Assembly: GCA_947184155.2 (NCBI GenBank)
Contig: CAMXCT020006764.1
Coordinates: 248,001-312,000 of the forward strand
Reading direction: 5' to 3'
Source of the DNA: Cladocopium goreaui
Taxonomy: Eukaryota; Sar; Dinophyceae; Suessiales; Symbiodiniaceae
Length of the DNA stretch: 64,000 nucleotides
Below, in pieces: positions 1-64,000 of the stretch. Under the pieces are notes generated by a model. That model was not told the origin of the DNA and searched no databases. It saw only the letters and a program-made list of their open reading frames with translations. Position 1 is the first letter of the stretch. Every line of letters begins with the position of its first letter. A program made the position numbers and the translations under genes.

Positions 1-3000
1 GTAATAAGGTTGATCTTCCCTGACTAGTTGGTTTCTGGATGCTACGGTTGGGGGATCCAGAATAGGCACACCTTGCACCCGCGCTGCCCCAAAACGACGA
101 ATTGTAGATTTGTTGCTGGCGCTTTCGTTGGCTTTACAGATCGTCTCCCATAAGTCATCCTTCAATTCTGCTTCAGTCTGCTGGCCAGCTACATCTTCAG
201 GCGACCACAAGCCATCCGACACCAAAGGCTCTTCCCAGGAAGCTAACTCCTGCACTGCCGTCAGTTCATCGTGCAAAATGTTTTCTACGTCTTGCACATT
301 TTTGTCCGAAAACTGCAGAGACAAGTATTGAGCCAGCGTTGTAAACATCAAGTCTGAAGGGCCGCCCACAACATCCGGGGCCTTGGCATCCATAGCAGCA
401 CGCAAATTCTTCCACAGAACATCCACCCTCTCCGCCGGATCCTGCACATCTTCGGGCTCATGCAAAAGGCGTACCTGGGCTGCCATCTGCAACTCCAGCG
501 AGCACGACATCCACAAAGCGAACAGCTTGCGCTCCACGCGCTCCCATGGTCTTTGCTCGACGACATGAACTTGCAGACCATGGGGTTCCTCGCCTTCCTC
601 AGTGTCTGCGTACTGGTCGAGGTTTCCCCGCTTCACCAAGTCGACGTAGCCGCCCGGTGTCAGTGCCCCGGGCTGGAGAGCCAAAGAACCATCCTCCTCC
701 AACGTGCGACAAAGGCGATCAAGAGCACGTTGCAAACGTCGCCTTGACACAAGGAAAGGTACTCGCTGCTTGCGGTTTGGATCCTTGGGGCACCGCCGTA
801 TCAGAAGCATCTTCATGTCACCCACAGCTGCAGGGATGTCACGAACATACTGTGGGCCATTTTGGAACAGGTTACCCACGTGACCGCGGAGCTCACATTG
901 TCCTGTTGCGTGCAGCGTAAAGATGCGGACAATATGCTGGATTGGCGATAAGATCTCCTCTTCAAAGAAGCTCAAAGCGTCGGTTTCTGGCAACGTTGGC
1001 CCAGGATCTGCGAAGTTCGCACCTGTCAAGCGGAAAGGAAGCAGACAATTTTGACAGATCGGTCGCGCTGGGTCTAGCCACTGGTTCTCAGGCGCACGCA
1101 AGAAATTGGTCTTCTTATAGGTTTCGGTTTCAAAACCACCAGGCAAGTCTGCCCGTTTTCTATCACTGCCAAACCATCCTTCGTGGCAATAGTCACAGTC
1201 TTGAAATTTTAAGGAAACCATAAACTCATCCACCTCATGAACACGGTGCAAGAACGGCATGATCCTTGCCTCTGCATCCATACTGTTGCCAAACAGCTGA
1301 CGCAAACTTTTCGGCAGTCTTGGGCGTGGAAGAGCGTCGCCCAAGACAGTCTCTGCATCGTGTAGTTTGGCCTGGTAACTACTTTTCACGGGCACCGAGC
1401 AGCTTTTCAACAACAGGTCATCCAGTTTGATGCGAAGTCGCTGTTGCTCCGAATCTTCCAGTTTGGGAAACACACGGCTGACAAAATCGTAACAAAATCT
1501 AACCTCAGAATCAGATTTCTTCGCGTGCCCGGTAAACAGACCATAAACACTCGCAGCCCCAAAGCCGCGAAATTCTGCCTCTCTGCGTGCAAGTATGCTT
1601 TCAAATTTGTCCAACATCCTGACAACCGCGGGCCGCAACGCCGCACGATCGTCTTGCGCATGAGGCCAAAGAATTCCTGCTTTCAAATCCTCCACTTGTT
1701 CCTTTTGCTCGGGGCTAAATTTTTCTGCGCTGCGCCGCCAAAAGTTTTGACAAAATTTCAACTCCGAATCTTTTTTGCAAATATGGGACGAAAAGATGCC
1801 TTTCAGGTCACATTTGCGCAAGGCAGACAGCTCCTGTGCTCGAGCATGCAAAGTTGAAAGAAAGCGCCGAAAGCCATCATCAACAGGCTCATGGGAACAA
1901 ATCTTGGAAGACCAGTCCTCAAGAACCTTGCGCTGCTCATCCGTCAACATATCTTTCTGCCGACGGAAAAAGTTCCGTCCAAAACCAAGATCATTGTCTG
2001 CATTGCTGACACGTGTCTGGAAACATGCTTCGAGACTTGTTTTTCGCATTTGTCGCAAGTCATCTTGACGGTTTTCCAGTATAGTAAGCAAGCGTGCGAA
2101 ATCTGCATCGATGGCGGGACATAACCCCGCACCATCGCCACAAATCTTCTCCTCCCATTCATCCACAACCTTTTGCTGTTCATCTGTCATACTTGTTTTT
2201 TTGCGTTTGAAGAAATTTCGGCAAAACTTTCAGTCTTTGTCTGTATTGCTCAGGCTGCTGTTGAAACATGCTTCGAGACTTGTTTTTCGCATTTGTCGCA
2301 AGTCATCTTCACGGTTTTCCAGTATAGTAAGCAAGCGTGCGAAATCTGCATCGATGGCAGGACATAACCCCGCACCATCGGCACAAATGATCTCCTCCCA
2401 TTCATCCACAACCTTTTGCTGTTCATCTGTCATACTGTTTTTTTTGCGTTTGAAGAAATTTTGGCAAAACTTTAAGTCCTTGTCTGTCTTGCTCAGGTTG
2501 CTGTTAAAGCATGCTTCGAGACTTGTTTTTTGCATTTCTCGCAAGTCATCTTGACGGTTTTCCAGTATAGTAAGCAAGCGTGCGAAATCTGCATCGATGG
2601 CAGGACATAACCCCGCACCATCGGCACAAATGATCTCCTCCCATTCATCCACAACCTTTTGCTGTTCATCTGTCATACTGTTTTTTTTGCGTTTGAAGAA
2701 ATTTTGGCAAAACTTTAAGTCCTTGTCTGTCTTGCTCAGGTTGCTGTTAAAGCATGCTTGGAGACTTGTTTTTTGCATTTCTCGCAAGTCATCTTGACGG
2801 TTTTCCAGTATAGTAAGCAAACGTGCGAAATCAATGTCCTCCGCCTCACTGCAAAGCCTTCGTTCCCAATCCATTAGAGTCGCTTTTTGGTCAGCCGTTA
2901 CTTGCTTCTCAATCTTATTGTAAATTCTGTAATACTTGGCTCGCTCTTCATTTGCTTCGTATCCTCTGGTGCCTGTCCCTGTCCGCAAGCATGCTTTCAA

Positions 3001-3081
3001 ATCCGTGGCGCGCAAAGCCTTCAACACAAGCTCTTCTTTCTGCAAGAAACAAAGAAGGTCTTCGAACAGCGACGATTCCAT
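1..3081 (-). pseudogene. Helitron-type protein, N-terminal part (DUF6570-like), broken by one TGA
   Basis: Read on the minus strand from ATG at 3081 (context gcgccATGG), one frame stays open to the left window edge (1,027 codons) except for a single TGA at 2230-2232. At that position the sister repeats have TTA (Leu), so a one-base nonsense change is the simplest explanation. Residues about 85-330 hold tandem 81-residue repeats with motifs ARLLTILENRQDDLR and KFCQNFFKRKK. Further down are two CX2C pairs (C629/C632 and C676/C679), then LRGHVGNLFQNGPQYVRDIP. This arrangement is the DUF6570-like zinc region known to precede Rep/helicase domains in eukaryotic Helitron proteins. The Rep and helicase parts would lie beyond the left edge. 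The family call is from recognition and was not searched; the open frame and repeats are directly seen. Confidence 0.62.
2098..2826 (-). repeat. Three 243-bp in-frame tandem repeats
   Basis: The segment starting GAAATCTGCATCGATGG recurs at 2098, 2341 and 2584, and a truncated start lies at 2827, all exactly 243 bp (81 codons) apart. Copies 2341-2583 and 2584-2826 differ at very few bases, which suggests recent duplication. The 2098 copy is more diverged and carries the TGA. Older, weaker copies continue to about 1800. Confidence 0.95.
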
Positions 3082-3470
3082 GGCGCTAGCCTACGCGGAC
3101 CACAGCGTCGCACGTACCCACGCTTCCGCGGACCAGAACGTCGCACGTACGCGTTGCGAGTCTACGCAGTTGCAAGGTTGTATCGTGTACATGCGTGATG
3201 TTTGTTGACACTTGTTCACCTAAGACGTTATATATGATGGCTATGTTGCATGTTTGCTATATATGATCGTGTTCTCACCGAATTGATTTATTCGCATGTA
3301 TGACCCAAACAACGGCGGCGGGAACATGCACAATTCGCACACAGCCTGGCTGACCTGAAACTACACATGCACTGCCTCAGGCTATACAAAACGAGCTTTC
3401 AAAACCGGATCTCGATGCCAAAACGCAAAAATTGCATTTGCCAAGCTTTGTTGTTTGCAAGCAGCCAAAA
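3082..3470. other. Spacer upstream of the Helitron-type gene
   Basis: No gene is evident. The region would hold the 5' flank or leader of the minus-strand gene. I could not identify a Helitron terminus here. Confidence 0.5.
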
Positions 3471-3484
3471 TCTGAAAAAAACAC

Positions 3485-3712
3485 ACTTCACACTTCAGAC
3501 TCCACACTTCACACTTCTCATTTCTCACTGCTTCCTTCACACTCCAAACCTCACACTTCGCACTTCACTTTTCACGCTGCGCTCTTCGCACTCCAAACTT
3601 AAACTTCACACTCCACACTTCTCACTTCCCACTGCTTCCTTCACACTGCACACTTCAGACTGCATTCTTCACGCCCCACACTTCACATTGCTCTAAACCT
3701 ACGTCCAACAAA
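3485..3712. repeat. CACTTCACACTT-type minisatellite
   Basis: Imperfect tandem copies of CACTTCACACTCC and CTTCACACTT fill the stretch. Open frames through it are low-complexity and are not taken as genes. Confidence 0.85.
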
Positions 3713-3719
3713 AAAACAC

Positions 3720-4157
3720 TAGTGCCAAAATGGAGAAAATCTGCTAACAAACCCATTTCGCAGCCTTCATGCAGCCACTCCAAGACGATTTCCGAGATCC
3801 AGCTGCAAAAGACAATAGTATTACAAATGCAGCCACAGCACGAAGCAACTTTGACGCAGCCATTACAATGCGATCTGCAGAGACTGAGTTGCAAAGCACA
3901 ATAGAACTACGCGCAACGGCGTCGGAAATTGTAGCTCCAAAACCGGATCTCGACGCCAGCGAAAAAAAGACGATTTTGAAGCGCTTTTTAAAAGGATTTT
4001 TAGAAGGAAAATCACTAGCGCCAAAATGGAGAAAATCTGCTGACAAATCACTGTGGCAACCTTCATGCAGCCACTCCAGTACGATTTACGAGATCCAGCT
4101 GCAAAAGACAATAGTATTACCAATGCAGCCACAGCACGAAGCAACCTTGACGCAGCC
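3720..4157. repeat. About 297-bp direct repeat cut by the assembly gap
   Basis: The block starting GTGCCAAAATGGAGAAAATC near 3722 recurs near 4019 with about 90% identity, including a shared CCAGCTGCAAAAGACAATAG. The second copy runs into the N gap, so the array length is unknown. Confidence 0.85.
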
Positions 4158-4257
4158 NNNNNNNNNNNNNNNNNNNNNNNNNNNNNNNNNNNNNNNNNNN
4201 NNNNNNNNNNNNNNNNNNNNNNNNNNNNNNNNNNNNNNNNNNNNNNNNNNNNNNNNN
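4158..4257. other. Assembly gap (100 N)
   Basis: Exactly 100 N, the usual placeholder for a gap of unknown size. Repeats on both sides explain the failure to assemble. Confidence 1.
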
Positions 4258-4562
4258 CTAACTCTTTCCCTGACTAACTGTTTCTTTGACTAACTCTTTC
4301 TTTGACTAACTCTTTCTTTAACTAACTGTTTCTTTGACTAACTGTTGCTTTGACTGACTCTTTCTTTTACTAACTCTTTCTTTGACTAACTGTTTCTTTG
4401 ACTAACTGTTTCTTTGACTAACTGTTTCTTTGACTAACTGTTTCTTTGACTAACTGTTTCTTTGACTAACTGTTTCTTTGACTAACTCTTTCTTTGACTA
4501 ACTCTTTCCCTGACGAACTCTTTCTTTGCTAACTCTTTCTTTGACTAACTCTTTCCCTGACA
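4258..4562. repeat. TTTGACTAACTGTTTC tandem repeat
   Basis: A unit of about 15-16 bp is repeated some 18 times, with variants ending CTCTTTC or CTGTTTC. It begins at the gap edge. Confidence 0.95.
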
Positions 4563-4609
4563 TTCTAAAAGTCCGTAACACGGAAGTTTCTCCCCCTAAA
4601 CTTCCTTTG

Positions 4610-5430
4610 ATAATTATCTAATTATCTATATAACCTAATCTAGTCTAATCTAATCTAATCCAATCAAATCCAATCTAATCCAATCTAATCCAGCTAATCC
4701 AATCTAATCCAATCTAATCCAATCTAATCCAATCTAATCCAATCTATTCCAATCAATCAATCAATCAATCAATCTATCAATCTATCTATCAATCTATCAA
4801 TCTATCAATCTATCAATCTATCTATCTATCTATCTAATTATCTATCTATCTAATCTAATCTAGTCTAATCTAGTCTAGTCTAGTCTAATCTAATCTAATC
4901 TAATCCTATCTATCTACTAATCTATCTACTAATCTATCTACTAATCTATCTACTAATCTATCTACTAATCTATCTACTAATCTATCTACTAATCTATCTA
5001 CTAATCTATCTACTAATCTATCTACTAATCTATCTACTAATCTATTTACTAACCTATCTACTAATCTATCTACTAATCTATCTACTAATCTATCTACTAA
5101 TCTATCTACTAATCTATCTATCTATCTATCTACCTATCTATCTACCTACCTACCTACCTAATCTTATCTATCTATCTATCTACCTACCTACCTTCCTTAT
5201 CTACCTACCTACCTAAATCTATCTATCTATCCACCTATCTATCCACCTACCTATCTATCTATCTTTCCATCTATCTACCTAATCTATCTGTCTATCTATC
5301 TATCTATCTATCTACCTACCTACCTACCTTATCTATCTATCTATCTACCTACCTAGCTAGCTAGCTAGCTAGCTAGCTAGCTACCTACCTACCTACCTAC
5401 CTAATCAATCAATCAATCAATCAATCAATC

Positions 5431-5481
<51 letters not shown>

Positions 5482-5682
5482 CACCTACCTACCTACCTAC
5501 CTACCTTCCTTATCTATATACCTACCTACCTACCTACCTGCCTACCTGCCTACCTACCTACCTACCTGATCTATCTATCTATTTATCTATCGATCGATCG
5601 ATCTATCTACCTACCTACCTACCTAATCTATCAATCAATCAATCAATCTATCTATCTATCTAATCTAATCTAATCTAATCTA

Positions 5683-5716
<34 letters not shown>

Positions 5717-5755
5717 ATATCTATCTATCTATCTATCTATCTATTGATTAAGTCA
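4610..5755. repeat. Compound CTAT/CTAAT microsatellite block
   Basis: Over 1.1 kb consist of TAATC, CTAT, CTAC, TCAA and TAGC units and a 12-bp unit TCTATCTACTAA repeated about 17 times. No coding content. Confidence 0.97.
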
Positions 5756-5772
5756 TCATACCCCCCAAGCAG

Positions 5773-5869
5773 CTTGGTCTTCTCCGGTCACGAGGCGAAT
5801 ATGCGCGCGCTGCTGACGGAAGAGCTCCTGCGCTTGGGGACGGCCCAAGCGCGGACGGCGGAGGAACAG
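5773..5869 (+). CDS. Exon-like segment, host gene 1 (exon A)
   Basis: After a C-rich tract ending AAGCAG, the GC-rich frame reads GHEANMRALLTEELLRLG and ends ...EEQ at a CAG|GTGGGG donor. Composition changes sharply from the flanking AT-rich repeats. It is a charged, helical segment. I do not recognise the protein. Confidence 0.45.
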
Positions 5870-6146
5870 GTGGGGGATTGCCGCTGGGGGTATTATCCCA
5901 TATTTCAATGGTGATTTAATGGGATAATAATGGGATGATAGCCAGTGATTTAATATTATAGTGGGATAATAGTGGGATAATAATGATGATAATATGGGAT
6001 AATAGTGATTTATTAATGGTATATATGGGATAATAGTGATTTATATCATGAATAATGGGAGAATACCCCATATATATTTAAATCACTATTGACCCATAGT
6101 TCATCAGGGTCACAATGGTGATTTCATAGTGATTTAATGGGTGGAT

Positions 6147-6264
6147 ATTCCCTCCAGTGAACTAACATAGCTATGGAAAATGAGCCATTGAAACAGATGA
6201 TTTACATTGATTTAGCTCTTTAAAATGGTGACTTTCTATAGCTATGTTAGTTTACCAGAGGGTA
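6147..6264. repeat. TACCCTC-family inverted-repeat element, copy 1
   Basis: The left end TCCCTCCAGTGAACTAACAT and right end ATGTTAGTTTACCAGAGGGTA are inverted copies of each other around an AT-rich core of about 70 bp. The right end is close to the family consensus. Confidence 0.85.
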
Positions 6265-7504
6265 ATCCATATATTCCATATTTCATCCAGGGATCTTCCA
6301 TTCACTGGAGCTATATTAATAAGCCATTTTACATCCATGGCCCCTGCAGCCCGAAGTGAGGGCCTATTCGCACCCTCGGGGAGGTCACAAATAAGGTGTT
6401 GACCATCAAAAATGTGGGTTGGGATACAACCAAAACACATATTCAATGGTGATTTAATGGGGATGCAGCAGGATATAGAACTAAGAATTATGGATATGAT
6501 GAATAGAATGCCGGCCCAACATTCACATGGATAGAATTGCAGCCCAAGTAGTAGGTGGTTAACAACCCATGTATCACTAGGGTATCTCATACATTATATA
6601 TATAACTAGATTACAATATGGTTATCGCCACCTTACTAACTGTGATGCACATCCAAGTAGCAACCCCCAAAATTAACAGAAAAGCTGGACCCCTGGAACT
6701 CAAGGGACCGATAAACTTAGAGGCTGTGACTGCAGATGAAACCTACGAAACTGCAGTTGGGCTTCAAAAAATCGGAGCTTTTGAGGTCAGGTGTAGTTCC
6801 TGAGTAGGTTCCATGACCGCTTCCCCAGAGGAAGCGGCCTCCCGGGTTTCGGCAGGTGCAAGAGATGTCAATCTTAGATGCACTCTGGAGTGATATCCTG
6901 CAGATGCTCAGCCGCAAAGCGAGTGACTGGTGGGTTGGACTGCAGCAACTGGAGTGTTTGGGGAAGATCAGCTACAGAAAAGTTGGGTTCTTTTACCGAA
7001 CTCAACTGAGTCAACTGGTGATGTAAGATGATGGCAGCTTATGGTGGCTTGGTGGCTTTGAGTTCTGTGACCGGAAGTGGGAGATGACATTCTTTTCGAT
7101 GACATGCAAGAGGTGACGTGTTTACCCAACTCAAGCCGTGAACGGTGGGTAACAGTGAGGCTAGCACTCGTAGGGCACTGATCATTGGGCTTATTAACTT
7201 AAAATCAAGAATCATAGCCTACTTCCAAAGTCCTTTTTGCCTGATAAACCCAGAATTTGAGGATGGGACCATATACAGGACACCCCAATCAATTTGGTGG
7301 CAGAAACCAACTATATAGTTTCTGGTTGAGATTTCCCCTTCAACCAATCCATTCTTGGGCGTGCAGTTCCAGTGAACTAAGTGGTTTTATACTATACTAA
7401 TTAATTATAGAGGCTATATGCACACACACACATATATATATGGTGATCGATCTAAAGGTCCTTGTAAGGAGTTTTAATTGCGAAAGCCGTGCATGTTATG
7501 TTGG

Positions 7505-8066
7505 AAACCCTCGCGAAAGTTTTTTTTCGAGTTCGCGAAAGTAAAATTTTATTTCGCGAAAGTTTCGCGAAAGTGGGGTATTACTAATCATTATATGTAA
7601 AGGGCTGCCACCCACTGCCGCCCGGGGTCCGGCAGGAGAAGGGCACCAGAAAATGCGAGTAGCAGTAGCCAAGTTTCCAAAAGTGAGGCTTTGCGAGAGC
7701 CAAACACCAAGGCCCCTGGTCTTCGCTTTTCCTTCAGTGCACCCCCTGCTGATGACCGGGGTCTGTGAATAGGGATATTTTCGCGAAAGTTCCGCGAAAG
7801 TTATGCGAAAGAGCGGGCGAAAGTCAAAGTGCATGTTGAAGGGGGTGGGCCAGTAAACTTTGCAAAAAAAATCTGTCCTGAGAAGGGATTCCGTGATGCT
7901 AGCTGCATGTTTAAAAGGCTACCAAGAAGTGATCCGTGATTCTCTGGCGTAATTTGGCAGGTGGTGAACGAATCTTCATAAGAGGTGTTGTTGGCCAACA
8001 TGGGCCTCGCGAAAGATAAGCATGGAGTTCGCGAAAGTTTCGCGAAAGTAAAATTTTTATTCGCGA
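7505..8066. repeat. Clusters of TTCGCGAAAGT
   Basis: The palindrome TTCGCGAA, usually followed by AGT, occurs repeatedly at 7510-7576, 7780-7815 and 8005-8066. The outer clusters share the longer phrase TTTCGCGAAAGT with AAAATTTTTATTCGCGAA, so they look like copies of one dispersed unit. Confidence 0.8.
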
Positions 8067-8097
8067 AGAATGGCCGTTCCGGGATAAAGGAATTTTG

Positions 8098-8255
8098 ATC
8101 AACAACCATATATATACACACGTACACACACATATATATACATATATATATAATTGTATACATATATATATATATACATACATATGTATATAATTGTATA
8201 CATATATATATATATATACATATATATATACACATATATATATATATAAACTTAT
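8098..8255. repeat. ATATAC microsatellite
   Basis: Runs of ATATAT and ATACAC with little else. Confidence 0.9.
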
Positions 8256-8311
8256 GGAGGTGAACTGACCATGGTTATATCATATATATCCATGAAAATC
8301 ATCCCTGGCAG

Positions 8312-8474
8312 TTGAACCACAACGGTCCCTCGGGAGTCCGGACGTCCGGACCGAGGAACGAAGCCACCAACAAGGTCTCCTCCAAGTTTGCCGCCGCCAT
8401 GGCGCACGCGAGCAGCTTTAATCGCTGGGCCATCATTGAACAAGATCTCTCCACCAGTTCGGATGCTGGGACGG
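8312..8474 (+). CDS. Exon-like segment, host gene 1 (exon B)
   Basis: An acceptor CCTGGCAG precedes a GC-rich frame containing NEATNKVSSKFAAAMAHASS and FNRWAIIEQDL. It ends near a GGGTGAAT donor. Exon A ends in phase 0 and this frame starts in phase 0. Later exons suggest its end may be one base earlier. Function unknown. Confidence 0.5.
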
Positions 8475-9244
8475 GTGAATTTCTTCGTAAGGCAATATTT
8501 TACCATCCCCAAATTTACCATAGACTGGTAAAAACCATGAAAATTGGGTTTTTGTTCCTACCATTACGACATTTTGGAACACAAACCACAGTGGTTGAGG
8601 GAGAGGTATATTTTGATACTAACCAGCTAGTTCTTGTTTTGTTTGGAACAGCATCTCATTGTAAGATAGGTCATGATGAGACGAGCATCGATCTCGGCAG
8701 TAGGCTTGAGAAAGGTGATCTTGACTGGTGTGCGAATGGACAAGTTGCATCAGGCATGTGTTACAGTACATATTCCATGGAAGTTAGTATGGAAATTTGT
8801 CGAATCAATGTCCTCACTTCAGTACCTTGATCGGACATTTTCCGAAGCATCCGCCTTGGAAACCGAAGCTTTCCCACCCACTTCAATGGGTCCGTTGGCC
8901 AGGAGGGTGTCTCCCATTTTTATTTGTTACCATTTTGTTACCATTTATTACCAATTTCTACAGAATAGTTACTTTTCTATTGATGAAGTGGGTGGCTAAA
9001 CCACGCAGATGTTCTTGTTGCCTATAAACTATTGACCAAGAGTGAGCTAAGTACTTATTCAGAAATTGGTTATATAAACATTTGGAAAAATGTTCGTCAA
9101 CAAAATACGATTGGTAACTATGAAAACCTGCCAGTATTGGGATTATAACAGGATGTTAGCCTTCTACTGGTGCAGGATTTCGCAACCATCCACAAGATTT
9201 TACCACTTTTCATAGCTACTTTGCTCCTGCAGCCATGATCCAAG

Positions 9245-9307
9245 GAGCTCCTGCGGCCGACCAGCTCTATGGTGAACGTGGAGGCTGCGAAAACACTGCG
9301 AGGGATG
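9245..9307 (+). CDS. Exon-like segment, host gene 1 (exon B2)
   Basis: CCAAG|GAG acceptor, 21 codons reading ELLRPTSSMVNVEAAKTLRG, then ATG|GTGCTT donor. Both ends are in phase 0, which fits the start of the next exon at 9501. Confidence 0.45.
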
Positions 9308-9500
9308 GTGCTTGAAGCAACACACAGATGGATTTAACCGGTAAGATTTACATTAAATAATTTAAATATACAGAATACATATATATATATATACTACATT
9401 ATTTATACACTCACAATAGCCTTCCAATGATCAGAATTTGGATGATAAAATCTCCATTTTCCATGGTTTGATCTCCGCTTTTTGATGACGAAATCCCCAG

Positions 9501-9585
9501 CGGCAGGAGCGCGCCGACTTTGCCCGGCTGCTCAAGACACAGCTGGAGATGCCACTGGCTTTTGGCAATGACAACGGCTGGTGCG
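9501..9585 (+). CDS. Exon-like segment, host gene 1 (exon C)
   Basis: CCCCAG acceptor, frame RQERADFARLLKTQLEMPLA then FGNDNGWC, ending G|GTATGT, the best donor in this cluster. It ends in phase 1, and the next candidate exon begins with two bases that complete a codon. Protein not recognised. Confidence 0.5.
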
Positions 9586-9599
9586 GTATGTATCAATTG

Positions 9600-11015
9600 G
9601 GAACTTCCAGCACTGAATTTTGGGGATTTACCAAATGGTCCTTTCTTGAGATGGGGAGTTTTTCAAAACCATGGGTTTCAATCGCAAAAAGATCTATTCC
9701 TGGATGATTTGGGGGACCTCCATTCTAGGAAACCTCCAAAGTGTTATAGGGATTTTATTCATGACTACCGTTTTGGAGGGATTTTGGTGATATACTAACC
9801 ATTCACAGGAGGATGGAATCGGATTTTATCAAGCATGAAAGGGGTTTGGCAAACTTGGATTTTATGAGAGATAAACTTGGATTAGTGGGATATAATAGGC
9901 TTAAACCAATAGGGATTTGCATATTTAATAGGATTTGATGGGATTTCATGATGAAAACCATGAACATTGTTTTACACCACTAAATGTTACTGATATACTG
10001 ATTTACTACAGGTATGGCACCTGCTTGTGAAAGTTAGTTTCACATAAGTTTTAACAAACCATACCTATGGCACGATTTCCTGGGATTTCGCATGACCATA
10101 TTTTGTAATCTACTTGGTCATCATTGAATTTATTTGGGACTTTACCAACCATTTCAATTTCAAAGGGATTTCATGGGATATGCTGTAGTGGAGCACTACG
10201 AATGACACTGTGATGACATGGGATGCCCTTCCATGAAACACTCGGGAAACCCATATTTTAAACCATCATAATTTGGGGATGTACCCTCGGGTAAACATAC
10301 TTCAGAACGTGTGGAAGACCACTGGTTTCCCATAGGACAATAATCTGCAAATGCTGGGTTTTCCACATCTCTGTTTACCAGAGCTTAATGAGAATACCAT
10401 TGATCAACAATCTGGGGACAAAGAGGTATACAATGGGGATATAATGAGGATATAACCAACCATATGGGGATAAACCAATGGGTTCACAAGGACATAGTGG
10501 TGTACAGTGGGACAGAATTGGATACAATGGAACATAGTGGGATTTTTTGGTAAACTGATACGCGAATTTTCCATTACAGCTAATAAGTGATGAACCTTGG
10601 TAAATTACATATCCGCTGGGGTAGAATAGGAATAAACTTCATCAACTGTGAAGTCCGCTATAACTGAAGATATTTCAACCAAAAACGAGCGGCTCGGCTT
10701 GTTGAGCCCAGTTAGCTCGCCAGCTGGACCTTGGATACAAATGGTGGATGCTGTTACAGCTATGGGGCTCGGCTCGTCATTTTTTTTCCGGCGAGTTGCT
10801 CTTTGAAGTGGAGCATGATAGCCTCAAAATTGGAAGGTTTACAAAATGAGGAAATTTAGCAAGATTAACCTTTTGGTTCCTAACATTTTTTTTACTTTTC
10901 ACTTACCACCAACTGCGGAGTTTGCGCCAAATTCCACCCATTTGCTGAGGTACATTTTGGTCTTGTCCCACATGCTATTTGGCTGCATTTCTTGATGCGC
11001 TGTTATGCGCTGTTC
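9600..11015. other. Intron-like stretch
   Basis: Low-complexity AT-rich DNA with many GGGATATAATGG phrases, a weak TACCCTC-family element (10282-10386) and a hairpin element resembling those at 15080 and 16146. No convincing exon seen. Confidence 0.5.
10282..10386. repeat. TACCCTC-family element, diverged copy
   Basis: Left end TACCCTCGGGTAAACATAC and right end CTCTGTTTACCAGAG are inverted; the core is diverged. Confidence 0.5.
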
Positions 11016-11022
11016 ACCGCAG

Positions 11023-11067
11023 AGTCTGCGCAGAAGCAGAAGTGGTTTGTACAGGCATTGAGGCAAA
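11023..11067 (+). CDS. Exon-like segment, host gene 1 (exon C2)
   Basis: TTCACCGCAG acceptor, then (E)SAQKQKWFVQALRQ and an A|GTGGTT donor. The phase matches exon C. It is only 45 bp, so the call rests on composition and phase. Confidence 0.38.
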
Positions 11068-11214
11068 GTGGTTCCGGAACCCCACATGGAGGTTTCCGAA
11101 AGTCGGGGATCCCCAAGTCACCATGGGTTTCAATACTCAGTCATGGTCATCCATGACGACTGGATGATGCAAGGGGGTAGCCCCACTTTGGCAAACCACC
11201 TGGCAACCCTCGAG

Positions 11215-11305
11215 GTATCGAGCGGCCCAGGAAAGCAAACATGCGGCGAAGTTCCAAAAGACCTTAATGATCAAGGTCCGCCAGGGGCGCCCCAGTGGGC
11301 AGACC
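11215..11305 (+). CDS. Exon-like segment, host gene 1 (exon C3)
   Basis: CTCGAG|G acceptor, 30 codons including YRAAQESKHAAKFQKTLMIK, then ACC|GTGTTT donor. Basic and helical. The phase does not match C2 exactly as called, so one boundary is off or an exon is missing. Confidence 0.4.
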
Positions 11306-11762
11306 GTGTTTTTTTTCTAGCCGAGCAGCCTCCGATTTTTTTTGGGAGGTCAACATATTGTTGTGTGAGATAATTCCCAGATGTTTTCCTGATTAATCCT
11401 TATAATACTGTATATATTTTGGAAAAAAACACTTTTGGGTATTGGTAAAGGCCATTTTGATGAGTCAATAAGTCTTGAACCGTGCCATTTTTTGAAGGGG
11501 GCGCCACAATTTCATTCATTCCAGCCAGTCACTGCTCAGCACCCCCCAAAAATATGTGTGACACCCAATTCCACTGGTTTATCACATCCTTTTCCCGTTG
11601 ACATATTGGCAATTTGCAAGGTAATAAGGCAATTATTATATGACATACCACATTTTCAGTCACATCCATATCCCTTTATTAAATTTACATCCCATTCTAT
11701 CCCATTAATTGTATGATATGATATCACCCAATATTCATTGGTTATTTCGCTATTTCCCGCAG

Positions 11763-11880
11763 ATTTTCCCCCAGAAAACACGCAGAAAATCGGGCAGGCG
11801 CAGCGCATGTCCCGGATGCTTCTGCCTGAGCTGATTCTGCTGCCCCTGGGCGATCGGGGCGAATGTTCGACACCGGGGAG
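11763..11880 (+). CDS. Exon-like segment, host gene 1 (exon D)
   Basis: TTTCCCGCAG acceptor, frame with QKIGQAQRMSRMLLPELILL then PLGDRGEC. GC-rich against AT-rich flanks. The 3' boundary is unclear; no good GT is at the end of the open part. Confidence 0.42.
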
Positions 11881-12233
11881 GAAGCCCTAATTCATAAACC
11901 CATAGGTTTGTGAAAATATATGGAAATGAAGGGTTCCCATAGAAGCGTGAATTATATTGGTTTATGATGTTTGTCATATTAGTTATTGTGTTATTCTGCA
12001 AATATTCTTACGATTGCGTTAGATCATTTCTATTCAAGTGTCCAAGGTTGCGGATCAAGACCTTTTTTGAACCAGTGCCTTGTGTTTGAACCACAATTAT
12101 CCGGTATTCCAATGTTGCGCTGGGGATGGCTTGGTGATCTTGGGAAACGTTGAGGCAGTACAGTTTCATATAGCTTTGTCGTTGGGGGATACCTCCAAGG
12201 AAACGCTCCAGTCCAGACGCTGTGAACGAAAAG

Positions 12234-12297
12234 ACGCTGGACACCGGGCTGCAACTGTGGAACGGCGAGCCTGTTGTGGTTCGCGGCAATGGAGCAG
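12234..12297 (+). CDS. Exon-like segment, host gene 1 (exon D2)
   Basis: Frame TLDTGLQLWNGEPVVVRGNG, from AAAAG acceptor to G|GTGGTG donor. It lies just upstream of the DIRS-like element. Low complexity is absent, but the segment is short. Confidence 0.38.
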
Positions 12298-12780
12298 GTG
12301 GTGTTTGATTCTTACATGTTTTTCCGTTAAAATCATAGTTCTGTTTACAGTGTCGTGTTGTGGAGCCAAGTATAGAATGGGCCGCGATATGCTGCTCAAG
12401 TTCGAAGCCCCTCCAATGATCGACTTGCCTGGGATCTGTGCTGTTGCCATTGCTTGGGCGTCAGCGTGGTGGCTTGACAAGGAGGTCCCCACCTTCAAAG
12501 GTGGAAACCCAGAACTGCCCTGAGGCCTCCATCCTGCGGGAGCTCTTTAAGGCTCTTGTCCTGTTGGGGATGGCCTGTGCGACGGTGAGGGTGGCTTCTT
12601 GGTTGGAGATCTCCTGTTCAAGGTCTTTGGCACGCTGGCTGATCACCTGAGCTCTTCGGCAACTCCTACTTCCCTGCCTTCATCTTTGGCACCTGTGGCT
12701 TTAGTTGAGGGGCGTGACGAACAAAGAGATCGAGCACTTCGGCAACTGGCCTTGCTTCGAGGTCGCAGAGTCAATAGGGC

Positions 12781-13112
12781 ATGATGTCGCTAGCAGAAGG
12801 AACGCGAGTTTTCCTCTGCTATGACTTGCCCCCTCCTGAGCTGGAGCTTTTCCACGAGAGGTGCATCCTGGCAGCCTGTACATCCCAAAAGAATTTGGGT
12901 AAGAAACGCTTGGTTCTTTCTGATTCCATGTCTGTGACCTTGGCATTAACAAAGGGTCGGTCCAGTAGTTTGCCCTGAATCATCTGAATCGCATTTGTCG
13001 TCAGATTGCTGCTTTGAGCTTAGCAACAGGGATGTTCCTTCATTTGCGGTGGGCTCCAAGTGAACTCAACCCTGCTGACCTGCCGTCACAGGCTCAAGAC
13101 GTGAAGCTGTTC
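12781..13112 (+). pseudogene. Retroelement RNase H-like remnant
   Basis: The first frame contains KKRLVLSDSMSVTLALTKGR and stops at 12976. A shift of one base continues at 12978 with NHLNRICRQIAALSLATG and RWAPSELNPADLPS. The SD...LNPADLPS pattern is the usual RNase H end of dinoflagellate retroelement polymerases. Upstream, 12438-12560 (VPTFKGGNPELPEASILREL) probably belongs to the same remnant. Confidence 0.6.
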
Positions 13113-13598
13113 GATCTTCAAAAGGGACTTCGTGAATTACAAGAACAACATGCTTCCAAGATCAAGGGCGGTGAGTCCGGATGGAGACGAGCAGCCATCA
13201 AGTTCCACAGTGCTTCGCAGCGTTGGATAGATTCGCGGAGAAGTGGAAAGGGGTCCGAAGGCGAAGAAACATCAAAAAGGGCAAGACGCTGGCGAGGAAG
13301 ACAGCCAGCAATTGAAGGACTTTGCCAAGGCCAAAGGCCTGTCCATGAAGACCAAGTCCGAGCTGGAAAACCTGGTCGTGAACAAGATGACGTTGATGGC
13401 GGCAGTGAAGTTGCACAGGGAAGACATCCCAAAGACTTCAATGCTCCCGAGGGCGACAGCAGCGCTGACGGGCTTCAGGAAGCTCGATCCTCCACAAGGA
13501 CGGCCACCTCTGCCCAATGATGGCGGCGATTGTCCGCAAGTTGTGGCAGGTAGGCGATTGTGGAGTTGGGGTACGACCAGCACGGAATGACATGCACA

Positions 13599-13788
13599 TA
13601 TCAGATCCGTCATGGAAGTGCCTCAGCAGATGGCTGACGGGTTGCGCACCCTCCCCGAAGTTTAAAAAACAAGGGGCGTTTTGAAGCAGCCAAGAGCGTC
13701 ATGCGCTACGCCCAGAAACGCGAAGCCACCCAGGAAGAGAGCTGTATCAACAAGATTTTAGATCGTGGCCACTGGGACGGTCGCTTTT
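13599..13788 (+). pseudogene. Tyrosine-recombinase C-terminal remnant
   Basis: YQIRHGSASAD is followed, after a frame change, by SLKNKGRFEAAKSVMRYAQK. This resembles the RH...GRW...SVxRY box of DIRS-type recombinases, with the last Tyr as nucleophile. The protein ends at TAG near 13790. Confidence 0.5.
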
Positions 13789-13799
13789 AGATGCTGTGG

Positions 13800-14430
13800 G
13801 CTTGGAATGGCTTGGAGATCTTCAGCGGATCTGGACATTTTCCCGTGCCATAGACGACGGCTACAAGGGTCTTCTGCGTGGAAGCGGACATGCCATGGAC
13901 CTCATTTTGATCTCACTTCCACCAAGAATCATTAAAAACAACTTCTTCATCTCATTGCTTCGTGGCAAGTGGCTTATGTTTGTTGGGAACCCCTTGCCAT
14001 AGTTACTTGGAGTTGGGCAAGAGGGTGGGATGGTCGTGGTCCTGGTCCCCTTAGAGATGATGGTGTCTTCCTCGTGGGTTACCCTAACCTTTCTCCTAAA
14101 GATCAACAAAAGGTCAAAGTGGGAAACGCTCTCACAAAGTTCTCTGCCAAAGTCCCAAAGTCTTTCGTTGCTGTCTTCAGCTTGGTGTTCCAGTTGCTCT
14201 TGAAAATCTGCATACCTCAAGATTGTGGTTAGCTTCCCCCAGCAAGCACCTGCTGAACCATGGGTCTACAAATTGGGCATATACTGACTTCTGCATGGAT
14301 GGCAAACCCTTTCGAAAGTGCACGCGATTTTTATGGGCTCATGTTGACCTTTCCAGCTACCTGAAGCATTGCAGCGCTTCTCAAGGGCTTGGCTCTCGAA
14401 CTGGCAACCGACATCAGCAACTTTAAGGTT
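13800..14430 (+). pseudogene. DIRS methyltransferase-like remnant
   Basis: Pieces in different frames read LEIFSGSGHF (13814 on), WDGRGPGPLRDDGVFLVGYP with SPKDQQKVKVGNAL (14018-14130), and FCMDGKPFRKCTRFLWAHVD (14291 on). FSGxG and the GNxL segment are typical of the C5-type methyltransferase-like module in DIRS-like elements. Stops and frameshifts lie between the pieces. Confidence 0.5.
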
Positions 14431-14599
14431 CCTATGGGGACAATTTTGACTTTGTTAGCCCAACCACCATATCCTCATCGTTTGTGCCAACGACTGGCAA
14501 ATTTCCATGCAGCAGTGCTGACTAGGGCTTCTGAACTCAAGGCTAAATACCCAGACACATATTTGCACGGTGCAGTGGCAGGCAAAAGAGAATTGGAAG

Positions 14600-15062
14600 T
14601 CAGTGAGCCGCTGACAGAGACTTTCCGACCAGCCCGGCGCATAGAAACAGATGGTCCCTGGCCATTGGAAAACGAAAGCGGCACATAGTTCTGTTTACAG
14701 TGTGTTGTGGAGCAAGTATAGAATGGGCCGCGATCTGCTGCTCAAGTTCTCCCAACCCAGCGGTGCATCCCACCCTCGTGGATCTGGAAGTCAGTGAATA
14801 GCTGACAGAAACTTTCCGACCAGCCCTGCACATACAGATCTGGCCCTTGGAAAAGGAAAGCGGCACATAGTTCTGTTTACAGTGTGTTGTGGAGCGAAGT
14901 ATAGAATGGGCCGCGATATGCCGCTCAAGTTCTCCCAACCCAACGGTGCATCCCACCCTCGTAAAGCTGGAAGTCAGTGAGTAGCTAACAGAAACTTTTT
15001 GACCAGCCCTGCGCATAGAAACAGGTGGTCTCTGGCCCTTGAAAAACGAAAGCGGCACAAAT
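14600..15062. repeat. Tandem repeats of about 185 bp
   Basis: GAAAGCGGCACATAGTTCTG recurs at about 14675 and 14858; a third partial unit ends near 15060 at GAAAGCGGCACAAATAAA. Each unit also carries GACAGAAACTTTCCGACCAG and TGCATCCCACCCTCGT. Confidence 0.9.
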
Positions 15063-16145
15063 AAATATGTGGTTTTCTCAAAATTGGGGATCCCCAAAAC
15101 CATGGGTTTCAATCGTTTCCATGCTAAAATGGAGTACTTTTGGATGATTTTGGGGATACCACCATTTTCGGAAACCTACAATGTGTATGGAAGTCACCGA
15201 TGGAATTTAGCCACCGAGGGGCACTTGGTGAGGACCTCTAACAGTGGGTCATCATCTTGCATTGGGATGTCCCGTCATGGTTTTGGTTGCAAAAGTCCAT
15301 GTTTTTGTGGAAAAATGGGTGTGTCCCGGTATTTATCCTGTACTCTGCAGGGGTTCCTCACCCAAGTTGCGGTAAGGAGGCGTTGAATAGCCCTTTGCTG
15401 CTCCCGGAGAAATCAGAGACTTGGTTGAAAGGGAACGGTGGCCATTATCATTACCATGCTTAAACAGCAAAAAGTAACGATTTCAGCAACAAAAATCAAA
15501 AATTACACACGCAAATTACGATTGATCCAATGAAAATAGAGATGCAACCAACAAAGATGGAGTCAACAGATTTAGGTTTTGGTCTTTGGTCCCAGGAGGA
15601 GACGAATTTTGCTCATGAAAAAATATGGGGACTTGACCTGGAAAGGCCCGTTGGTTGCAAGGATTTTTAATTAGCCGGATGATTTAGTTCCTGTTCTACC
15701 TATCAGTGCAAGTTGATGAGACTGTTTTTTTTGTTGTATGGTTCGAAAACGGGTATGAGGACCCGGCCAGGGGTATTCTTCACTGCCGAAACATCCGAGT
15801 TCAGCGATCCCCACATCATCCCCCAAACAGTAAAACATGTTTTTGCTGCCCAAACAATAGAGTACATGACTTGAACCCACACTTACTACACAGAAGATTT
15901 AGTGAATCAATGTGAATCATAAGGCATGGAATTTAGATCAAGAATAACAGAATCATCACGGAACATGTACCCTTTTGATGCCATTCTGAACCATCCCGGG
16001 AAATGGCTTTAGGAGACTTGTAAAGAGATGGCCCTCTTGGAGAACTTTCAATTCGAGCGCCCTGGCCATGCAATGCGATGCTCCGGCAGAGCTCACAGGA
16101 CTGTTTGATGAGGAAAATTGAACTTGTTGGATTGACTAAATGGAT

Positions 16146-16243
16146 GTTTCCGAAAATGATGGTACCCCCTATTAATGACGGTTTACAATGGAAAATCCGA
16201 AAACACAATGGATGATTTGGGGGTACCCCCATAGATTGGAAAC
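16146..16243. repeat. Second inverted-repeat family (GTTTCC...GGAAAC)
   Basis: The left arm GTTTCCGAAAATGATGGTAC and right arm GGGGGTACCCCCATAGATTG GAAAC face each other. Related DNA with CATGGGTTTCAATC lies at 9660, 11120 and 15095, so this is a dispersed element. Confidence 0.6.
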
Positions 16244-16997
16244 CTCCATATCCAGATATGTCCAGATTTATGATCATATGCACCTTGGACATCCTTGGCG
16301 GAACTTCCGCCGAACCAAGTGCTAATGTATGGACCATCGCCTTCCATATTGAGAGAAAGGTGACACCACTGGAATAGAGGGTTTCACAGCGTTTTTCGAT
16401 ATGCCTTACTGCAGCTGCCTACATTTTCAAAATTTGCTTGAACACCTGGTTGCCCCCGCAACATTTCCATTGGACTAATGTGACAATGATGTTGTTTGAA
16501 TCAAAGCAGGTTGTTTGCCTCAGCACTGGAGGGGCTGAAACTTTGAGTATGGGATTTGCTCAGCACTTCCAGCTCTACTTGCTACTTCCACTGAGATTTC
16601 AGGGGGCTTCCCTTGAGATCCCTTGAGGTACTTGATCTCCTGCATTTGGTTTCCGCTTCTACACCTGGTAGGCGGGGGGCTGCGATCAGAAGAATCTTCC
16701 GTATCCGTAGGCGAAAACTCTTGGTCTTTGCGTATGAGGATGAACACGATGAACACGATGATTGGATTGTCACAAGTAATCAGATCTAATCAGCAACATT
16801 TTTCTGATCAGCAATTGGCATATTCTTATATATTCTTAGTATTTGCTGAGTGAAACATCAGCAGCCATTTTCAGCAGCCGTGGGATGATGCGTCAGCCGA
16901 TTTCGTTCAAAGATCGACATGGCCATGGGACATTTCCCTAGGAAAATGGAGGTTTGAATGGGAAAACCATAGGAACACCATAGGAAAATGGAGGTAT

Positions 16998-17106
16998 TAC
17001 CCTCTGGTTATGTCAAAATAGCTATTGAACATGACCATTTATAGTGGATTTTCCCTTTAATAGCATGGTGATTTTCCAGTTCGCTATGTTAAATTACCAG
17101 AGGGTA
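16998..17106. repeat. TACCCTC-family inverted-repeat element, copy
   Basis: TACCCTCTGGTTATGTCAAA at the left and CTATGTTAAATTACCAGAGGGTA-type right end (17084-17106) are inverted. The core includes ATTTATAGTGGATTTTCCC, shared with other copies. Confidence 0.85.
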
Positions 17107-17513
17107 AAGTTTGTAAAATCTGAAGACTGAAAAAACAGCAGTTCATATTCACCCAAGAACTTCTTGCAGGATTTTTTGTTATTTTCAGAGGAGCATCCAG
17201 TGTTTCCATGTGTTTCCGAGAATTGGATCATGAACAGATTCACTTTCCGCTGTGGAAATGATCCTCAGTTGTTTTGTTGGTCTGTGAACCCCTTCAAATA
17301 TATAAATAATAATATATATATTATTATATACTGTATATCTGTCAGAAACGCCATCGAATTCACCTAGCTATACATAAACCAACTTAGCTATCTAGATCCC
17401 ATGAAATCCCATTGAATCCTATTAAGTCCCCATTAAATCCCATCAAATATGTATTAAAACCATGGGTTTTTCCCGAGATTTTCCCCATTGCATGCCATCC
17501 ATTGCCAGCCCAG

Positions 17514-17655
17514 GGGCCCCGCGCTTCCGCAAGGTCCAGGGGCCAGTGGCCCCGAGGACTACGCTTGGCCCATGACCATCGGCGGTGTCATCGAGCCGAT
17601 CACTCGAAAGAACAAGCGCAACAGCAACTGGGATGGCAACGGTGGAGTTTGTTTG
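17514..17655 (+). CDS. Exon-like segment, host gene 1 (exon E)
   Basis: CCCAG|G acceptor and TTG|GTAGGA donor bound a GC-rich frame containing GPEDYAWPMTIGGVIEPITR and NKRNSNWDGNGGV. It lies directly before TA microsatellites. Function unknown; the polar loop-like sequence would fit an extracytoplasmic or loop part of the membrane protein suggested by the next exon. Confidence 0.5.
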
Positions 17656-17870
17656 GTAGGATCATGTATATGTATGTATATATATATATATAGTCATATA
17701 TGTATGTATATATATATAGTCATGTATGTATATATAGTTATATATAGTCTTATATATATACATATGTTATATATTGTTATATGATATGATTATAGATATA
17801 CTGTATGTACTTACACATACGTAATAATATATATATATATACATATTATGTATATATTATATATGATTTT
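17656..17870. repeat. TATATG microsatellite
   Basis: Dense ATATATGTATGT runs directly after exon E. Confidence 0.85.
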
Positions 17871-18339
17871 GTACAGATGTTATATTTAGATTGGATTTAT
17901 TGGTTCTTTGTTTTATAGTAATGGGGCATTTGTTTTTATTGGTCAACATTTTTGGCAGGGGGTGGTAGGCTGGCAACCAACTTTGTGGGGTCTCAAACAT
18001 GTTCGAAACTCCCAACCGGTCTACGGATGCATTGGTACTCCATTGAAAAATCTTGATACCCCAGTTTGGACACATAACCACGTGATGACGTGGCTATGTG
18101 GATGGGCCAGCTTTTGGGCAGCTGCATAGGGCATCATAGGGCCTCAAGGGGCCTCAAGGATCTTGGGTGCTGTAATAAGAAAAAACGATGATGTATCCAC
18201 CGTCAGTTTTTTCAGAGTACAGATATGTATGATGTGTCATTTATATTCATTTATGCTTTTGCTTGGGATGACGATCCCAATTTTTCATCATTTTTCCAGG
18301 GGTATTTTTTTTCAGCACCCAGCGTTTCGGTTGTGCCAG

Positions 18340-18754
18340 GATGCATTTTGTATCCAGATGATGCCATCTTCAACGGCAAGAAAGCGAACCGCACCAAGGG
18401 CTACGATGTCTCCTGTGAAGGCAGGAACACCCCATGAACAGCGAACGGCAACGGATCCCCGGGGATCCCCGGCAAATTTGATCCACAACCACTGGATATC
18501 AATGGTTTTCAACTAAGTGGAAAGGCTTCGGCCATATTCTTCATCATACTCTACTTTATTTTCGCCGTCGTCACCAAGCTCTCTGTAGGCGATGACATCA
18601 TTGAGGAGTTCCATCAGAAGTACGTCCCCCGCACAGTGCGGAAGGATAAGGAGCGGCGGTCGGGTGGCAGCGATCTCACCCAGAGAAGGCGTCCATCCGA
18701 CAGTTTCGTTTGGAGGGATCGTTTGAATTACGGAGATGGTGATTTATTTCAAAG
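18340..18754 (+). CDS. Membrane-segment exon with one in-frame TGA, host gene 1 (exon F/G)
   Basis: One frame runs from a GCCAG acceptor through NGKKANRTKGYDVSCEG, a TGA at 18435-18437, then FDPQPLDINGFQLSGKAS. A membrane span follows (AIFFIILYFIFAVVTKL), then a basic Ser-rich tail ending at CAAAG|GTAGGA. The only break is the TGA. It lies inside a 21-nt GC...AG segment (18421-18441) whose removal would keep the frame. Either this is a nonsense change or base error, or the segment is removed. The phase at the 3' end matches the exon at 18999. The protein is not recognised; a single-pass or channel-like membrane protein is possible. Confidence 0.55.
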
Positions 18755-18998
18755 GTAGGAAATCATCGCACATTGCATCACATTGCATCACATTGCTATA
18801 TAATGATGGGCCCCTGGGGGAACCCCCAGATGAATTCACCAATAAAGTGGTGTTTTGCATCCAAAAGCTATGAGGATTGATTTGCATGATTTGCATCAAC
18901 CTTTGACACATGATTTTTTTTTTCGCGTTTTTTTTTTGCGGTTCTTTTGTGCTAGTTTTGTTTCAATGGTACTTTACCATACTTTTACTCAGTTCCAG

Positions 18999-19059
18999 GA
19001 GAGTATCCACTTCTGGTGTGGCCAGAGATGGAGGAAGCATCACATCGAGCTCTTTCCAG
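18999..19059 (+). CDS. Exon-like segment, host gene 1 (exon G2)
   Basis: TTCCAG|GAG acceptor and CCAG|GTGGAC donor. In the phase left by exon F/G it reads RVSTSGVARDGGSITSSSFQ, a Ser-rich tail continuing the preceding one. It ends in phase 0, fitting exon H. Confidence 0.45.
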
Positions 19060-19873
19060 GTGGACACTGATGAGAAATCATGGGATTTTTGGGGTACTCT
19101 ACTGACTTTACTGGGTCTACTGGGTGCTTAATGATTGGTTGCCCATGGCTTGATTTTGCTAGACTTTTCACACCATGGTGCTTGAATGCTTGATTTGTCC
19201 AACGTCCAAGCCTTGGTCCACCACTTTGTGGCTTTGTCTATGGGATACCCATTGGCCGTTTTGATCATTTTTTTGTCCATGAACGTTGCCCAAGTCTGTA
19301 GCGTCCTCCTTCGACTCGAGGCACGGTCTTCGAAACTCCAGGACTCTGCTTGGACTTTGCACCTCGGATTTGCCATTTAGGCATGGTTTATACCACCCAT
19401 TATATAAATGCTTAAAATATGGTGATGAGTTGGGGATGCTTTATTTTTGGGTCACATGTTTCACGGATTTCAAATGGAGGATATGAATGAAATTGAAGGT
19501 GCAGCAATGCCCAGCACTTTCGGCAAAGTGGATCCTAATGGCAATTAAGTGCGTCCCCGATCTCGACAGATATGGAGGATACCTACTTGAGGGTTCTAAT
19601 CCTACGACCATGTAATGTCAACATACGTACTGTACCACCAACTGTAAAAGACATGCTTCAGCATCTCCATTCATAATGATCCAACGCCAACGCATTAGCA
19701 ATAATAACAAAAATATACAAACATAATGTAGACTAATAAACACTAGCAATAATTATGACATTGTGACTGTTATAATCATACTGGTAGTTCATCATTATAT
19801 CTATTAGTAAGTTATAAGTTAACATATCATGATGATTGGGGCGGCAGGTGAACATCTCCATTCTTTTTCGAAG

Positions 19874-20069
19874 GATGTCCCCAAGAGACGCAAGTCGCGC
19901 TGCCAGGTGCGTTTCTTCCAGTGGGACACCCTGGGCGTTTTGACGGCCGTGGAGTTCGACGAGGTTCAGAAGAATCAGCGCACGAAGATCAAGCGCAGCA
20001 CCTGTCGGCTGGCGTTCAGGACTTCCAAGAAACCCTACAAGACGCTTGGATGGGAAAAGCTACCCTCGG
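19874..20069 (+). CDS. Basic exon, host gene 1 (exon H)
   Basis: CGAAG|GAT acceptor in phase 0, frame with DVPKRRKSRCQVRFFQWDTL, VEFDEVQKNQRTKIKRST and RTSKKPYKTLGWEK. It ends where a TACCCTC-family element begins. Unspliced, the frame stops at TAG (20081). If spliced at the element's own sites it stops about 8 codons later, so this may be the last exon. Highly basic, domain not recognised. Confidence 0.55.
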
Positions 20070-20164
20070 GTGAACTAACATAGCTATTGAAAATGGCCAT
20101 TTATAGTGGATTTACCCATTAAAAATAGTGATTTTCCATAGCTATGTTAGTTTACCAGAGGGTA
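20061..20164. repeat. TACCCTC-family element at an exon end
   Basis: TACCCTCGG|GTGAACTAAC at the left and GTTAGTTTACCAG|AGGGTA at the right. The left arm directly follows the last coding triplets of exon H, so its internal GT could serve as donor and its internal CAG as acceptor. Confidence 0.85.
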
Positions 20165-20169
20165 TGGGA

Positions 20170-20960
20170 AAAAACCGATGAAATCCCAGATCTAAAAGCC
20201 ATGGGGCCATGGCGCCATGGAAATAGGAGTGGTATTCCAAAAATGGCGATGATTCGTGGGGACGATGATAAACCCGGGGTAGTAGAGGTACCCTATTTGC
20301 GCTTGGATGTGTAGCAATCTCAAATTTGAGGTAAACACATCTTCAGAGCCCCAAATCTCGGCTGAGGGAACACGTTGGAACGTAATCAGAAGAGTTCTTT
20401 GTGAATTTCAATGAGTTGATTGAGTTGCATGGATCACAACTTGGCGGATTTTGATTTTGGCTGAATTGCAAATTGTACCTCTTCATGCAACTGAGCGCAG
20501 TTCCATTCTCACATGTCCCCAAGAGTGAAGGACGATTGAGTTCAGCTTGCGGTCCCAAATAACTTTCATAGTTTGTTTCAAACAGGTTAGTAGGACTATC
20601 CTGGTGTGAGGCATCTTCTGTTTTTGAGGCATACCGCATATGGAAAACTAAGTGCCCTATTCACCTGCGAGCCAGCTGATTTACCCCACAATTTTGATAG
20701 CCATTCTGCATTTTGTTTGCCCATCCGTGGGAGTTGGCAGATGTTGGCAGTGGAAACTCATATAACTAACCTTCTATAGAATTACTATCAATTACTACTA
20801 TAGTACTACAGATTTGGAAGGCAAAAATGCCATCAATGATGCTGGGATCCCGCTCGAGCATTGATCCTCTCTTTGTTTGGAATGTACAGGGACTAAATTT
20901 CATCCAACGTTATCCCTCAGTTCACTTGTTGACTGGCCGACTGGTTCCGTGACCATCCAG
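20170..20960. other. Spacer before the lipase gene
   Basis: No exon-like frame was found. It would contain the end of host gene 1 and the leader of the lipase gene. No clear promoter motif was found; dinoflagellate genes generally lack a TATA box. Confidence 0.4.
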
Positions 20961-21003
20961 TGATTTGGCTTTGAGAAAAAATAGCGGTTGGCTTTTTGCC
21001 ACC

Positions 21004-23061
21004 ATGAAAAAGTCTCGAAAAAGGGACTATGGGCAGGCTTTCACCATTCACCTGCCATCAGAAATCGATGCAGAGCAGAGTGATAAGTTTCTTTCCTGTT
21101 GCTCGGCGAATGGCCATGTGGTCGCAGTGCCCTACCATGCCGAGAGCATTCTGGTGGTGGATCCCGCATCTCCCCATGCTTTCGCTATCGAGCTGCCATC
21201 AGGCATCAATGCAGAGACACGTCATAAATTCCAATCGAGTTGCTCAGTGAATGGCCAAATTGTGGCAGTGCCTTTCAAAGCTGAGAAAATTTTGGTGGTT
21301 GATCCTCAGTCTCGTCAGGCCTTCACCATCGACCTGCCATCAGGCATCAAAGCAGACAGACGTGGCAAGTTTGCGTGCAGTTGCGTGGTGAATGACCAGG
21401 TAGTGGCAGTGCCCTATGATGCTGAGAAAATTTTGGTGGTTGATCCCCTATCTCGTCAAGCCTTTGCCGTAGACTTACCACCAGCAGTCTTCGCAAAGGG
21501 TTCAGCAAAGTTTCAAACCAGTGCTCTGGTGAATGGACAAGTTGTGGCTGTCCCCAATGATGCTGAAGAGATTCTTGTGGTAGATCCTGCATCTCGTGAA
21601 GCTTTCACCATTGAGCTGCCACTAGACATCGATGAAGAGCGGCTTGACAAATTCAAGTCGAGTTGCTCAGTGAACGGCCAGGTGGTAGCAGTGCCCTACT
21701 CGGCTGAGCAGGCGTTGGTGGTGGATCCCACATCTCGCCAGGCGTTCGCCATCAGTGCAGGTGGATGGCAATTCTTCAATTCCAGTTGCTTGGTGAATGG
21801 CCAGGTGGTGGCAGGGCCTTGCAATGATCGAGAGCACACTCTGGTAGTCGATCCTTTGTCTCGGCGAGCTTTCACCAGGTTTGTGCCATCAGGCAATCCG
21901 GCAGAGCAGAAAGACTTTGATTTTTTGCCCAGTTGCTCAGTGCACGGCCAGGTGGTGGCAGTACCTTGCGATGCCGCGAAGATTCGGCTGTTGTGTTCGA
22001 GGTCGTTGAGGCTTGGTTTGCCGACGAGTGATGTCCACACCACCCCGCAGTTTGTAGATCTGGTGGCAGCCTTATTGAGTTTTTGGATCTACACTGATGA
22101 CCCAGAACCTCCAACGTTGGAGCATGCCTCGTTTGAGGTTCATGATTGGGGTGAGCCGACAGAGGTGGGAAGACCTGTGAGACTGCGAGGTGTCATTGCA
22201 GATTTGCCTGTGGGGAAGGTGTTTTTCATTGTGTTCAGGAGAACGTCGGGCTTGCTGGATTTTGAGAACTGGAACTTGAAACCTGTCTATGTTTCGGATG
22301 ACTTTTTTGCCAGTAGGGGAGCAACATATGCCATGGCATGCATCAGACTTTGGATCGAGTGCCTTAGCCCGGCAAGATTTCGATTCCTCAGGGAAAACGG
22401 TGTGAAGAGAATTGTTTTTGCAGGACACTCAGTAGGTGGTGAGTATGCGCAGCTGTGCTTGATGATGTGGTGGAGAACGCTTCAAGCAAATACACCCAGA
22501 CGTATCTATCATTATCTATCTTCGTTTGATTTACAATGTATCACCTTCGGCGCTCCCATGGTTTTTGGGGGCAGCTCCAAGGAAGCCAGGAAATTCCAGG
22601 ACTTCGCTGAGGAGCGTGCTGTCAACTACATCCATGCTGATGATCCATGCCCAAGGGCTTGGGGCGCTTTGAAATTGCGAGATTTCGTTGAGAAAGCAAC
22701 CGTGGCCGTGAATGACGGTTTGACGGATCCGCATGGCAGCATCAAAGGGACTTTGTCACCGAAAGTTGTGGAAGAAATGGCAACCAAGTTCTTGAACAGG
22801 CCCGATTTCAATGTCATTGAGGATCTTGCCAAGAAATACGAGCATTTCATTCCTCTACGAATACTGAGTTCCAAGAAGGAACCTGATTCTTGGAAGGATT
22901 TCCAGTTGACGCCAGAGTGTTTTGAGGACCATTCCGTTTTGGCCTATGTGAACAAACTGTTTGATGCATTTGATGCCAGCCGGCCCGAGTGTCATGTTCA
23001 TCGCCATGTTCATCTCCAGACTCCTGAGTCTGAACACTGGCCTGCGACTTTAGGGGCCTAG
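21004..23061 (+). CDS. Propeller-repeat class-3 lipase, intronless
   Basis: A single open frame of 685 residues. The ATG at 21004 sits in a Kozak-like GCCACCATGA; the open frame extends 13 codons upstream to a TTG, which I do not take as the start. Residues about 10-330 hold seven repeats of about 42-48 residues with the pattern AFTIDLPSGI...KF..SCSVNGQVVAVPYDAEKILVVDP, consistent with the blades of a beta-propeller. Residues about 350-660 resemble a class-3 lipase: nucleophile motif GHSVGGEYAQL (Ser476), a candidate acid in HADDPCPR (Asp546) and a candidate His in EDHSVLAYV (His643). The expected role is acyl-ester hydrolysis; the substrate is unknown. No signal peptide is seen. The gene lies between two multi-exon genes and has no introns, which would fit a retroposed copy. 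Confidence 0.82.
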   Translation: MKKSRKRDYGQAFTIHLPSEIDAEQSDKFLSCCSANGHVVAVPYHAESILVVDPASPHAFAIELPSGINAETRHKFQSSCSVNGQIVAVPFKAEKILVVDPQSRQAFTIDLPSGIKADRRGKFACSCVVNDQVVAVPYDAEKILVVDPLSRQAFAVDLPPAVFAKGSAKFQTSALVNGQVVAVPNDAEEILVVDPASREAFTIELPLDIDEERLDKFKSSCSVNGQVVAVPYSAEQALVVDPTSRQAFAISAGGWQFFNSSCLVNGQVVAGPCNDREHTLVVDPLSRRAFTRFVPSGNPAEQKDFDFLPSCSVHGQVVAVPCDAAKIRLLCSRSLRLGLPTSDVHTTPQFVDLVAALLSFWIYTDDPEPPTLEHASFEVHDWGEPTEVGRPVRLRGVIADLPVGKVFFIVFRRTSGLLDFENWNLKPVYVSDDFFASRGATYAMACIRLWIECLSPARFRFLRENGVKRIVFAGHSVGGEYAQLCLMMWWRTLQANTPRRIYHYLSSFDLQCITFGAPMVFGGSSKEARKFQDFAEERAVNYIHADDPCPRAWGALKLRDFVEKATVAVNDGLTDPHGSIKGTLSPKVVEEMATKFLNRPDFNVIEDLAKKYEHFIPLRILSSKKEPDSWKDFQLTPECFEDHSVLAYVNKLFDAFDASRPECHVHRHVHLQTPESEHWPATLGA

Positions 23062-23069
23062 TAATTCTT

Positions 23070-24950
23070 AATTCCAAAAGACACAGTTGCGGGGAGAAAC
23101 TGTGGAGTCAAAAAAAGTTGTTCCAAGCTGCTGTGCGAAGTTGATCCTGATTTCAACTGATTGATCATTTTTCGATGAACTTTGGCTGTGGACCAGTACC
23201 CAAAGAAGCCCGGAAGGACATGTTGTCGCAATATGTCGCAATTTCTCCTGGCCACCAAGTTACTTGACGGAATCATCAAGCTCCCAATTTGGAGATGGTT
23301 TTTATACTATTCAAGCCATTAATCTATATCGATTTATATCGCGCATTTCCGGTCAAATTGGGGATTGGTGTTTTTTTTGCTTTTTACATTCCATTGGGTC
23401 TTCCACGTCATGTTGCCATCGATTTCACTTCACCCGTTTTCACCGAGTTTTCACCGAGTTTTCACCGTATTCTTGATGGTTAAATGCCCGGGTTTTCGTC
23501 AAGATCACCACACCTGGGACATGGAAAATTCAGCTCTCTTTGGGATTTTTTGATCCCAACGAATAAGATTTGTAGGGGGTGAAACCAACCATTTTTTTTG
23601 ATGCCGAACAACAAGGGTTTTTGCTGTGCAAAGTCACCATGTTTTTTTGCCATTTACGTGTTTAAAACATGTTTGATGAAAGCGATCCTATGGGGGGATC
23701 ACCTTGTGTATCCTTGTGTCATAAAAAAGATCGGTTCCAGTGTCTGCCAATCCAGTTGTTTGACCCTCTGGCAATTTTACATATAGCTATATTTCATATC
23801 ACAATTTGTAAGAGGTGATTCATTTATAAATGGGTCATAGCATGATATAGCTATGTTAAATTACGCGACGGTAAATGCAAATTAAGGACTCCAGCGACCA
23901 AAGGTTTTGTTTTTTCATATCTATTCGTAACCCATCCCTTTTCTTTTCTTTGTCTATCACAACGGGGATGTGAACCAAACAAATCTGGGGAATTAGACCA
24001 CCTATGACGATTTCAATACATCTGGGAGTTTGAGTCATGGCACGCAGGTTTAATAACTGATTGGCGGCGCCATCTAAAATGGGGATATGCTGGGTACACA
24101 AGCAGGCACTTTTGATCCTTTTGATCCGTAGAAATGAGATGATCCAAACTGACTTTCATACAATCTCTGTCGTTGGGAATTGGTGGTCAATCAACAGATG
24201 GAGGCTTCTCAGTTTCGGTTTTACTCGGAGGCCCCAAGTTCTTTCGGTTGCGCGACATCTGAGGATTCCGTCAGACTGGAAGAAGCTCACGCATCACTTG
24301 GACTTGAACAAGGCTGGACATTTGCGCAGAATACGTAGTTACTGCACGCACGAAGGGTTATGTTAGTTGATGTTGGTTGTAACTTGTTGACACCCCACTC
24401 AGAGTGCTTTGATTGGCTGGGCATCTGCATTCTGGATGTGCTGTCGAATTTGTATACATCGACCCTGAGAAAATTCAGAGGCTATGGAAACCCATCTGGG
24501 GACTCCCGGGACGGCTACAGTTTCACATCCCCCAGTGCTGTCCAGTAGCGATTGTTCAGCAGGGAGATCTCAATCAAGTCATTCTGAACATTTGCCAACA
24601 TGGCAGTGGGTCAAAAGCCAAGTGCCCCAAGTGCCCTGGTTCACATCAGCAGTGCTGGCAAGTCATTGTCCATCCTGTTTTTCTCATGGTCCCGAGTCCC
24701 AATACTTGGATGTGCATCTCAGCTAGTGAGTGGTTTCAATTCCATGTATGCCTTTTATATATAAATATAATATATATATACATATAATCGTATATTAACC
24801 AACTAATCCAAGAGGTAATACTCCAGTATATTCCGTAAATAGTTGCTTGTCCCATTAAAACCTCTATTTATACTGGAATTTCCAGCTTGCCATGTTTTAT
24901 TTCCAGAGGGTATATTCTATATACGTATATATATATATATATATATTCAT
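23070..24950. other. Intergenic or intron stretch
   Basis: AT-rich DNA with weak TACCCTC-family remains (23768-23875, 24816-24912) and TA repeats near 24760 and 24920. No supported exon. Confidence 0.45.
24816..24912. repeat. TACCCTC-family element, diverged copy
   Basis: Left ATACTCCAGTATATTCCG and right GCCATGTTTTATTTCCAGAGGGTA (24889-24912) keep the family ends in degenerate form. Confidence 0.4.
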
Positions 24951-24958
24951 ATATACAG

Positions 24959-25084
24959 CTGGCTGGCTCAGAACATGGTGTCATTACCCACCTACGATTC
25001 CTGGATCTTCTCGAAAAAACAGGTGGAGACGCTCTGTGAATACCTGGAACGCTTCGATGTGGTGACTGCCGTGAGCTTCGATGT
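24959..25084 (+). CDS. Exon, host gene 2 (exon I)
   Basis: TATACAG acceptor, frame with WLAQNMVSLPTYDSWIFSKK and QVETLCEYLERFDVVTAVSF, then GT|GTGAGT donor. Ends with two bases that pair with the single base opening exon J. The helical, aromatic sequence is not a domain I recognise. Confidence 0.6.
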
Positions 25085-25223
25085 GTGAGTCACTGAGTGA
25101 GGCGCCTGGGTCATGTTCCAAACATCAGTTTCATCAATGAAAATAAAAATAAAATGAGAAAGAAGATATGTTGAATATTGATACTGTAATCTGTATCCAT
25201 TATATCTATAGAATATTGTATAG

Positions 25224-25281
25224 AGTGCAATGGTGGAACCGCCTCTTCCACGAGGAGTCCGTGTGCCAGCAGTTCGGCGCG
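25224..25281 (+). CDS. Exon, host gene 2 (exon J)
   Basis: TGTATAG acceptor. Frame VQWWNRLFHEESVCQQFGA, ending GCG|GTGGTT in phase 0. The phase is continuous with exon I. Confidence 0.55.
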
Positions 25282-25723
25282 GTGGTTGGGAAAATCACGG
25301 TTGTGGATGGTGATTAATGGTGTTAAAAAGGAAGATGGTGTTAATATGATGTTTAATATGAAGATCACATGGTGATTTTATATGATTTTCTGGTTATTTT
25401 GATTGGCATCCCAGATCTTTTCTCAACCACCAGATTGCAGAATGGTTGCGCCGTTGCGCCGCGGAGGAAAAGAGGGTTGATGGCGTGGGCAGATGTTCAA
25501 TCAGATTTCCCGACGTTGTATGACAGGCTCAGAATCCAGCCATGAATTGAGCTTTTCTAACCTCCAAGAGTTTCAACAGTCGACTTTGATTTGGAATGAT
25601 TTGGACAATGCCAGTCCAAACTGTTTCAAAACCGGGTGATAACTCATTCTACAAGTCAATTCCAGTCAAATTTCGAGTTGTGCCATTCGCGTTTTCCGTT
25701 TTTTTGTTTGGAACCCATGCCCA

Positions 25724-25819
25724 ATGGCCACCCTTTACAAAATGGCCATGGGCAAGGCGAACGAATTCGAGGCAGATGCGGATTTCTGGCATTTCAAGGC
25801 CGAGCAGTGGATCAAGGAG
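25724..25819 (+). CDS. Exon, host gene 2 (exon K), upstream of the copia insertion
   Basis: Frame with MGKANEFEADADFWHFKAEQ and WIKE, ending GAG|GTGCGA in phase 0. The 5' boundary is uncertain because no clear AG lies just upstream. A charged helix, continuing into the coiled-coil-like exon L. The next intron holds the copia element. Confidence 0.5.
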
Positions 25820-25858
25820 GTGCGAAATGGGGCCGGAGATATTTCAGCAACCATGAAA

Positions 25859-25864
25859 CACTGT
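25859..25864 (+). repeat. Target-site duplication, left (CACTGT)
   Basis: CACTGT directly precedes the 5' LTR and recurs at 35694-35699 after the 3' LTR. Confidence 0.85.
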
Positions 25865-26016
25865 TGTCAATTTGTGGTATGTGATACTCCATGTAAAGGC
25901 CAGGTTGTCACATGTAGTGTCTGCTGCCATTTCGGCTATCAGGGCCCTTGAGCTACATCGCTATCGCCACTAGCAAAAAGAGCCGCGTTGGACTGCACGA
26001 TACCGTTGCCAATTCA
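25865..26016 (+). repeat. 5' LTR (152 bp)
   Basis: TGTCAATTTGTGGTATGTGA ... GTTGCCAATTCA. Identical over its whole length to 35542-35693. Confidence 0.95.
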
Positions 26017-26019
26017 CAT

Positions 26020-26036
26020 TGGTAGCGGAGCAGGTG
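26020..26036 (+). promoter_or_regulatory. Primer-binding site, initiator tRNA-Met type
   Basis: TGGTAGCGGAGCAGGTG starts three bases after the LTR. It resembles the complement of the 3' end of eukaryotic initiator tRNA-Met (TGGTAKCAGAGC in many copia elements), with small differences. Confidence 0.7.
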
Positions 26037-26203
26037 ACGACCTGTCTCCGGGTACGTGTCAGATCCAGGGATTGAAAATAGTAGAAGTTTGAATCGGATT
26101 TGTTCTTGGAACTTTTTCTGCCGAAATTGTCTGATCCCTGTGGGACAGACCTGCAATTGGCTGACCTTGGGTATAGGCAGTCCATCGCAAAGGAATCGTA
26201 GAA

Positions 26204-29200
26204 ATGTCAGTAGCTGGACTTAGGTTTGGTTCTGACCGATCCACTGTGCCCCTAGAGACCAAGAGTGGATCATACATATACCATGGGGATGCAGCACATT
26301 ATCATGATTGGGAATTCCGGACCCTTTTGCGAATAAAGCTGTTTGATTCAAAGAAAGATGTAGAATCCTCCCCAACCGGAAGGAGTGCCGAGCCCGTTGG
26401 GCCGGACTCTGAAGCTGATGCTGGGATTTCACCCCATCCGCGCCCAGGCCGGCCAGATGACGAAGCCGGAGCCTCTGCCAGTCGAAGCCCTAAAGGGGAT
26501 GACACGGGTCGAGATCGTAGTGTCTTAGTCAACAAGGTCGTAGAAGGTCTTCGAGGTGATGCCTTTCTCATTGCCAGAGATCTCGGTTTGGAGACTCTGT
26601 CCCAAGAGGAAGGTCTTGAACGATTGGTTGAACGAATCAAGGCCCATGTTTTTCCCAGAGCTCAAGAAGAAGCCAAAGAACTCTTCAGAGCAGGGCAGAA
26701 AGCAGGTGGAGTTTTGTCCCGACAACCCCAAGAACCAATGCTGAGTTATACTCAACGCAGACGCAGATGGTGGAGAGTGTTGACCGAGCTTGATCCTTCC
26801 ATGGCACTTTCAGATGGACTCCGTATGGAGCTCATGCTTGAATTGTCAGGTCTGAGCCGGCAAGAGGTACTGGTCGTAAAAGCATGTGCCACCACCAAGG
26901 ACTTTGAAGGAGTTGCTAAGGTGTTGGTTGATCAGTATTCAGGAATCCATTTGAGGGAAGGATCCAAGTCTTGGGTTGGACGTTCATCTACCCCACAACA
27001 GTATGGGAAGTCTGGTAAGGGATATGGAAGTTCCAAAGGACCCCAAAGTGGTAAAGGTTCCTACAAGACAGCCTACAATGCCTATCCCGATGAGGAAGGC
27101 TATGGTTATGGTGACTATGATGAATACCAAGAGGAATACTATGAAGAGGATGCACCATACGTAGGTCTGCTTGGTGGGATCGAGGAACATCCAGAACAAT
27201 CAAGTCCAAATGTTGACAATCCCTATGAAGCCTTTGACTTTCACGACGAAGTTGATGAGTATGAAGCCACTGCCCTGAATGCACTAGTGGATGTAGGAGA
27301 TGAATCAACTGAAGATGACAAGAGCCTTGGGGAAGCTCTCCAACTCCAACTAGCTGCATTCGCAGCCTTCGGACGTGTGAAAGGAAAGGGTAAAGGCAAA
27401 CCCAAAGGAAAAGGGAAAATCATCAGGTCCAACTTGTCCATCGAACAGCGCAGGAAGCGCCTTTCCGAGATTAAGGCCAAGTCAAAATGCCTTCGCTGCG
27501 GCGCCTACGGGCACTGGGCAGGTGACCCCATTTGTAAATTCCCAGGTGCAAAGGGGAATGCTACTGCCAAGGATTCAAAACCCCCATCGAATCCTCCTAG
27601 GCCAACAGCGCACTTTGCAGACTTCTCGGAATCTTCATCAGATGAGGGAGTTTTCTTGAGTGCATCATCACCCAAAACACCAGTTGCAAACATGGCCATC
27701 AAGAGTGCAGCTGCCCTTTCAAAGGCACCCAGTTTGGGACCTCCCACAACTCCGGTAGGACGAAATGACCCGTCAAAACCTATTGGGAGTAACACGAAGT
27801 TCAAGTTTGGCCAGTTTAAGGGGAAGACGTTTTGGGAGATCTTGCATGATCATCCTGACTACTTTGCATGGACACAGAAGAACGCCAAGAGTCCAGGAGC
27901 CTCAGAGTATGCCGAGTGGGTGAACCAAAACTTTGAGTATCGGGGGAACATAGTGTATCGCAGAAGTAGTTTGGAGCCACCACCACCTCTTCCAAAGCAA
28001 CACACACGTTTGAGGAAGCCACCGAATCCACCAAAGGAGAAGTGTGCCAATTGCACCCAATTCACTCGTCAGGGGAGTACGGGTTACACCATCAAGGAGA
28101 CATGTCTGGTTTGTGGCCATTCAACTACTACCAGGAGAGAACTACTCCCCCAATATCCTTATGACCAGTGTCCACATGAAGACAAGGATTTTCGTGGTTC
28201 TTCAAGGTCTGTTCACCGAACCTTTTGTAAGCAGTGTTGCACGTATCTGGATGAGACTCCGATGGAGCTCCAAAGGACCCGAAAAGCAGTCTCCACCAAA
28301 GTCTTGGAAGCACCCCTGGAAAGAGTTTCCATCATTGAACAACTGGTTGATGATTCCAAAGATGCGACCTTTAGCCCCGACATGCTGGACATGATCCTCA
28401 ATGATTTTGCCACCTTAGTCGCCACCAGTTCTGAATCTGAGGCCATCACTTCGACCAAGCTGCATGAACTTCTCCACCAATCCATCGCCAATGCAGAAGG
28501 AGACAGCAGTTTTACCATGGTTGGTGATGTGGAAAACCCTGGGGAAGATTTTGCAGGTCTCGGAGTGTGTTTTCATGGGGACGAGCCAGATGTAGAGATG
28601 TCTGATGGCTTGGTGCATGTGTTCCAAGAGACCCGTGACATGTACGACATGAGTGATCCCAATATCTATGCCGTGTTGGATGAGGGGTGTAACTCAACTT
28701 GTCACTCCAAACATTGGGCTGAGGTAGTAACTGCCAAGCTGAAGAACTTGGGATACCAGTTTCCATTCAATGACACCAAGGGGAAAACCTTCTCTGGATT
28801 GGGGACCGGGGGAACCTCGACCGAGGGATCCCGTACATTGCCTTTCAGCCTGAATTTCATGGACAGCAAGTGTACACCCATTCATGGGGTACTTGAGACG
28901 CACCAACTTAGCTCCGGGACATCACCACTCTTGCTGTCACTGCATGCTCAAGCCCATCTTGGACTTGTCAAGGACTTGAAGAATGGAACAGTATCCATTG
29001 ATGGTAATCAGTTGCCAGTTTTCAGATGTTCTCATACAGGTTTGATGATGTTAGCAATCACCCCAAATCAAATTGATCCGACAGGAAAAACGTCCAATCA
29101 CATTTCACAACAGATCCCAAAGTGCCACAGAAAGTTTCGAACTGCCTTTGCCGCCCTATCCGACGAGCCTGGTTCGCCGTCGGCCAGTGAGATGTTGAGG

Positions 29201-32200
29201 TCTCCAAGTGGCTACAGCTCGTCAAGCGCAGATCACATCGAAGGTGCCGTGAACAACTGCCTGAGGGGACTGGACAGATCCCGATGCCTTGTGGTCACTT
29301 CAGGTGCTCGTTGGACAGGTCGACAGCCAAGCTTCCCTGGTGCTAAGGTTCTTCAGATTGACTGCAGGCATTTCCATGATCCTGACAGCGACAGATCGAT
29401 CCGAGGTTGCACTGGACGACATCCTAGCATTATCCGAGGAGTTGCACTTCATGAAGCAATGAATGACCTCGTTGAGCAGGTGACAGATTTCTTGAGGGCT
29501 AACCCGAATGGGAAGCTCGTGATCCACTTGTACTGCACCAGTGGTCGTCATCGCAGTGTTGGATTGGCAGCTTTGATCTACTACTTCTTGGACGTGACTG
29601 ATTGGAGGAAGCCTTTGCTGATCCATTATCACAGCCCGGAGTGGCGTGAGATGACTTGTGGAGGTCATTGCAGTCTTTGTGCAACAGCCGACACCAGAGA
29701 GCTTGGAAACTTGATGAACAGGCATCTTCCTGACGTGCGTGTTGTGGATGTGGATGAACCTGATAGGTCATCAGGAGTTACTAGGCCGCCTGAGCCTGTT
29801 AGGCCACCGGCACCAGGGCCTACTACAACGGCGACGAGATCTATCCCCACGTTGACACCATCCAGGACTATGCCAGTTCCAGTCCGTGCTCCTATGACAC
29901 CATCCTTTGGAGGTACATCGACGAGAACGCCTTTGACACCCAGGTATGTTCCAGCATATCCACCTCCAAGCCGTAGTGCTGGAGACTCATCTCGTGGAGG
30001 AGCACATCACGAAGGAGACGAACGAGGCCGTGATTATGGAGGACAAGACCGAGACTTAGCAGTACAGGTTCTTGCTAATCAGGTCCAGGAGCTCTCAGGT
30101 CTTGTGAGACAGGTGCTTGAAGGAGAACGAGCTGATCGTGGAAGGACCAGAAGAAGATCCTCTTCGAGCGGCAGGCGTGGTCGGCGATCTCGAAGCAGAC
30201 GCCGTGTGTCATCTCCAAGGGTACCTTCTCCAAGGACCCCTCCATCACCACCGAGGCCACCGATTCGACGCCCATGTGATGAGTCTCAGCGTCAGCGACT
30301 TGAGAGGGAACCCCGCGACATCTTGAACGACAACAGCGGAGACCCATATTGCTGGAATGTCGATGAAGACATCCTTTCTTGGATCATCTCTTCTGCAAAA
30401 CTGTGGGGAAACAGAGATCGGGTGATCTGGATTACAGACCCCAGCCTTCCTCATGAGGAGCAGCAGCAGCAAGGCATCAGGGTGGACATCAAGCTCAGAT
30501 CCCACGTGAGGAGCACTTTGATTTCAGGTGGCAAATGGATGAATCGACAGGGTTGGGTGAAATCGTCATTCTATCGACCACGTGATTCCGCAGGAACATT
30601 GTGGAACAGACTTCAACGGGAAGAAGCTGTTGGAGAGAACGTCGATCTCCCGACTACTTGGGCCGATTTGGTGATCTTCTCACATCGAGACGTGCGCCCG
30701 CGAGCATATACGGGGCGCGTGGTTTTGTTGTCAGGTGATCAGGGTTTTGAGGGCAGTATCGCACCAAAAACGGAGCCCCAAAACGCACCAAAAACGGAGC
30801 CCCAAAACGCACCAAAAACGGAGCCCCAAAAGAGCCAGAAATATGTCCCCAAAACAAAAGTCCATTTGCAGAGTCGAAAGAATCCTCCAACTCCACCACA
30901 GCCAAGTCGGTTTATGATTTGTACAGATGATGACATGTTCAAGGGAAACCCCAAGATTCAGACCCCGAAAGATGAGTCAACCGACTATAGCACAAGTTCA
31001 TCCGATGAGAGCCCTGTTGCCAAACCTGTGAAAAGCAAATCCTCCAATGGAAAGCCTTGTCATGAGAAAACCCCCAAGGATGAAGTGATCATCAAAACCG
31101 AACCCGGTGATGTACTGCCAGTTGGACTCATGGCCAGAGATCCAGATGGTCCCAACATGCATGAAGTTGTTCTGGACTCTGACACCGATGTTGAAGTGCA
31201 TGAACATGGTCCAATTGCCATCCAACCCAATGAGAGAGTCACCATGGGTAGGAAACACCGTAAAGCAGTGTTGGACGGTATTGCCAATTTGAACAAGAAC
31301 GGCATGATGATCCAGAGTGGACTTGGTTTGATTTCCAATCCCAATCGAGATAGCAAGACAGTTGTTTTCACTTCCCATCCGTTCGTGTTCGTCCAGGAGT
31401 CTGGCCAGCCTTCGGTCGACGTGATCGACGTTGGTGTGGGGGCCAGTCATCTTGACCCTGAATTTGACCCCAAAGATTTTTGTAATCTGTTGGAGGGGTA
31501 TCAAAACATTGTCATTGCCATTGGATACAACAACCCAAATGATCCATTGGGACATGGTCGTTTTCTGGCAGAAGTGGAGTTGATGTGCGACTTGGACAAT
31601 TGCAAGTTTCTGCACATAGATGTTGCCATGACTGATCGATGGGAGAAACATCAACACCCCCAAACACCATATATCAATGACCATGGTTTGGCATTCACAT
31701 GCAATGACGAACAGTGGACCCATGAGTTTGAATCTTGGTTTCGTGGACAGACGATGGACGATGTCTTGTCTTGGAAGTTTGCAGATTGGATTGGGAGTTG
31801 GGCCAAGGAAGATGATTTGAACCATCAAATGGGGATAGCGTTTGTGGGGGACATGCATGAAGAAGCACATGAAGAGCATCAACGACTTGACGCCCTCTGG
31901 GACTCCGATGACAGAGCCCAGGTGAACCCTGTTGAGGAACTGATTTCTGAGGAAACCCTCATTGACGAAGTCGAGATTCCAGGACTTCCACAAGATGAGG
32001 TGGAGAGACGCAGGCAGTGGAGAAAGCTTCCAGCCAGAGTGAGGATCGCTGTCAGGCGACTTCACCGTCAGTTTGGTCATGTGCCGAGGCAGACCATGAT
32101 CCACTTGCTTCGTGCTGCCAGGGTTCGAACAGAGTTCATTGATGCAGTAAAACTTCATAGGTGCACAGCATGTGAAGAAACATCCCGAAAGAAACCCACA

Positions 32201-33661
32201 CACAAAACTGCATTGCCCCACAACTACTCTTTCAACCATAGCTTGGGAATTGATGTTTTTGAGATCATTGATGCAGGTGGTTCCAAGTTTCAAGTTTTGA
32301 ACATGGTAGATCTTGGGACGACATTTCAACTGTGCGAGGTTGTCAGAACAGGCCAGGGACAGCCATCATCCAGTGAATGTCTGAAGGCCCTGCAGAAACG
32401 TTGGTTTTCATGGAGTGGACACCCAGTGAACTTGATGTGTGACCGAGGGTTGCATAACCGTGGTGTACTGTCAAAGTACATGGACGATCATGGCATTCAG
32501 GTTTATCACAGCCCACTTGAGGCACCTGAAAACCTTGGCCGTGTAGAGCGCCACGGGGCCATTGCCAAAGCTCTTTTCCGAAAGGTCTCAAAAGAAACTC
32601 AACCTCTTGGCAGAGAACAGGTTGAGTCAGTTCTGCAAGAGGTGCTCATGGTGAAGAATAATGCATCACGTGTAGGAGGTTTTTCACCATCACAGTGGGT
32701 GTTGGGTAAGGCACCACGCTCAGACCCCAGTCCATTGTCCGAAGAGCGATTTGCAGAGCTCGGAGCCTTGGAGGCCCAGCACAACCCCGAAAGCATTTTT
32801 GCTTTGCAGCATCTTGCTAGGCAGGAAGCACAGAAAGCATTTGTATACCTCGATTGCTCCAAGCGTGTCCAGCGAGCCATGACCAAAAACACATCACCTT
32901 TTCCGAGAGACTTCGAAATCGGGGACTTGGTGACTTTTCGCAGGGATAACCAGCGGGGAGGCACACGATGGAGTCCCACAAGTAGGGTGATAGGCCACGA
33001 GGGAGAGAGAAACCTATGGTTGCTTTGTGGAAATGTCCCGGTACTAGTGGCCAGTCAGAATGTGAAGGTAGCTACTCCAAGTGAAGCATTGGCGCATTCG
33101 GTTCTCCATGGGCAGCCTGTCATTCCTGATGAGGTCGTGATCGGAGGTGAACAGCAATCCTTTTTGGATGCTCGAATTTCCCCAGATTCCCAAAGTGACG
33201 GATATGAGCCATCCGTACTTGAGGCACCTGAACCAATTGCCTCAGGCGAGGGAGCTGAACTACCATTCATAAATTGGGGAGATAATAATGAGGATTTACC
33301 ACCAATACCCGAAGATGAAGAATTGGATAATGCAGGGGTAACTGTACCGGAAATCACCATTGATGGTGAAGACATGTCAGATGAAGTAAATGGTACAGAT
33401 GAATTGATTGAAGCTGCCAGTTCCAGTCTGGACAGACGGAGATCAAGTGTTGCCCCTCGTGCCGACAGAAACGTGAGACCCCGTCTTGAAACCCAACCTG
33501 AGAGTGAAAGAGGGTCATCGCTTATGCCTTCCAGGCGCGAATCTGTTGACTCAGCAGACAGACCTTCTGCTGAAGCACCACAGCCAACACCATCACAAGC
33601 CGCAGGGCCACAATCATGGCCCAATCCGTATGACAGTCTTATGACCTTCCAGCATCCCTGA
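26204..33661 (+). CDS. Copia polyprotein part 1: gag, protease, RapZ-C-like domain, integrase
   Basis: 2,485 residues. Gag-like helical region at about 180-250; Gly/Tyr-rich segment 265-320; zinc knuckle CLRCGAYGHWAGDPIC (429-444; CX2CX4HX6C); FGQFKGKTFWEILHDHPDYF (about 534), like the C-terminal patch of ExoX-type proteins; a second Cys-rich region (613-690); protease with LDEGCNSTCH, where Asp826 is followed by Glu rather than Ser or Thr; a RapZ-C-like domain (about 1027-1190); an RS-rich segment (about 1305-1350); a segment of unknown fold (1380-1510); integrase with HHCC finger (from RRLHRQFGH, about 1952) and DDE residues near D2017, D2080 and E2115. The frame ends at TGA 33659-33661, before the reverse transcriptase. 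Confidence 0.93.
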   Translation: MSVAGLRFGSDRSTVPLETKSGSYIYHGDAAHYHDWEFRTLLRIKLFDSKKDVESSPTGRSAEPVGPDSEADAGISPHPRPGRPDDEAGASASRSPKGDDTGRDRSVLVNKVVEGLRGDAFLIARDLGLETLSQEEGLERLVERIKAHVFPRAQEEAKELFRAGQKAGGVLSRQPQEPMLSYTQRRRRWWRVLTELDPSMALSDGLRMELMLELSGLSRQEVLVVKACATTKDFEGVAKVLVDQYSGIHLREGSKSWVGRSSTPQQYGKSGKGYGSSKGPQSGKGSYKTAYNAYPDEEGYGYGDYDEYQEEYYEEDAPYVGLLGGIEEHPEQSSPNVDNPYEAFDFHDEVDEYEATALNALVDVGDESTEDDKSLGEALQLQLAAFAAFGRVKGKGKGKPKGKGKIIRSNLSIEQRRKRLSEIKAKSKCLRCGAYGHWAGDPICKFPGAKGNATAKDSKPPSNPPRPTAHFADFSESSSDEGVFLSASSPKTPVANMAIKSAAALSKAPSLGPPTTPVGRNDPSKPIGSNTKFKFGQFKGKTFWEILHDHPDYFAWTQKNAKSPGASEYAEWVNQNFEYRGNIVYRRSSLEPPPPLPKQHTRLRKPPNPPKEKCANCTQFTRQGSTGYTIKETCLVCGHSTTTRRELLPQYPYDQCPHEDKDFRGSSRSVHRTFCKQCCTYLDETPMELQRTRKAVSTKVLEAPLERVSIIEQLVDDSKDATFSPDMLDMILNDFATLVATSSESEAITSTKLHELLHQSIANAEGDSSFTMVGDVENPGEDFAGLGVCFHGDEPDVEMSDGLVHVFQETRDMYDMSDPNIYAVLDEGCNSTCHSKHWAEVVTAKLKNLGYQFPFNDTKGKTFSGLGTGGTSTEGSRTLPFSLNFMDSKCTPIHGVLETHQLSSGTSPLLLSLHAQAHLGLVKDLKNGTVSIDGNQLPVFRCSHTGLMMLAITPNQIDPTGKTSNHISQQIPKCHRKFRTAFAALSDEPGSPSASEMLRSPSGYSSSSADHIEGAVNNCLRGLDRSRCLVVTSGARWTGRQPSFPGAKVLQIDCRHFHDPDSDRSIRGCTGRHPSIIRGVALHEAMNDLVEQVTDFLRANPNGKLVIHLYCTSGRHRSVGLAALIYYFLDVTDWRKPLLIHYHSPEWREMTCGGHCSLCATADTRELGNLMNRHLPDVRVVDVDEPDRSSGVTRPPEPVRPPAPGPTTTATRSIPTLTPSRTMPVPVRAPMTPSFGGTSTRTPLTPRYVPAYPPPSRSAGDSSRGGAHHEGDERGRDYGGQDRDLAVQVLANQVQELSGLVRQVLEGERADRGRTRRRSSSSGRRGRRSRSRRRVSSPRVPSPRTPPSPPRPPIRRPCDESQRQRLEREPRDILNDNSGDPYCWNVDEDILSWIISSAKLWGNRDRVIWITDPSLPHEEQQQQGIRVDIKLRSHVRSTLISGGKWMNRQGWVKSSFYRPRDSAGTLWNRLQREEAVGENVDLPTTWADLVIFSHRDVRPRAYTGRVVLLSGDQGFEGSIAPKTEPQNAPKTEPQNAPKTEPQKSQKYVPKTKVHLQSRKNPPTPPQPSRFMICTDDDMFKGNPKIQTPKDESTDYSTSSSDESPVAKPVKSKSSNGKPCHEKTPKDEVIIKTEPGDVLPVGLMARDPDGPNMHEVVLDSDTDVEVHEHGPIAIQPNERVTMGRKHRKAVLDGIANLNKNGMMIQSGLGLISNPNRDSKTVVFTSHPFVFVQESGQPSVDVIDVGVGASHLDPEFDPKDFCNLLEGYQNIVIAIGYNNPNDPLGHGRFLAEVELMCDLDNCKFLHIDVAMTDRWEKHQHPQTPYINDHGLAFTCNDEQWTHEFESWFRGQTMDDVLSWKFADWIGSWAKEDDLNHQMGIAFVGDMHEEAHEEHQRLDALWDSDDRAQVNPVEELISEETLIDEVEIPGLPQDEVERRRQWRKLPARVRIAVRRLHRQFGHVPRQTMIHLLRAARVRTEFIDAVKLHRCTACEETSRKKPTHKTALPHNYSFNHSLGIDVFEIIDAGGSKFQVLNMVDLGTTFQLCEVVRTGQGQPSSSECLKALQKRWFSWSGHPVNLMCDRGLHNRGVLSKYMDDHGIQVYHSPLEAPENLGRVERHGAIAKALFRKVSKETQPLGREQVESVLQEVLMVKNNASRVGGFSPSQWVLGKAPRSDPSPLSEERFAELGALEAQHNPESIFALQHLARQEAQKAFVYLDCSKRVQRAMTKNTSPFPRDFEIGDLVTFRRDNQRGGTRWSPTSRVIGHEGERNLWLLCGNVPVLVASQNVKVATPSEALAHSVLHGQPVIPDEVVIGGEQQSFLDARISPDSQSDGYEPSVLEAPEPIASGEGAELPFINWGDNNEDLPPIPEDEELDNAGVTVPEITIDGEDMSDEVNGTDELIEAASSSLDRRRSSVAPRADRNVRPRLETQPESERGSSLMPSRRESVDSADRPSAEAPQPTPSQAAGPQSWPNPYDSLMTFQHP
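29282..29772 (+). other. RapZ-C-like domain inside the copia polyprotein
   Basis: Residues about 1027-1190. The order of motifs, VLQIDCRHFHDPD, then GCTGRHP, then VIHLYCTSGRHRSVGLAALI, matches the C-terminal domain of RapZ (D-C-R-F..P, G-T-G, CTGGxHRSV). The CX5R core (Cys1111) also resembles the P-loop of cysteine phosphatases. Residues downstream (CGGHCSLCATAD) could bind metal. Function in the element is unknown. Confidence 0.65.
30761..30832 (+). repeat. Three 24-bp in-frame repeats
   Basis: GCACCAAAAACGGAGCCCCA AAAC occurs three times, encoding APKTEPQN each time, in a linker of the polyprotein. The repeats are identical, so they are recent. Confidence 0.95.
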
Positions 33662-35355
33662 GGAGCCACTTTGAGCGAGCCCGAAATGCGGCCGCACAAT
33701 GGTCCGTAGAACAAGTTGAACAGTCCACAGCCATGTTCACATGTTTTATGGCAGGGAAAGATGAGATTGTAGAAGAAGGCAAGAAGGTCCTGAAAAGCAT
33801 TCATTTCGAATCAGCGCCACCTGAGGTTCAAAAGGCACTGCAAGCTTCTCGAGCCCAGGAATGGTCAAAGTTTGAAAGCTTCGGAGCAGTCGTGCCACTG
33901 ACTCCGGATCAAGTGCAAGAGCTTGTTGCTGAGGGACATCAGATTATACCCTCCAAATGGGTAGATGTTGACAAAGCTCAGTACAAGAAAGGCCGAGATC
34001 CAAATTACCAGCCACAATACAAAAGCAGGTTAGTTTCCTGCGGAAACTTCGAATGCAGTGACGGTCTGAGGTCAGACAGCCCCACAGCTGACATTGAGGT
34101 TCACAACCTCATTTGCTGTTGGTGTGCAGCACATGAGCTCGACTTGCATTCGGCTGATGTGACATCAGCATATTTCCAAGGACGACCTTTGGACCGGGTA
34201 CTCCTGATGAGACAACCCCGGGGTGGCATCCCAGGAGTTGACGAGGGAATTGTTTACCTCGTAAGGGTACCAATCTATGGACTCACAGACTCAGGTCGCG
34301 GATTTTGGCTGCGATTGGATGGAGATGCCAAGAAAGAAGGCATGAAAGCATCACAGTTTTTCCCAGGTCTTTATTTTCTTCCAGGGAGCGATGGTGATAC
34401 ATGCGCATTGATGTGCACACATGTTGACGATCTTTTGTACTGTTACTTGCCCGAAGGTAAGGAAGTCATCGAACGTTTTCTGAATAAGTTCAACATCGGC
34501 AGCACCGAAGTGAACGAGTTCAGGTATTGCGGAAAGCAGTTTTCGCGTTCAGGTGACGGAGACATTTTCGTCGACACCGTCGATAACACCAGGAAGATCA
34601 AACCAATTCCAATTGACGCTGGCCGTCCAGGCAGTGAGAAGATTTCAGGTGATGACATCACACGACTTAGGTCGGTGACCGGGTCACTCGCTTGGGTTGC
34701 TCGCCAGACAAGACCAGATTTGGCGTACCGAGTTAGCCGCCTACAATCTTCAATCAAAAATGCCACAGTCAGCACTTTGTGCGACGCAAACGCAGTTGTA
34801 CAACTTGCTCACAAAGGTGATCAGGTAAGGCTTCGTTTTCCAAGCGGACATCTCAAATGGGATGAGATAGGTCTGATCACAATTACTGACGCTTCATTCT
34901 CCAATGAACAGAACTACCGTTCCCAACAGGGACGTTGTCACTTTCTTGGAGACCTCACAGAGATCAAGAGCAGTAGCTGCAACACGTACAGAGTAATGCC
35001 TCTGTCTTACAGCTCTACCACGATCCGACGTGTGTGTCGAAGCACGCTCCAGGCTGAGACGTATTCACTGCAGCATGGTCTCGAAGCAGGGGACAAGCTC
35101 AGAGGTGTCTTGGCAGAACTCAAAGGCCAGATCAAATCCATGCGGACATGGGAAACTGATGCAAGGAGCTGCGTACCGCACTTAGCCCTCACAGATTGCC
35201 GCTCATTGTCAGACCACTTGGCTTCCGAGATCCTGGCGAAGGTGAGCGACAAAAGACTTGGCATCGAATTACAAAGTATTCACGAATCCTACTGGAATGA
35301 TGACCGAAAACATGGGACATCTATCCGAATGGAGGAGATAAGCTGTCATGGATAG
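33628..35355 (+). CDS. Copia polyprotein part 2: reverse transcriptase and RNase H
   Basis: The first ATG is 33733, but the frame is open from about 33628, overlapping the end of part 1 in the -1 frame; SHFERARNAAAQWSVEQVEQ upstream of that ATG looks like coding sequence. Reverse transcriptase motifs: KSRLVSCGNFE, HSADVTSAYFQG, YGLTDSGRGFW and the catalytic THVDDLL (D232/D233 from 33733). RNase H: TITDASFS (D386), QAETYSLQHGLEA and LTDCRSLSDHLA. Ends at TAG 35353-35355, about 30 codons short of the usual end. Confidence 0.93.
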
Positions 35356-35456
35356 CAACACACACCATGATCAGCGACTGCCTTACAAAGAGTATGAAAC
35401 CAGATTTCATAATTCGAGTGTTGGCAGAGTGCATGTACAAAGTACAGAAGCAGTAA
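35331..35456 (+). CDS. Copia RNase H C-terminal tail, shifted frame
   Basis: In the -1 frame relative to part 2, the DNA reads GGDKLSWIATHTMISDCLTK and SMKPDFIIRVLAECM before TAA (35454-35456). The W...T...ISDCLTK pattern is the normal end of copia RNase H. So a second one-base loss, a sequence error or frameshifting separates it from part 2. Confidence 0.8.
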   Translation, partial: GGDKLSWIATHTMISDCLTKSMKPDFIIRVLAECMYKVQKQ

Positions 35457-35541
35457 TAACACCACTGCGTTCTTTCTCCGCAATGCCCTGTACAGACATA
35501 GCTGTATATATTTCTATGTGACACCTGAAGAACAGGTTGAG

Positions 35542-35693
35542 TGTCAATTTGTGGTATGTGATACTCCATGTAAAGGCCAGGTTGTCACATGTAGTGTCTG
35601 CTGCCATTTCGGCTATCAGGGCCCTTGAGCTACATCGCTATCGCCACTAGCAAAAAGAGCCGCGTTGGACTGCACGATACCGTTGCCAATTCA
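35542..35693 (+). repeat. 3' LTR (152 bp)
   Basis: Base-for-base the same as 25865-26016. No strong polypurine tract precedes it; the best is GAAGAACAGG at about 35527. Confidence 0.95.
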
Positions 35694-35699
35694 CACTGT
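35694..35699 (+). repeat. Target-site duplication, right (CACTGT)
   Basis: Matches 25859-25864. Confidence 0.85.
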
Positions 35700-35949
35700 T
35701 GATTCTATATCATTCTATATTTCTAGGGATTTCTATGGATTTCTTCCATCTACCAACTGGTGCAGGTTTTCACTATGTGGCATATGAAAAGTTAGATTTG
35801 ACCATGAAACATTTGGGATTTCATGGAATATTAGTGGAAACCCATATTGGTGAATCATCCACGACCATGCATTTAGTATGTCAGTAGTGTTTGGGATAAT
35901 TGAAGTATGTCTGAATCATAGCCGAAGTACATCCCAGCTGGAAAATGGG

Positions 35950-36034
35950 TAGCCTCTGGAAAACTAACATAGCTATAGTTGATTTACGTCTAACAAATGG
36001 TGATTGTCCATGCTTATGTTTGTTTACCAGAAGG
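35950..36034. repeat. TACCCTC-family element, copy
   Basis: Left TAGCCTCTGGAAAACTAACA and right TTTGTTTACCAGAAGGA form the inverted ends. Confidence 0.7.
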
Positions 36035-36226
36035 AAAATCCGATCATATCATATATTTATTATATTATATGATTATGAATTATATATATATATTTATAGT
36101 GTATTACATCTATATTTGATTCCCAATTCTATTCCCACTATATTCCCACTATATTCCCATGATATTCCCATTAAACCTTATTCAATCCCAATGTTTTTAT
36201 CTTAACCCCCCTGTTCTTCGTCCCAG

Positions 36227-36324
36227 GCCGACGCAGCCTGCGCCAGACGGCAGGCGCAGCAAAGCGCGGTCTCGGCGGCGCTCTTGGCTGCGAAGGCAGA
36301 GCTGCGACGGGTCAAGACCTGGAG
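36227..36324 (+). CDS. Coiled-coil exon, host gene 2 (exon L)
   Basis: TCCCAG|GCC acceptor in phase 0 (as left by exon K), Ala-rich heptad-like frame ARRQAQQSAVSAALLAAKAE then LRRVKTW, ending AG|GTGCGC in phase 2. Without the copia element the K-L intron would be about 570 bp. Confidence 0.62.
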
Positions 36325-36623
36325 GTGCGCCGGGATGCGAATGGGAAAATGATGAGAATATTATAATGGTTATAATGGATATATGGCATACAATATATAA
36401 TATGATATAATGGATATATTGGTATATAATGGTGTAATAGTTACAATTATGGCATCTAATTTATAATGGATCTAATTGTTTCCATGGGATATACTGTAGT
36501 TACAATAATATCTTCAAATATAGATGTGAATGTATAATATAATTGGATATAGTTGCAAAATACCACATTATGTCCATTGAAACCATTGAACCTATAAGAC
36601 TACATCCCATCACAAACACCCCA

Positions 36624-36676
36624 TAGCCTCTGGTAATTTAAGATAGCTATTGAAAATGTTTTTTTACCGGAGGGTA
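36624..36676. repeat. TACCCTC-family element, short form
   Basis: TAGCCTCTGGTAATTTAAGA at the left and TTTTACCGGAGGGTA at the right, with almost no core. Confidence 0.6.
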
Positions 36677-37165
36677 GCCTATTTTCAGACAAAGCCTTAA
36701 ATAGATGAAATTTACTTATGGGAAAAATATGGAAAAGTGTTTCCAGGATGTGAATAGATATTTACTTCTCGCACTTTTTTCTATCTATCTTGGGATTGCT
36801 ATATAGCTAATGCAATGGGGGGAATATAGTTAATAGACATTTCATATAGGGGTACAAGGGGGATATGGAACATGTGGATCTTAAGGACGGGAATACACAG
36901 TAATGGCATTGATATAATGGTGATTTAATGGGGACATACCATTTGCCATGGAAATATAATGCGAATATAATGGGGGTATCATTAACTTTTTATGGAAAAC
37001 ATCAGTATAATAATGTACTAATTGTACTAATAGGGTCATGATTTTATATACTAAAATGATAGTATAATGAATATGATATTTAATATAAGATCAGGACATA
37101 CTATTTGCTATGCGAATACAATGGGGATAGAATTAATGGGAATCATTTGTACATATCATGGGACT

Positions 37166-37297
37166 TGCCATCTGGTAATCTGTCACATGGCTATATGATA
37201 TATGGAAATCGCCATGTTAAAAATGATAAATCATCGAAGTAAAATGAAGTGAATAGGCCAGTGATGTTCCATGGCTATGTTAGTTTACTGGAGAGCA
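37166..37297. repeat. TACCCTC-family element, diverged
   Basis: GCCATCTGGTAATCTGTCAC at the left and CTATGTTAGTTTACTGGAGA at the right. Confidence 0.5.
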
Positions 37298-37348
37298 GCA
37301 AGTGGTGAATCATCCCCAAGTCACCGATTCGTGGGTCATCTGGATTTG

Positions 37349-37463
37349 TACCCTCTGGTAAACTAATATAGCTGTTGAAAATCACCATTTTTAGTGGCTA
37401 AATCAACTATAAATATCTATAAATGGCCATTTTCAATAGCTATTTTGACATAACCAGAGGGTA
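37349..37463. repeat. TACCCTC-family element, well preserved
   Basis: TACCCTCTGGTAAACTAATA at the left; CATAACCAGAGGGTA at the right; the core carries inverted AATCACCATTTTTAGTGG and AAATGGCCATTTTCAATAG. Confidence 0.88.
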
Positions 37464-39118
37464 ACTATGGTTACTAATAACCAGTTACTGGTTTTTGGTG
37501 GATGATACTCCTCCAAGTCTTCAGGTGGTCACTGGTGGGGTGAATTTGTTTTTAGGGGGGTTTAACCGAACCTACCTGGTTTTACAAAACGTTCACCTTA
37601 TCGAACAATTAGAATCTATTCTAATATTGAAACATATCAAAGCCAATTATGGTAACCCATATCAATCTATGAGAATAGAGGAATGACAAGGTTTTGAAGG
37701 CTGCTCTCCAAAGCACCGATTTTTGGTTCATTTTTGGCTGCTGAATCCTTTCCATTTTGGGATACCCACTGACTCGACCAGCGAACCAATGGAGAGATGT
37801 TTTTGATTGTTTTTGTCAGTGGAGACCAGCGGAAAAACGGCCGTGGCGAGGAACTACGTTCTGCCATTGCCAATGCTGGCATCGTTTCTGATCTCTTTCT
37901 GGTGGTGCTACTTTTAAAGAAGGTCTCCTGTACCAGCCCTGCAGCTTCAAGAAAGGCCAGACACTTCCACAAAAAAGAGAGCGAGGTCCATAAACCCAGA
38001 ATTTCTTAATCCGTCTGAATCATCCTTAATCCATAAATCCATATAAATCATTTTTTTTTCCGAGGTGGTTTGTGGTATCTTGTGCTTGAAATAGGAATTT
38101 GAATCGAACGAACGTAGCTTGCTGGGTGGGTTCAGGGGCCGTTGAAACGCGGACCACTGACCGTGCGATGCCGTGGGTGGGGCTGGTCTCGACAGTCATG
38201 TGCGGTACAGCCAATAGTAAATCCAATTTCTGAAGGCCTGTGTGGTATATATTCAGATAGGCTTGAAGTTGGTATGTCTTCCCTCTAGGATTTGTTTTAC
38301 TGCATTGTTGGAGGCTGGTTTTACATATTTGGTGATTCTCTCGTTTCACAACAAGGCTAAGAGAGAAGGCAGCCACTGGATGATGTAGGTAAATAATGAT
38401 GGAGATAATACAGAAATCATTTTCTGAAAAATCATTTTTGCTGGCTGAAACAAGAAGTATTTGTAGTCCGGATCCTTTGAATGAATCCTGGTGTATGAAA
38501 GAGACATCATCAATTAGCTTGACGTTTCTTGACTCCTGAACGTTGGCAACGTCCACAATTTTCAATCATGTTGGGTCACTTACACAATGACTGGTTGGTG
38601 GTTTGATATATTAAGCTCATTTTACTTATTTTCCATTTATTTTTTTCGATCCCAGGTGTCAAGAACATGTTTGTTTTGTGATCCCATTATTTTATGATCC
38701 CAGGTTTACATCATCCCATTTATTTTCCAGATTGTCCGTCCAAGAAATGGATGAAGATCCCTTAAATGACCAGATGATTCAAACAAACCCCACCCAAGAG
38801 TGACCTCCCCAGTAGTATTTGTGATCTCAATTAATAAGCCCTTATCAATGGTTGTTTGTGGCTAAAGCCCTAATGACTGTGCATCCAGTGTGCTCCATTT
38901 CGGGCTGTCGAGACCCAGCACTGCGCGGAATTACAGGGGTGCCTGAGGCTTCCGCAGGGGTTGCAGTTTTCTTTAAGAGGTGAGACAAGAAAATTCAAGA
39001 TAAGATCACCTGCCGTAAACACGGATCGAAGCTTAGCCAAGTCATGTCCCTTGATGTATATACATATAATATTGTATAATTATATATATATACATATGCG
39101 GACGATTTCAAAAAAGAG

Positions 39119-39250
39119 AAAATCGCAAGATGAACCATGATGAACCATGATCAAGCATGATAAAGCATGGTAAAGCATGATATAGCATGACAAAGCATGA
39201 TAAACCATGATCGACCATGATAAACCGTGATAAACTGTGATAAGCTGTGC
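39119..39250. repeat. CATGATAAAC minisatellite, block 1
   Basis: About a dozen copies of units such as CATGATAAAGCATGGTAAAG. Same family as the larger block at 43434-44117. Confidence 0.9.
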
Positions 39251-39465
39251 GATCATAGCCACGAAAGTACCCACAATCACAGCAGCGGGCACACGATCAT
39301 AACCACGATAAAAGCTAGCCATGATCGTAGCCGAGCCTACTTGGAGAACAATTTTCATACTGAACACTTCAGGGCTGTTTGTTAGTGACATGTTACCCCT
39401 TCCCTAGTCGAATTGAATTGGGCATCGCTGCTTGATAAAACACCGAAGGAGTGCCGGCTGAGCAG

Positions 39466-39612
39466 GGAGCTCAACACTCCCGTGCTAGCCGTTAACTTCG
39501 GCCCGGTGACACCAAAGCCAAGCGTGCTGCTGCCGCTCCAAGTTGGCAATGAGGCGCGGTCTCCGCACCCGCCCCTGCGGCTGCTCATTGTCAAGGAGGA
39601 CGGGAAAGGGAA
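39466..39612 (+). CDS. Exon, host gene 2 (exon M)
   Basis: GAGCAG|G acceptor completes the codon left by exon L. Frame ELNTPVLAVNFGPVTPKPSV, LPLQVGNEARSPHPPLRLLI and VKEDGKG, then AA|GTGCGT donor. Pro-rich; domain not recognised. Confidence 0.6.
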
Positions 39613-39779
39613 GTGCGTTTCACGTTGTCACGTTGTCAGTTTTAAGACCCCCCCTTGGATATTTCAGCTATAAAATCGGGCGCGCAAGCGTTCCCCATAA
39701 TCATAAGATTATTGATTGCACACAAAACAAGTATTCAACATCTCATGTTTTTCGTCGGGGCTGTACACTTTGATTTCAT

Positions 39780-40020
39780 AGAATAGAATGATTGATTGTG
39801 AACAAGGAATACAAAGGCATAAGTTTTGATTTTATAGTGGTCTCAATTTTTGAAGTAACAGATTGGAGGAGGTTGTGTGTTTTGATTTTATAGTGGGCCT
39901 ATTTTTTGGGGCAACAGATTGGAGGAGGCTGTGTGTTATGATTTTATAGTGGGTTTATTTTGGGCTAACAAATGGATGATCTTGTTTTTTTAAATTTTAT
40001 AGGTTTCCTCTGGTGTTGTT
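39780..40020. repeat. GATTTTATAGTGG tandem repeats (about 56 bp)
   Basis: GATTTTATAGTGG followed by ...CAGATTGGAGGAGG recurs at 39832, 39885 and 39941. Confidence 0.85.
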
Positions 40021-40859
40021 TGATAGTATTTGATAGTCTTCAAATGTTTTTGATATTATAGACACAGTGTTGGTTGGTTGGCTCAAATTAAAGCCTGCAA
40101 GTTGACCAGGGGGTGCTGGTTGGCAAGGCAAGCTATGCAAATCACATCAAATCATGGCACACTACCTATAAAATCAAAAAATCCTACCCTCTTTGTTGTT
40201 TGGCTGTATGGTGTTTATGCTCTCCGCATACCCCTTTCTATTTCCTTTGTACAAATATATAATCACATATATATATATATATTTAGTGGTAGTACCCAGG
40301 TATTGTTTGAAATGAAAATTTTAGTTAGATGAGGTCTCTGCACAAAGCGTCCAAAATGAATACAAAAATAAAAAGCTGATTTCATAGAAGGCCATTCGTA
40401 AACCATTTGTAAGCCAACATGTGGCTTATGACCAATTCAGGGGGGCCCAGGCACCTGACATTTATAGAGATGCTATTTTTTGGCATGGTTCTGATTTGTT
40501 GGCCCACTGATCCTGACTTTAAAGAGGGAAGGTTTTTGAGATAGATTTGATGTTGTAACCGATCTCCGCATCCCGTTAACATTTTTATCAAGACCGGCGG
40601 GGAATGGTTCTAACAAGCTGCCAATACAGCAGCTGACTAATGAGATAGTTATTGAGGTGATCCACATCTTAGAGATAGTGCGAATATAATCCATCGATAG
40701 ATGTGATAGAGAGAGCGAGGGAGAGAAAGAGAAACAGACAGATGGATAGATAGAGATGGTTTCAAACTAGTTCTAGGTTGTCTCAGATACCTCTTGGGAG
40801 CCCTTCCAAAAAAAACAGACAAAGCATTATTTTTTTGTTGGTTCTTTTTTTAGGGTTGT

Positions 40860-41860
40860 GCCTTTGAATGCGGCCTCTATAAAATCAAAAAGTTCCAGAA
40901 ACTGGACTCTGTTCATATGTTTCCCGCCTCCTTGCCCTCTAACTCCAAAATTTGGTCAATACACGCCTCAAACATCTTTGCCACTGTCCATACCTTTAGG
41001 CACAGCAGGACTCCAAAATGGACAGTTCAGGTTTGAAGGACCCCCAAACAAAGATTTTTTTTATTTTATAGAGAGGTTTTGCTTGAGCACTGCGCGTGTT
41101 GACGTTGCTTTTCCATTTCCATAGCTTGAAATTGGGACGGATTGGGGATGATTCGGAAATCAGTGGGGGTACTCGGCTTCAATGTCTTTATAAAATCAAA
41201 AAGGTTCAAAAAGTTCCAGAAACTGGACTCTGTTCATATGTTTCCCGCCTCCTTGAGCTCTAAATTCCAAAATTTGGTCAGTAAACATCCTTGCCCCTTT
41301 CCATATCGTGAGGCGCAGCACGACTCCAAAATGGGCAGTTCAGGTTTGAAACGCCCCCCAGTAGCGACTAACTTGTCGATTTTATAGAGAGGTTGTGCTT
41401 GAGAACTGCGCGTGTTGACGTTGCCTTTCCGCAGCTTGAAATTGGGACGGATTGGGGTGATTCGGAAATCAGTAGGGGTACTTGGTGCATGTACCCGGCT
41501 TCAACATGGACCCATTGCCTCTATAAAATCAAAAAGATTCAAAAAGTTCCAGAAACTGGCTGGACTCTTTTCATATGTTTCCCGCCTCCTGGCCCTCTAA
41601 ACTCCAAAATTTGGTCAGTACGTGCCCCAAACATCCTTGCCACTTTCTATACCGCAACACACCGCGGACCGCAGGACTCCAAAATGGACAGTTCAGGTTT
41701 GAAGGACACCCAAATAGAGACTAATTTGTTGATTTTAGTTGATTTTATAGAGAGGTTTTGCTTGAGCACTGCGCGTGTTCACGTTGCCTTTCCACAGATA
41801 GTTCAGAAATCATTGGGGGTACTTAGTGCGTGTACTCGGCTCGGCGTCAATATGGACCAA

Positions 41861-41891
<31 letters not shown>

Positions 41892-42120
41892 CCTCCCTCC
41901 CTCCTCTCTCTCTCTCTCTCTATAAAATTAAAAGTGTAACCTCCCGGCTCGCTAAATTCCAAAATTGGGTCATTACTCGCCTCCAACATCTTTATATAAA
42001 CCTTTCCATATAGTGAGGCACAACAGCAGTCCGAAATGGATAACTGATAACTCATGTTTGAAGGGCCCCCGAATAGGGACCAGTGACTAATTTTCGATTT
42101 CATCTAGAAGTTTTGCTTCA
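40860..42120. repeat. Tandem units of about 310-340 bp
   Basis: Units share CTATAAAATCAAAAAG, GTTCCAGAAACTGGACTC, TTCATATGTTTCCCGCCTCC, GACTCCAAAATGGACAGTTC and ATTTTATAGAGAGGTTTTGC. Units begin near 40870, 41186, 41520 and, more diverged, 41920. A TC-rich microsatellite lies at 41864-41922. Confidence 0.9.
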
Positions 42121-42815
42121 ACAATCCCGGTGCCAAAAAAGTGTCCCAAAAAGACAATTGTTTTCCAAGTTCTGGTATTTGTTTTCAGTTGATTGAACCT
42201 GATTCAGCAAACTATGGAAATTGATGGTATCCCAAGCCACAACCATCCCAAAAGAAACCTTTCTATAAAATCAAAGGCCCGGGTCCAGCTTGTATTGACA
42301 TCTCTTTCAAACAGTTCCACTATAACTCTAACATCAGAGACCAGGTACCCCAATAGTAAGGGTGCACATGTTTCAACAGACTTTGTAAATCCACCATTTT
42401 GGAGATCCTGATTTTGTACTGGACCAGGTGGATGACCTTCAAGGAAAAAACTTGCACCCTGTCTCTAGATTTTATAGGGAACTTTGGTGGTTACAAACAG
42501 GCATGTGTATTCATGCGGCGCCTTTTTGTTTCTTGATTTTATAGAGTCGTATTTCTTGCAATCTGATTTTTGTCCTGGTTTTAGAGAGATTCCCAGAATG
42601 TACCCTTATAGTGGAAACCAGGTGCCTCTATAAAATGGCAGTCTCTGGGAGACTCTTGAGAGGCATTTGTGTTGTAACATGAGCAATCTCAAGCGCCTTG
42701 CAGCATGTTGTCTTGCTTGCAAAACATTATGTTGTCCCTTCTTCACTTCCTCGACCAATGCTTATACAAACGAAACGGATTAGTGATTGGGGTCCCAGCC
42801 AATGACGGCCCCCAG

Positions 42816-43150
42816 AGGTTCCAGGGGGACACAGCCAAACCCCACGTCCGCAGGGGACGGGCATTGCTACTACGCGGCGCGGCCTCTTCACGAATCGAAG
42901 TCGGCGTGTTGGCTCCTCCAAACATCCGACTCCTTGGAGCAGGCCTTCGCAAGGACGGCGCTGAAGGAAGTAGATTTTGCACTCCAGATTTGCTGCCAAA
43001 GTGCAGATCTGGGTGACCTTTGGGGCCGCTGGTCAGCCCACAAGCGCTTTGAAGACTACCTCACTTGCCCCGCTGAGGTCATCGGACGCCTTGGCTCAAT
43101 GCTTGGGGAAGGATGCTATGGACGCGTCTACAAACTCTACCGTGCCTCAG
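42816..43150 (+). CDS. Exon with kinase-like glycine loop, host gene 2 (exon N)
   Basis: CCCCCAG acceptor; the first base completes the codon left by exon M. Over 110 codons: TSAGDGHCYYAARPLHESKS, SLEQAFARTALKEVDFALQI, then LGSMLGEGCYGRVYKLYRAS, which has the GxGxxGxV loop of protein kinases. It ends at a likely GC donor (TCAG|GCAACA). A catalytic kinase core is not seen as a whole, so the kinase call is tentative; exon status is well supported. Confidence 0.62.
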
Positions 43151-43213
43151 GCAACAATGCAAACCTCACACTTTCACATCCTACAAGTTGTGTTTTCATT
43201 GAGGGGCACAGAG

Positions 43214-43341
43214 GGGCCTGAAGGTGACGGAGGCTTGTCTCATCCTTACAAACTTTTTTGGCTGCAGTTTGCTGGAGGCCCTGAAGCCCTGCAGGGCCGA
43301 GGCCTACATCCCAAACAAAATTTTCTTTTGTTGCCCCGAGG
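43214..43341 (+). CDS. Exon-like segment, host gene 2 (exon N2)
   Basis: CAGAG|G acceptor, frame GLKVTEACLILTNFFGCSLL and PCRAEAYIPNKIFFCCPEG, then G|GTGTCA donor. (A/G)LKV just downstream of a glycine loop is where a kinase places its Lys, but the phase with exon N does not match as called. Confidence 0.42.
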
Positions 43342-43433
43342 GTGTCAAGGCCTGCCTCGATCCTGCCTGGAGGCTTGCCTCGGCGCCTGCCTCATCACCA
43401 CAAACCTTTCCTATTTTGCAGCCATTTCCCATC

Positions 43434-44117
43434 ATGATAAGCAATGGAAAACCCCAAAGACACTGTGAGAAGCCATGATAAGGCATGAAACAAATCATGA
43501 GCCATGATAAGCATTTACAAACTCTTAAAGCCCACGATAAACCATGAATGAGCAAGACATAAACCGTGATAAACCATGATATACCATGATATGCCATGAT
43601 AAGCCATGAAAACCATGATAAACCGTGATAGCAATAATAATTCAGGAAGAAGGATGACCAAATGATCTGATAAACTATGAAAACCATGATAAACCATGAT
43701 GCACCATGAACACAATGATAACCCTTGAGATAAACCATGAAAAACATGTTAACCGATGAAAAAATGATACGTTATGTAAAACCACGCCGAACCATAAAAT
43801 CAATGAAACAACATGATCAACCATGAAACCGTGATCAACCATGAAACCATGATAAATCATGATAAACCGTGATGCACCATGATAACCTATGATAAACCAT
43901 GATAAACAATGGTAAACCATGATAAACCACGATGCATCATGGTAAACCATGATTGACCGTGCTAACACATTAAATAATACAATTCATCATAAATCATGAT
44001 AAAACTGTGATAAGCAATGAACAACCGTGATAAAACAGACGCCATGATAAACCATGGATAAACTTTGATAGACATTGATGCACCATAGCGAAAATGATAA
44101 ACCATCATGATAAACCA
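43434..44117. repeat. CATGATAAAC minisatellite, block 2
   Basis: About 680 bp of ACCATGATAAACCATGAT-type units with variants CCGTGATAAA and CATGAAAACC. The open frames through it on the minus strand are repeat artefacts. Confidence 0.93.
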
Positions 44118-44203
44118 GTTAGTTCGGGACTATCTTACTATATTCAGAACCATACTGTCTGACTGAGATGATGATTTTTGCTGGCAACTCTTGGGTGGCA
44201 CAG

Positions 44204-44275
44204 GTGGGGGATGAACGGCCCATGGCGTCCGACAACGCCGTGGTGAAAACACTGGGGATGTGGCTATGGATCAAA
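44204..44275 (+). CDS. Exon-like segment (exon O)
   Basis: GCACAG|GTG acceptor; frame GDERPMASDNAVVKTLGMWL then WIK; AAA|GTGAGG donor; phase 0 at both ends. It could belong to the end of host gene 2 or the start of the methyltransferase gene. Confidence 0.45.
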
Positions 44276-44505
44276 GTGAGGTGTGTAGAACATTGGATGA
44301 TTTGAATGTCGAGGAGAAACAAATTTTCCAAAACGTATGATGGTTATGTTGATAATCTATATTTCTATATCCATGATAAATGTCTATATCAACTTCATTG
44401 ACGGTTCTTACTTGACGGTTCTTACTTGATGTTATTTCGACAAGGCTGACCATGAAACAAGATCATCAACCTAATTATATTCTAATTGACTCTTGCGATT
44501 CCAGG

Positions 44506-44678
44506 TTTGATCCATGCCCAGTGCAAATGGGGGTTCCGGACAGCAACCATCTTTGATGCGGTGAAAAACAGTGATGCTGCGAGAACGGTTGATGTCAGTG
44601 GCGGTCTGCTAGATGGTCTCTTTGAGACACCTTTGCTTGAAGAAGAACATTTCAAAAATCCAATCAATTCACTTTAGT
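44506..44678 (+). CDS. Exon-like segment (exon P)
   Basis: ATTCCAG acceptor, open to a TAG at 44676: LIHAQCKWGFRTATIFDAVK, NSDAARTVDVSGGLLDGLFE. It lies directly upstream of the methyltransferase exons. The phase with exon O does not match, so exact boundaries are open. Confidence 0.35.
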
Positions 44679-44953
44679 TTCTACTGCAAGATCCATGCAA
44701 ACATCCAACACCAATCAGCAACCCAGTTCATGCCACCAATTCACGTTTTCCAGCGGGATACGGGTTGCAAAGTGGGTACTCACTTGAACCTGAGAGTTTA
44801 GATACTGTATTTTGTTGTTTTCTTTTTATCGGCACCATTCCGTATTCATTTCGATTTTGTTAGTTTCACTATGATATACATATTTATCATCGCATCAACA
44901 CCTGTTTAAAACAATCATAAAATGTTCACACATAACTAGAGTGAAGGAAACAG

Positions 44954-45032
44954 TGATAACGCCGACCCAGTGCGCTTACCCACAGCTGCCAGGGAGCGTT
45001 TGAGCTACGTCCAGGGTGATGCTGCGTCGCAG
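44954..45032 (+). CDS. RNA m5U methyltransferase exon (TrmA/TRMT2 family), exon Q
   Basis: AAACAG acceptor; frame DNADPVRLPTAARERLSYVQ then GDAASQ; CAG|GTGCAA donor in phase 0. The segment A..N...RLSYVQGDA is the SAM-binding stretch before the DPPR motif in the COG2265 RNA uracil-C5 methyltransferases. Joined with exon R in frame. Confidence 0.65.
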
Positions 45033-45267
45033 GTGCAAAAGTGGTTCAACCTATTTAATTTGTTGATATGCATATTGTTGATCACAGTGCGCCAACATAC
45101 ACCACTCCCTCCTTTCTTTTGGTTCAATGGATCCAAATTTTCACAGACATGCACTTGTTTGAACATAGGGGTCCCCGAAAATCCCATCAAATAATTTATC
45201 ATCATAGTCCATATGAAATCGCCATTTTTGGTGTTACACAGCATCATCAGACCCCAGTGTGCACCAG

Positions 45268-45317
45268 GTCGAGACATTGCCATCAGCAGATGTGGTGATC
45301 GTTGACCCGCCCAGAAA
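45268..45317 (+). CDS. RNA m5U methyltransferase exon with DPPRK motif, exon R
   Basis: CACCAG|GTC acceptor in phase 0. Frame VETLPSADVVIVDPPRK, the signature DPPRK of the TrmA/RlmD family. The frame meets TGA (45322) two codons later. Either the exon ends at AA|GTCCTG, or one base was lost and coding continues as LSPVDGTSLET to a G|GTGGAA donor at 45355. Confidence 0.68.
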
Positions 45318-47344
45318 GTCCTGAGCCCAGTGGACGGAACTTCGTTGGAAACCGGTGGAAAGCCAGTGGTACAGTCACCCCAAAGATGATGGAACCGTAA
45401 TTTATAGGAATATGGGGTTACTATTGGGGTTACTATACATGGGTTTCTATAGGGGTTACTATACCACTGTTGGGGGTTCTATACATAATACATATTCGTA
45501 ATTTTACATGGGCTACTATGGTAACCATTTTAGGAATACAAACATATATATATATATACAGTGGTAAAGATATTCCTATAGTAACCATATTCCTAATTTT
45601 ACATTGCTTTACCCCTCTTTTATAGGAATATGTTGTTTTTCTCACCATTTTGTTGGGGGTGTTGCTAGAGTACACAACTGGTTGGTAAGTGATTTTGCAA
45701 CCCCAGGTATAAAATTGGATAAACCCGAATAGGGGATTCAATGGGGTGCAAAAATCAGGAATGAGGGTTATCAAGTAGTTACAGTACTTAAGTGGGTTAC
45801 TCCGAACATCGTCCAGATCCAGTTGAATTCTCCAAAACTGGTGAGATCTACTTGCCCCCCAAATAGGCCTTATTTTATGGGGATTATTATGGGGATTTCG
45901 CAGAGATCCAGTGGACATCGTTCTTTGGTTTCAGCTCGTTTGTTGTGCAGGGCTGGTTTACACTTGATACGTTTTAAGTTGAGTAAAGGCCCCTGCACAA
46001 GGATTTGAGCGTTTGTGCTTGTAAATAATTTCATCCCTCCAAAATTGTGTGTTTTGATGTCCTGAAAATCAAAATCGCTCGCAAAATTCGGTGGCGGCAA
46101 ACCAAAAATGGCCAGCCCCTTGTGGGCCTCATTTGCAGAGCACGTTAGATACTTAGCCGCCAGCAATACCTGTGATTCATGGGGGCCCAAAAATCATCCC
46201 AAGTTAAAAGTGGTCATTCTAAGTTGGGGCTCAGCCAAGATCTTGACTTAGAATTAGCAAGTATTGGCAAACCCCATATTCTCTGGAGGTTTAACGTAGG
46301 TTTTCTGCATATTTCTACCATCTGGGATGATTTTCCACATTTTCTGCATATTTTGTGGAGATGGGTGGCTTCCATCACCAATATGCCTTTGTCGCATCCC
46401 TTCCTCAGGTTCGCCTGAAAAGTCAATAATCCCTTTCTATTTTCCTAAGGTTCCCAAAGTGATTGGTTTCCTTATGGAGCTCCCCTGATCACTGTAACAT
46501 AGTCCTAAACCAGTTGGATGGTTTATCCATCATGTTCATAGTTACAGTACCAAGAGTTACCAACTGGGACGGGATACTTCACCGAGCCAACTTACAGTAA
46601 CTGAAGATGGCTTGTGATAAGATTAATTTCTTCCCCCTAATATAGAACACCCCCTTGAAATCATGGTTTAGGAGGGATTTTCCACATATTTGGGACCATT
46701 AAGGAGGTGTTTGATATTAGGGGGATGGGCTTATTTGACTAAGCCAATTAGTTTAAGATACCTCCTCCCAGTCAACTTTTCCTCAGGGGGCTGGAGGAGG
46801 TGGTGCTACACACCTTGATGAGGCACGATCGATGGCCATGTCCTGGAAAAAACCGGGGGCTTGGGGAGTTTTTGTTTCAAATTTTTGGCGCAAAAATGGG
46901 TGAGCATGTCTCATGATACCTTGCAACAAAAAAATCAAGTTTGATGCAGTGTGTGTGTATGTAAGATTGGCCATGCCTAACGCAACTGACAATGTCTGAC
47001 AACATGACATGGCTTGTTACCCTGCTGTTTCAATTTCGCACTTGTAATACACAAACCAACATGCCACCAAAGGGATTGCAAGAGGGACCCCGGCAGCCAC
47101 GAGGAACATATGAAGAAACGCATCAACGTTTGACAAGGTTGCTCCAACCTACTAATGTGAGTAAAACAATAATAAGCCATTCCCCAAATCACCGTAAATA
47201 GACGGTATAAAATATTCCCAAATGGGTGGTTTATTCCCCCAAACAGTGTGTCCACACTGAGGGGTTCTTACGGTAGGTGTAAAGGCCGGTGCTTGATCAG
47301 GGTGCTCACTCTGGTCTCGAGCATTTTTCCTGTAAATTTCTGAA

Positions 47345-47700
47345 TAAAAAGTGGCTCTTGTGAAATGTTGACATGCATTTCGACTGCGCAGGCTCGCACA
47401 AAGTGTGGTCCGCGGGTTTGGTCTGCGGCATTTTACCTGTAAATTTCCATATAAAGTGGAGTGGCTCTTGTGGCATGTTGAAGTGCATTTCGATTGCGCA
47501 CGCTCGCACAAAGTGTGGTCCGCAGGTTTGGCCTGCGGCATTTTACCTTTCAATTTCCGTAAAAAGTGGCAGGCTCGCGCAAAGTTTGGTCCTAGCTTCT
47601 GGGGCGCGGCATTTTCGCCATGAATTTCTGTATAAAGTGGCTCTTGTGAAATGTTGAAGTGCATTTCGAGTGCGCAGGCTCGCACAAAGTGTGGTCCTAG
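47345..47700. repeat. Tandem units of about 85-170 bp
   Basis: GCATTTCGACTGCGCAGGCT CGCACAAAGTGTGGTCC and TAAATTTCxxTATAAAGTGG recur at about 47374, 47485 and 47662. GTGGTCCG and the overall pattern recall the larger array at 58.7-59.4 kb, but I could not align them fully by eye. Confidence 0.8.
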
Positions 47701-47714
47701 GTCTTGGGATCGGT

Positions 47715-48122
47715 CCTCCTCATCAGCATCATCATTCAATTCTCAACATCATCATCCTCAACATCCTCCTCCTCAACATCATCATTCTCAACATCATCAT
47801 CCTCAACATCATCCTCCTCAACTTCATCATCCTCCAGCTCATCTTCCGCAACATCCTCCTCCTCCACCTCATCTTCCGCAACATTATCATCCTTTTCATC
47901 CTCCTCCGGAACATCATCATCCTCATCATCATGATCTTCCTCCTTCTCAACATCATCATCCTGCGCATTGTCCTCCTCCACCATCTTCCGCATTATCATC
48001 CTTATCCTCATCCTCCTCAACATCATCATCCTCATCCTCATCCTCCTCAACATCATCATTCTCCACATCATCCTCCTGCACCTCTTCATCCTCAACATCA
48101 TCTTCCGCGACATCATCGTCCG

Positions 48123-48153
<31 letters not shown>

Positions 48154-48190
48154 GTCATCATCATCACCATCATCATCCTCAACATTGTCA
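47715..48190. repeat. CAT/CTC trinucleotide block
   Basis: CATCATCCTCAACATCATCC-like DNA over 470 bp. The frames open on both strands are repeat artefacts. Confidence 0.95.
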
Positions 48191-48626
48191 TATTATATCA
48201 TACATTCTCCTCCCACCCCCCACATTGTTTTGGGTCCCTTGCCGGGATAACTTTTGTTTTACCCACATTGTATGGAAATGATTGCCTTTGCCCAATTTAT
48301 TATCACCTGGGGTGTTTGGAGCAATGGTGCGCAATTTCAACGAGATGATATGCCGTGAAAGAAGGGTAATTCTGAATATGGAATAGGCATATACACTTTT
48401 ATGGATAGTATACATATGCAGTCATATATATATATATATACATCTATCATCGTATGTATGCACAATCTATCAAGATCAAGTATCTATAGATTATACATTG
48501 TATGCCCCCACGAATGTTTATATGGTCTGAATACAATCAGAATTATCTTAACTAATCTTAGAATAACATATGTTATATGTATAATTAGTATAATTATATT
48601 ACGCTGTTAGATCCCCGTTCCCGCAG

Positions 48627-48677
48627 CTTCGCCCCTTCGGAACCAGGTCAAAGAAGAGACCGCAACGCTTGATCTAC
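48627..48677 (+). CDS. RNA m5U methyltransferase exon, exon Y
   Basis: CCCGCAG acceptor; frame LRPFGTRSKKRPQRLIY; TAC|GTGCGG donor in phase 0. RLIY is the strand just before the catalytic V-S-C motif, which opens exon Z in the same phase. Confidence 0.62.
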
Positions 48678-49018
48678 GTGCGGCTCCCAGCGGTCGATCC
48701 AGTGGGACTTGATTTTTCTTTTCGTCGTTTATGTTAAGGAATTATACGTGCATACACTAAACAATAGAGTCATATGATTGGTGAAAGTTTATCTATCTAT
48801 TGCCTTTCTATCTTCATTTATCCACCAATCCACCTATCCACCTATCTATCTATCGATCTATCCATCGCTCTTCATATGTTGTGCACATATTCGTATATAT
48901 ATATACATACAGAGACTGGGGGGGGAAGTCTTTAATTAATATAGCCATGGAAAATGGTTCCTGTGTAGAGGATTTCCCCATTCAAACCTTCATACTTGTA
49001 GGGTTTTCAGAGCTATGC

Positions 49019-49123
49019 TACCCTGGGCTAAACTAGCATAAATGTAGAACATGGCCCATATATAGATGAATTAGCGACCGACAATGGTGATTTTCCACAT
49101 CTCTGTTCGTTTACAGGAGGGTA
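49019..49123. repeat. TACCCTC-family element, copy
   Basis: TACCCTGGGCTAAACTAGCA at the left; TCTGTTCGTTTACAGGAGGGTA (49102-49123) at the right; shared core AATGGTGATTTTCC. Confidence 0.7.
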
Positions 49124-49389
49124 ACAATTATATATTCATTCCATTAATATCCCAGCTATAGATGATTTTTCACTATTAATTACATACACATGCATACAGT
49201 ACACATATGTATAAACATATGCACAAAATAATTATATATATTTATTCATACAGAAACAATCCGCATACATATGCATATACATATACATGCACACCTATTA
49301 TATATGTTTATATGCATATATCCGTGGCCATTTTGTCTCAAGCGCGATTTGCGATTTGTCGCACTAGTGTTGTTTTATTTTATCTGACA

Positions 49390-50160
49390 GGGCTGAGCCC
49401 TCTGTGCCATGGACGCTTCAGCCTGAGGTTTCGGCCCAAATCCTACCAGATGGTCGGCCCGTGTCAGCTGAAGTTTGGGAGCTCGTTCAACTCATGCCGT
49501 GGAAATCAGTGTATTTCGTTTCCTCCTCTCGCTGGATGATGCTTAATATGGTTCTCGGTGCTGCCTACGTTTCTGATGGTGTCTCTTTCTTCTTTGGATG
49601 CTAGGATTGTAGAGTTTCCTGTCCTGATCAGAGACCTGCCAGTTTGGGCCTTTCCATTGCTTACTCGTTCAAGCAGTGTGGTTGGTGCGGTTCTGCCCGG
49701 TCCAGACTGTTGGTTGGGCAGTTTCAGCAGCATGGAAGCACTTATCTTCCCGTGTACTTGTGGGGCTCCTTTCTGACGCTGGCAGGAGCAGGTTGTGGAC
49801 CTCTACTTTTGAGTGGCTTCGGCCTCTTCCTGAGCGCAGTCAGCATGGGAAAGCCTTGGCACTTCACGTGGTTGGTGAGTTCGACTCCGTGCAACACGAC
49901 TCTGGCTGGATGTTTTTGGCGTCGCTTCCCACAGCGGCTTCATTGAAAGACAAAAGCATGGATGTTGCAAGCGCAAGTCTGCCACAGTCTGGAATGAGCA
50001 CGTTGTTCATCACGATTCATCTCGCAAGTCCTGTTCAACCCAACTTTGGCGCGGATCGGTCGGCCATAGGATATGAAGGACGTGGAGTCGATTGTAAGGT
50101 TTCATCATGTGCTCAAGCAATTTTTTTTTGCACTTCTCAGACGGAATGCTTGTCATGACC
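49390..50160 (+). pseudogene. Unidentified decayed coding sequence
   Basis: A GC-balanced stretch with pieces in several frames: SAQILPDGRPVSAEVWELVQ then LMPWKSVYFVSSSRWMM (49440 on), RDLPVWAFPLLTRSSSVVGA (49640 on), HGKALALHVVGEFDSVQHDS (49846 on). Composition differs from the surrounding AT-rich DNA, and stops separate the pieces. Probably an old retroelement or processed gene; family not recognised. Confidence 0.35.
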
Positions 50161-50562
50161 TTTTCAGCAACACGCGAGACTTGAGCCATCGGGCACACTT
50201 CGTGTTTTTCCTTCCTTTTCATTTTCCAGGTAGAAACATGCCTGTTCCATTGTTCCCTGCCCAAGCAGAGCCTCGCACAGCTAGCAGGAATAATCTAGTA
50301 AAGAACCCACTCTGGAGCACAATGCTCTCTAGACTGTGGGCCATTGAATCAGTTAATATTTGTCACTAGCTTGTGAAGCATCCATGGCAGGTGGCTGGGG
50401 GCGAACTCCCACAGCCCCCCGTGATATGTGTACAAAGCAAACTGTTTGGCTGCAGGTCAGCCCACACCGGCTAACCTGTCCACCAGCTCAGACCTGGAAC
50501 ACACCTGCACCATCGGCACTGCTGCAGCCATGCCATGCTGCCACACAACTGTCCGCTATATA

Positions 50563-50700
50563 TATATATAAATAAATATATATATATATACATATATATA
50601 AATAAATATAAATATATATAGATGTATAAATAAATATATATATATATATAGATAGAGAAAAAACAAATATATATATATATATAAATATTTTAAAATAAAG
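50563..50700. repeat. ATATATAAATAA microsatellite
   Basis: TA-rich simple repeat just before exon Z. Confidence 0.9.
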
Positions 50701-50751
50701 TAATAAAAAAACATCATGAACCATCTGAGACCATCCTCGAGACCCCAGAAG

Positions 50752-50889
50752 GTGAGCTGTGGCTTTCCGGCCTTCCGTCGCGACGCCCAACAGTTGATGG
50801 ACGCCAAGTGGCGGGTGCGGAGCGTGGGGACCGTGGAATCTATGGAGTTTTCAAAGGAAAAACGCACCAAAATATGGGAATCAGCTTGA
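50752..50889 (+). CDS. RNA m5U methyltransferase exon with catalytic Cys, exon Z
   Basis: CCCAGAAG|GTG acceptor in phase 0. Frame VSCGFPAFRRDAQQLMDAKW then RVRSVGTVE. V-S-C is the catalytic-Cys motif of TrmA-family methyltransferases; the Cys would attack C6 of the target uracil. Open to TGA at 50887-50889, giving a possible last exon, but a donor at ACC|GTGGAA (50831) is also possible because the usual C-terminal HVE motif is not seen. Confidence 0.68.
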   Translation: MSCGFPAFRRDAQQLMDAKWRVRSVGTVESMEFSKEKRTKIWESA

Positions 50890-50904
50890 ACGTGTCCATG
50901 TTCG

Positions 50905-51345
50905 TTCTATCTAATCTATCTATCTATCTATCTATCTAATTTTATCTATCTATCTAATTTTATCTATCTATCTAATTTTCTCTATCTATCTAATTTTATC
51001 TATCTATCTATCTATCTGTCTATCGATCTATCGATCTATCGATCTATCGATCTATCGATCGATCGATCTATCGATCGATCTATCTATCGATCTATCGATC
51101 TATCGATCTATCGATCTATCGATCTATCGATCTATCGATCTATCGATCTATCGATCTATCGATCTATCGATCTATCTATCTCTATCTATCGATTCCTATC
51201 GATCTATCGATCTCGATCGATTCTATCGATCTCGATCTATCTCGATCTATCGATCGATTCTATCGATCTATCTATCTATCGATCATCGATCATCGATCTA
51301 TCGATCTATCGATCTATCTATCGATCTATCTATCTATCTATATGT
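50905..51345. repeat. TATC / GATCTATC microsatellite
   Basis: TATCTATC changes to ATCGATCTATCG units after 51020. Confidence 0.96.
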
Positions 51346-53740
51346 ACACATAGACGTACAATGATGTACACATATATTTCTGGTATTCGCATTAGTAGTC
51401 ATCATAATATATATTATATACAAACAAATATGTCCTTAAAACTGGATCATCGAAATCATGTTCATGGGGAAGTTGATTCATGGAATGGGGTTCCAAGGCT
51501 TCAGGCACCAAATCCAAGAGTCAAACGGTCACTGGAAAACTCACCATGCATGCCATGTTTTTTCAGGAAAGCAGAGGTTTTTGCCAGATCGTTTTGTGGA
51601 CGGTTTGGCCACCAGGTCACACACGCAGAAGGCTTCGTCCTTTTTCCTGGGGCGGACCGAGGGCCGGTTTGGGAGGTTTATTTGATCCTTCGGCAATGAA
51701 ACACGGATAGTTGGGAAATCCTATTAAAAAAATGATTTAATGGGTTTCACCCATGAAACATTGTGATTTAATGGGTTGTAATTGGAAAAACATCGACTAA
51801 ATGGAGGTTTTAATGGTAAAACAATGTATGAATGGCGGAGTTTCCATTGCCGTGTTTGATGACCGGAAGGTAGCCACAAGTGCGGGAATACATTCTCCGG
51901 CGAATTATTTTGAAGGGTGTTGGTGTCTGATAGTCCAAAATGGCAAATTTTTCATTGCGCCACGTGTTGAGGATTCACATCTCGATTTTTTGACTTCGAC
52001 GTGTTGAAGCGCTGACGTGGCATGTCATCACTTTCGACTCTGGGGGTTGGTGATGCTCATCCCAATCTTTGCCATCACAGCACCTCATTTTTGATGTTGG
52101 GCTTCAATTGCAGAAATTCGTGGCTGACCACTGACCATGTTGGTATCCCAATTCTGACACAAACCCTCATAGGGTAAATTCCAATATGTCCCCCATATAC
52201 CCACTATATCCCACTATAATCATCTTTAATCCCCATGATATTCCAGCCATTTGTTCAGGGGTAAAGCAAACCTTGATGGTGAAACCTGTGGCAGGACCAC
52301 CTCGAGACCTTCTGCGTCTTTGACCGGACATGACGTCGTCGTTGAAAAAGAACTGTGGACGTCGTGACGCAGAACTACAGAGATCATTTGTGAATATGTG
52401 TGAATGTTATACAACAAGCCCGTGAATATTTAATCTTGACAAGGTTTCATTGAACTTTGTGAATGTCATACTGGTAATTCAACAATTTGCTATATATATA
52501 ATTATATATATATTATTGATTCTAGGCCCGTACTGTTTGAGGATTTACAAATTTAACACGGTGTTTTTCCATAGCCTGTTAAATTCGTTTAGATTACCAA
52601 AGGGTATTTGTGAATGTTTTGGCGCAAATGCTATGATGGCTGCCAGTTTCAAATGACACCTGCTTTTCAGAGCACCTGAAAAGGAGTCCGCGTCACTCAG
52701 GATGTCGTTCCCCGCATTTTTGGTCAACACGAACTCTTTACGCTGCTTCATCCGCAAATTGCTGTAGCTCGAGCCAAATACAGCTGAGACATGCGGGAGC
52801 AATAGTACCAAACGCAGCAAATTGGACGTCAATGGGCTGTCATTTGGGAATGAATCAACATCCATGTGACCATCGGATGAAACCAGTGCCAGGGTGCCAG
52901 GTTCCATACCCGCTGACCTGCAAGCTTTCAAAAGAGCAAAATGAAAGACATCGCGGACAACAGTCTTCAAACCTTGTCTTCAAACCTTGTCAACAGTTTA
53001 ATCTACACTTCTTTTGCCGACCGGTCGTATCTTGGACATTACCGGACAAATTGCCAGGAAACATGTGCACATACTTGGAAAACGGTTTTCCACTGGTTTG
53101 AGTCGGTTTACTCAGTCCAGGACAGCACAAGCCATCCAGATCGACCATCCCACCCTGTCCCATGGCGTGCTGGGAAGTGGTGGGCGGTGGTGACAAGGGT
53201 GGCATTTTGGTGCGCGCTGGACAAGGGACTTCCAGTGCTGCTCGGCGACTCGTAAATGGGATCCATGGGGGTTCACTGCTACCCTCCAATAGTCAAGCCT
53301 GGCTGGGAAATTCCTTCTAAATCTGGCATTTAGATGGAGCACACACAATAATCATCAATAATCATCAATAATCAATGGGGGGGTGTCCATTGCCTGTTTA
53401 ATGTTTGACTACCAGAGGGTAACTTGGTGTACACTGAGCCCAAACTCTTCAGCAGAAGATGGGCTAATTGTGCCAACAAGTGCTGGATTTTTCAATCCGT
53501 TGATTTCAGGGGGAGAATCAATCTACCACCCGCTTAGTTTTTCTTTATTTGTCATACATTTTGGTGTCTTTTCCATGCTTGTCACCATCTCCTTTGATGT
53601 ACTCATTCATGTTGCAAAAAATCTTATATCTTTGAGGAATATTGAAATTATCTTAAAATGAGCAGGGCACCAAAAGATGAAAAAAGAATAGCTAGCTATT
53701 TTTCCCAGCTTTTTTCCCCCGGAAAATCTCTGGCATCGGC
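51346..53740. other. Spacer between the methyltransferase and SH3-like genes
   Basis: No supported exon. It holds remnants of TACCCTC-family right ends at 52560-52606 (GATTACCAAAGGGTA) and 53385-53420 (GACTACCAGAGGGTA). Frames of 80-140 codons on either strand lack composition or motifs to support them. Confidence 0.4.
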
Positions 53741-53746
53741 CCCTAG

Positions 53747-53881
53747 GAGCAGCTTCCCGAGCGCCTGAGCACCGGCGCAGTGGTGGAGGAGCTGCAGCTG
53801 GTGGGTGAACGCTTGCAGTACCAGCTGCGGTCCGGCGAAGGGCCGAAGACCGGATGGGTCAGCATCAGCCTGAAGGACAAG
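53747..53881 (+). CDS. SH3-like exon, host gene 4 (exon V)
   Basis: CCCCTAG|GAG acceptor, 45 codons: PERLSTGAVVEELQLVGERL, QYQLRSGEGPKTGWVSISLK, ending AAG|GTGCCG in phase 0. The G..V..L......Y......GP.TGWVS pattern matches an SH3-like barrel common in dinoflagellate proteins. Likely a protein-binding module; no catalytic motif is seen. Confidence 0.65.
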
Positions 53882-54295
53882 GTGCCGCATGGAGCGGCGG
53901 ATAGGGGATACGATAGGGGGTATTTTAGGAGGGGATCACATCATATTTTTTTGATTAAATGGAAGAACCATGGGGATAGAACCAACAAGTTTTGCACTTG
54001 GGCACTTGGGTTTGTCTCATGATGGGGCGGAATAGCATCGGATACGCGAACTTGGCCATTTCTTGCAATTCTACATTCTGGGTATTCAACATAGCTATGG
54101 AAAAATGGCCCATAGAAATAGATCATTTCTGATGATTCACCTCTTAAACATATTTATCACTTTATCACTGGATTGGTTGAAGGGAAAATCTACAAGGAAA
54201 CCATGGTTTTCCCATCAAAATATAGGGGTTTCCCATTGAAAATGGCGATTTTCCCATGGGATTCTGGGATTCCAACTGTTGACTCGCTCCGCCAG

Positions 54296-54338
54296 GCCCT
54301 TCTGATCCGCAAGGACGATGCTCCGGCGAAGGCAGCCG
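54296..54338 (+). CDS. Exon-like segment, host gene 4 (exon W)
   Basis: CGCCAG|GCC acceptor in phase 0 as left by exon V. Frame ALLIRKDDAPAKAA, with a donor at G|GTCCCA or a non-GT end shortly after. Confidence 0.42.
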
Positions 54339-54394
54339 GTCCCAAGGAGAGGGGGAAAGGGGGGAGAGTCCTACTGCGGGCATGCCAACCTTCA

Positions 54395-54483
54395 AAAAAT
54401 ATATCGACAATCACCATTTTTAATGGAAAAACCCACTATAAATTGCCATTTTCACTATAGCTACGTTAAATTACCAGAGGGTA
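54395..54483. repeat. TACCCTC-family element, left end lost
   Basis: Core AATCACCATTTTTAATGG and right end GCTACGTTAAATTACCAGAGGGTA (54460-54483). Confidence 0.7.
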
Positions 54484-55142
54484 TCAAGAGGATATAGTAT
54501 TCATAGCTAACCAACTACAATTGATCGCCATTAAAAACTATATAGTTAATGGTGATTATGAATAATTAATGGCTTAATAATCTATTCCCATCCATTCCCC
54601 CATTCATATTCAACACCCTGCCAGAAACCAGATGTAGGGGATGAAATCATAGACTGGGACATACTGGGAACATTGGATTGGGTATGGGATTCGTCCACGT
54701 TTGGGATTCCTGGAATGTAGTTTGGATTTCACATAGCGATCATAGCGGGGTTTTGAAAATTGCAAACCACCAGCCCAAACCAGCAATTGGATGCAATTCG
54801 CACTTGGTTTATGGGAAGGAATATTGGGTGCTGACAAATCGTTTGCTGCGGGAAACTTGCTGCCACCCGTCAAAGGTACCCAAACAATATGCGAATTCCG
54901 AACAGCCTGCAAGCGGAAGCAAATCAATTCCGAAAATGTCCAAACTTCAGAGCCCTGGTGCCACATGACCCACAGATTTGGGGTTCCAAGTGAGCCTTGA
55001 ACGATCTCGAAAGGTTGTGCGACCCGAAGCCAGCATTTGATGGCCTGTTCCAAGGGCCCACATCCAACAACAATGGCGATTTTCATGGGATTTAACCAAC
55101 ACAAATTGTAATTTATATGGGGTATAACTAGGTATAGCAATA

Positions 55143-55205
55143 TACCCTCTGGTAATTTAACATACTGAAAAATCAGCATGTTTAAAAACACTAAATTACT
55201 TTACT
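55143..55205. repeat. TACCCTC-family element, partial
   Basis: TACCCTCTGGTAATTTAACA at the left. The right end is degenerate (AAATTACTTTACTGCGAG). Confidence 0.55.
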
Positions 55206-55219
55206 GCGAGTGATCCTCA

Positions 55220-55595
55220 CCTTGACACACTATTCTGACATATCATCTGGAAGCATATATGGCATACATATTTTGACATTCTATCTGACATTGTTTTTTG
55301 TTATATACTCTGACATTCTGTCTAACATGATTTCCGGAATTCTATCTGGCATTTATTTTGACATACTTTCTGACATCTATTCTGGCATTCTATCTGGCAT
55401 GTATTCTTGACATTCTTTCTGGCATCTATTCTGACATTCTATCTGACATCCATTCTGATATAGTTTCTGGCATCTATTGTGACGTTCTTTCTGACATTCT
55501 CTCTGGCATTCTATATATCTGATATACCTGATATTCCATCTGGCATTCTATCTGGCATCTATTCTGACATTCTCTGTGGCATGTGTTCGGGTCCA
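55220..55595. repeat. TCTGACATTCTATCTGGCAT tandem repeat
   Basis: Imperfect units of about 20 bp (TCTGACATTCTATC, TCTGGCATCTAT) fill the stretch. Confidence 0.92.
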
Positions 55596-55615
55596 GGTGC
55601 CCTCCACTGCACTAG

Positions 55616-55671
55616 GAGCTGGCAGAGGGAAAGGACAACGAGACGGCCGAGGAGACGGAGGAGGCGAGGCG
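55616..55671 (+). CDS. Acidic exon-like segment, host gene 4 (exon T)
   Basis: CACTAG|GAG acceptor and CG|GTGAGG donor. One frame reads ELAEGKDNETAEETEEAR (acidic), another is Gly/Arg-rich; neighbouring phases do not settle which is used. Confidence 0.38.
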
Positions 55672-56294
55672 GTGAGGAGGAGAAAGAGAAGGAGGAGAAG
55701 GAGAAGACGGAGGAGGAGTCGCACCTTTATTAAAATCTAGAGACCCTCACCTGGCAGGGGGGGAATCATTGAACTAAATGAGTCATGGCTTACATAGCTA
55801 CGTAACAAATGACCCGATACTATTGTTGCCAAAAGATGTTGCAATTTCTTCACAAAACTGAGGGCATCATTGTGACACCCCGTTCCAATTATTAATCCAT
55901 CATCGCTGGTAATTTTTCCATTCTCAACCATTATGAAACATTATTAGCCAATATTGTCATCCATTATCATCCATTATTATTCACCAGTATTAAGTATCAT
56001 TAACTATTTTCCCTAATTTTCCATTATGCATCCACTAACGATTATTGTGTAAAATAGTTAGAGTACACTAGTTATGATCCTGTATGGCTATAATGGTATT
56101 ATTTTCTACGAACTATTCTTACACTATACATACGATTCTTAACTAGTAGTGTATAGTAGTAGAACATAATATCATTATAACCATAGTATGGATCATATCA
56201 CTAAAAAATACTAAAAATCATATCACTGGAAAATACTAGAAAATATCTATCATTATTTTTACACTAAAAATCAATCACGGCACCCCCATCACAG

Positions 56295-56361
56295 GAGCTG
56301 AGGGAAGGGGACTACTTCGTGACTTTGGGTCCCATCTTCAAGCGCCTTGGCGGGGCAAGAC
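56295..56361 (+). CDS. Exon-like segment, host gene 4 (exon U)
   Basis: ATCACAG|GAG acceptor. Frame ELREGDYFVTLGPIFKRLGG, ending C|GTTGGC. The sequence is strand-rich, consistent with another SH3-like or small barrel part. Confidence 0.48.
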
Positions 56362-56574
56362 GTTGGCCAAAGATGGGGAAAATGGGGGGAGATGTACCAG
56401 GCAAATGGCAAGTTTCATCTTAAAAAAAAATGAACCAAGTGGAAAATTAGGGGGTTCCTTAAATTTTCAGACAAACCATCTGTTTTTTTCGATTTTGGCA
56501 AGGAAAAAGGGGAGTCCCAGGAGTATTTTCATTGATTTTACCATTAAAGTCGTCATTAAAATTTATCTCGAAAG

Positions 56575-56745
56575 GTAGCGGTGAGCTACCTGAGTTCCCC
56601 CTTGCGTAGCAAGTATTAGGGGGCGAGCGGTGCAAGTGCAAGAGTTTGGGCCGGTTATGTCTCGGTCCGCCTTTCAAGGGGGGGGGGCCCCCCCCCCACC
56701 CTTCGATTCCCCCCAGGTCCGCCTCTAAAGCCGGGTTTGCAACAT
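56575..56745. repeat. Run of hairpins and a G/C palindrome
   Basis: AGGTAGCggtgaGCTACCT (56574-56592) and CCCCCTTGC...AAGTATTAGGGGG (56598-56624) are adjacent stem-loops; then a G-run meets a C-run at 56679-56698. The following CCTTCGATTCCCCCCAGG with GTCCGCCTCTAAAGCCG recurs at 60058-60100. Confidence 0.75.
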
Positions 56746-57104
56746 AGGCGGACTACAAGGAAACGCCAACAGCCGCACATGCACTTTCATCCACCACGTT
56801 TACATACATCCCCACCCCAACCGAAGTCAAGACCCTCACTGAAACTCGACAATGTCAGATTGCTCAAGAACTTTGTTTCGTTCACCCTAACAACCGCGAT
56901 GAACAATGTCGTAGCAAGAACGTTGCGACGGACTGCGTTGCAGTAGTCTCAAAAATCGTACATGATATACCAGTAGTACCGCACAAGGCGGTGGCGGAAG
57001 TTTCAAAAATAGGAACCCTATAGGAGAGATTGGTTGTTGTGAATCAGAGATGGCAGAGCGAAGCCACTGCTGGACTGAAAGGCGATTGATCTCTCTCACT
57101 CTTG

Positions 57105-58135
57105 TCTACCTGTCTATCTATCTATCTATCATATCTATCTATCTATCTATCTACCTATCTATCTATCTATCCATCTATCCATCTATCCATCTATCCATCT
57201 ATCCATCTATCCATCTATCCATCTATCCATCTATCCATCTATCCATCTATCCATCTATCCATCCATCCATCCATCCATCCATCGATCCATCTATCCATCT
57301 ATCCATCTATCCATCTATCCATCTATCCATCTATCCATCTATCCATCTATCCATCTATCCATCTATCCATCTATTTCTCCCTCTATCTATCTATCTATCG
57401 ATCTATCGATCTATCGATCTATCGATCTATCGATCTATCGATCTATCGATCTATCCCTCTATCCCTCTATCCCTCTATCCCTCTATCCCTCTATCCCTCT
57501 ATCTATCTATCTATCTAACTATCTATCTATCTATCTATCTATCCTATCTATCCTATCTATCCTATCTATCCTATCTATCCTATCTATCCTATCTATCCTA
57601 TCTATCCTATCTATCCTATCTATCCTATCTATCCTATCTATCCTATCTATCCTATCTATCCTATCTATCCCATCTATCCCATCTATCCTATCTATCCTAT
57701 CTATCCTATCTATCCTATCTATCCTATCTATCCTATCTATCCTATCTATCCTATCTATCCTATCTATCCTATCTATCCTATCTATCATATCTATCATATC
57801 TATCATATCTATCATATCTATCATATCTATCTTATCTTTCTATCTATCTATCTGTCTATCTATCTGTCTATCTCTCTATCTATCTCTCTATCTATCTATC
57901 TATCGATCTATCGATCTATCGATCTATCGATCTATCGATCTATCGATCTATCGATCTATCGATTTATCGATCTATCGATCTAGCGCTCTATCCCTCTATC
58001 CCTCTATCCCTCTATCCCTCTATCCCTCTATCCCTCTATCCCTCTATCTATCTATCTATCAATCATATCTATCATATCTATCTAATCTATCTATCTATCT
58101 ATCTATCTGTCTAGCTGTCTACCTGTCTATCTTTT
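57105..58135. repeat. Compound tetranucleotide satellite (about 1 kb)
   Basis: Successive blocks of CCATCTAT, CGATCTAT, CCCTCTAT, a 9-bp CTATCTATC unit, CATATCTAT, then CGATCTAT and CCCTCTAT again. A frame of 354 codons is open only because the repeats contain no stop in it. Confidence 0.97.
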
Positions 58136-58139
58136 GTGC

Positions 58140-58670
58140 AGTGTCATTCAGTGTAATGTAGTGTAGTGTAATGTAGTGTAATGTAGTGGAGTGTAGTTGT
58201 AGTTGTAGGTGGTAGTGGAGTGTAGTGTAGAGTAGTGTCGTGAAGTGTAGCGGCAGGTAGTGTAGTGTAGTGAAATGTAGTGTAGTGTAGTGGAGTCTAG
58301 TGTAGTGTAATGTAGTGTAGTGTAAGGTAGTGTAGTGTAGTGGAGTGTAGTTGTGTAGTTTTAGTTGTAGTGTTGTGGAGTGTAGTGTAGTGTAAGGTAG
58401 TGTAGTGTAGTTTAATGTTGTGTAGTGGAGTGTAGTGGAGTGTAGTTGGGTAGGTGTAGTTGTATTTGTAGTGTAGTGGAGTGTAGTGTAGTGTAATGTA
58501 GTGAAGTGTAGTGTAGAGAGTGTAGTGCAGTGTAATTTAGTGTAGTGGACTGTAGTGGACTGTAGTTGTGTAGTTGTAGTTGTAACCTGTAGTGTTGTGA
58601 AGTGTAGTGTAATGTAATGTAGTGTAATGTAGTGTAGTGCAGCAAAGTGTAGTGTCATGTAGTGTAGTCG
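58140..58670. repeat. GTGTAGTGTA minisatellite
   Basis: AGTGTAGTGTAATGTAGTGG-like repeats over 530 bp. Minus-strand frames rich in LHYTTLHY are artefacts. Confidence 0.96.
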
Positions 58671-58689
58671 AGTTAAGCGAAGCAACATC

Positions 58690-59425
58690 TGAACCGCCAA
58701 AAGTGGTCCGAAACCCTAGTGTTTTTAACATGTTAACTTCCAAATCTGCTTCGCGCCACAACGGCGTGCACTTTTTCGAAACTCGACATCTCAGCCTCCA
58801 AAAGTGGTCCCGAACAAATGCGTGCACTTTTTCGAAACTCGACATCTCAGCCTCCAAAAGTGGTCCGAACATGGTGTGGTTTGTACATTTTGATTTCGAA
58901 ATGTGCTTCGCGCCACAGCGGCGTGCACTTTTTCGAAACTCGACCTCTGAGCCTCCAAAAGTGGTTCGAACCCCTGGTGTTTTGCACATTTTGACTTCGA
59001 AATGTGCTTCGTGCCACAACGGCGTGCACTTTTTCGAAACTCGACCTCTGAGCCTCCAAAAGTGGTCCGAACCCCGAGTGTTTTTAACATTTTGACTTGG
59101 AAATGTGCTTCGCGCCACAACGGCGTGCACTTTTTCGACATCTTAAGTGCCAAAAGTGGTCCGCACTTGGTGTGTTTTCTACATTTTGACTTGGACATGT
59201 GCTTCGCGCCACAACGGTGTGCACTTTTTCGACATCGCAACTTCCAAAAGTGGTCAGACCCTGGTGTGTTTTGTACATTTTGACTTGGGGATGTGCTTCG
59301 CGCCACAACGGCGTGCACTTTTTCGACATCTGAAGCGCCAAAAGTGGTCCGATCCTCTGGTGTTTTGTGCATTTTGACTTGGAAATGTGCTTCGCGCCAC
59401 AACGGCGTGCAATTTTTCATGTCTC
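58690..59425. repeat. Tandem satellite, unit 94-101 bp
   Basis: GTGCACTTTTTCGA recurs about every 94-101 bp from 58766 to 59408 (one interval is 56 bp), with GCTTCGCGCCACAACGGC and CCAAAAGTGGTCCGA in each unit. Long frames on both strands result from the repeat. Protein-like strings from this unit (such as KSARRCGAKHISKSKC) are, to my recollection, common among predicted Symbiodiniaceae proteins. Confidence 0.93.
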
Positions 59426-59429
59426 ATCT

Positions 59430-61250
59430 CCCCATATGTCTCCGCACCCGCCGCTTTAGCGAGCCTACTTTTCGACCCTCCGGAACCACAAATCATTGGA
59501 AAAACACAGTGAATCGCGACTTTCCTACCTTTTCGCGCATCTGCATCTTCTTTCTTCTGACTCTTTCTCTTCTGAACTTTCTCTTCTCTCTGCCTCTGCC
59601 CTGCTCTGCTTTTCATCTGTCCATATTGTCGGAAGTTTAGCTTCTCAACTTCCTTCGACAATATACTTAAAGATATGTATCTATATATATATACACATAA
59701 TAATTCCATGATATATATATATATACTAAATAATCTCAATATACATATAGATTCGTATATATATATATATGCATACTCTACCCAGCAATTGTGGGATATT
59801 GCGCTTTGGCTAGTGGTTGCCGAAGCATAATCGCTGCCCCTTGCTCAGCATATCTAGATCATTTGGTGGATTTTCCGCAAGGGTTCCTCCAAGATATTCT
59901 CTTCAACCAAAAGACTTCGCTAATGACATTTCAATATGTTTCATATATATGTATATTCGTATATATATAGTTATCATGTATAATAACTAGAACACCTATA
60001 ATGACTAGAATTACTATAATAACTAGAACATAATTATCACAACTATATTGAACCCCCCCCTTCGATTCCCCCAAGGTCCGCCTCTAAAGCCGCGTTTGCA
60101 AGAAGTCACCCCGCGGGCCCACTTTTTGCACCAAGATTCCAGCACCAGGATAGCCCATGATAGCCCTAAGTCAGTTGCTTTGGGTACATGCTGGGGTCAA
60201 AACACCACGTTTGTGAATCCCACACTGTTCTACACATGTACACACCAGAATCAACCCCATCCGCGTTGCAACAATGTGCTGCCCCCAGTTACACGTTGCC
60301 TCGCAAACCCCATAACCTGATATTTATACATATATCTAACTATATGTATGTATTTATATATATATATATGTCTGTGTGTCTGTGTGTGTGTGTCGTGTCC
60401 CCCCTCCCTGAAACCTACCTTTTTGGTACCCGCCCTCGAGTCCAAGCCCAGAAGACTTTTTTCGATATCCGCCCCAACTCCACCCACGTCCGTCCGCAGC
60501 GGATATGCCTCGTTCCCTTGCTCTCTTCTCCTGTTCCAACCCACGCCTACCTTTCGATCTTTCACCCTTCCCTCTCAAGTTCATACAGGATTGTCCATTG
60601 CCATGTTTGATTACCACAATTATATGAGTTTGGTACCTGAAAATGCTGGGAAAACCACTGCAAATCCCATGGTTGATTAGCAGTCTTTTCCCTAGAACAT
60701 GGCAATTTGGGTGGTATACCCCATTTTCAGACACGCCCCTATATACAATAGAGTCGGACCTCATCATCAAAAATTGAGATTACAACTGATGATACGCGCT
60801 GGTAATTGGCGAAGGACAATGGCCCAAAAACATATAATGTTCCTATGAAGATATTCAAAAACAGAGATTTTCCATTGCGTTTGATTTTGAGAGAGTAGCC
60901 ATATGACGGCATTTGATGGCTCCAGAGGAGGAGTTGCCTCACAATTACAGGTGAGAACTATGCCCGCAACACCATGATGCTGTCGTGAATAGCCAAAGTG
61001 CCCAATGTATCCTAACAGATATCCTATAACAGTAGTTTTGCGTATGCCAGGAATGACACATTTGAGACCATCCAAAGTTCTTGTTTCACAGGGTTGCAGC
61101 AACCTCTGGAAATGGCAATTTCAACAGCTTTTCAAGCCACTGTTTTTAGCAAAGAAGTATGCTTGGATGTGCATCCATTACTTGGTGGGGAATAACCATA
61201 GCCCCGTTATAGGTATTGTATGGTTTATGCATGGATCATACAGGGGTTAC
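59430..61250. other. Intron-like stretch
   Basis: TA-rich repeats (59670-59770, 59935-60050, 60340-60395) and the second copy of the CCCTTCGATTCCCCC segment (60057-60100). No supported exon. Confidence 0.45.
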
Positions 61251-61256
61251 TAACCA

Positions 61257-62529
61257 TTGAGACATTCTAGGATGCACCCCCGGAGTGATCAGATGGAAAG
61301 GAGAACTGAGCAGGTCAGATTGAGCCATCGCGCCATGTCTCGGAAAGAGAAGCTGCTTCTCACCTGCAACTTGCCTTTGCCATGTACTCTTCGCGCAAGA
61401 GTTTGGTCGTTCGTGTCCTCATTTTCATCATGGTGGCCTACCATAGTCCTTCCAGACGATCTGGGCGACTGTTCCATTGAAGCCAGGGATGGGGACAGAG
61501 TGCTGATCTCTGGGCGCCAGCATGTGGATACGCATCTTCTCAAGGTCGGAGTTGTTGCGTGTGAAGAGCTGAATATAAGCCCAGAAGCTGTCTATGTGTG
61601 CCGGAAACGAATGACACATTTTGCGGACAGACTGGCGCTGAACTCGCGTTCTCTGAGGATGTAAGTGGATACAGCCAATGCCTTGTGCTGGAGATGGAGG
61701 AGCTGTGGAAAATTTGGCCGTCCTTGGCAAGCTGCGCTGCCCTCTTGAGCAAATCTCAGGAGACTAGCAAATCAGCAAGTGTACTATCAGAGCTCCCCCA
61801 CACCAACTTGGGATGCCTTCACTGCCTTGGGAGCGTCATTTTCCAGAGATGGAGCCGCCACCGTCATGAGCTTGTACCCTGTTTCTTTTTCTGGTACAAC
61901 CACTCAAGGGTCGACACCAACCCATGTCACCTTAGAGCGGTGCATCATCCAGGATGGGCGTATAGTTGGAATTACGGTTGGTGAAGATACCTCCTTGGTT
62001 GCCAAGCAATGTGTGTTTTTGCGCATTTCATGTGGTGGGTCGCAGCCTCACATCGAGCTTTTTGCGTTGCTCGCCTTTGCCCGGCTGCCGAGATCCGTCA
62101 AGTCCTGCATTGCTGACTTCATTGGGCCCGGGATGGCAGCACAACTCCAATCGCCTGTTTCGACCACTGACCAGCATTCGTTGAGTCAACGAATCGGCTG
62201 TGTGTTCAATCTCTATAGAGGGGCGAGCGTGGAAGTTGCGAAGTGCCAATTCGGAGCCAACGGCATTGTAGCTGATACGCAATATAACTTTGCACGTGTT
62301 GATGCCCCCCACATCGTTGCATCAGAGAACGTGACTGCTGACGGCCGCCAAGTCCAGATTGCGTGTAGATTGGATAGATGCTCATCTCCGCAACATGCTG
62401 GTTCGAAATGAAGCTGGCCGCAACCGCCAGGGAATGGGATTGGCTCCATGGGGAGTCTCTCCGGAAGAAGAGCGAGAGATTCTGATGAGGGAGCTCGAAC
62501 GTAGTCAGCCGCCCTGGTTGGAAGAGTGA
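61257..62529 (+). pseudogene. Beta-helix protein gene, frameshifted
   Basis: Four consecutive pieces in changing frames make one protein-like order: PDDLGDCSIEARDGDRVLIS (61257-61664), GAELAFSEDVSGYSQCLVLE (from about 61640), TLERCIIQDGRIVGITVGED, ASVEVAKCQFGANGIVADTQ (61779-62411), and WIDAHLRNMLVRNEAGRNRQ with SPEEEREILMRELE to TGA at 62527. Repeated short strands with V..C.F..NGI look like a right-handed parallel beta-helix. It has no introns and at least three frameshifts, so I take it as a decayed retrocopy in an intron of host gene 4. Confidence 0.55.
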
Positions 62530-62975
62530 ACCTGCTCCTTTCACCAGTCGATTATGAAGCACCATTGCGCCTTGTTTGTTCCCCTGGAAAAATTACGATA
62601 GACTTGAAACCTGAGGTGGAATTCACGTATGTCACGGGTAGGGGAGTTAACCATTTGAAATGGTGGATATACCCACAACATCAGGGAAATTTGGGATGGA
62701 TAGTTTCAGACATGAATCTTTTGCTATAGATTTTGGGCATGTACAATCTAGCTTGGGTTCATGCTTTCTTTGCAACATACCACCAATATACAAAGACTAC
62801 TATTGGGGATGATGATCCCGAATGATCCCCACTGGCTCTTCTAGTCAGGTGAATTTACCCTCCGGTACTGGTAATCAATAGATCAAACATAGCCAGCTGG
62901 GAAATCCTCCATTGATAGAGGATTTTCGAGCTTTTTGGGTACCCAATCAGTTCTCTGTTCTCCGTCCATCGCCAG

Positions 62976-63081
62976 GAAAGCTGGGAGCGATCCTGAAAGT
63001 GCCAAGATCTTGCAGCTGAACCGAAAGGTGGGTGCTGTGGTCCACACCACTGGCAAGATCTGGTGCCTCGACTGGGCGTAA
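62976..63081 (+). CDS. Last exon, host gene 4 (exon X)
   Basis: TCGCCAG acceptor, frame KAGSDPESAKILQLNRKVGA, VVHTTGKIWCLDWA, stop TAA 63079-63081. V(G)AVVHTTGKIW resembles the start of another SH3-like strand pair. The phase with exon U suggests at least one exon is missing between them. Confidence 0.52.
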
Positions 63082-63103
63082 AGCAAAATTAACCACACAT
63101 ATA

Positions 63104-63186
63104 CTGGTTGGTGGTTTGGAACATGTTTTATTTTCCCCAATAGTTGGGATGATGAGTTTTTCAGAGGGGTTGAAACCACCAACCAG
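63104..63186. repeat. Hairpin element with CTGGTTGGTGGTTT arms
   Basis: CTGGTTGGTGGTTT at the left and AAACCACCAACCAG at the right are perfect inverted copies around an 55-bp core. It directly follows the last exon of host gene 4. Confidence 0.85.
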
Positions 63187-64000
63187 ATATATTTTGTTGG
63201 TTTATACCACATAAGAATGGTAAGATTAGCGAACATTAGTCATTTTCTTTCTTTTTTTGAGGTACTGTAGGCTTGCAATGCTTGTCGCTTGAACCCTCAC
63301 ATGTTTGGTAATCATTGCATGTTCTTTCAATCCAGTTGTTTGCATTCTCTCAATCCTCCCTGTGACCATTTGTGTTGGTCAAATCCCATTCTCACCAACT
63401 TTCCACTATTCACTATTCCATTTTTTAGCTCTCGCAATGTCTTTTGATTGAGCCCTATGTGCATTTCTTTGTGTAGCAACCCCGGTATCTGTTATGTTTG
63501 CGCAAGCTCACATGACTGCTCGTTGCCTGGAATCTGTCAGTTTGAATGAAGGTTGATTGACCTAATGGGTATTACATTGTGCGTCAATTGTCAATAACCC
63601 ATTATCATCGATGTTATTCGCCGCCAATCAAGGACCTTAATATCAGGTTGCTAACCGCCATCAACCCCTATGAATGGGGCTTATGAAGCGCTATTGTTTG
63701 TTGTTTCTTACTAGGTTTACATGTTGGTTCACCCCGCCTTTGTACTTTCTCCATGATTCCTTCTCTCTTTGTTGGTTGAAACCATTTTTTGCTGCTGCAA
63801 AACACACCTGTTGGTTCAGCCCAACTGAATGCTGCTTCCAGTGCTTACATCCCCGTATTCCGTGGTAAGATCACCTCTGTTTAGTGAGTGCTGTTGATTA
63901 TTGGTTGCAACCTTCATTCTAGTTGATTGAAAGCACCACTGTTGGGGTATACATACACACATTTTCAGGCACACCTACTATGATAATTCCTATAACATAT
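63187..64000. other. Downstream flank
   Basis: No supported exon, RNA gene or clear repeat. Confidence 0.4.

Follow-up and report, generated by a model that had tools for sequence, protein, structure and literature searches.

RapZ-C has been studied as a bacterial domain of sRNA control and metabolite sensing; full-length RapZ, an RNase adapter, binds GlcN6P as well as sRNA, which it presents to RNase E. According to the available text of two structural studies (PMC9841335, PMC5737377), the isolated C-terminal domain of E. coli RapZ binds sRNA stem-loops and GlcN6P, its pocket is formed by H190, T248, G249, H252 and R253 with C247 close by, replacement of H190 by Ala inactivates the protein, and D182 is required for dimerisation of the domain. 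The domain has a CX5R loop and is described there mainly as a binding domain. The density seen after GlcN6P had been soaked into the E. coli domain is reported to be that of a product that had probably undergone chemical change (PMC9841335). Among the open-access papers searched, none was found linking RapZ or its C-terminal domain family (PF22740) with retrotransposons, Symbiodinium or domains of eukaryotic transposable elements.

A RapZ-C domain in a copia polyprotein

The window (the whole 64,000-nt stretch analysed) carries an LTR retrotransposon, with all features described here on the + strand. The TG...CA parts of its 5′ LTR (25865–26018, 154 nt; detected as repeat 25865–26021) and 3′ LTR (35542–35695) are the same throughout, while the detected repeat pair (25865–26021/35542–35698, 157 nt) has one mismatch, at position 155. 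CTGT adjoins both LTRs (25861–25864 and 35696–35699), giving a 4-bp flanking match. Ty1/copia elements have TG...CA LTRs with a 5-bp target duplication.

A frame of 2485 aa (26204–33661) runs from gag through protease and RapZ-C to integrase. On the gag side a zinc knuckle, CLRCGAYGHWAGDPIC (27488–27535), was recognised by eye, as was a protease-like active-site motif, VLDEGCNSTCHS (28673–28708; DEG replaces D-S/T-G), judged against DSGAATHV of the canonical copia element L053; neither a zinc-knuckle Pfam match nor a protease profile match was found in this frame. The integrase (32009–32662, residues 1936–2153) is matched by an IS481-type transposase profile (E 1.9e-6, 27.6 bits; the full-length cut-off of that model is 224). 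The RVT_2 reverse transcriptase (33733–35355, E 1e-12) lies downstream of the integrase on the same strand, as in copia elements, in a frame different from that of the upstream polyprotein; the claim of intactness thus applies to the domain and not to the element as a whole. ARAGORN found no tRNA in the window. An initiator-tRNA primer site guessed from the sequence that follows the 5′ LTR was dropped because the guessed tRNA start occurs once in the genome, not above its backward control.

The initial annotation had placed a RapZ-C-like domain at 29282–29772, between protease and integrase, on the basis of three ordered motifs. All three are present in that order (IDCRHFHDP, GCTGRHP and CTSGRHRSV), the frame layout bears out the position between the protease-like and integrase parts, and the span does contain a match to Pfam RapZ_C (PF22740; 43.6 bits against a cut-off of 27, E 4.1e-11; 37.6 bits for the entire frame), although the core is narrower (29348–29599, residues 1049–1132). 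IDCRHFHDP with its preceding Q occupies 29354–29383, and CTSGRHRSV (29534–29560) corresponds to the C247-X5-R253 loop of RapZ. NCBIfam RapZ matches the window protein at E 7e-7 (29 bits, with a far higher full-length cut-off of 244 bits). E. coli RapZ is the top PDB hit for the window sequence on its own, though only at E 0.033 (phmmer), and for a nine-member family profile, four members of which belong to the window's own family A (E 9e-5; next molecule E 0.46). Aligned profile to profile, nine stand-alone RapZ-C domains, of which eight came from viral contigs and the ninth from a bacterial one, gave probability 98.4 and E 5.7e-15, the latter as calculated for one comparison. Scanned as whole proteins, some other copies fall below the PF22740 cut-off (L016, 24.7; L017, 23.4; L022, 23.0; L023, 22.1 bits) and L027, L028, L035 and L038 gave no match up to E 0.1. 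Judged by these sequence comparisons, the window domain is a homologue of RapZ-C inside a copia polyprotein. The RapZ N-terminal domain (PF03668) was not found in the genome (6/14 control genomes matched), so the element's protein is not RapZ itself.

Distribution and relatives

In the 1.17-Gb genome 150 places resembling RapZ-C were scored (the best 150 of 181 candidates), at other positions and in other families, as expected if the domain is shared by further copies. PF22740 is above cut-off at 137 of the 150 (at one of these only with neighbours in frame). The order gag-PR-RapZ-C-INT-RT is common to families A, B, C and E, and family H agrees as far as the fetched stretch reaches; families F (L033, L035) and G (L038) are represented by short stretches and are candidate copia only. 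In copy L009 a single frame of 3059 residues spans both RapZ-C and reverse transcriptase. A 2069-residue frame in L020 proved to be spurious, caused by a run of N, and 4490 of the 10000 bases of L019 are also N; these two copies were used for domain sequence only.

Among the matches listed, RapZ-C lies upstream of 74 of the 80 reverse transcriptases nearest the window's and of 0/150 canonical copia reverse transcriptases, a comparison that very diverged domains may escape. Domains within 12 kb were counted, using 181 RapZ-C places, from which C1002 (a fragment of 22 residues) and C3558 (a second piece) had been excluded. The 80 reverse transcriptases were what remained of 83 rows once three second pieces (C4119, C4101, C984) had been removed. 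Of the six without an upstream domain, C2809 is on a contig that ends before the domain position, C208 and C535 have a domain on the opposite strand ~5 kb off, C4346 has one ~12.6 kb away, beyond the limit, and C4101 is partial. The sixth, C592, has lost the protease motif, domain and linker through an in-frame gap of 1827 nt, the ends of which are unlike those of an intron and share a 5-base microhomology, indicating plain deletion and not splicing. RapZ-C is also absent from the two canonical copia elements read (L053, L054). Within the lists searched the domain is confined to one copia clade of this dinoflagellate-like genome, of which it is a standing part, fixed between the protease-like motif and the integrase.

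Capture of the domain by a retrotransposon is plausible. Two scans of genome contigs for a prokaryotic source yielded no relative in one and one in the other. In viral contigs a single-protein search with the window domain found no relative, and the nine-member profile identified seven loci; RapZ-C is present in phage contigs in short frames that have no N-terminal domain (e.g. L041, L043, L044, L048 and L049), and PHROG 18111, labelled ATPase there, is a stand-alone phage RapZ-C match. The tree of RapZ-C rows has long branches. Prokaryotic rows cluster together in 56% of bootstrap trees, weakly split from dinoflagellate rows, and host-like frames (without copia similarity) branch at the base of the retroelement rows as well as among them.

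Cassette exchange

RapZ-C heads a recombining cassette of ~500 residues. Its edges, defined in family B, lie directly after IPKCHRKF on the left and near KTEPQKSQKYVPKTK on the right, and project onto approximately 29114–30860 of the window; inspection by eye showed within it a stretch with Leu residues that may be helical, and after this Arg/Ser-rich and Pro-rich runs (30080–30262). Some copies have 0/390 base differences upstream yet 130/537 in the cassette, while others show the reverse pattern (18 upstream, one in the cassette), and four backbone/cassette combinations occur. Cassette identities are bimodal (20 copies at 96–100%, 20 at 76–81% and none between, among the best 40 of 94 candidates); upstream identities are 98–100% (best 40 of 98 candidates). 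L017 and L026 differ by a single block at pS 0.52–0.98 within a backbone at pS 0–0.27, and their domains have few amino-acid changes for their synonymous divergence (pN 0.150, pS 0.758). The cassette is partly common to L016 and L017 (5/8 bins at pS 0–0.02, 3/8 at 0.13–0.46).

The cassette has thus been exchanged between otherwise near-identical elements. Template switching exchanges segments in retroelements, and inter-element recombination of LTR retrotransposons makes mosaics of relatives. Such cassette-like exchange suggests that this piece does something specific for the retrotransposon, but it could also be neutral.

Conserved residues and C-terminal extension

In the alignment of nine members, equivalents of C247, H252, R253 and V255 are invariant, K251 is replaced by R in all nine, R196 is R in eight, and D182 is D in seven and N in two. 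T248 is kept in 4/9 and G249 in 1/9, and the H190 equivalent is D, E or A in 8/9 and H in one. The loop of the window domain (C85-X5-R91 of P0001) is invariant in its C and R in 9/9, with basic residues at position 251 and, in some families, also at 248. The loop Cys is lost in both family H copies read (L027, L028), whose frames are short and may be decayed. The core is followed by an extension, LLIHYHSPEWREMTCGGHCSLC (29615–29680), in which H, W, M and two Cys are invariant in the nine family members and which is absent from ten aligned phage/bacterial RapZ-C sequences.

Proposed function

Going beyond homology, placement, selection and exchange, we infer that the domain is an RNA- or phosphate-binding module whose specificity is altered by cassette exchange (probability about 0.45). 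Either released from the Gag-Pol polyprotein or kept within it, the domain would grip structured RNA, most likely that of the element itself or its primer complex, through the C-X5-R loop (C247/H252/R253 equivalents), the Cys-rich knuckle and the Arg/Ser-rich tail. A cassette swap would change the specificity of this grip, and related elements could thereby distinguish their own RNA or partners from one another's, or evade a host factor. Against this reading stand the replacement of H190 and G249 in most members, the low identity of the domain between families A and B, the dN/dS of the L025/L026 pair, the partial cassette sharing of L016 and L017, the persistence of C592 in the genome and the lost loop Cys of the H copies. 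A stronger and rather doubtful version treats the cassette as an interchangeable specificity determinant, with diverged RNA-binding alleles shuffled by template switching, each defining the RNA recognised (own genome, primer or host), in effect a self/non-self system.

The diverged cassettes in near-identical backbones, with few amino-acid changes (as in L017/L026, above), would be expected of an arms race, in which the module would weaken host control of the element by binding a host RNA, a nucleotide sugar or a phosphorylated signal. GlcN6P binding by the bacterial domain and the presence of regulatory enzymes in other retroelements (DNMTs, PMC5890265; AlkB, PMC9289625; both in the text available) are consistent with such a host-interaction or anti-silencing role, but the data do not distinguish it from a role in recognising the element's own RNA, and we consider it unlikely.

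An RNA- or phosphate-binding module is also preferred here over an enzyme, in which the C-X5-R loop (CTSGRHRS) would act as a cysteine or RNA phosphatase during reverse transcription or in the processing of RNA ends. The invariant C and R of the loop, the probably altered product in the GlcN6P soak and a weak Rit1 DUSP-like match would fit catalysis. The phosphatase profile search proposed in the initial annotation gave nothing above cut-off: the sole phosphatase-like hit, Rit1 DUSP-like (E 0.04), scores 14.6 bits, under the Pfam cut-off of 22, the family profile hit no PDB phosphatase at E 10 or better, and a dual-specificity phosphatase (7ncy) at E 0.71 in the single-sequence PDB search is at chance level. 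As the loop is common to RapZ-C, described mainly as a binding domain, it is not specific to phosphatases, and L027 and L028 are without its Cys. Phosphatase as the domain's identity was rejected for want of profile support, and phosphatase activity, kept as a weak functional rival, is improbable.

Slightly less probable again is a passenger or spacer, that is, an old in-frame insertion drifting with the polyprotein. The domain does evolve faster than gag and reverse transcriptase between families A and B (identity 30–32% for the domain, ~46% from gag to RapZ-C and 57% from integrase to RT), C592 exists without it, and in L025/L026 its dN/dS is 0.634, from few changes, against 0.176 for the rest of the frame; the domain's ratio exceeds that of the rest in 3/8 countable pairs. 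However, dN/dS is 0.075–0.251 in 7/8 pairs with unsaturated, countable change (L009/L010, 0.175; L016/L017, 0.251; L022/L023, 0.075; L034/L037, 0.104; L022/L037, 0.085; L033/L035, 0.113; L009/L012, 0.091). These are Nei-Gojobori counts from 16 pairs, several of them saturated and given as pS; the window/L009 pair has too few changes for dN/dS, and counts for the broken copies L011–L015 include decay. The domain is under purifying selection in most countable pairs, as the proposal of a retained domain would have it. Drift is further opposed by invariant D, D, G, C, RHR, V, H, W, M and C at identities down to 28%, and by a matched stretch free of stops in 143/150 rows. Fusion of a contaminating bacterial RapZ sequence to a retroelement by mis-assembly has a negligible chance, given the shared architecture of numerous copies spread over many contigs, no RapZ N-terminal domain found in the assembly and the distance from the prokaryotic relatives found.

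Comparison with known systems

The element domain and E. coli RapZ-C (PDB 5o5s, 5o5o, 8b0i) have a homologous core with the same motif order, in which C247, H252, R253, R196 and mostly D182 are kept. The element domain differs in being without the N-terminal kinase-like domain, in the replacement of H190 in most members, and in the addition of an H..W..M.CGG.C..C motif and Arg/Ser-rich tail within a retroelement polyprotein. Phage RapZ-C likewise has no N-terminal domain, but these are small free proteins, most of which keep the NPH motif, without the Cys extension. In this eukaryotic retroelement clade RapZ-C is an old component, maintained and copied many times, with a C-terminal extension of its own. 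Its cassette exchange offers a direct handle on function, in the form of two alleles that occur naturally on almost isogenic backgrounds. It also hints that swapping of specificity modules is a way in which retroelements can evolve.

SymbioLINE-Dnmt and SymbioDIRS-Dnmt3 are likewise dinoflagellate retroelements with an old added domain under purifying selection; these belong to other element classes and carry another domain, Copia there is without DNMT, and no cassette exchange is described in the available text (PMC5890265). In some plant LTR retrotransposon families most or all copies carry further coding regions that are conserved, but these additional ORFs are mostly between pol and the 3′ LTR, according to the portion of the source available, unlike RapZ-C inside pol (PMC7264820). 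Orchid Ty3/Gypsy elements have similarly captured an RNA-acting domain, the AlkB m6A demethylase, but, as far as the accessible text goes, they differ in element type, in the use of an additional reading frame, in the domain and in the host (PMC9289625). To the regulatory domains taken up by retroelements, RapZ-C adds a candidate RNA-binding domain.

Element architecture and identity of the domain

The element is bounded by LTRs (25865-26018 and 35542-35695) that are identical, as the initial annotation stated, the identity covering all 154 nt, and these enclose a polyprotein frame of 2485 residues (26204-33661). Its parts follow in the order zinc knuckle (by eye), ExoX-like motif, protease-like DEG motif, RapZ-C, linker, integrase and reverse transcriptase (RT), the last in a frame other than that of the upstream polyprotein. 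The ExoX-like C-terminal motif (PF20600; 27800-27883), between gag and protease, scores 24.2 bits for a cut-off of 26.5; a family A copy, L013, reaches 25.3 bits, just below that cut-off, and L022/L023 score more weakly. The protease-like motif (28673-28708) was recognized by eye, as were DSG at this place in L053, a canonical copia, and LDEG in family B. The linker is low-complexity, with Arg/Ser-rich runs; an antisense open frame of 443 residues (30998-32329, minus strand) across the linker/integrase region is probably due to chance. Elsewhere in the window, a 141-nt unit is present in five tandem copies (21034-21738; the other four 62-74% like the reference copy), and 49322-49342 differs by 2 mismatches from the dinoflagellate spliced leader, with no such match in shuffled sequence.

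The proposal of a RapZ-C-like domain between protease and integrase (29282-29772, 163 residues) held. PF22740, the Pfam RapZ C-terminal domain, matches residues 1049-1132 above its cut-off of 27 bits, downstream of the protease-like motif and upstream of integrase, with 37.6 bits in the whole frame and 43.6 bits for the 163-residue stretch alone. The same residues also match the NCBIfam RapZ model, in its C-terminal part. The best solved structure for the window sequence alone is E. coli RapZ (E 0.033); for a nine-member family profile (four members from family A) it is RapZ (5o5s), a significant match at E 9e-5, the second-best molecule (E 0.46) not being a phosphatase. In a single profile-to-profile comparison, nine stand-alone RapZ-C domains taken from viral and bacterial contigs gave a probability of 98.4 (E 5.7e-15, 98 columns). 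The window encodes a RapZ-C domain rather than a full RapZ protein.

Alignments of the window sequence and the nine-member profile with RapZ structures place equivalents of C247, H252, R253, V255 and G200 (RapZ numbering) in all nine members, and Arg at the K251 position in all nine. R196 is kept in eight, D182 in seven, T248 in four (the position is basic, K or R, in families B, D and E), and G249 and H190 in one each. With C247, H252 and R253 kept and H190 mostly replaced, the phosphate-binding loop is therefore retained and the pocket is altered at its second wall. A Cys knuckle and then an Arg/Ser-rich tail come after the C-X5-R-bearing domain; the extension reads LIH..S..W.EM.CGG.C..C, its H, W, M and two Cys being invariant across the family, and is missing from the ten prokaryotic sequences with which the window domain was aligned.

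Distribution in the genome

The assembly (1.17 Gb, 6202 contigs), regarded here as that of a dinoflagellate, contains 7362 RVT_2 candidates. Among the best 150 of 179 candidates found with the window domain, 11 are identical over all 163 residues and 143 have no stop in the matched stretch; with PF22740, 137 of the best 150 of 181 candidates lie above the cut-off. RapZ-C is found upstream, on the same strand and 4.1-11.2 kb away, in 74 of the 80 RTs closest to that of the window (best 80 of 5548 candidates) vs none of the 150 top Pfam RVT_2 matches (best 150 of 7362), a contrast that applies to detectable domains among the matches listed. Two of these 150, L053 (1858 residues) and L054 (2498 residues), lack RapZ-C by profile. 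By pairwise BLAST, the order gag-protease-RapZ-C-integrase-RT is common to families A, B, C and E, and family H matches from gag to linker, as far as its stretch extends. Identity to the family A RT is about 70% for B and about 43%, in the RT part, for C and E. The domain's link to these RTs, together with the common order, therefore makes RapZ-C an old, standing part of the clade; its recurrence across A, B, C and E shows the insertion to be shared by other copies.

In L054 (contig C1289), of a different copia lineage, the stretch between protease and integrase (residues about 640-900) resembles a methyltransferase-type motif by eye; no match came from Pfam, or from the PDB at E values up to 5. 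Extra domains may in general be accommodated in the gap between protease and integrase.

Selection on the domain

Sixteen pairs of copies were compared. The dN/dS of the domain was 0.075-0.251 in seven of eight countable pairs: L022/L023 (0.075), L022/L037 (0.085), L009/L012 (0.091), L034/L037 (0.104), L033/L035 (0.113), L009/L010 (0.175) and L016/L017 (0.251); L025/L026 gave 0.634, on few changes. The domain ratio was below that of the rest of the frame in five of these (L009/L010, L022/L023, L022/L037, L033/L035, L009/L012) and above it in three (L016/L017, L025/L026 and, slightly, L034/L037). Window/L009 differ by one synonymous and zero amino-acid changes, L009/L018 gave 0.305 at high divergence, and synonymous sites were saturated in the remaining six.

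A recombining cassette

In family B, synonymous differences between L017 and L026 are 52-98% within a block (residues about 980-1500) containing RapZ-C, the Cys extension, the Arg/Ser-rich linker and one further conserved stretch, and 0-27% in bins outside it; L025 gives a like picture (47-88% in the block). Most of the block is common to L016 and L017 (five of its eight bins at 0-2%, the other three at 13-46%), and elsewhere in the frame these two copies are about 15% different. No diverged block was seen by bin along the frames of L009/L010 and L022/L023.

Eighteen B copies (L016, L017, L021, L024-L026, L055-L066) were aligned and sorted into upstream types u1-u3 (3% cut) and cassette types B1 and B2. 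L063 vs L055, L058 and L061 shows 0 differences in 390 upstream bases and 130 in 537 cassette bases, and L056 vs L060 has 18 upstream differences and 1 in the cassette. The combinations are u1B1 (7 copies), u1B2 (7), u2B1 (2), u2B2 (1) and u3B2 (1); with all four u1/u2 by B1/B2 combinations present, mutation alone does not readily account for the pattern. Recombination between LTR elements is a known phenomenon. The left breakpoint lies about 150 codons upstream of the RHRSV motif.

Genome-wide, a B1 cassette query found 20 copies at 96-100% and 20 at 76-81%, with a gap between (best 40 of 94 candidates), and an L017 upstream query found all at 98-100% (best 40 of 98); 12 of these 40 are also, among the matches listed, among the 20 copies of the B1 list. 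In family A, pS of the cassette stretch vs its left neighbour is 0.84 vs 0.47 for L009/L013 and 0.69 vs 0.47 for L009/L012, with no contrast for L009/L011 (0.75 vs 0.74); because the L011-L013 copies are broken, the family A contrast is at most suggestive. An in-frame deletion of 1827 nt in a natural B-type copy (C592:201900-205300, from two separate stretches, L067 and L068) starts at the protease motif and ends close to the end of the cassette, with 5-base microhomology (GGTTG) at the joint.

Other RapZ-C frames and origin

A tree of 30 domains comprised 15 retroelement rows, five frames of this genome without copia similarity, nine phage/bacterial rows and E. coli RapZ. With low support, four of the five frames (L029, L030, L032, L036) group with the retroelement rows, which do not form a single group, and the phage/bacterial and E. 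coli rows fall apart from them; the fifth, L031 (contig C2669), sits on a long branch with the phage/bacterial and E. coli rows. In L030 (C158:121000-125500) RapZ-C lies behind a weak glycosyltransferase-like match. The PF22740 genome search gave eight more places scoring as L030, six with L030-like frames of 897 or 898 residues, L030 itself being the one examined in sequence; such frames could be either a gene or another mobile element. Six places score equally with L031. L031 and these places, L029, L032 and L036 are possible host genes and donors of the domain. In the IMG/VR viral contigs L041, L043, L044, L048 and L049, RapZ-C frames stand alone; the PHROG family matched by L044 is labelled ATPase, yet that family's profile (128 positions) gives a match to the RapZ C-terminal domain.

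Proposed function and comparison with known systems

Excerpts of PMC9841335 and PMC5737377 describe the isolated RapZ C-terminal domain as a dimer that binds RNA stem-loops, the phosphate backbone of the RNA lying over a sulphate/malonate pocket for which GlcN6P is thought to compete. The retroelement domain, like that of E. coli RapZ, has a C-X5-R loop, and on the most economical reading is predicted to bind RNA or phosphate in the service of the element. Loss of H190 counts against its copying the bacterial binding mode. The swapped alleles are diverged, with few amino-acid changes in each relative to synonymous divergence, and their exchange suggests a role in specificity. Recognition of the element's own RNA, interaction with the host and enzyme action are all candidate roles, indistinguishable on these data.

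In the open-access literature searched we found no paper joining RapZ with retrotransposons, Symbiodinium or eukaryotic transposable-element domains, nor one on PF22740, and a wider search of that literature gave no mention of RapZ in the titles or abstract openings listed. Captured regulatory domains in retroelements are already known: according to excerpts of the respective papers, DNMT is carried by Symbiodinium LINE and DIRS elements (PMC5890265) and AlkB by orchid Gypsy elements (PMC9289625).
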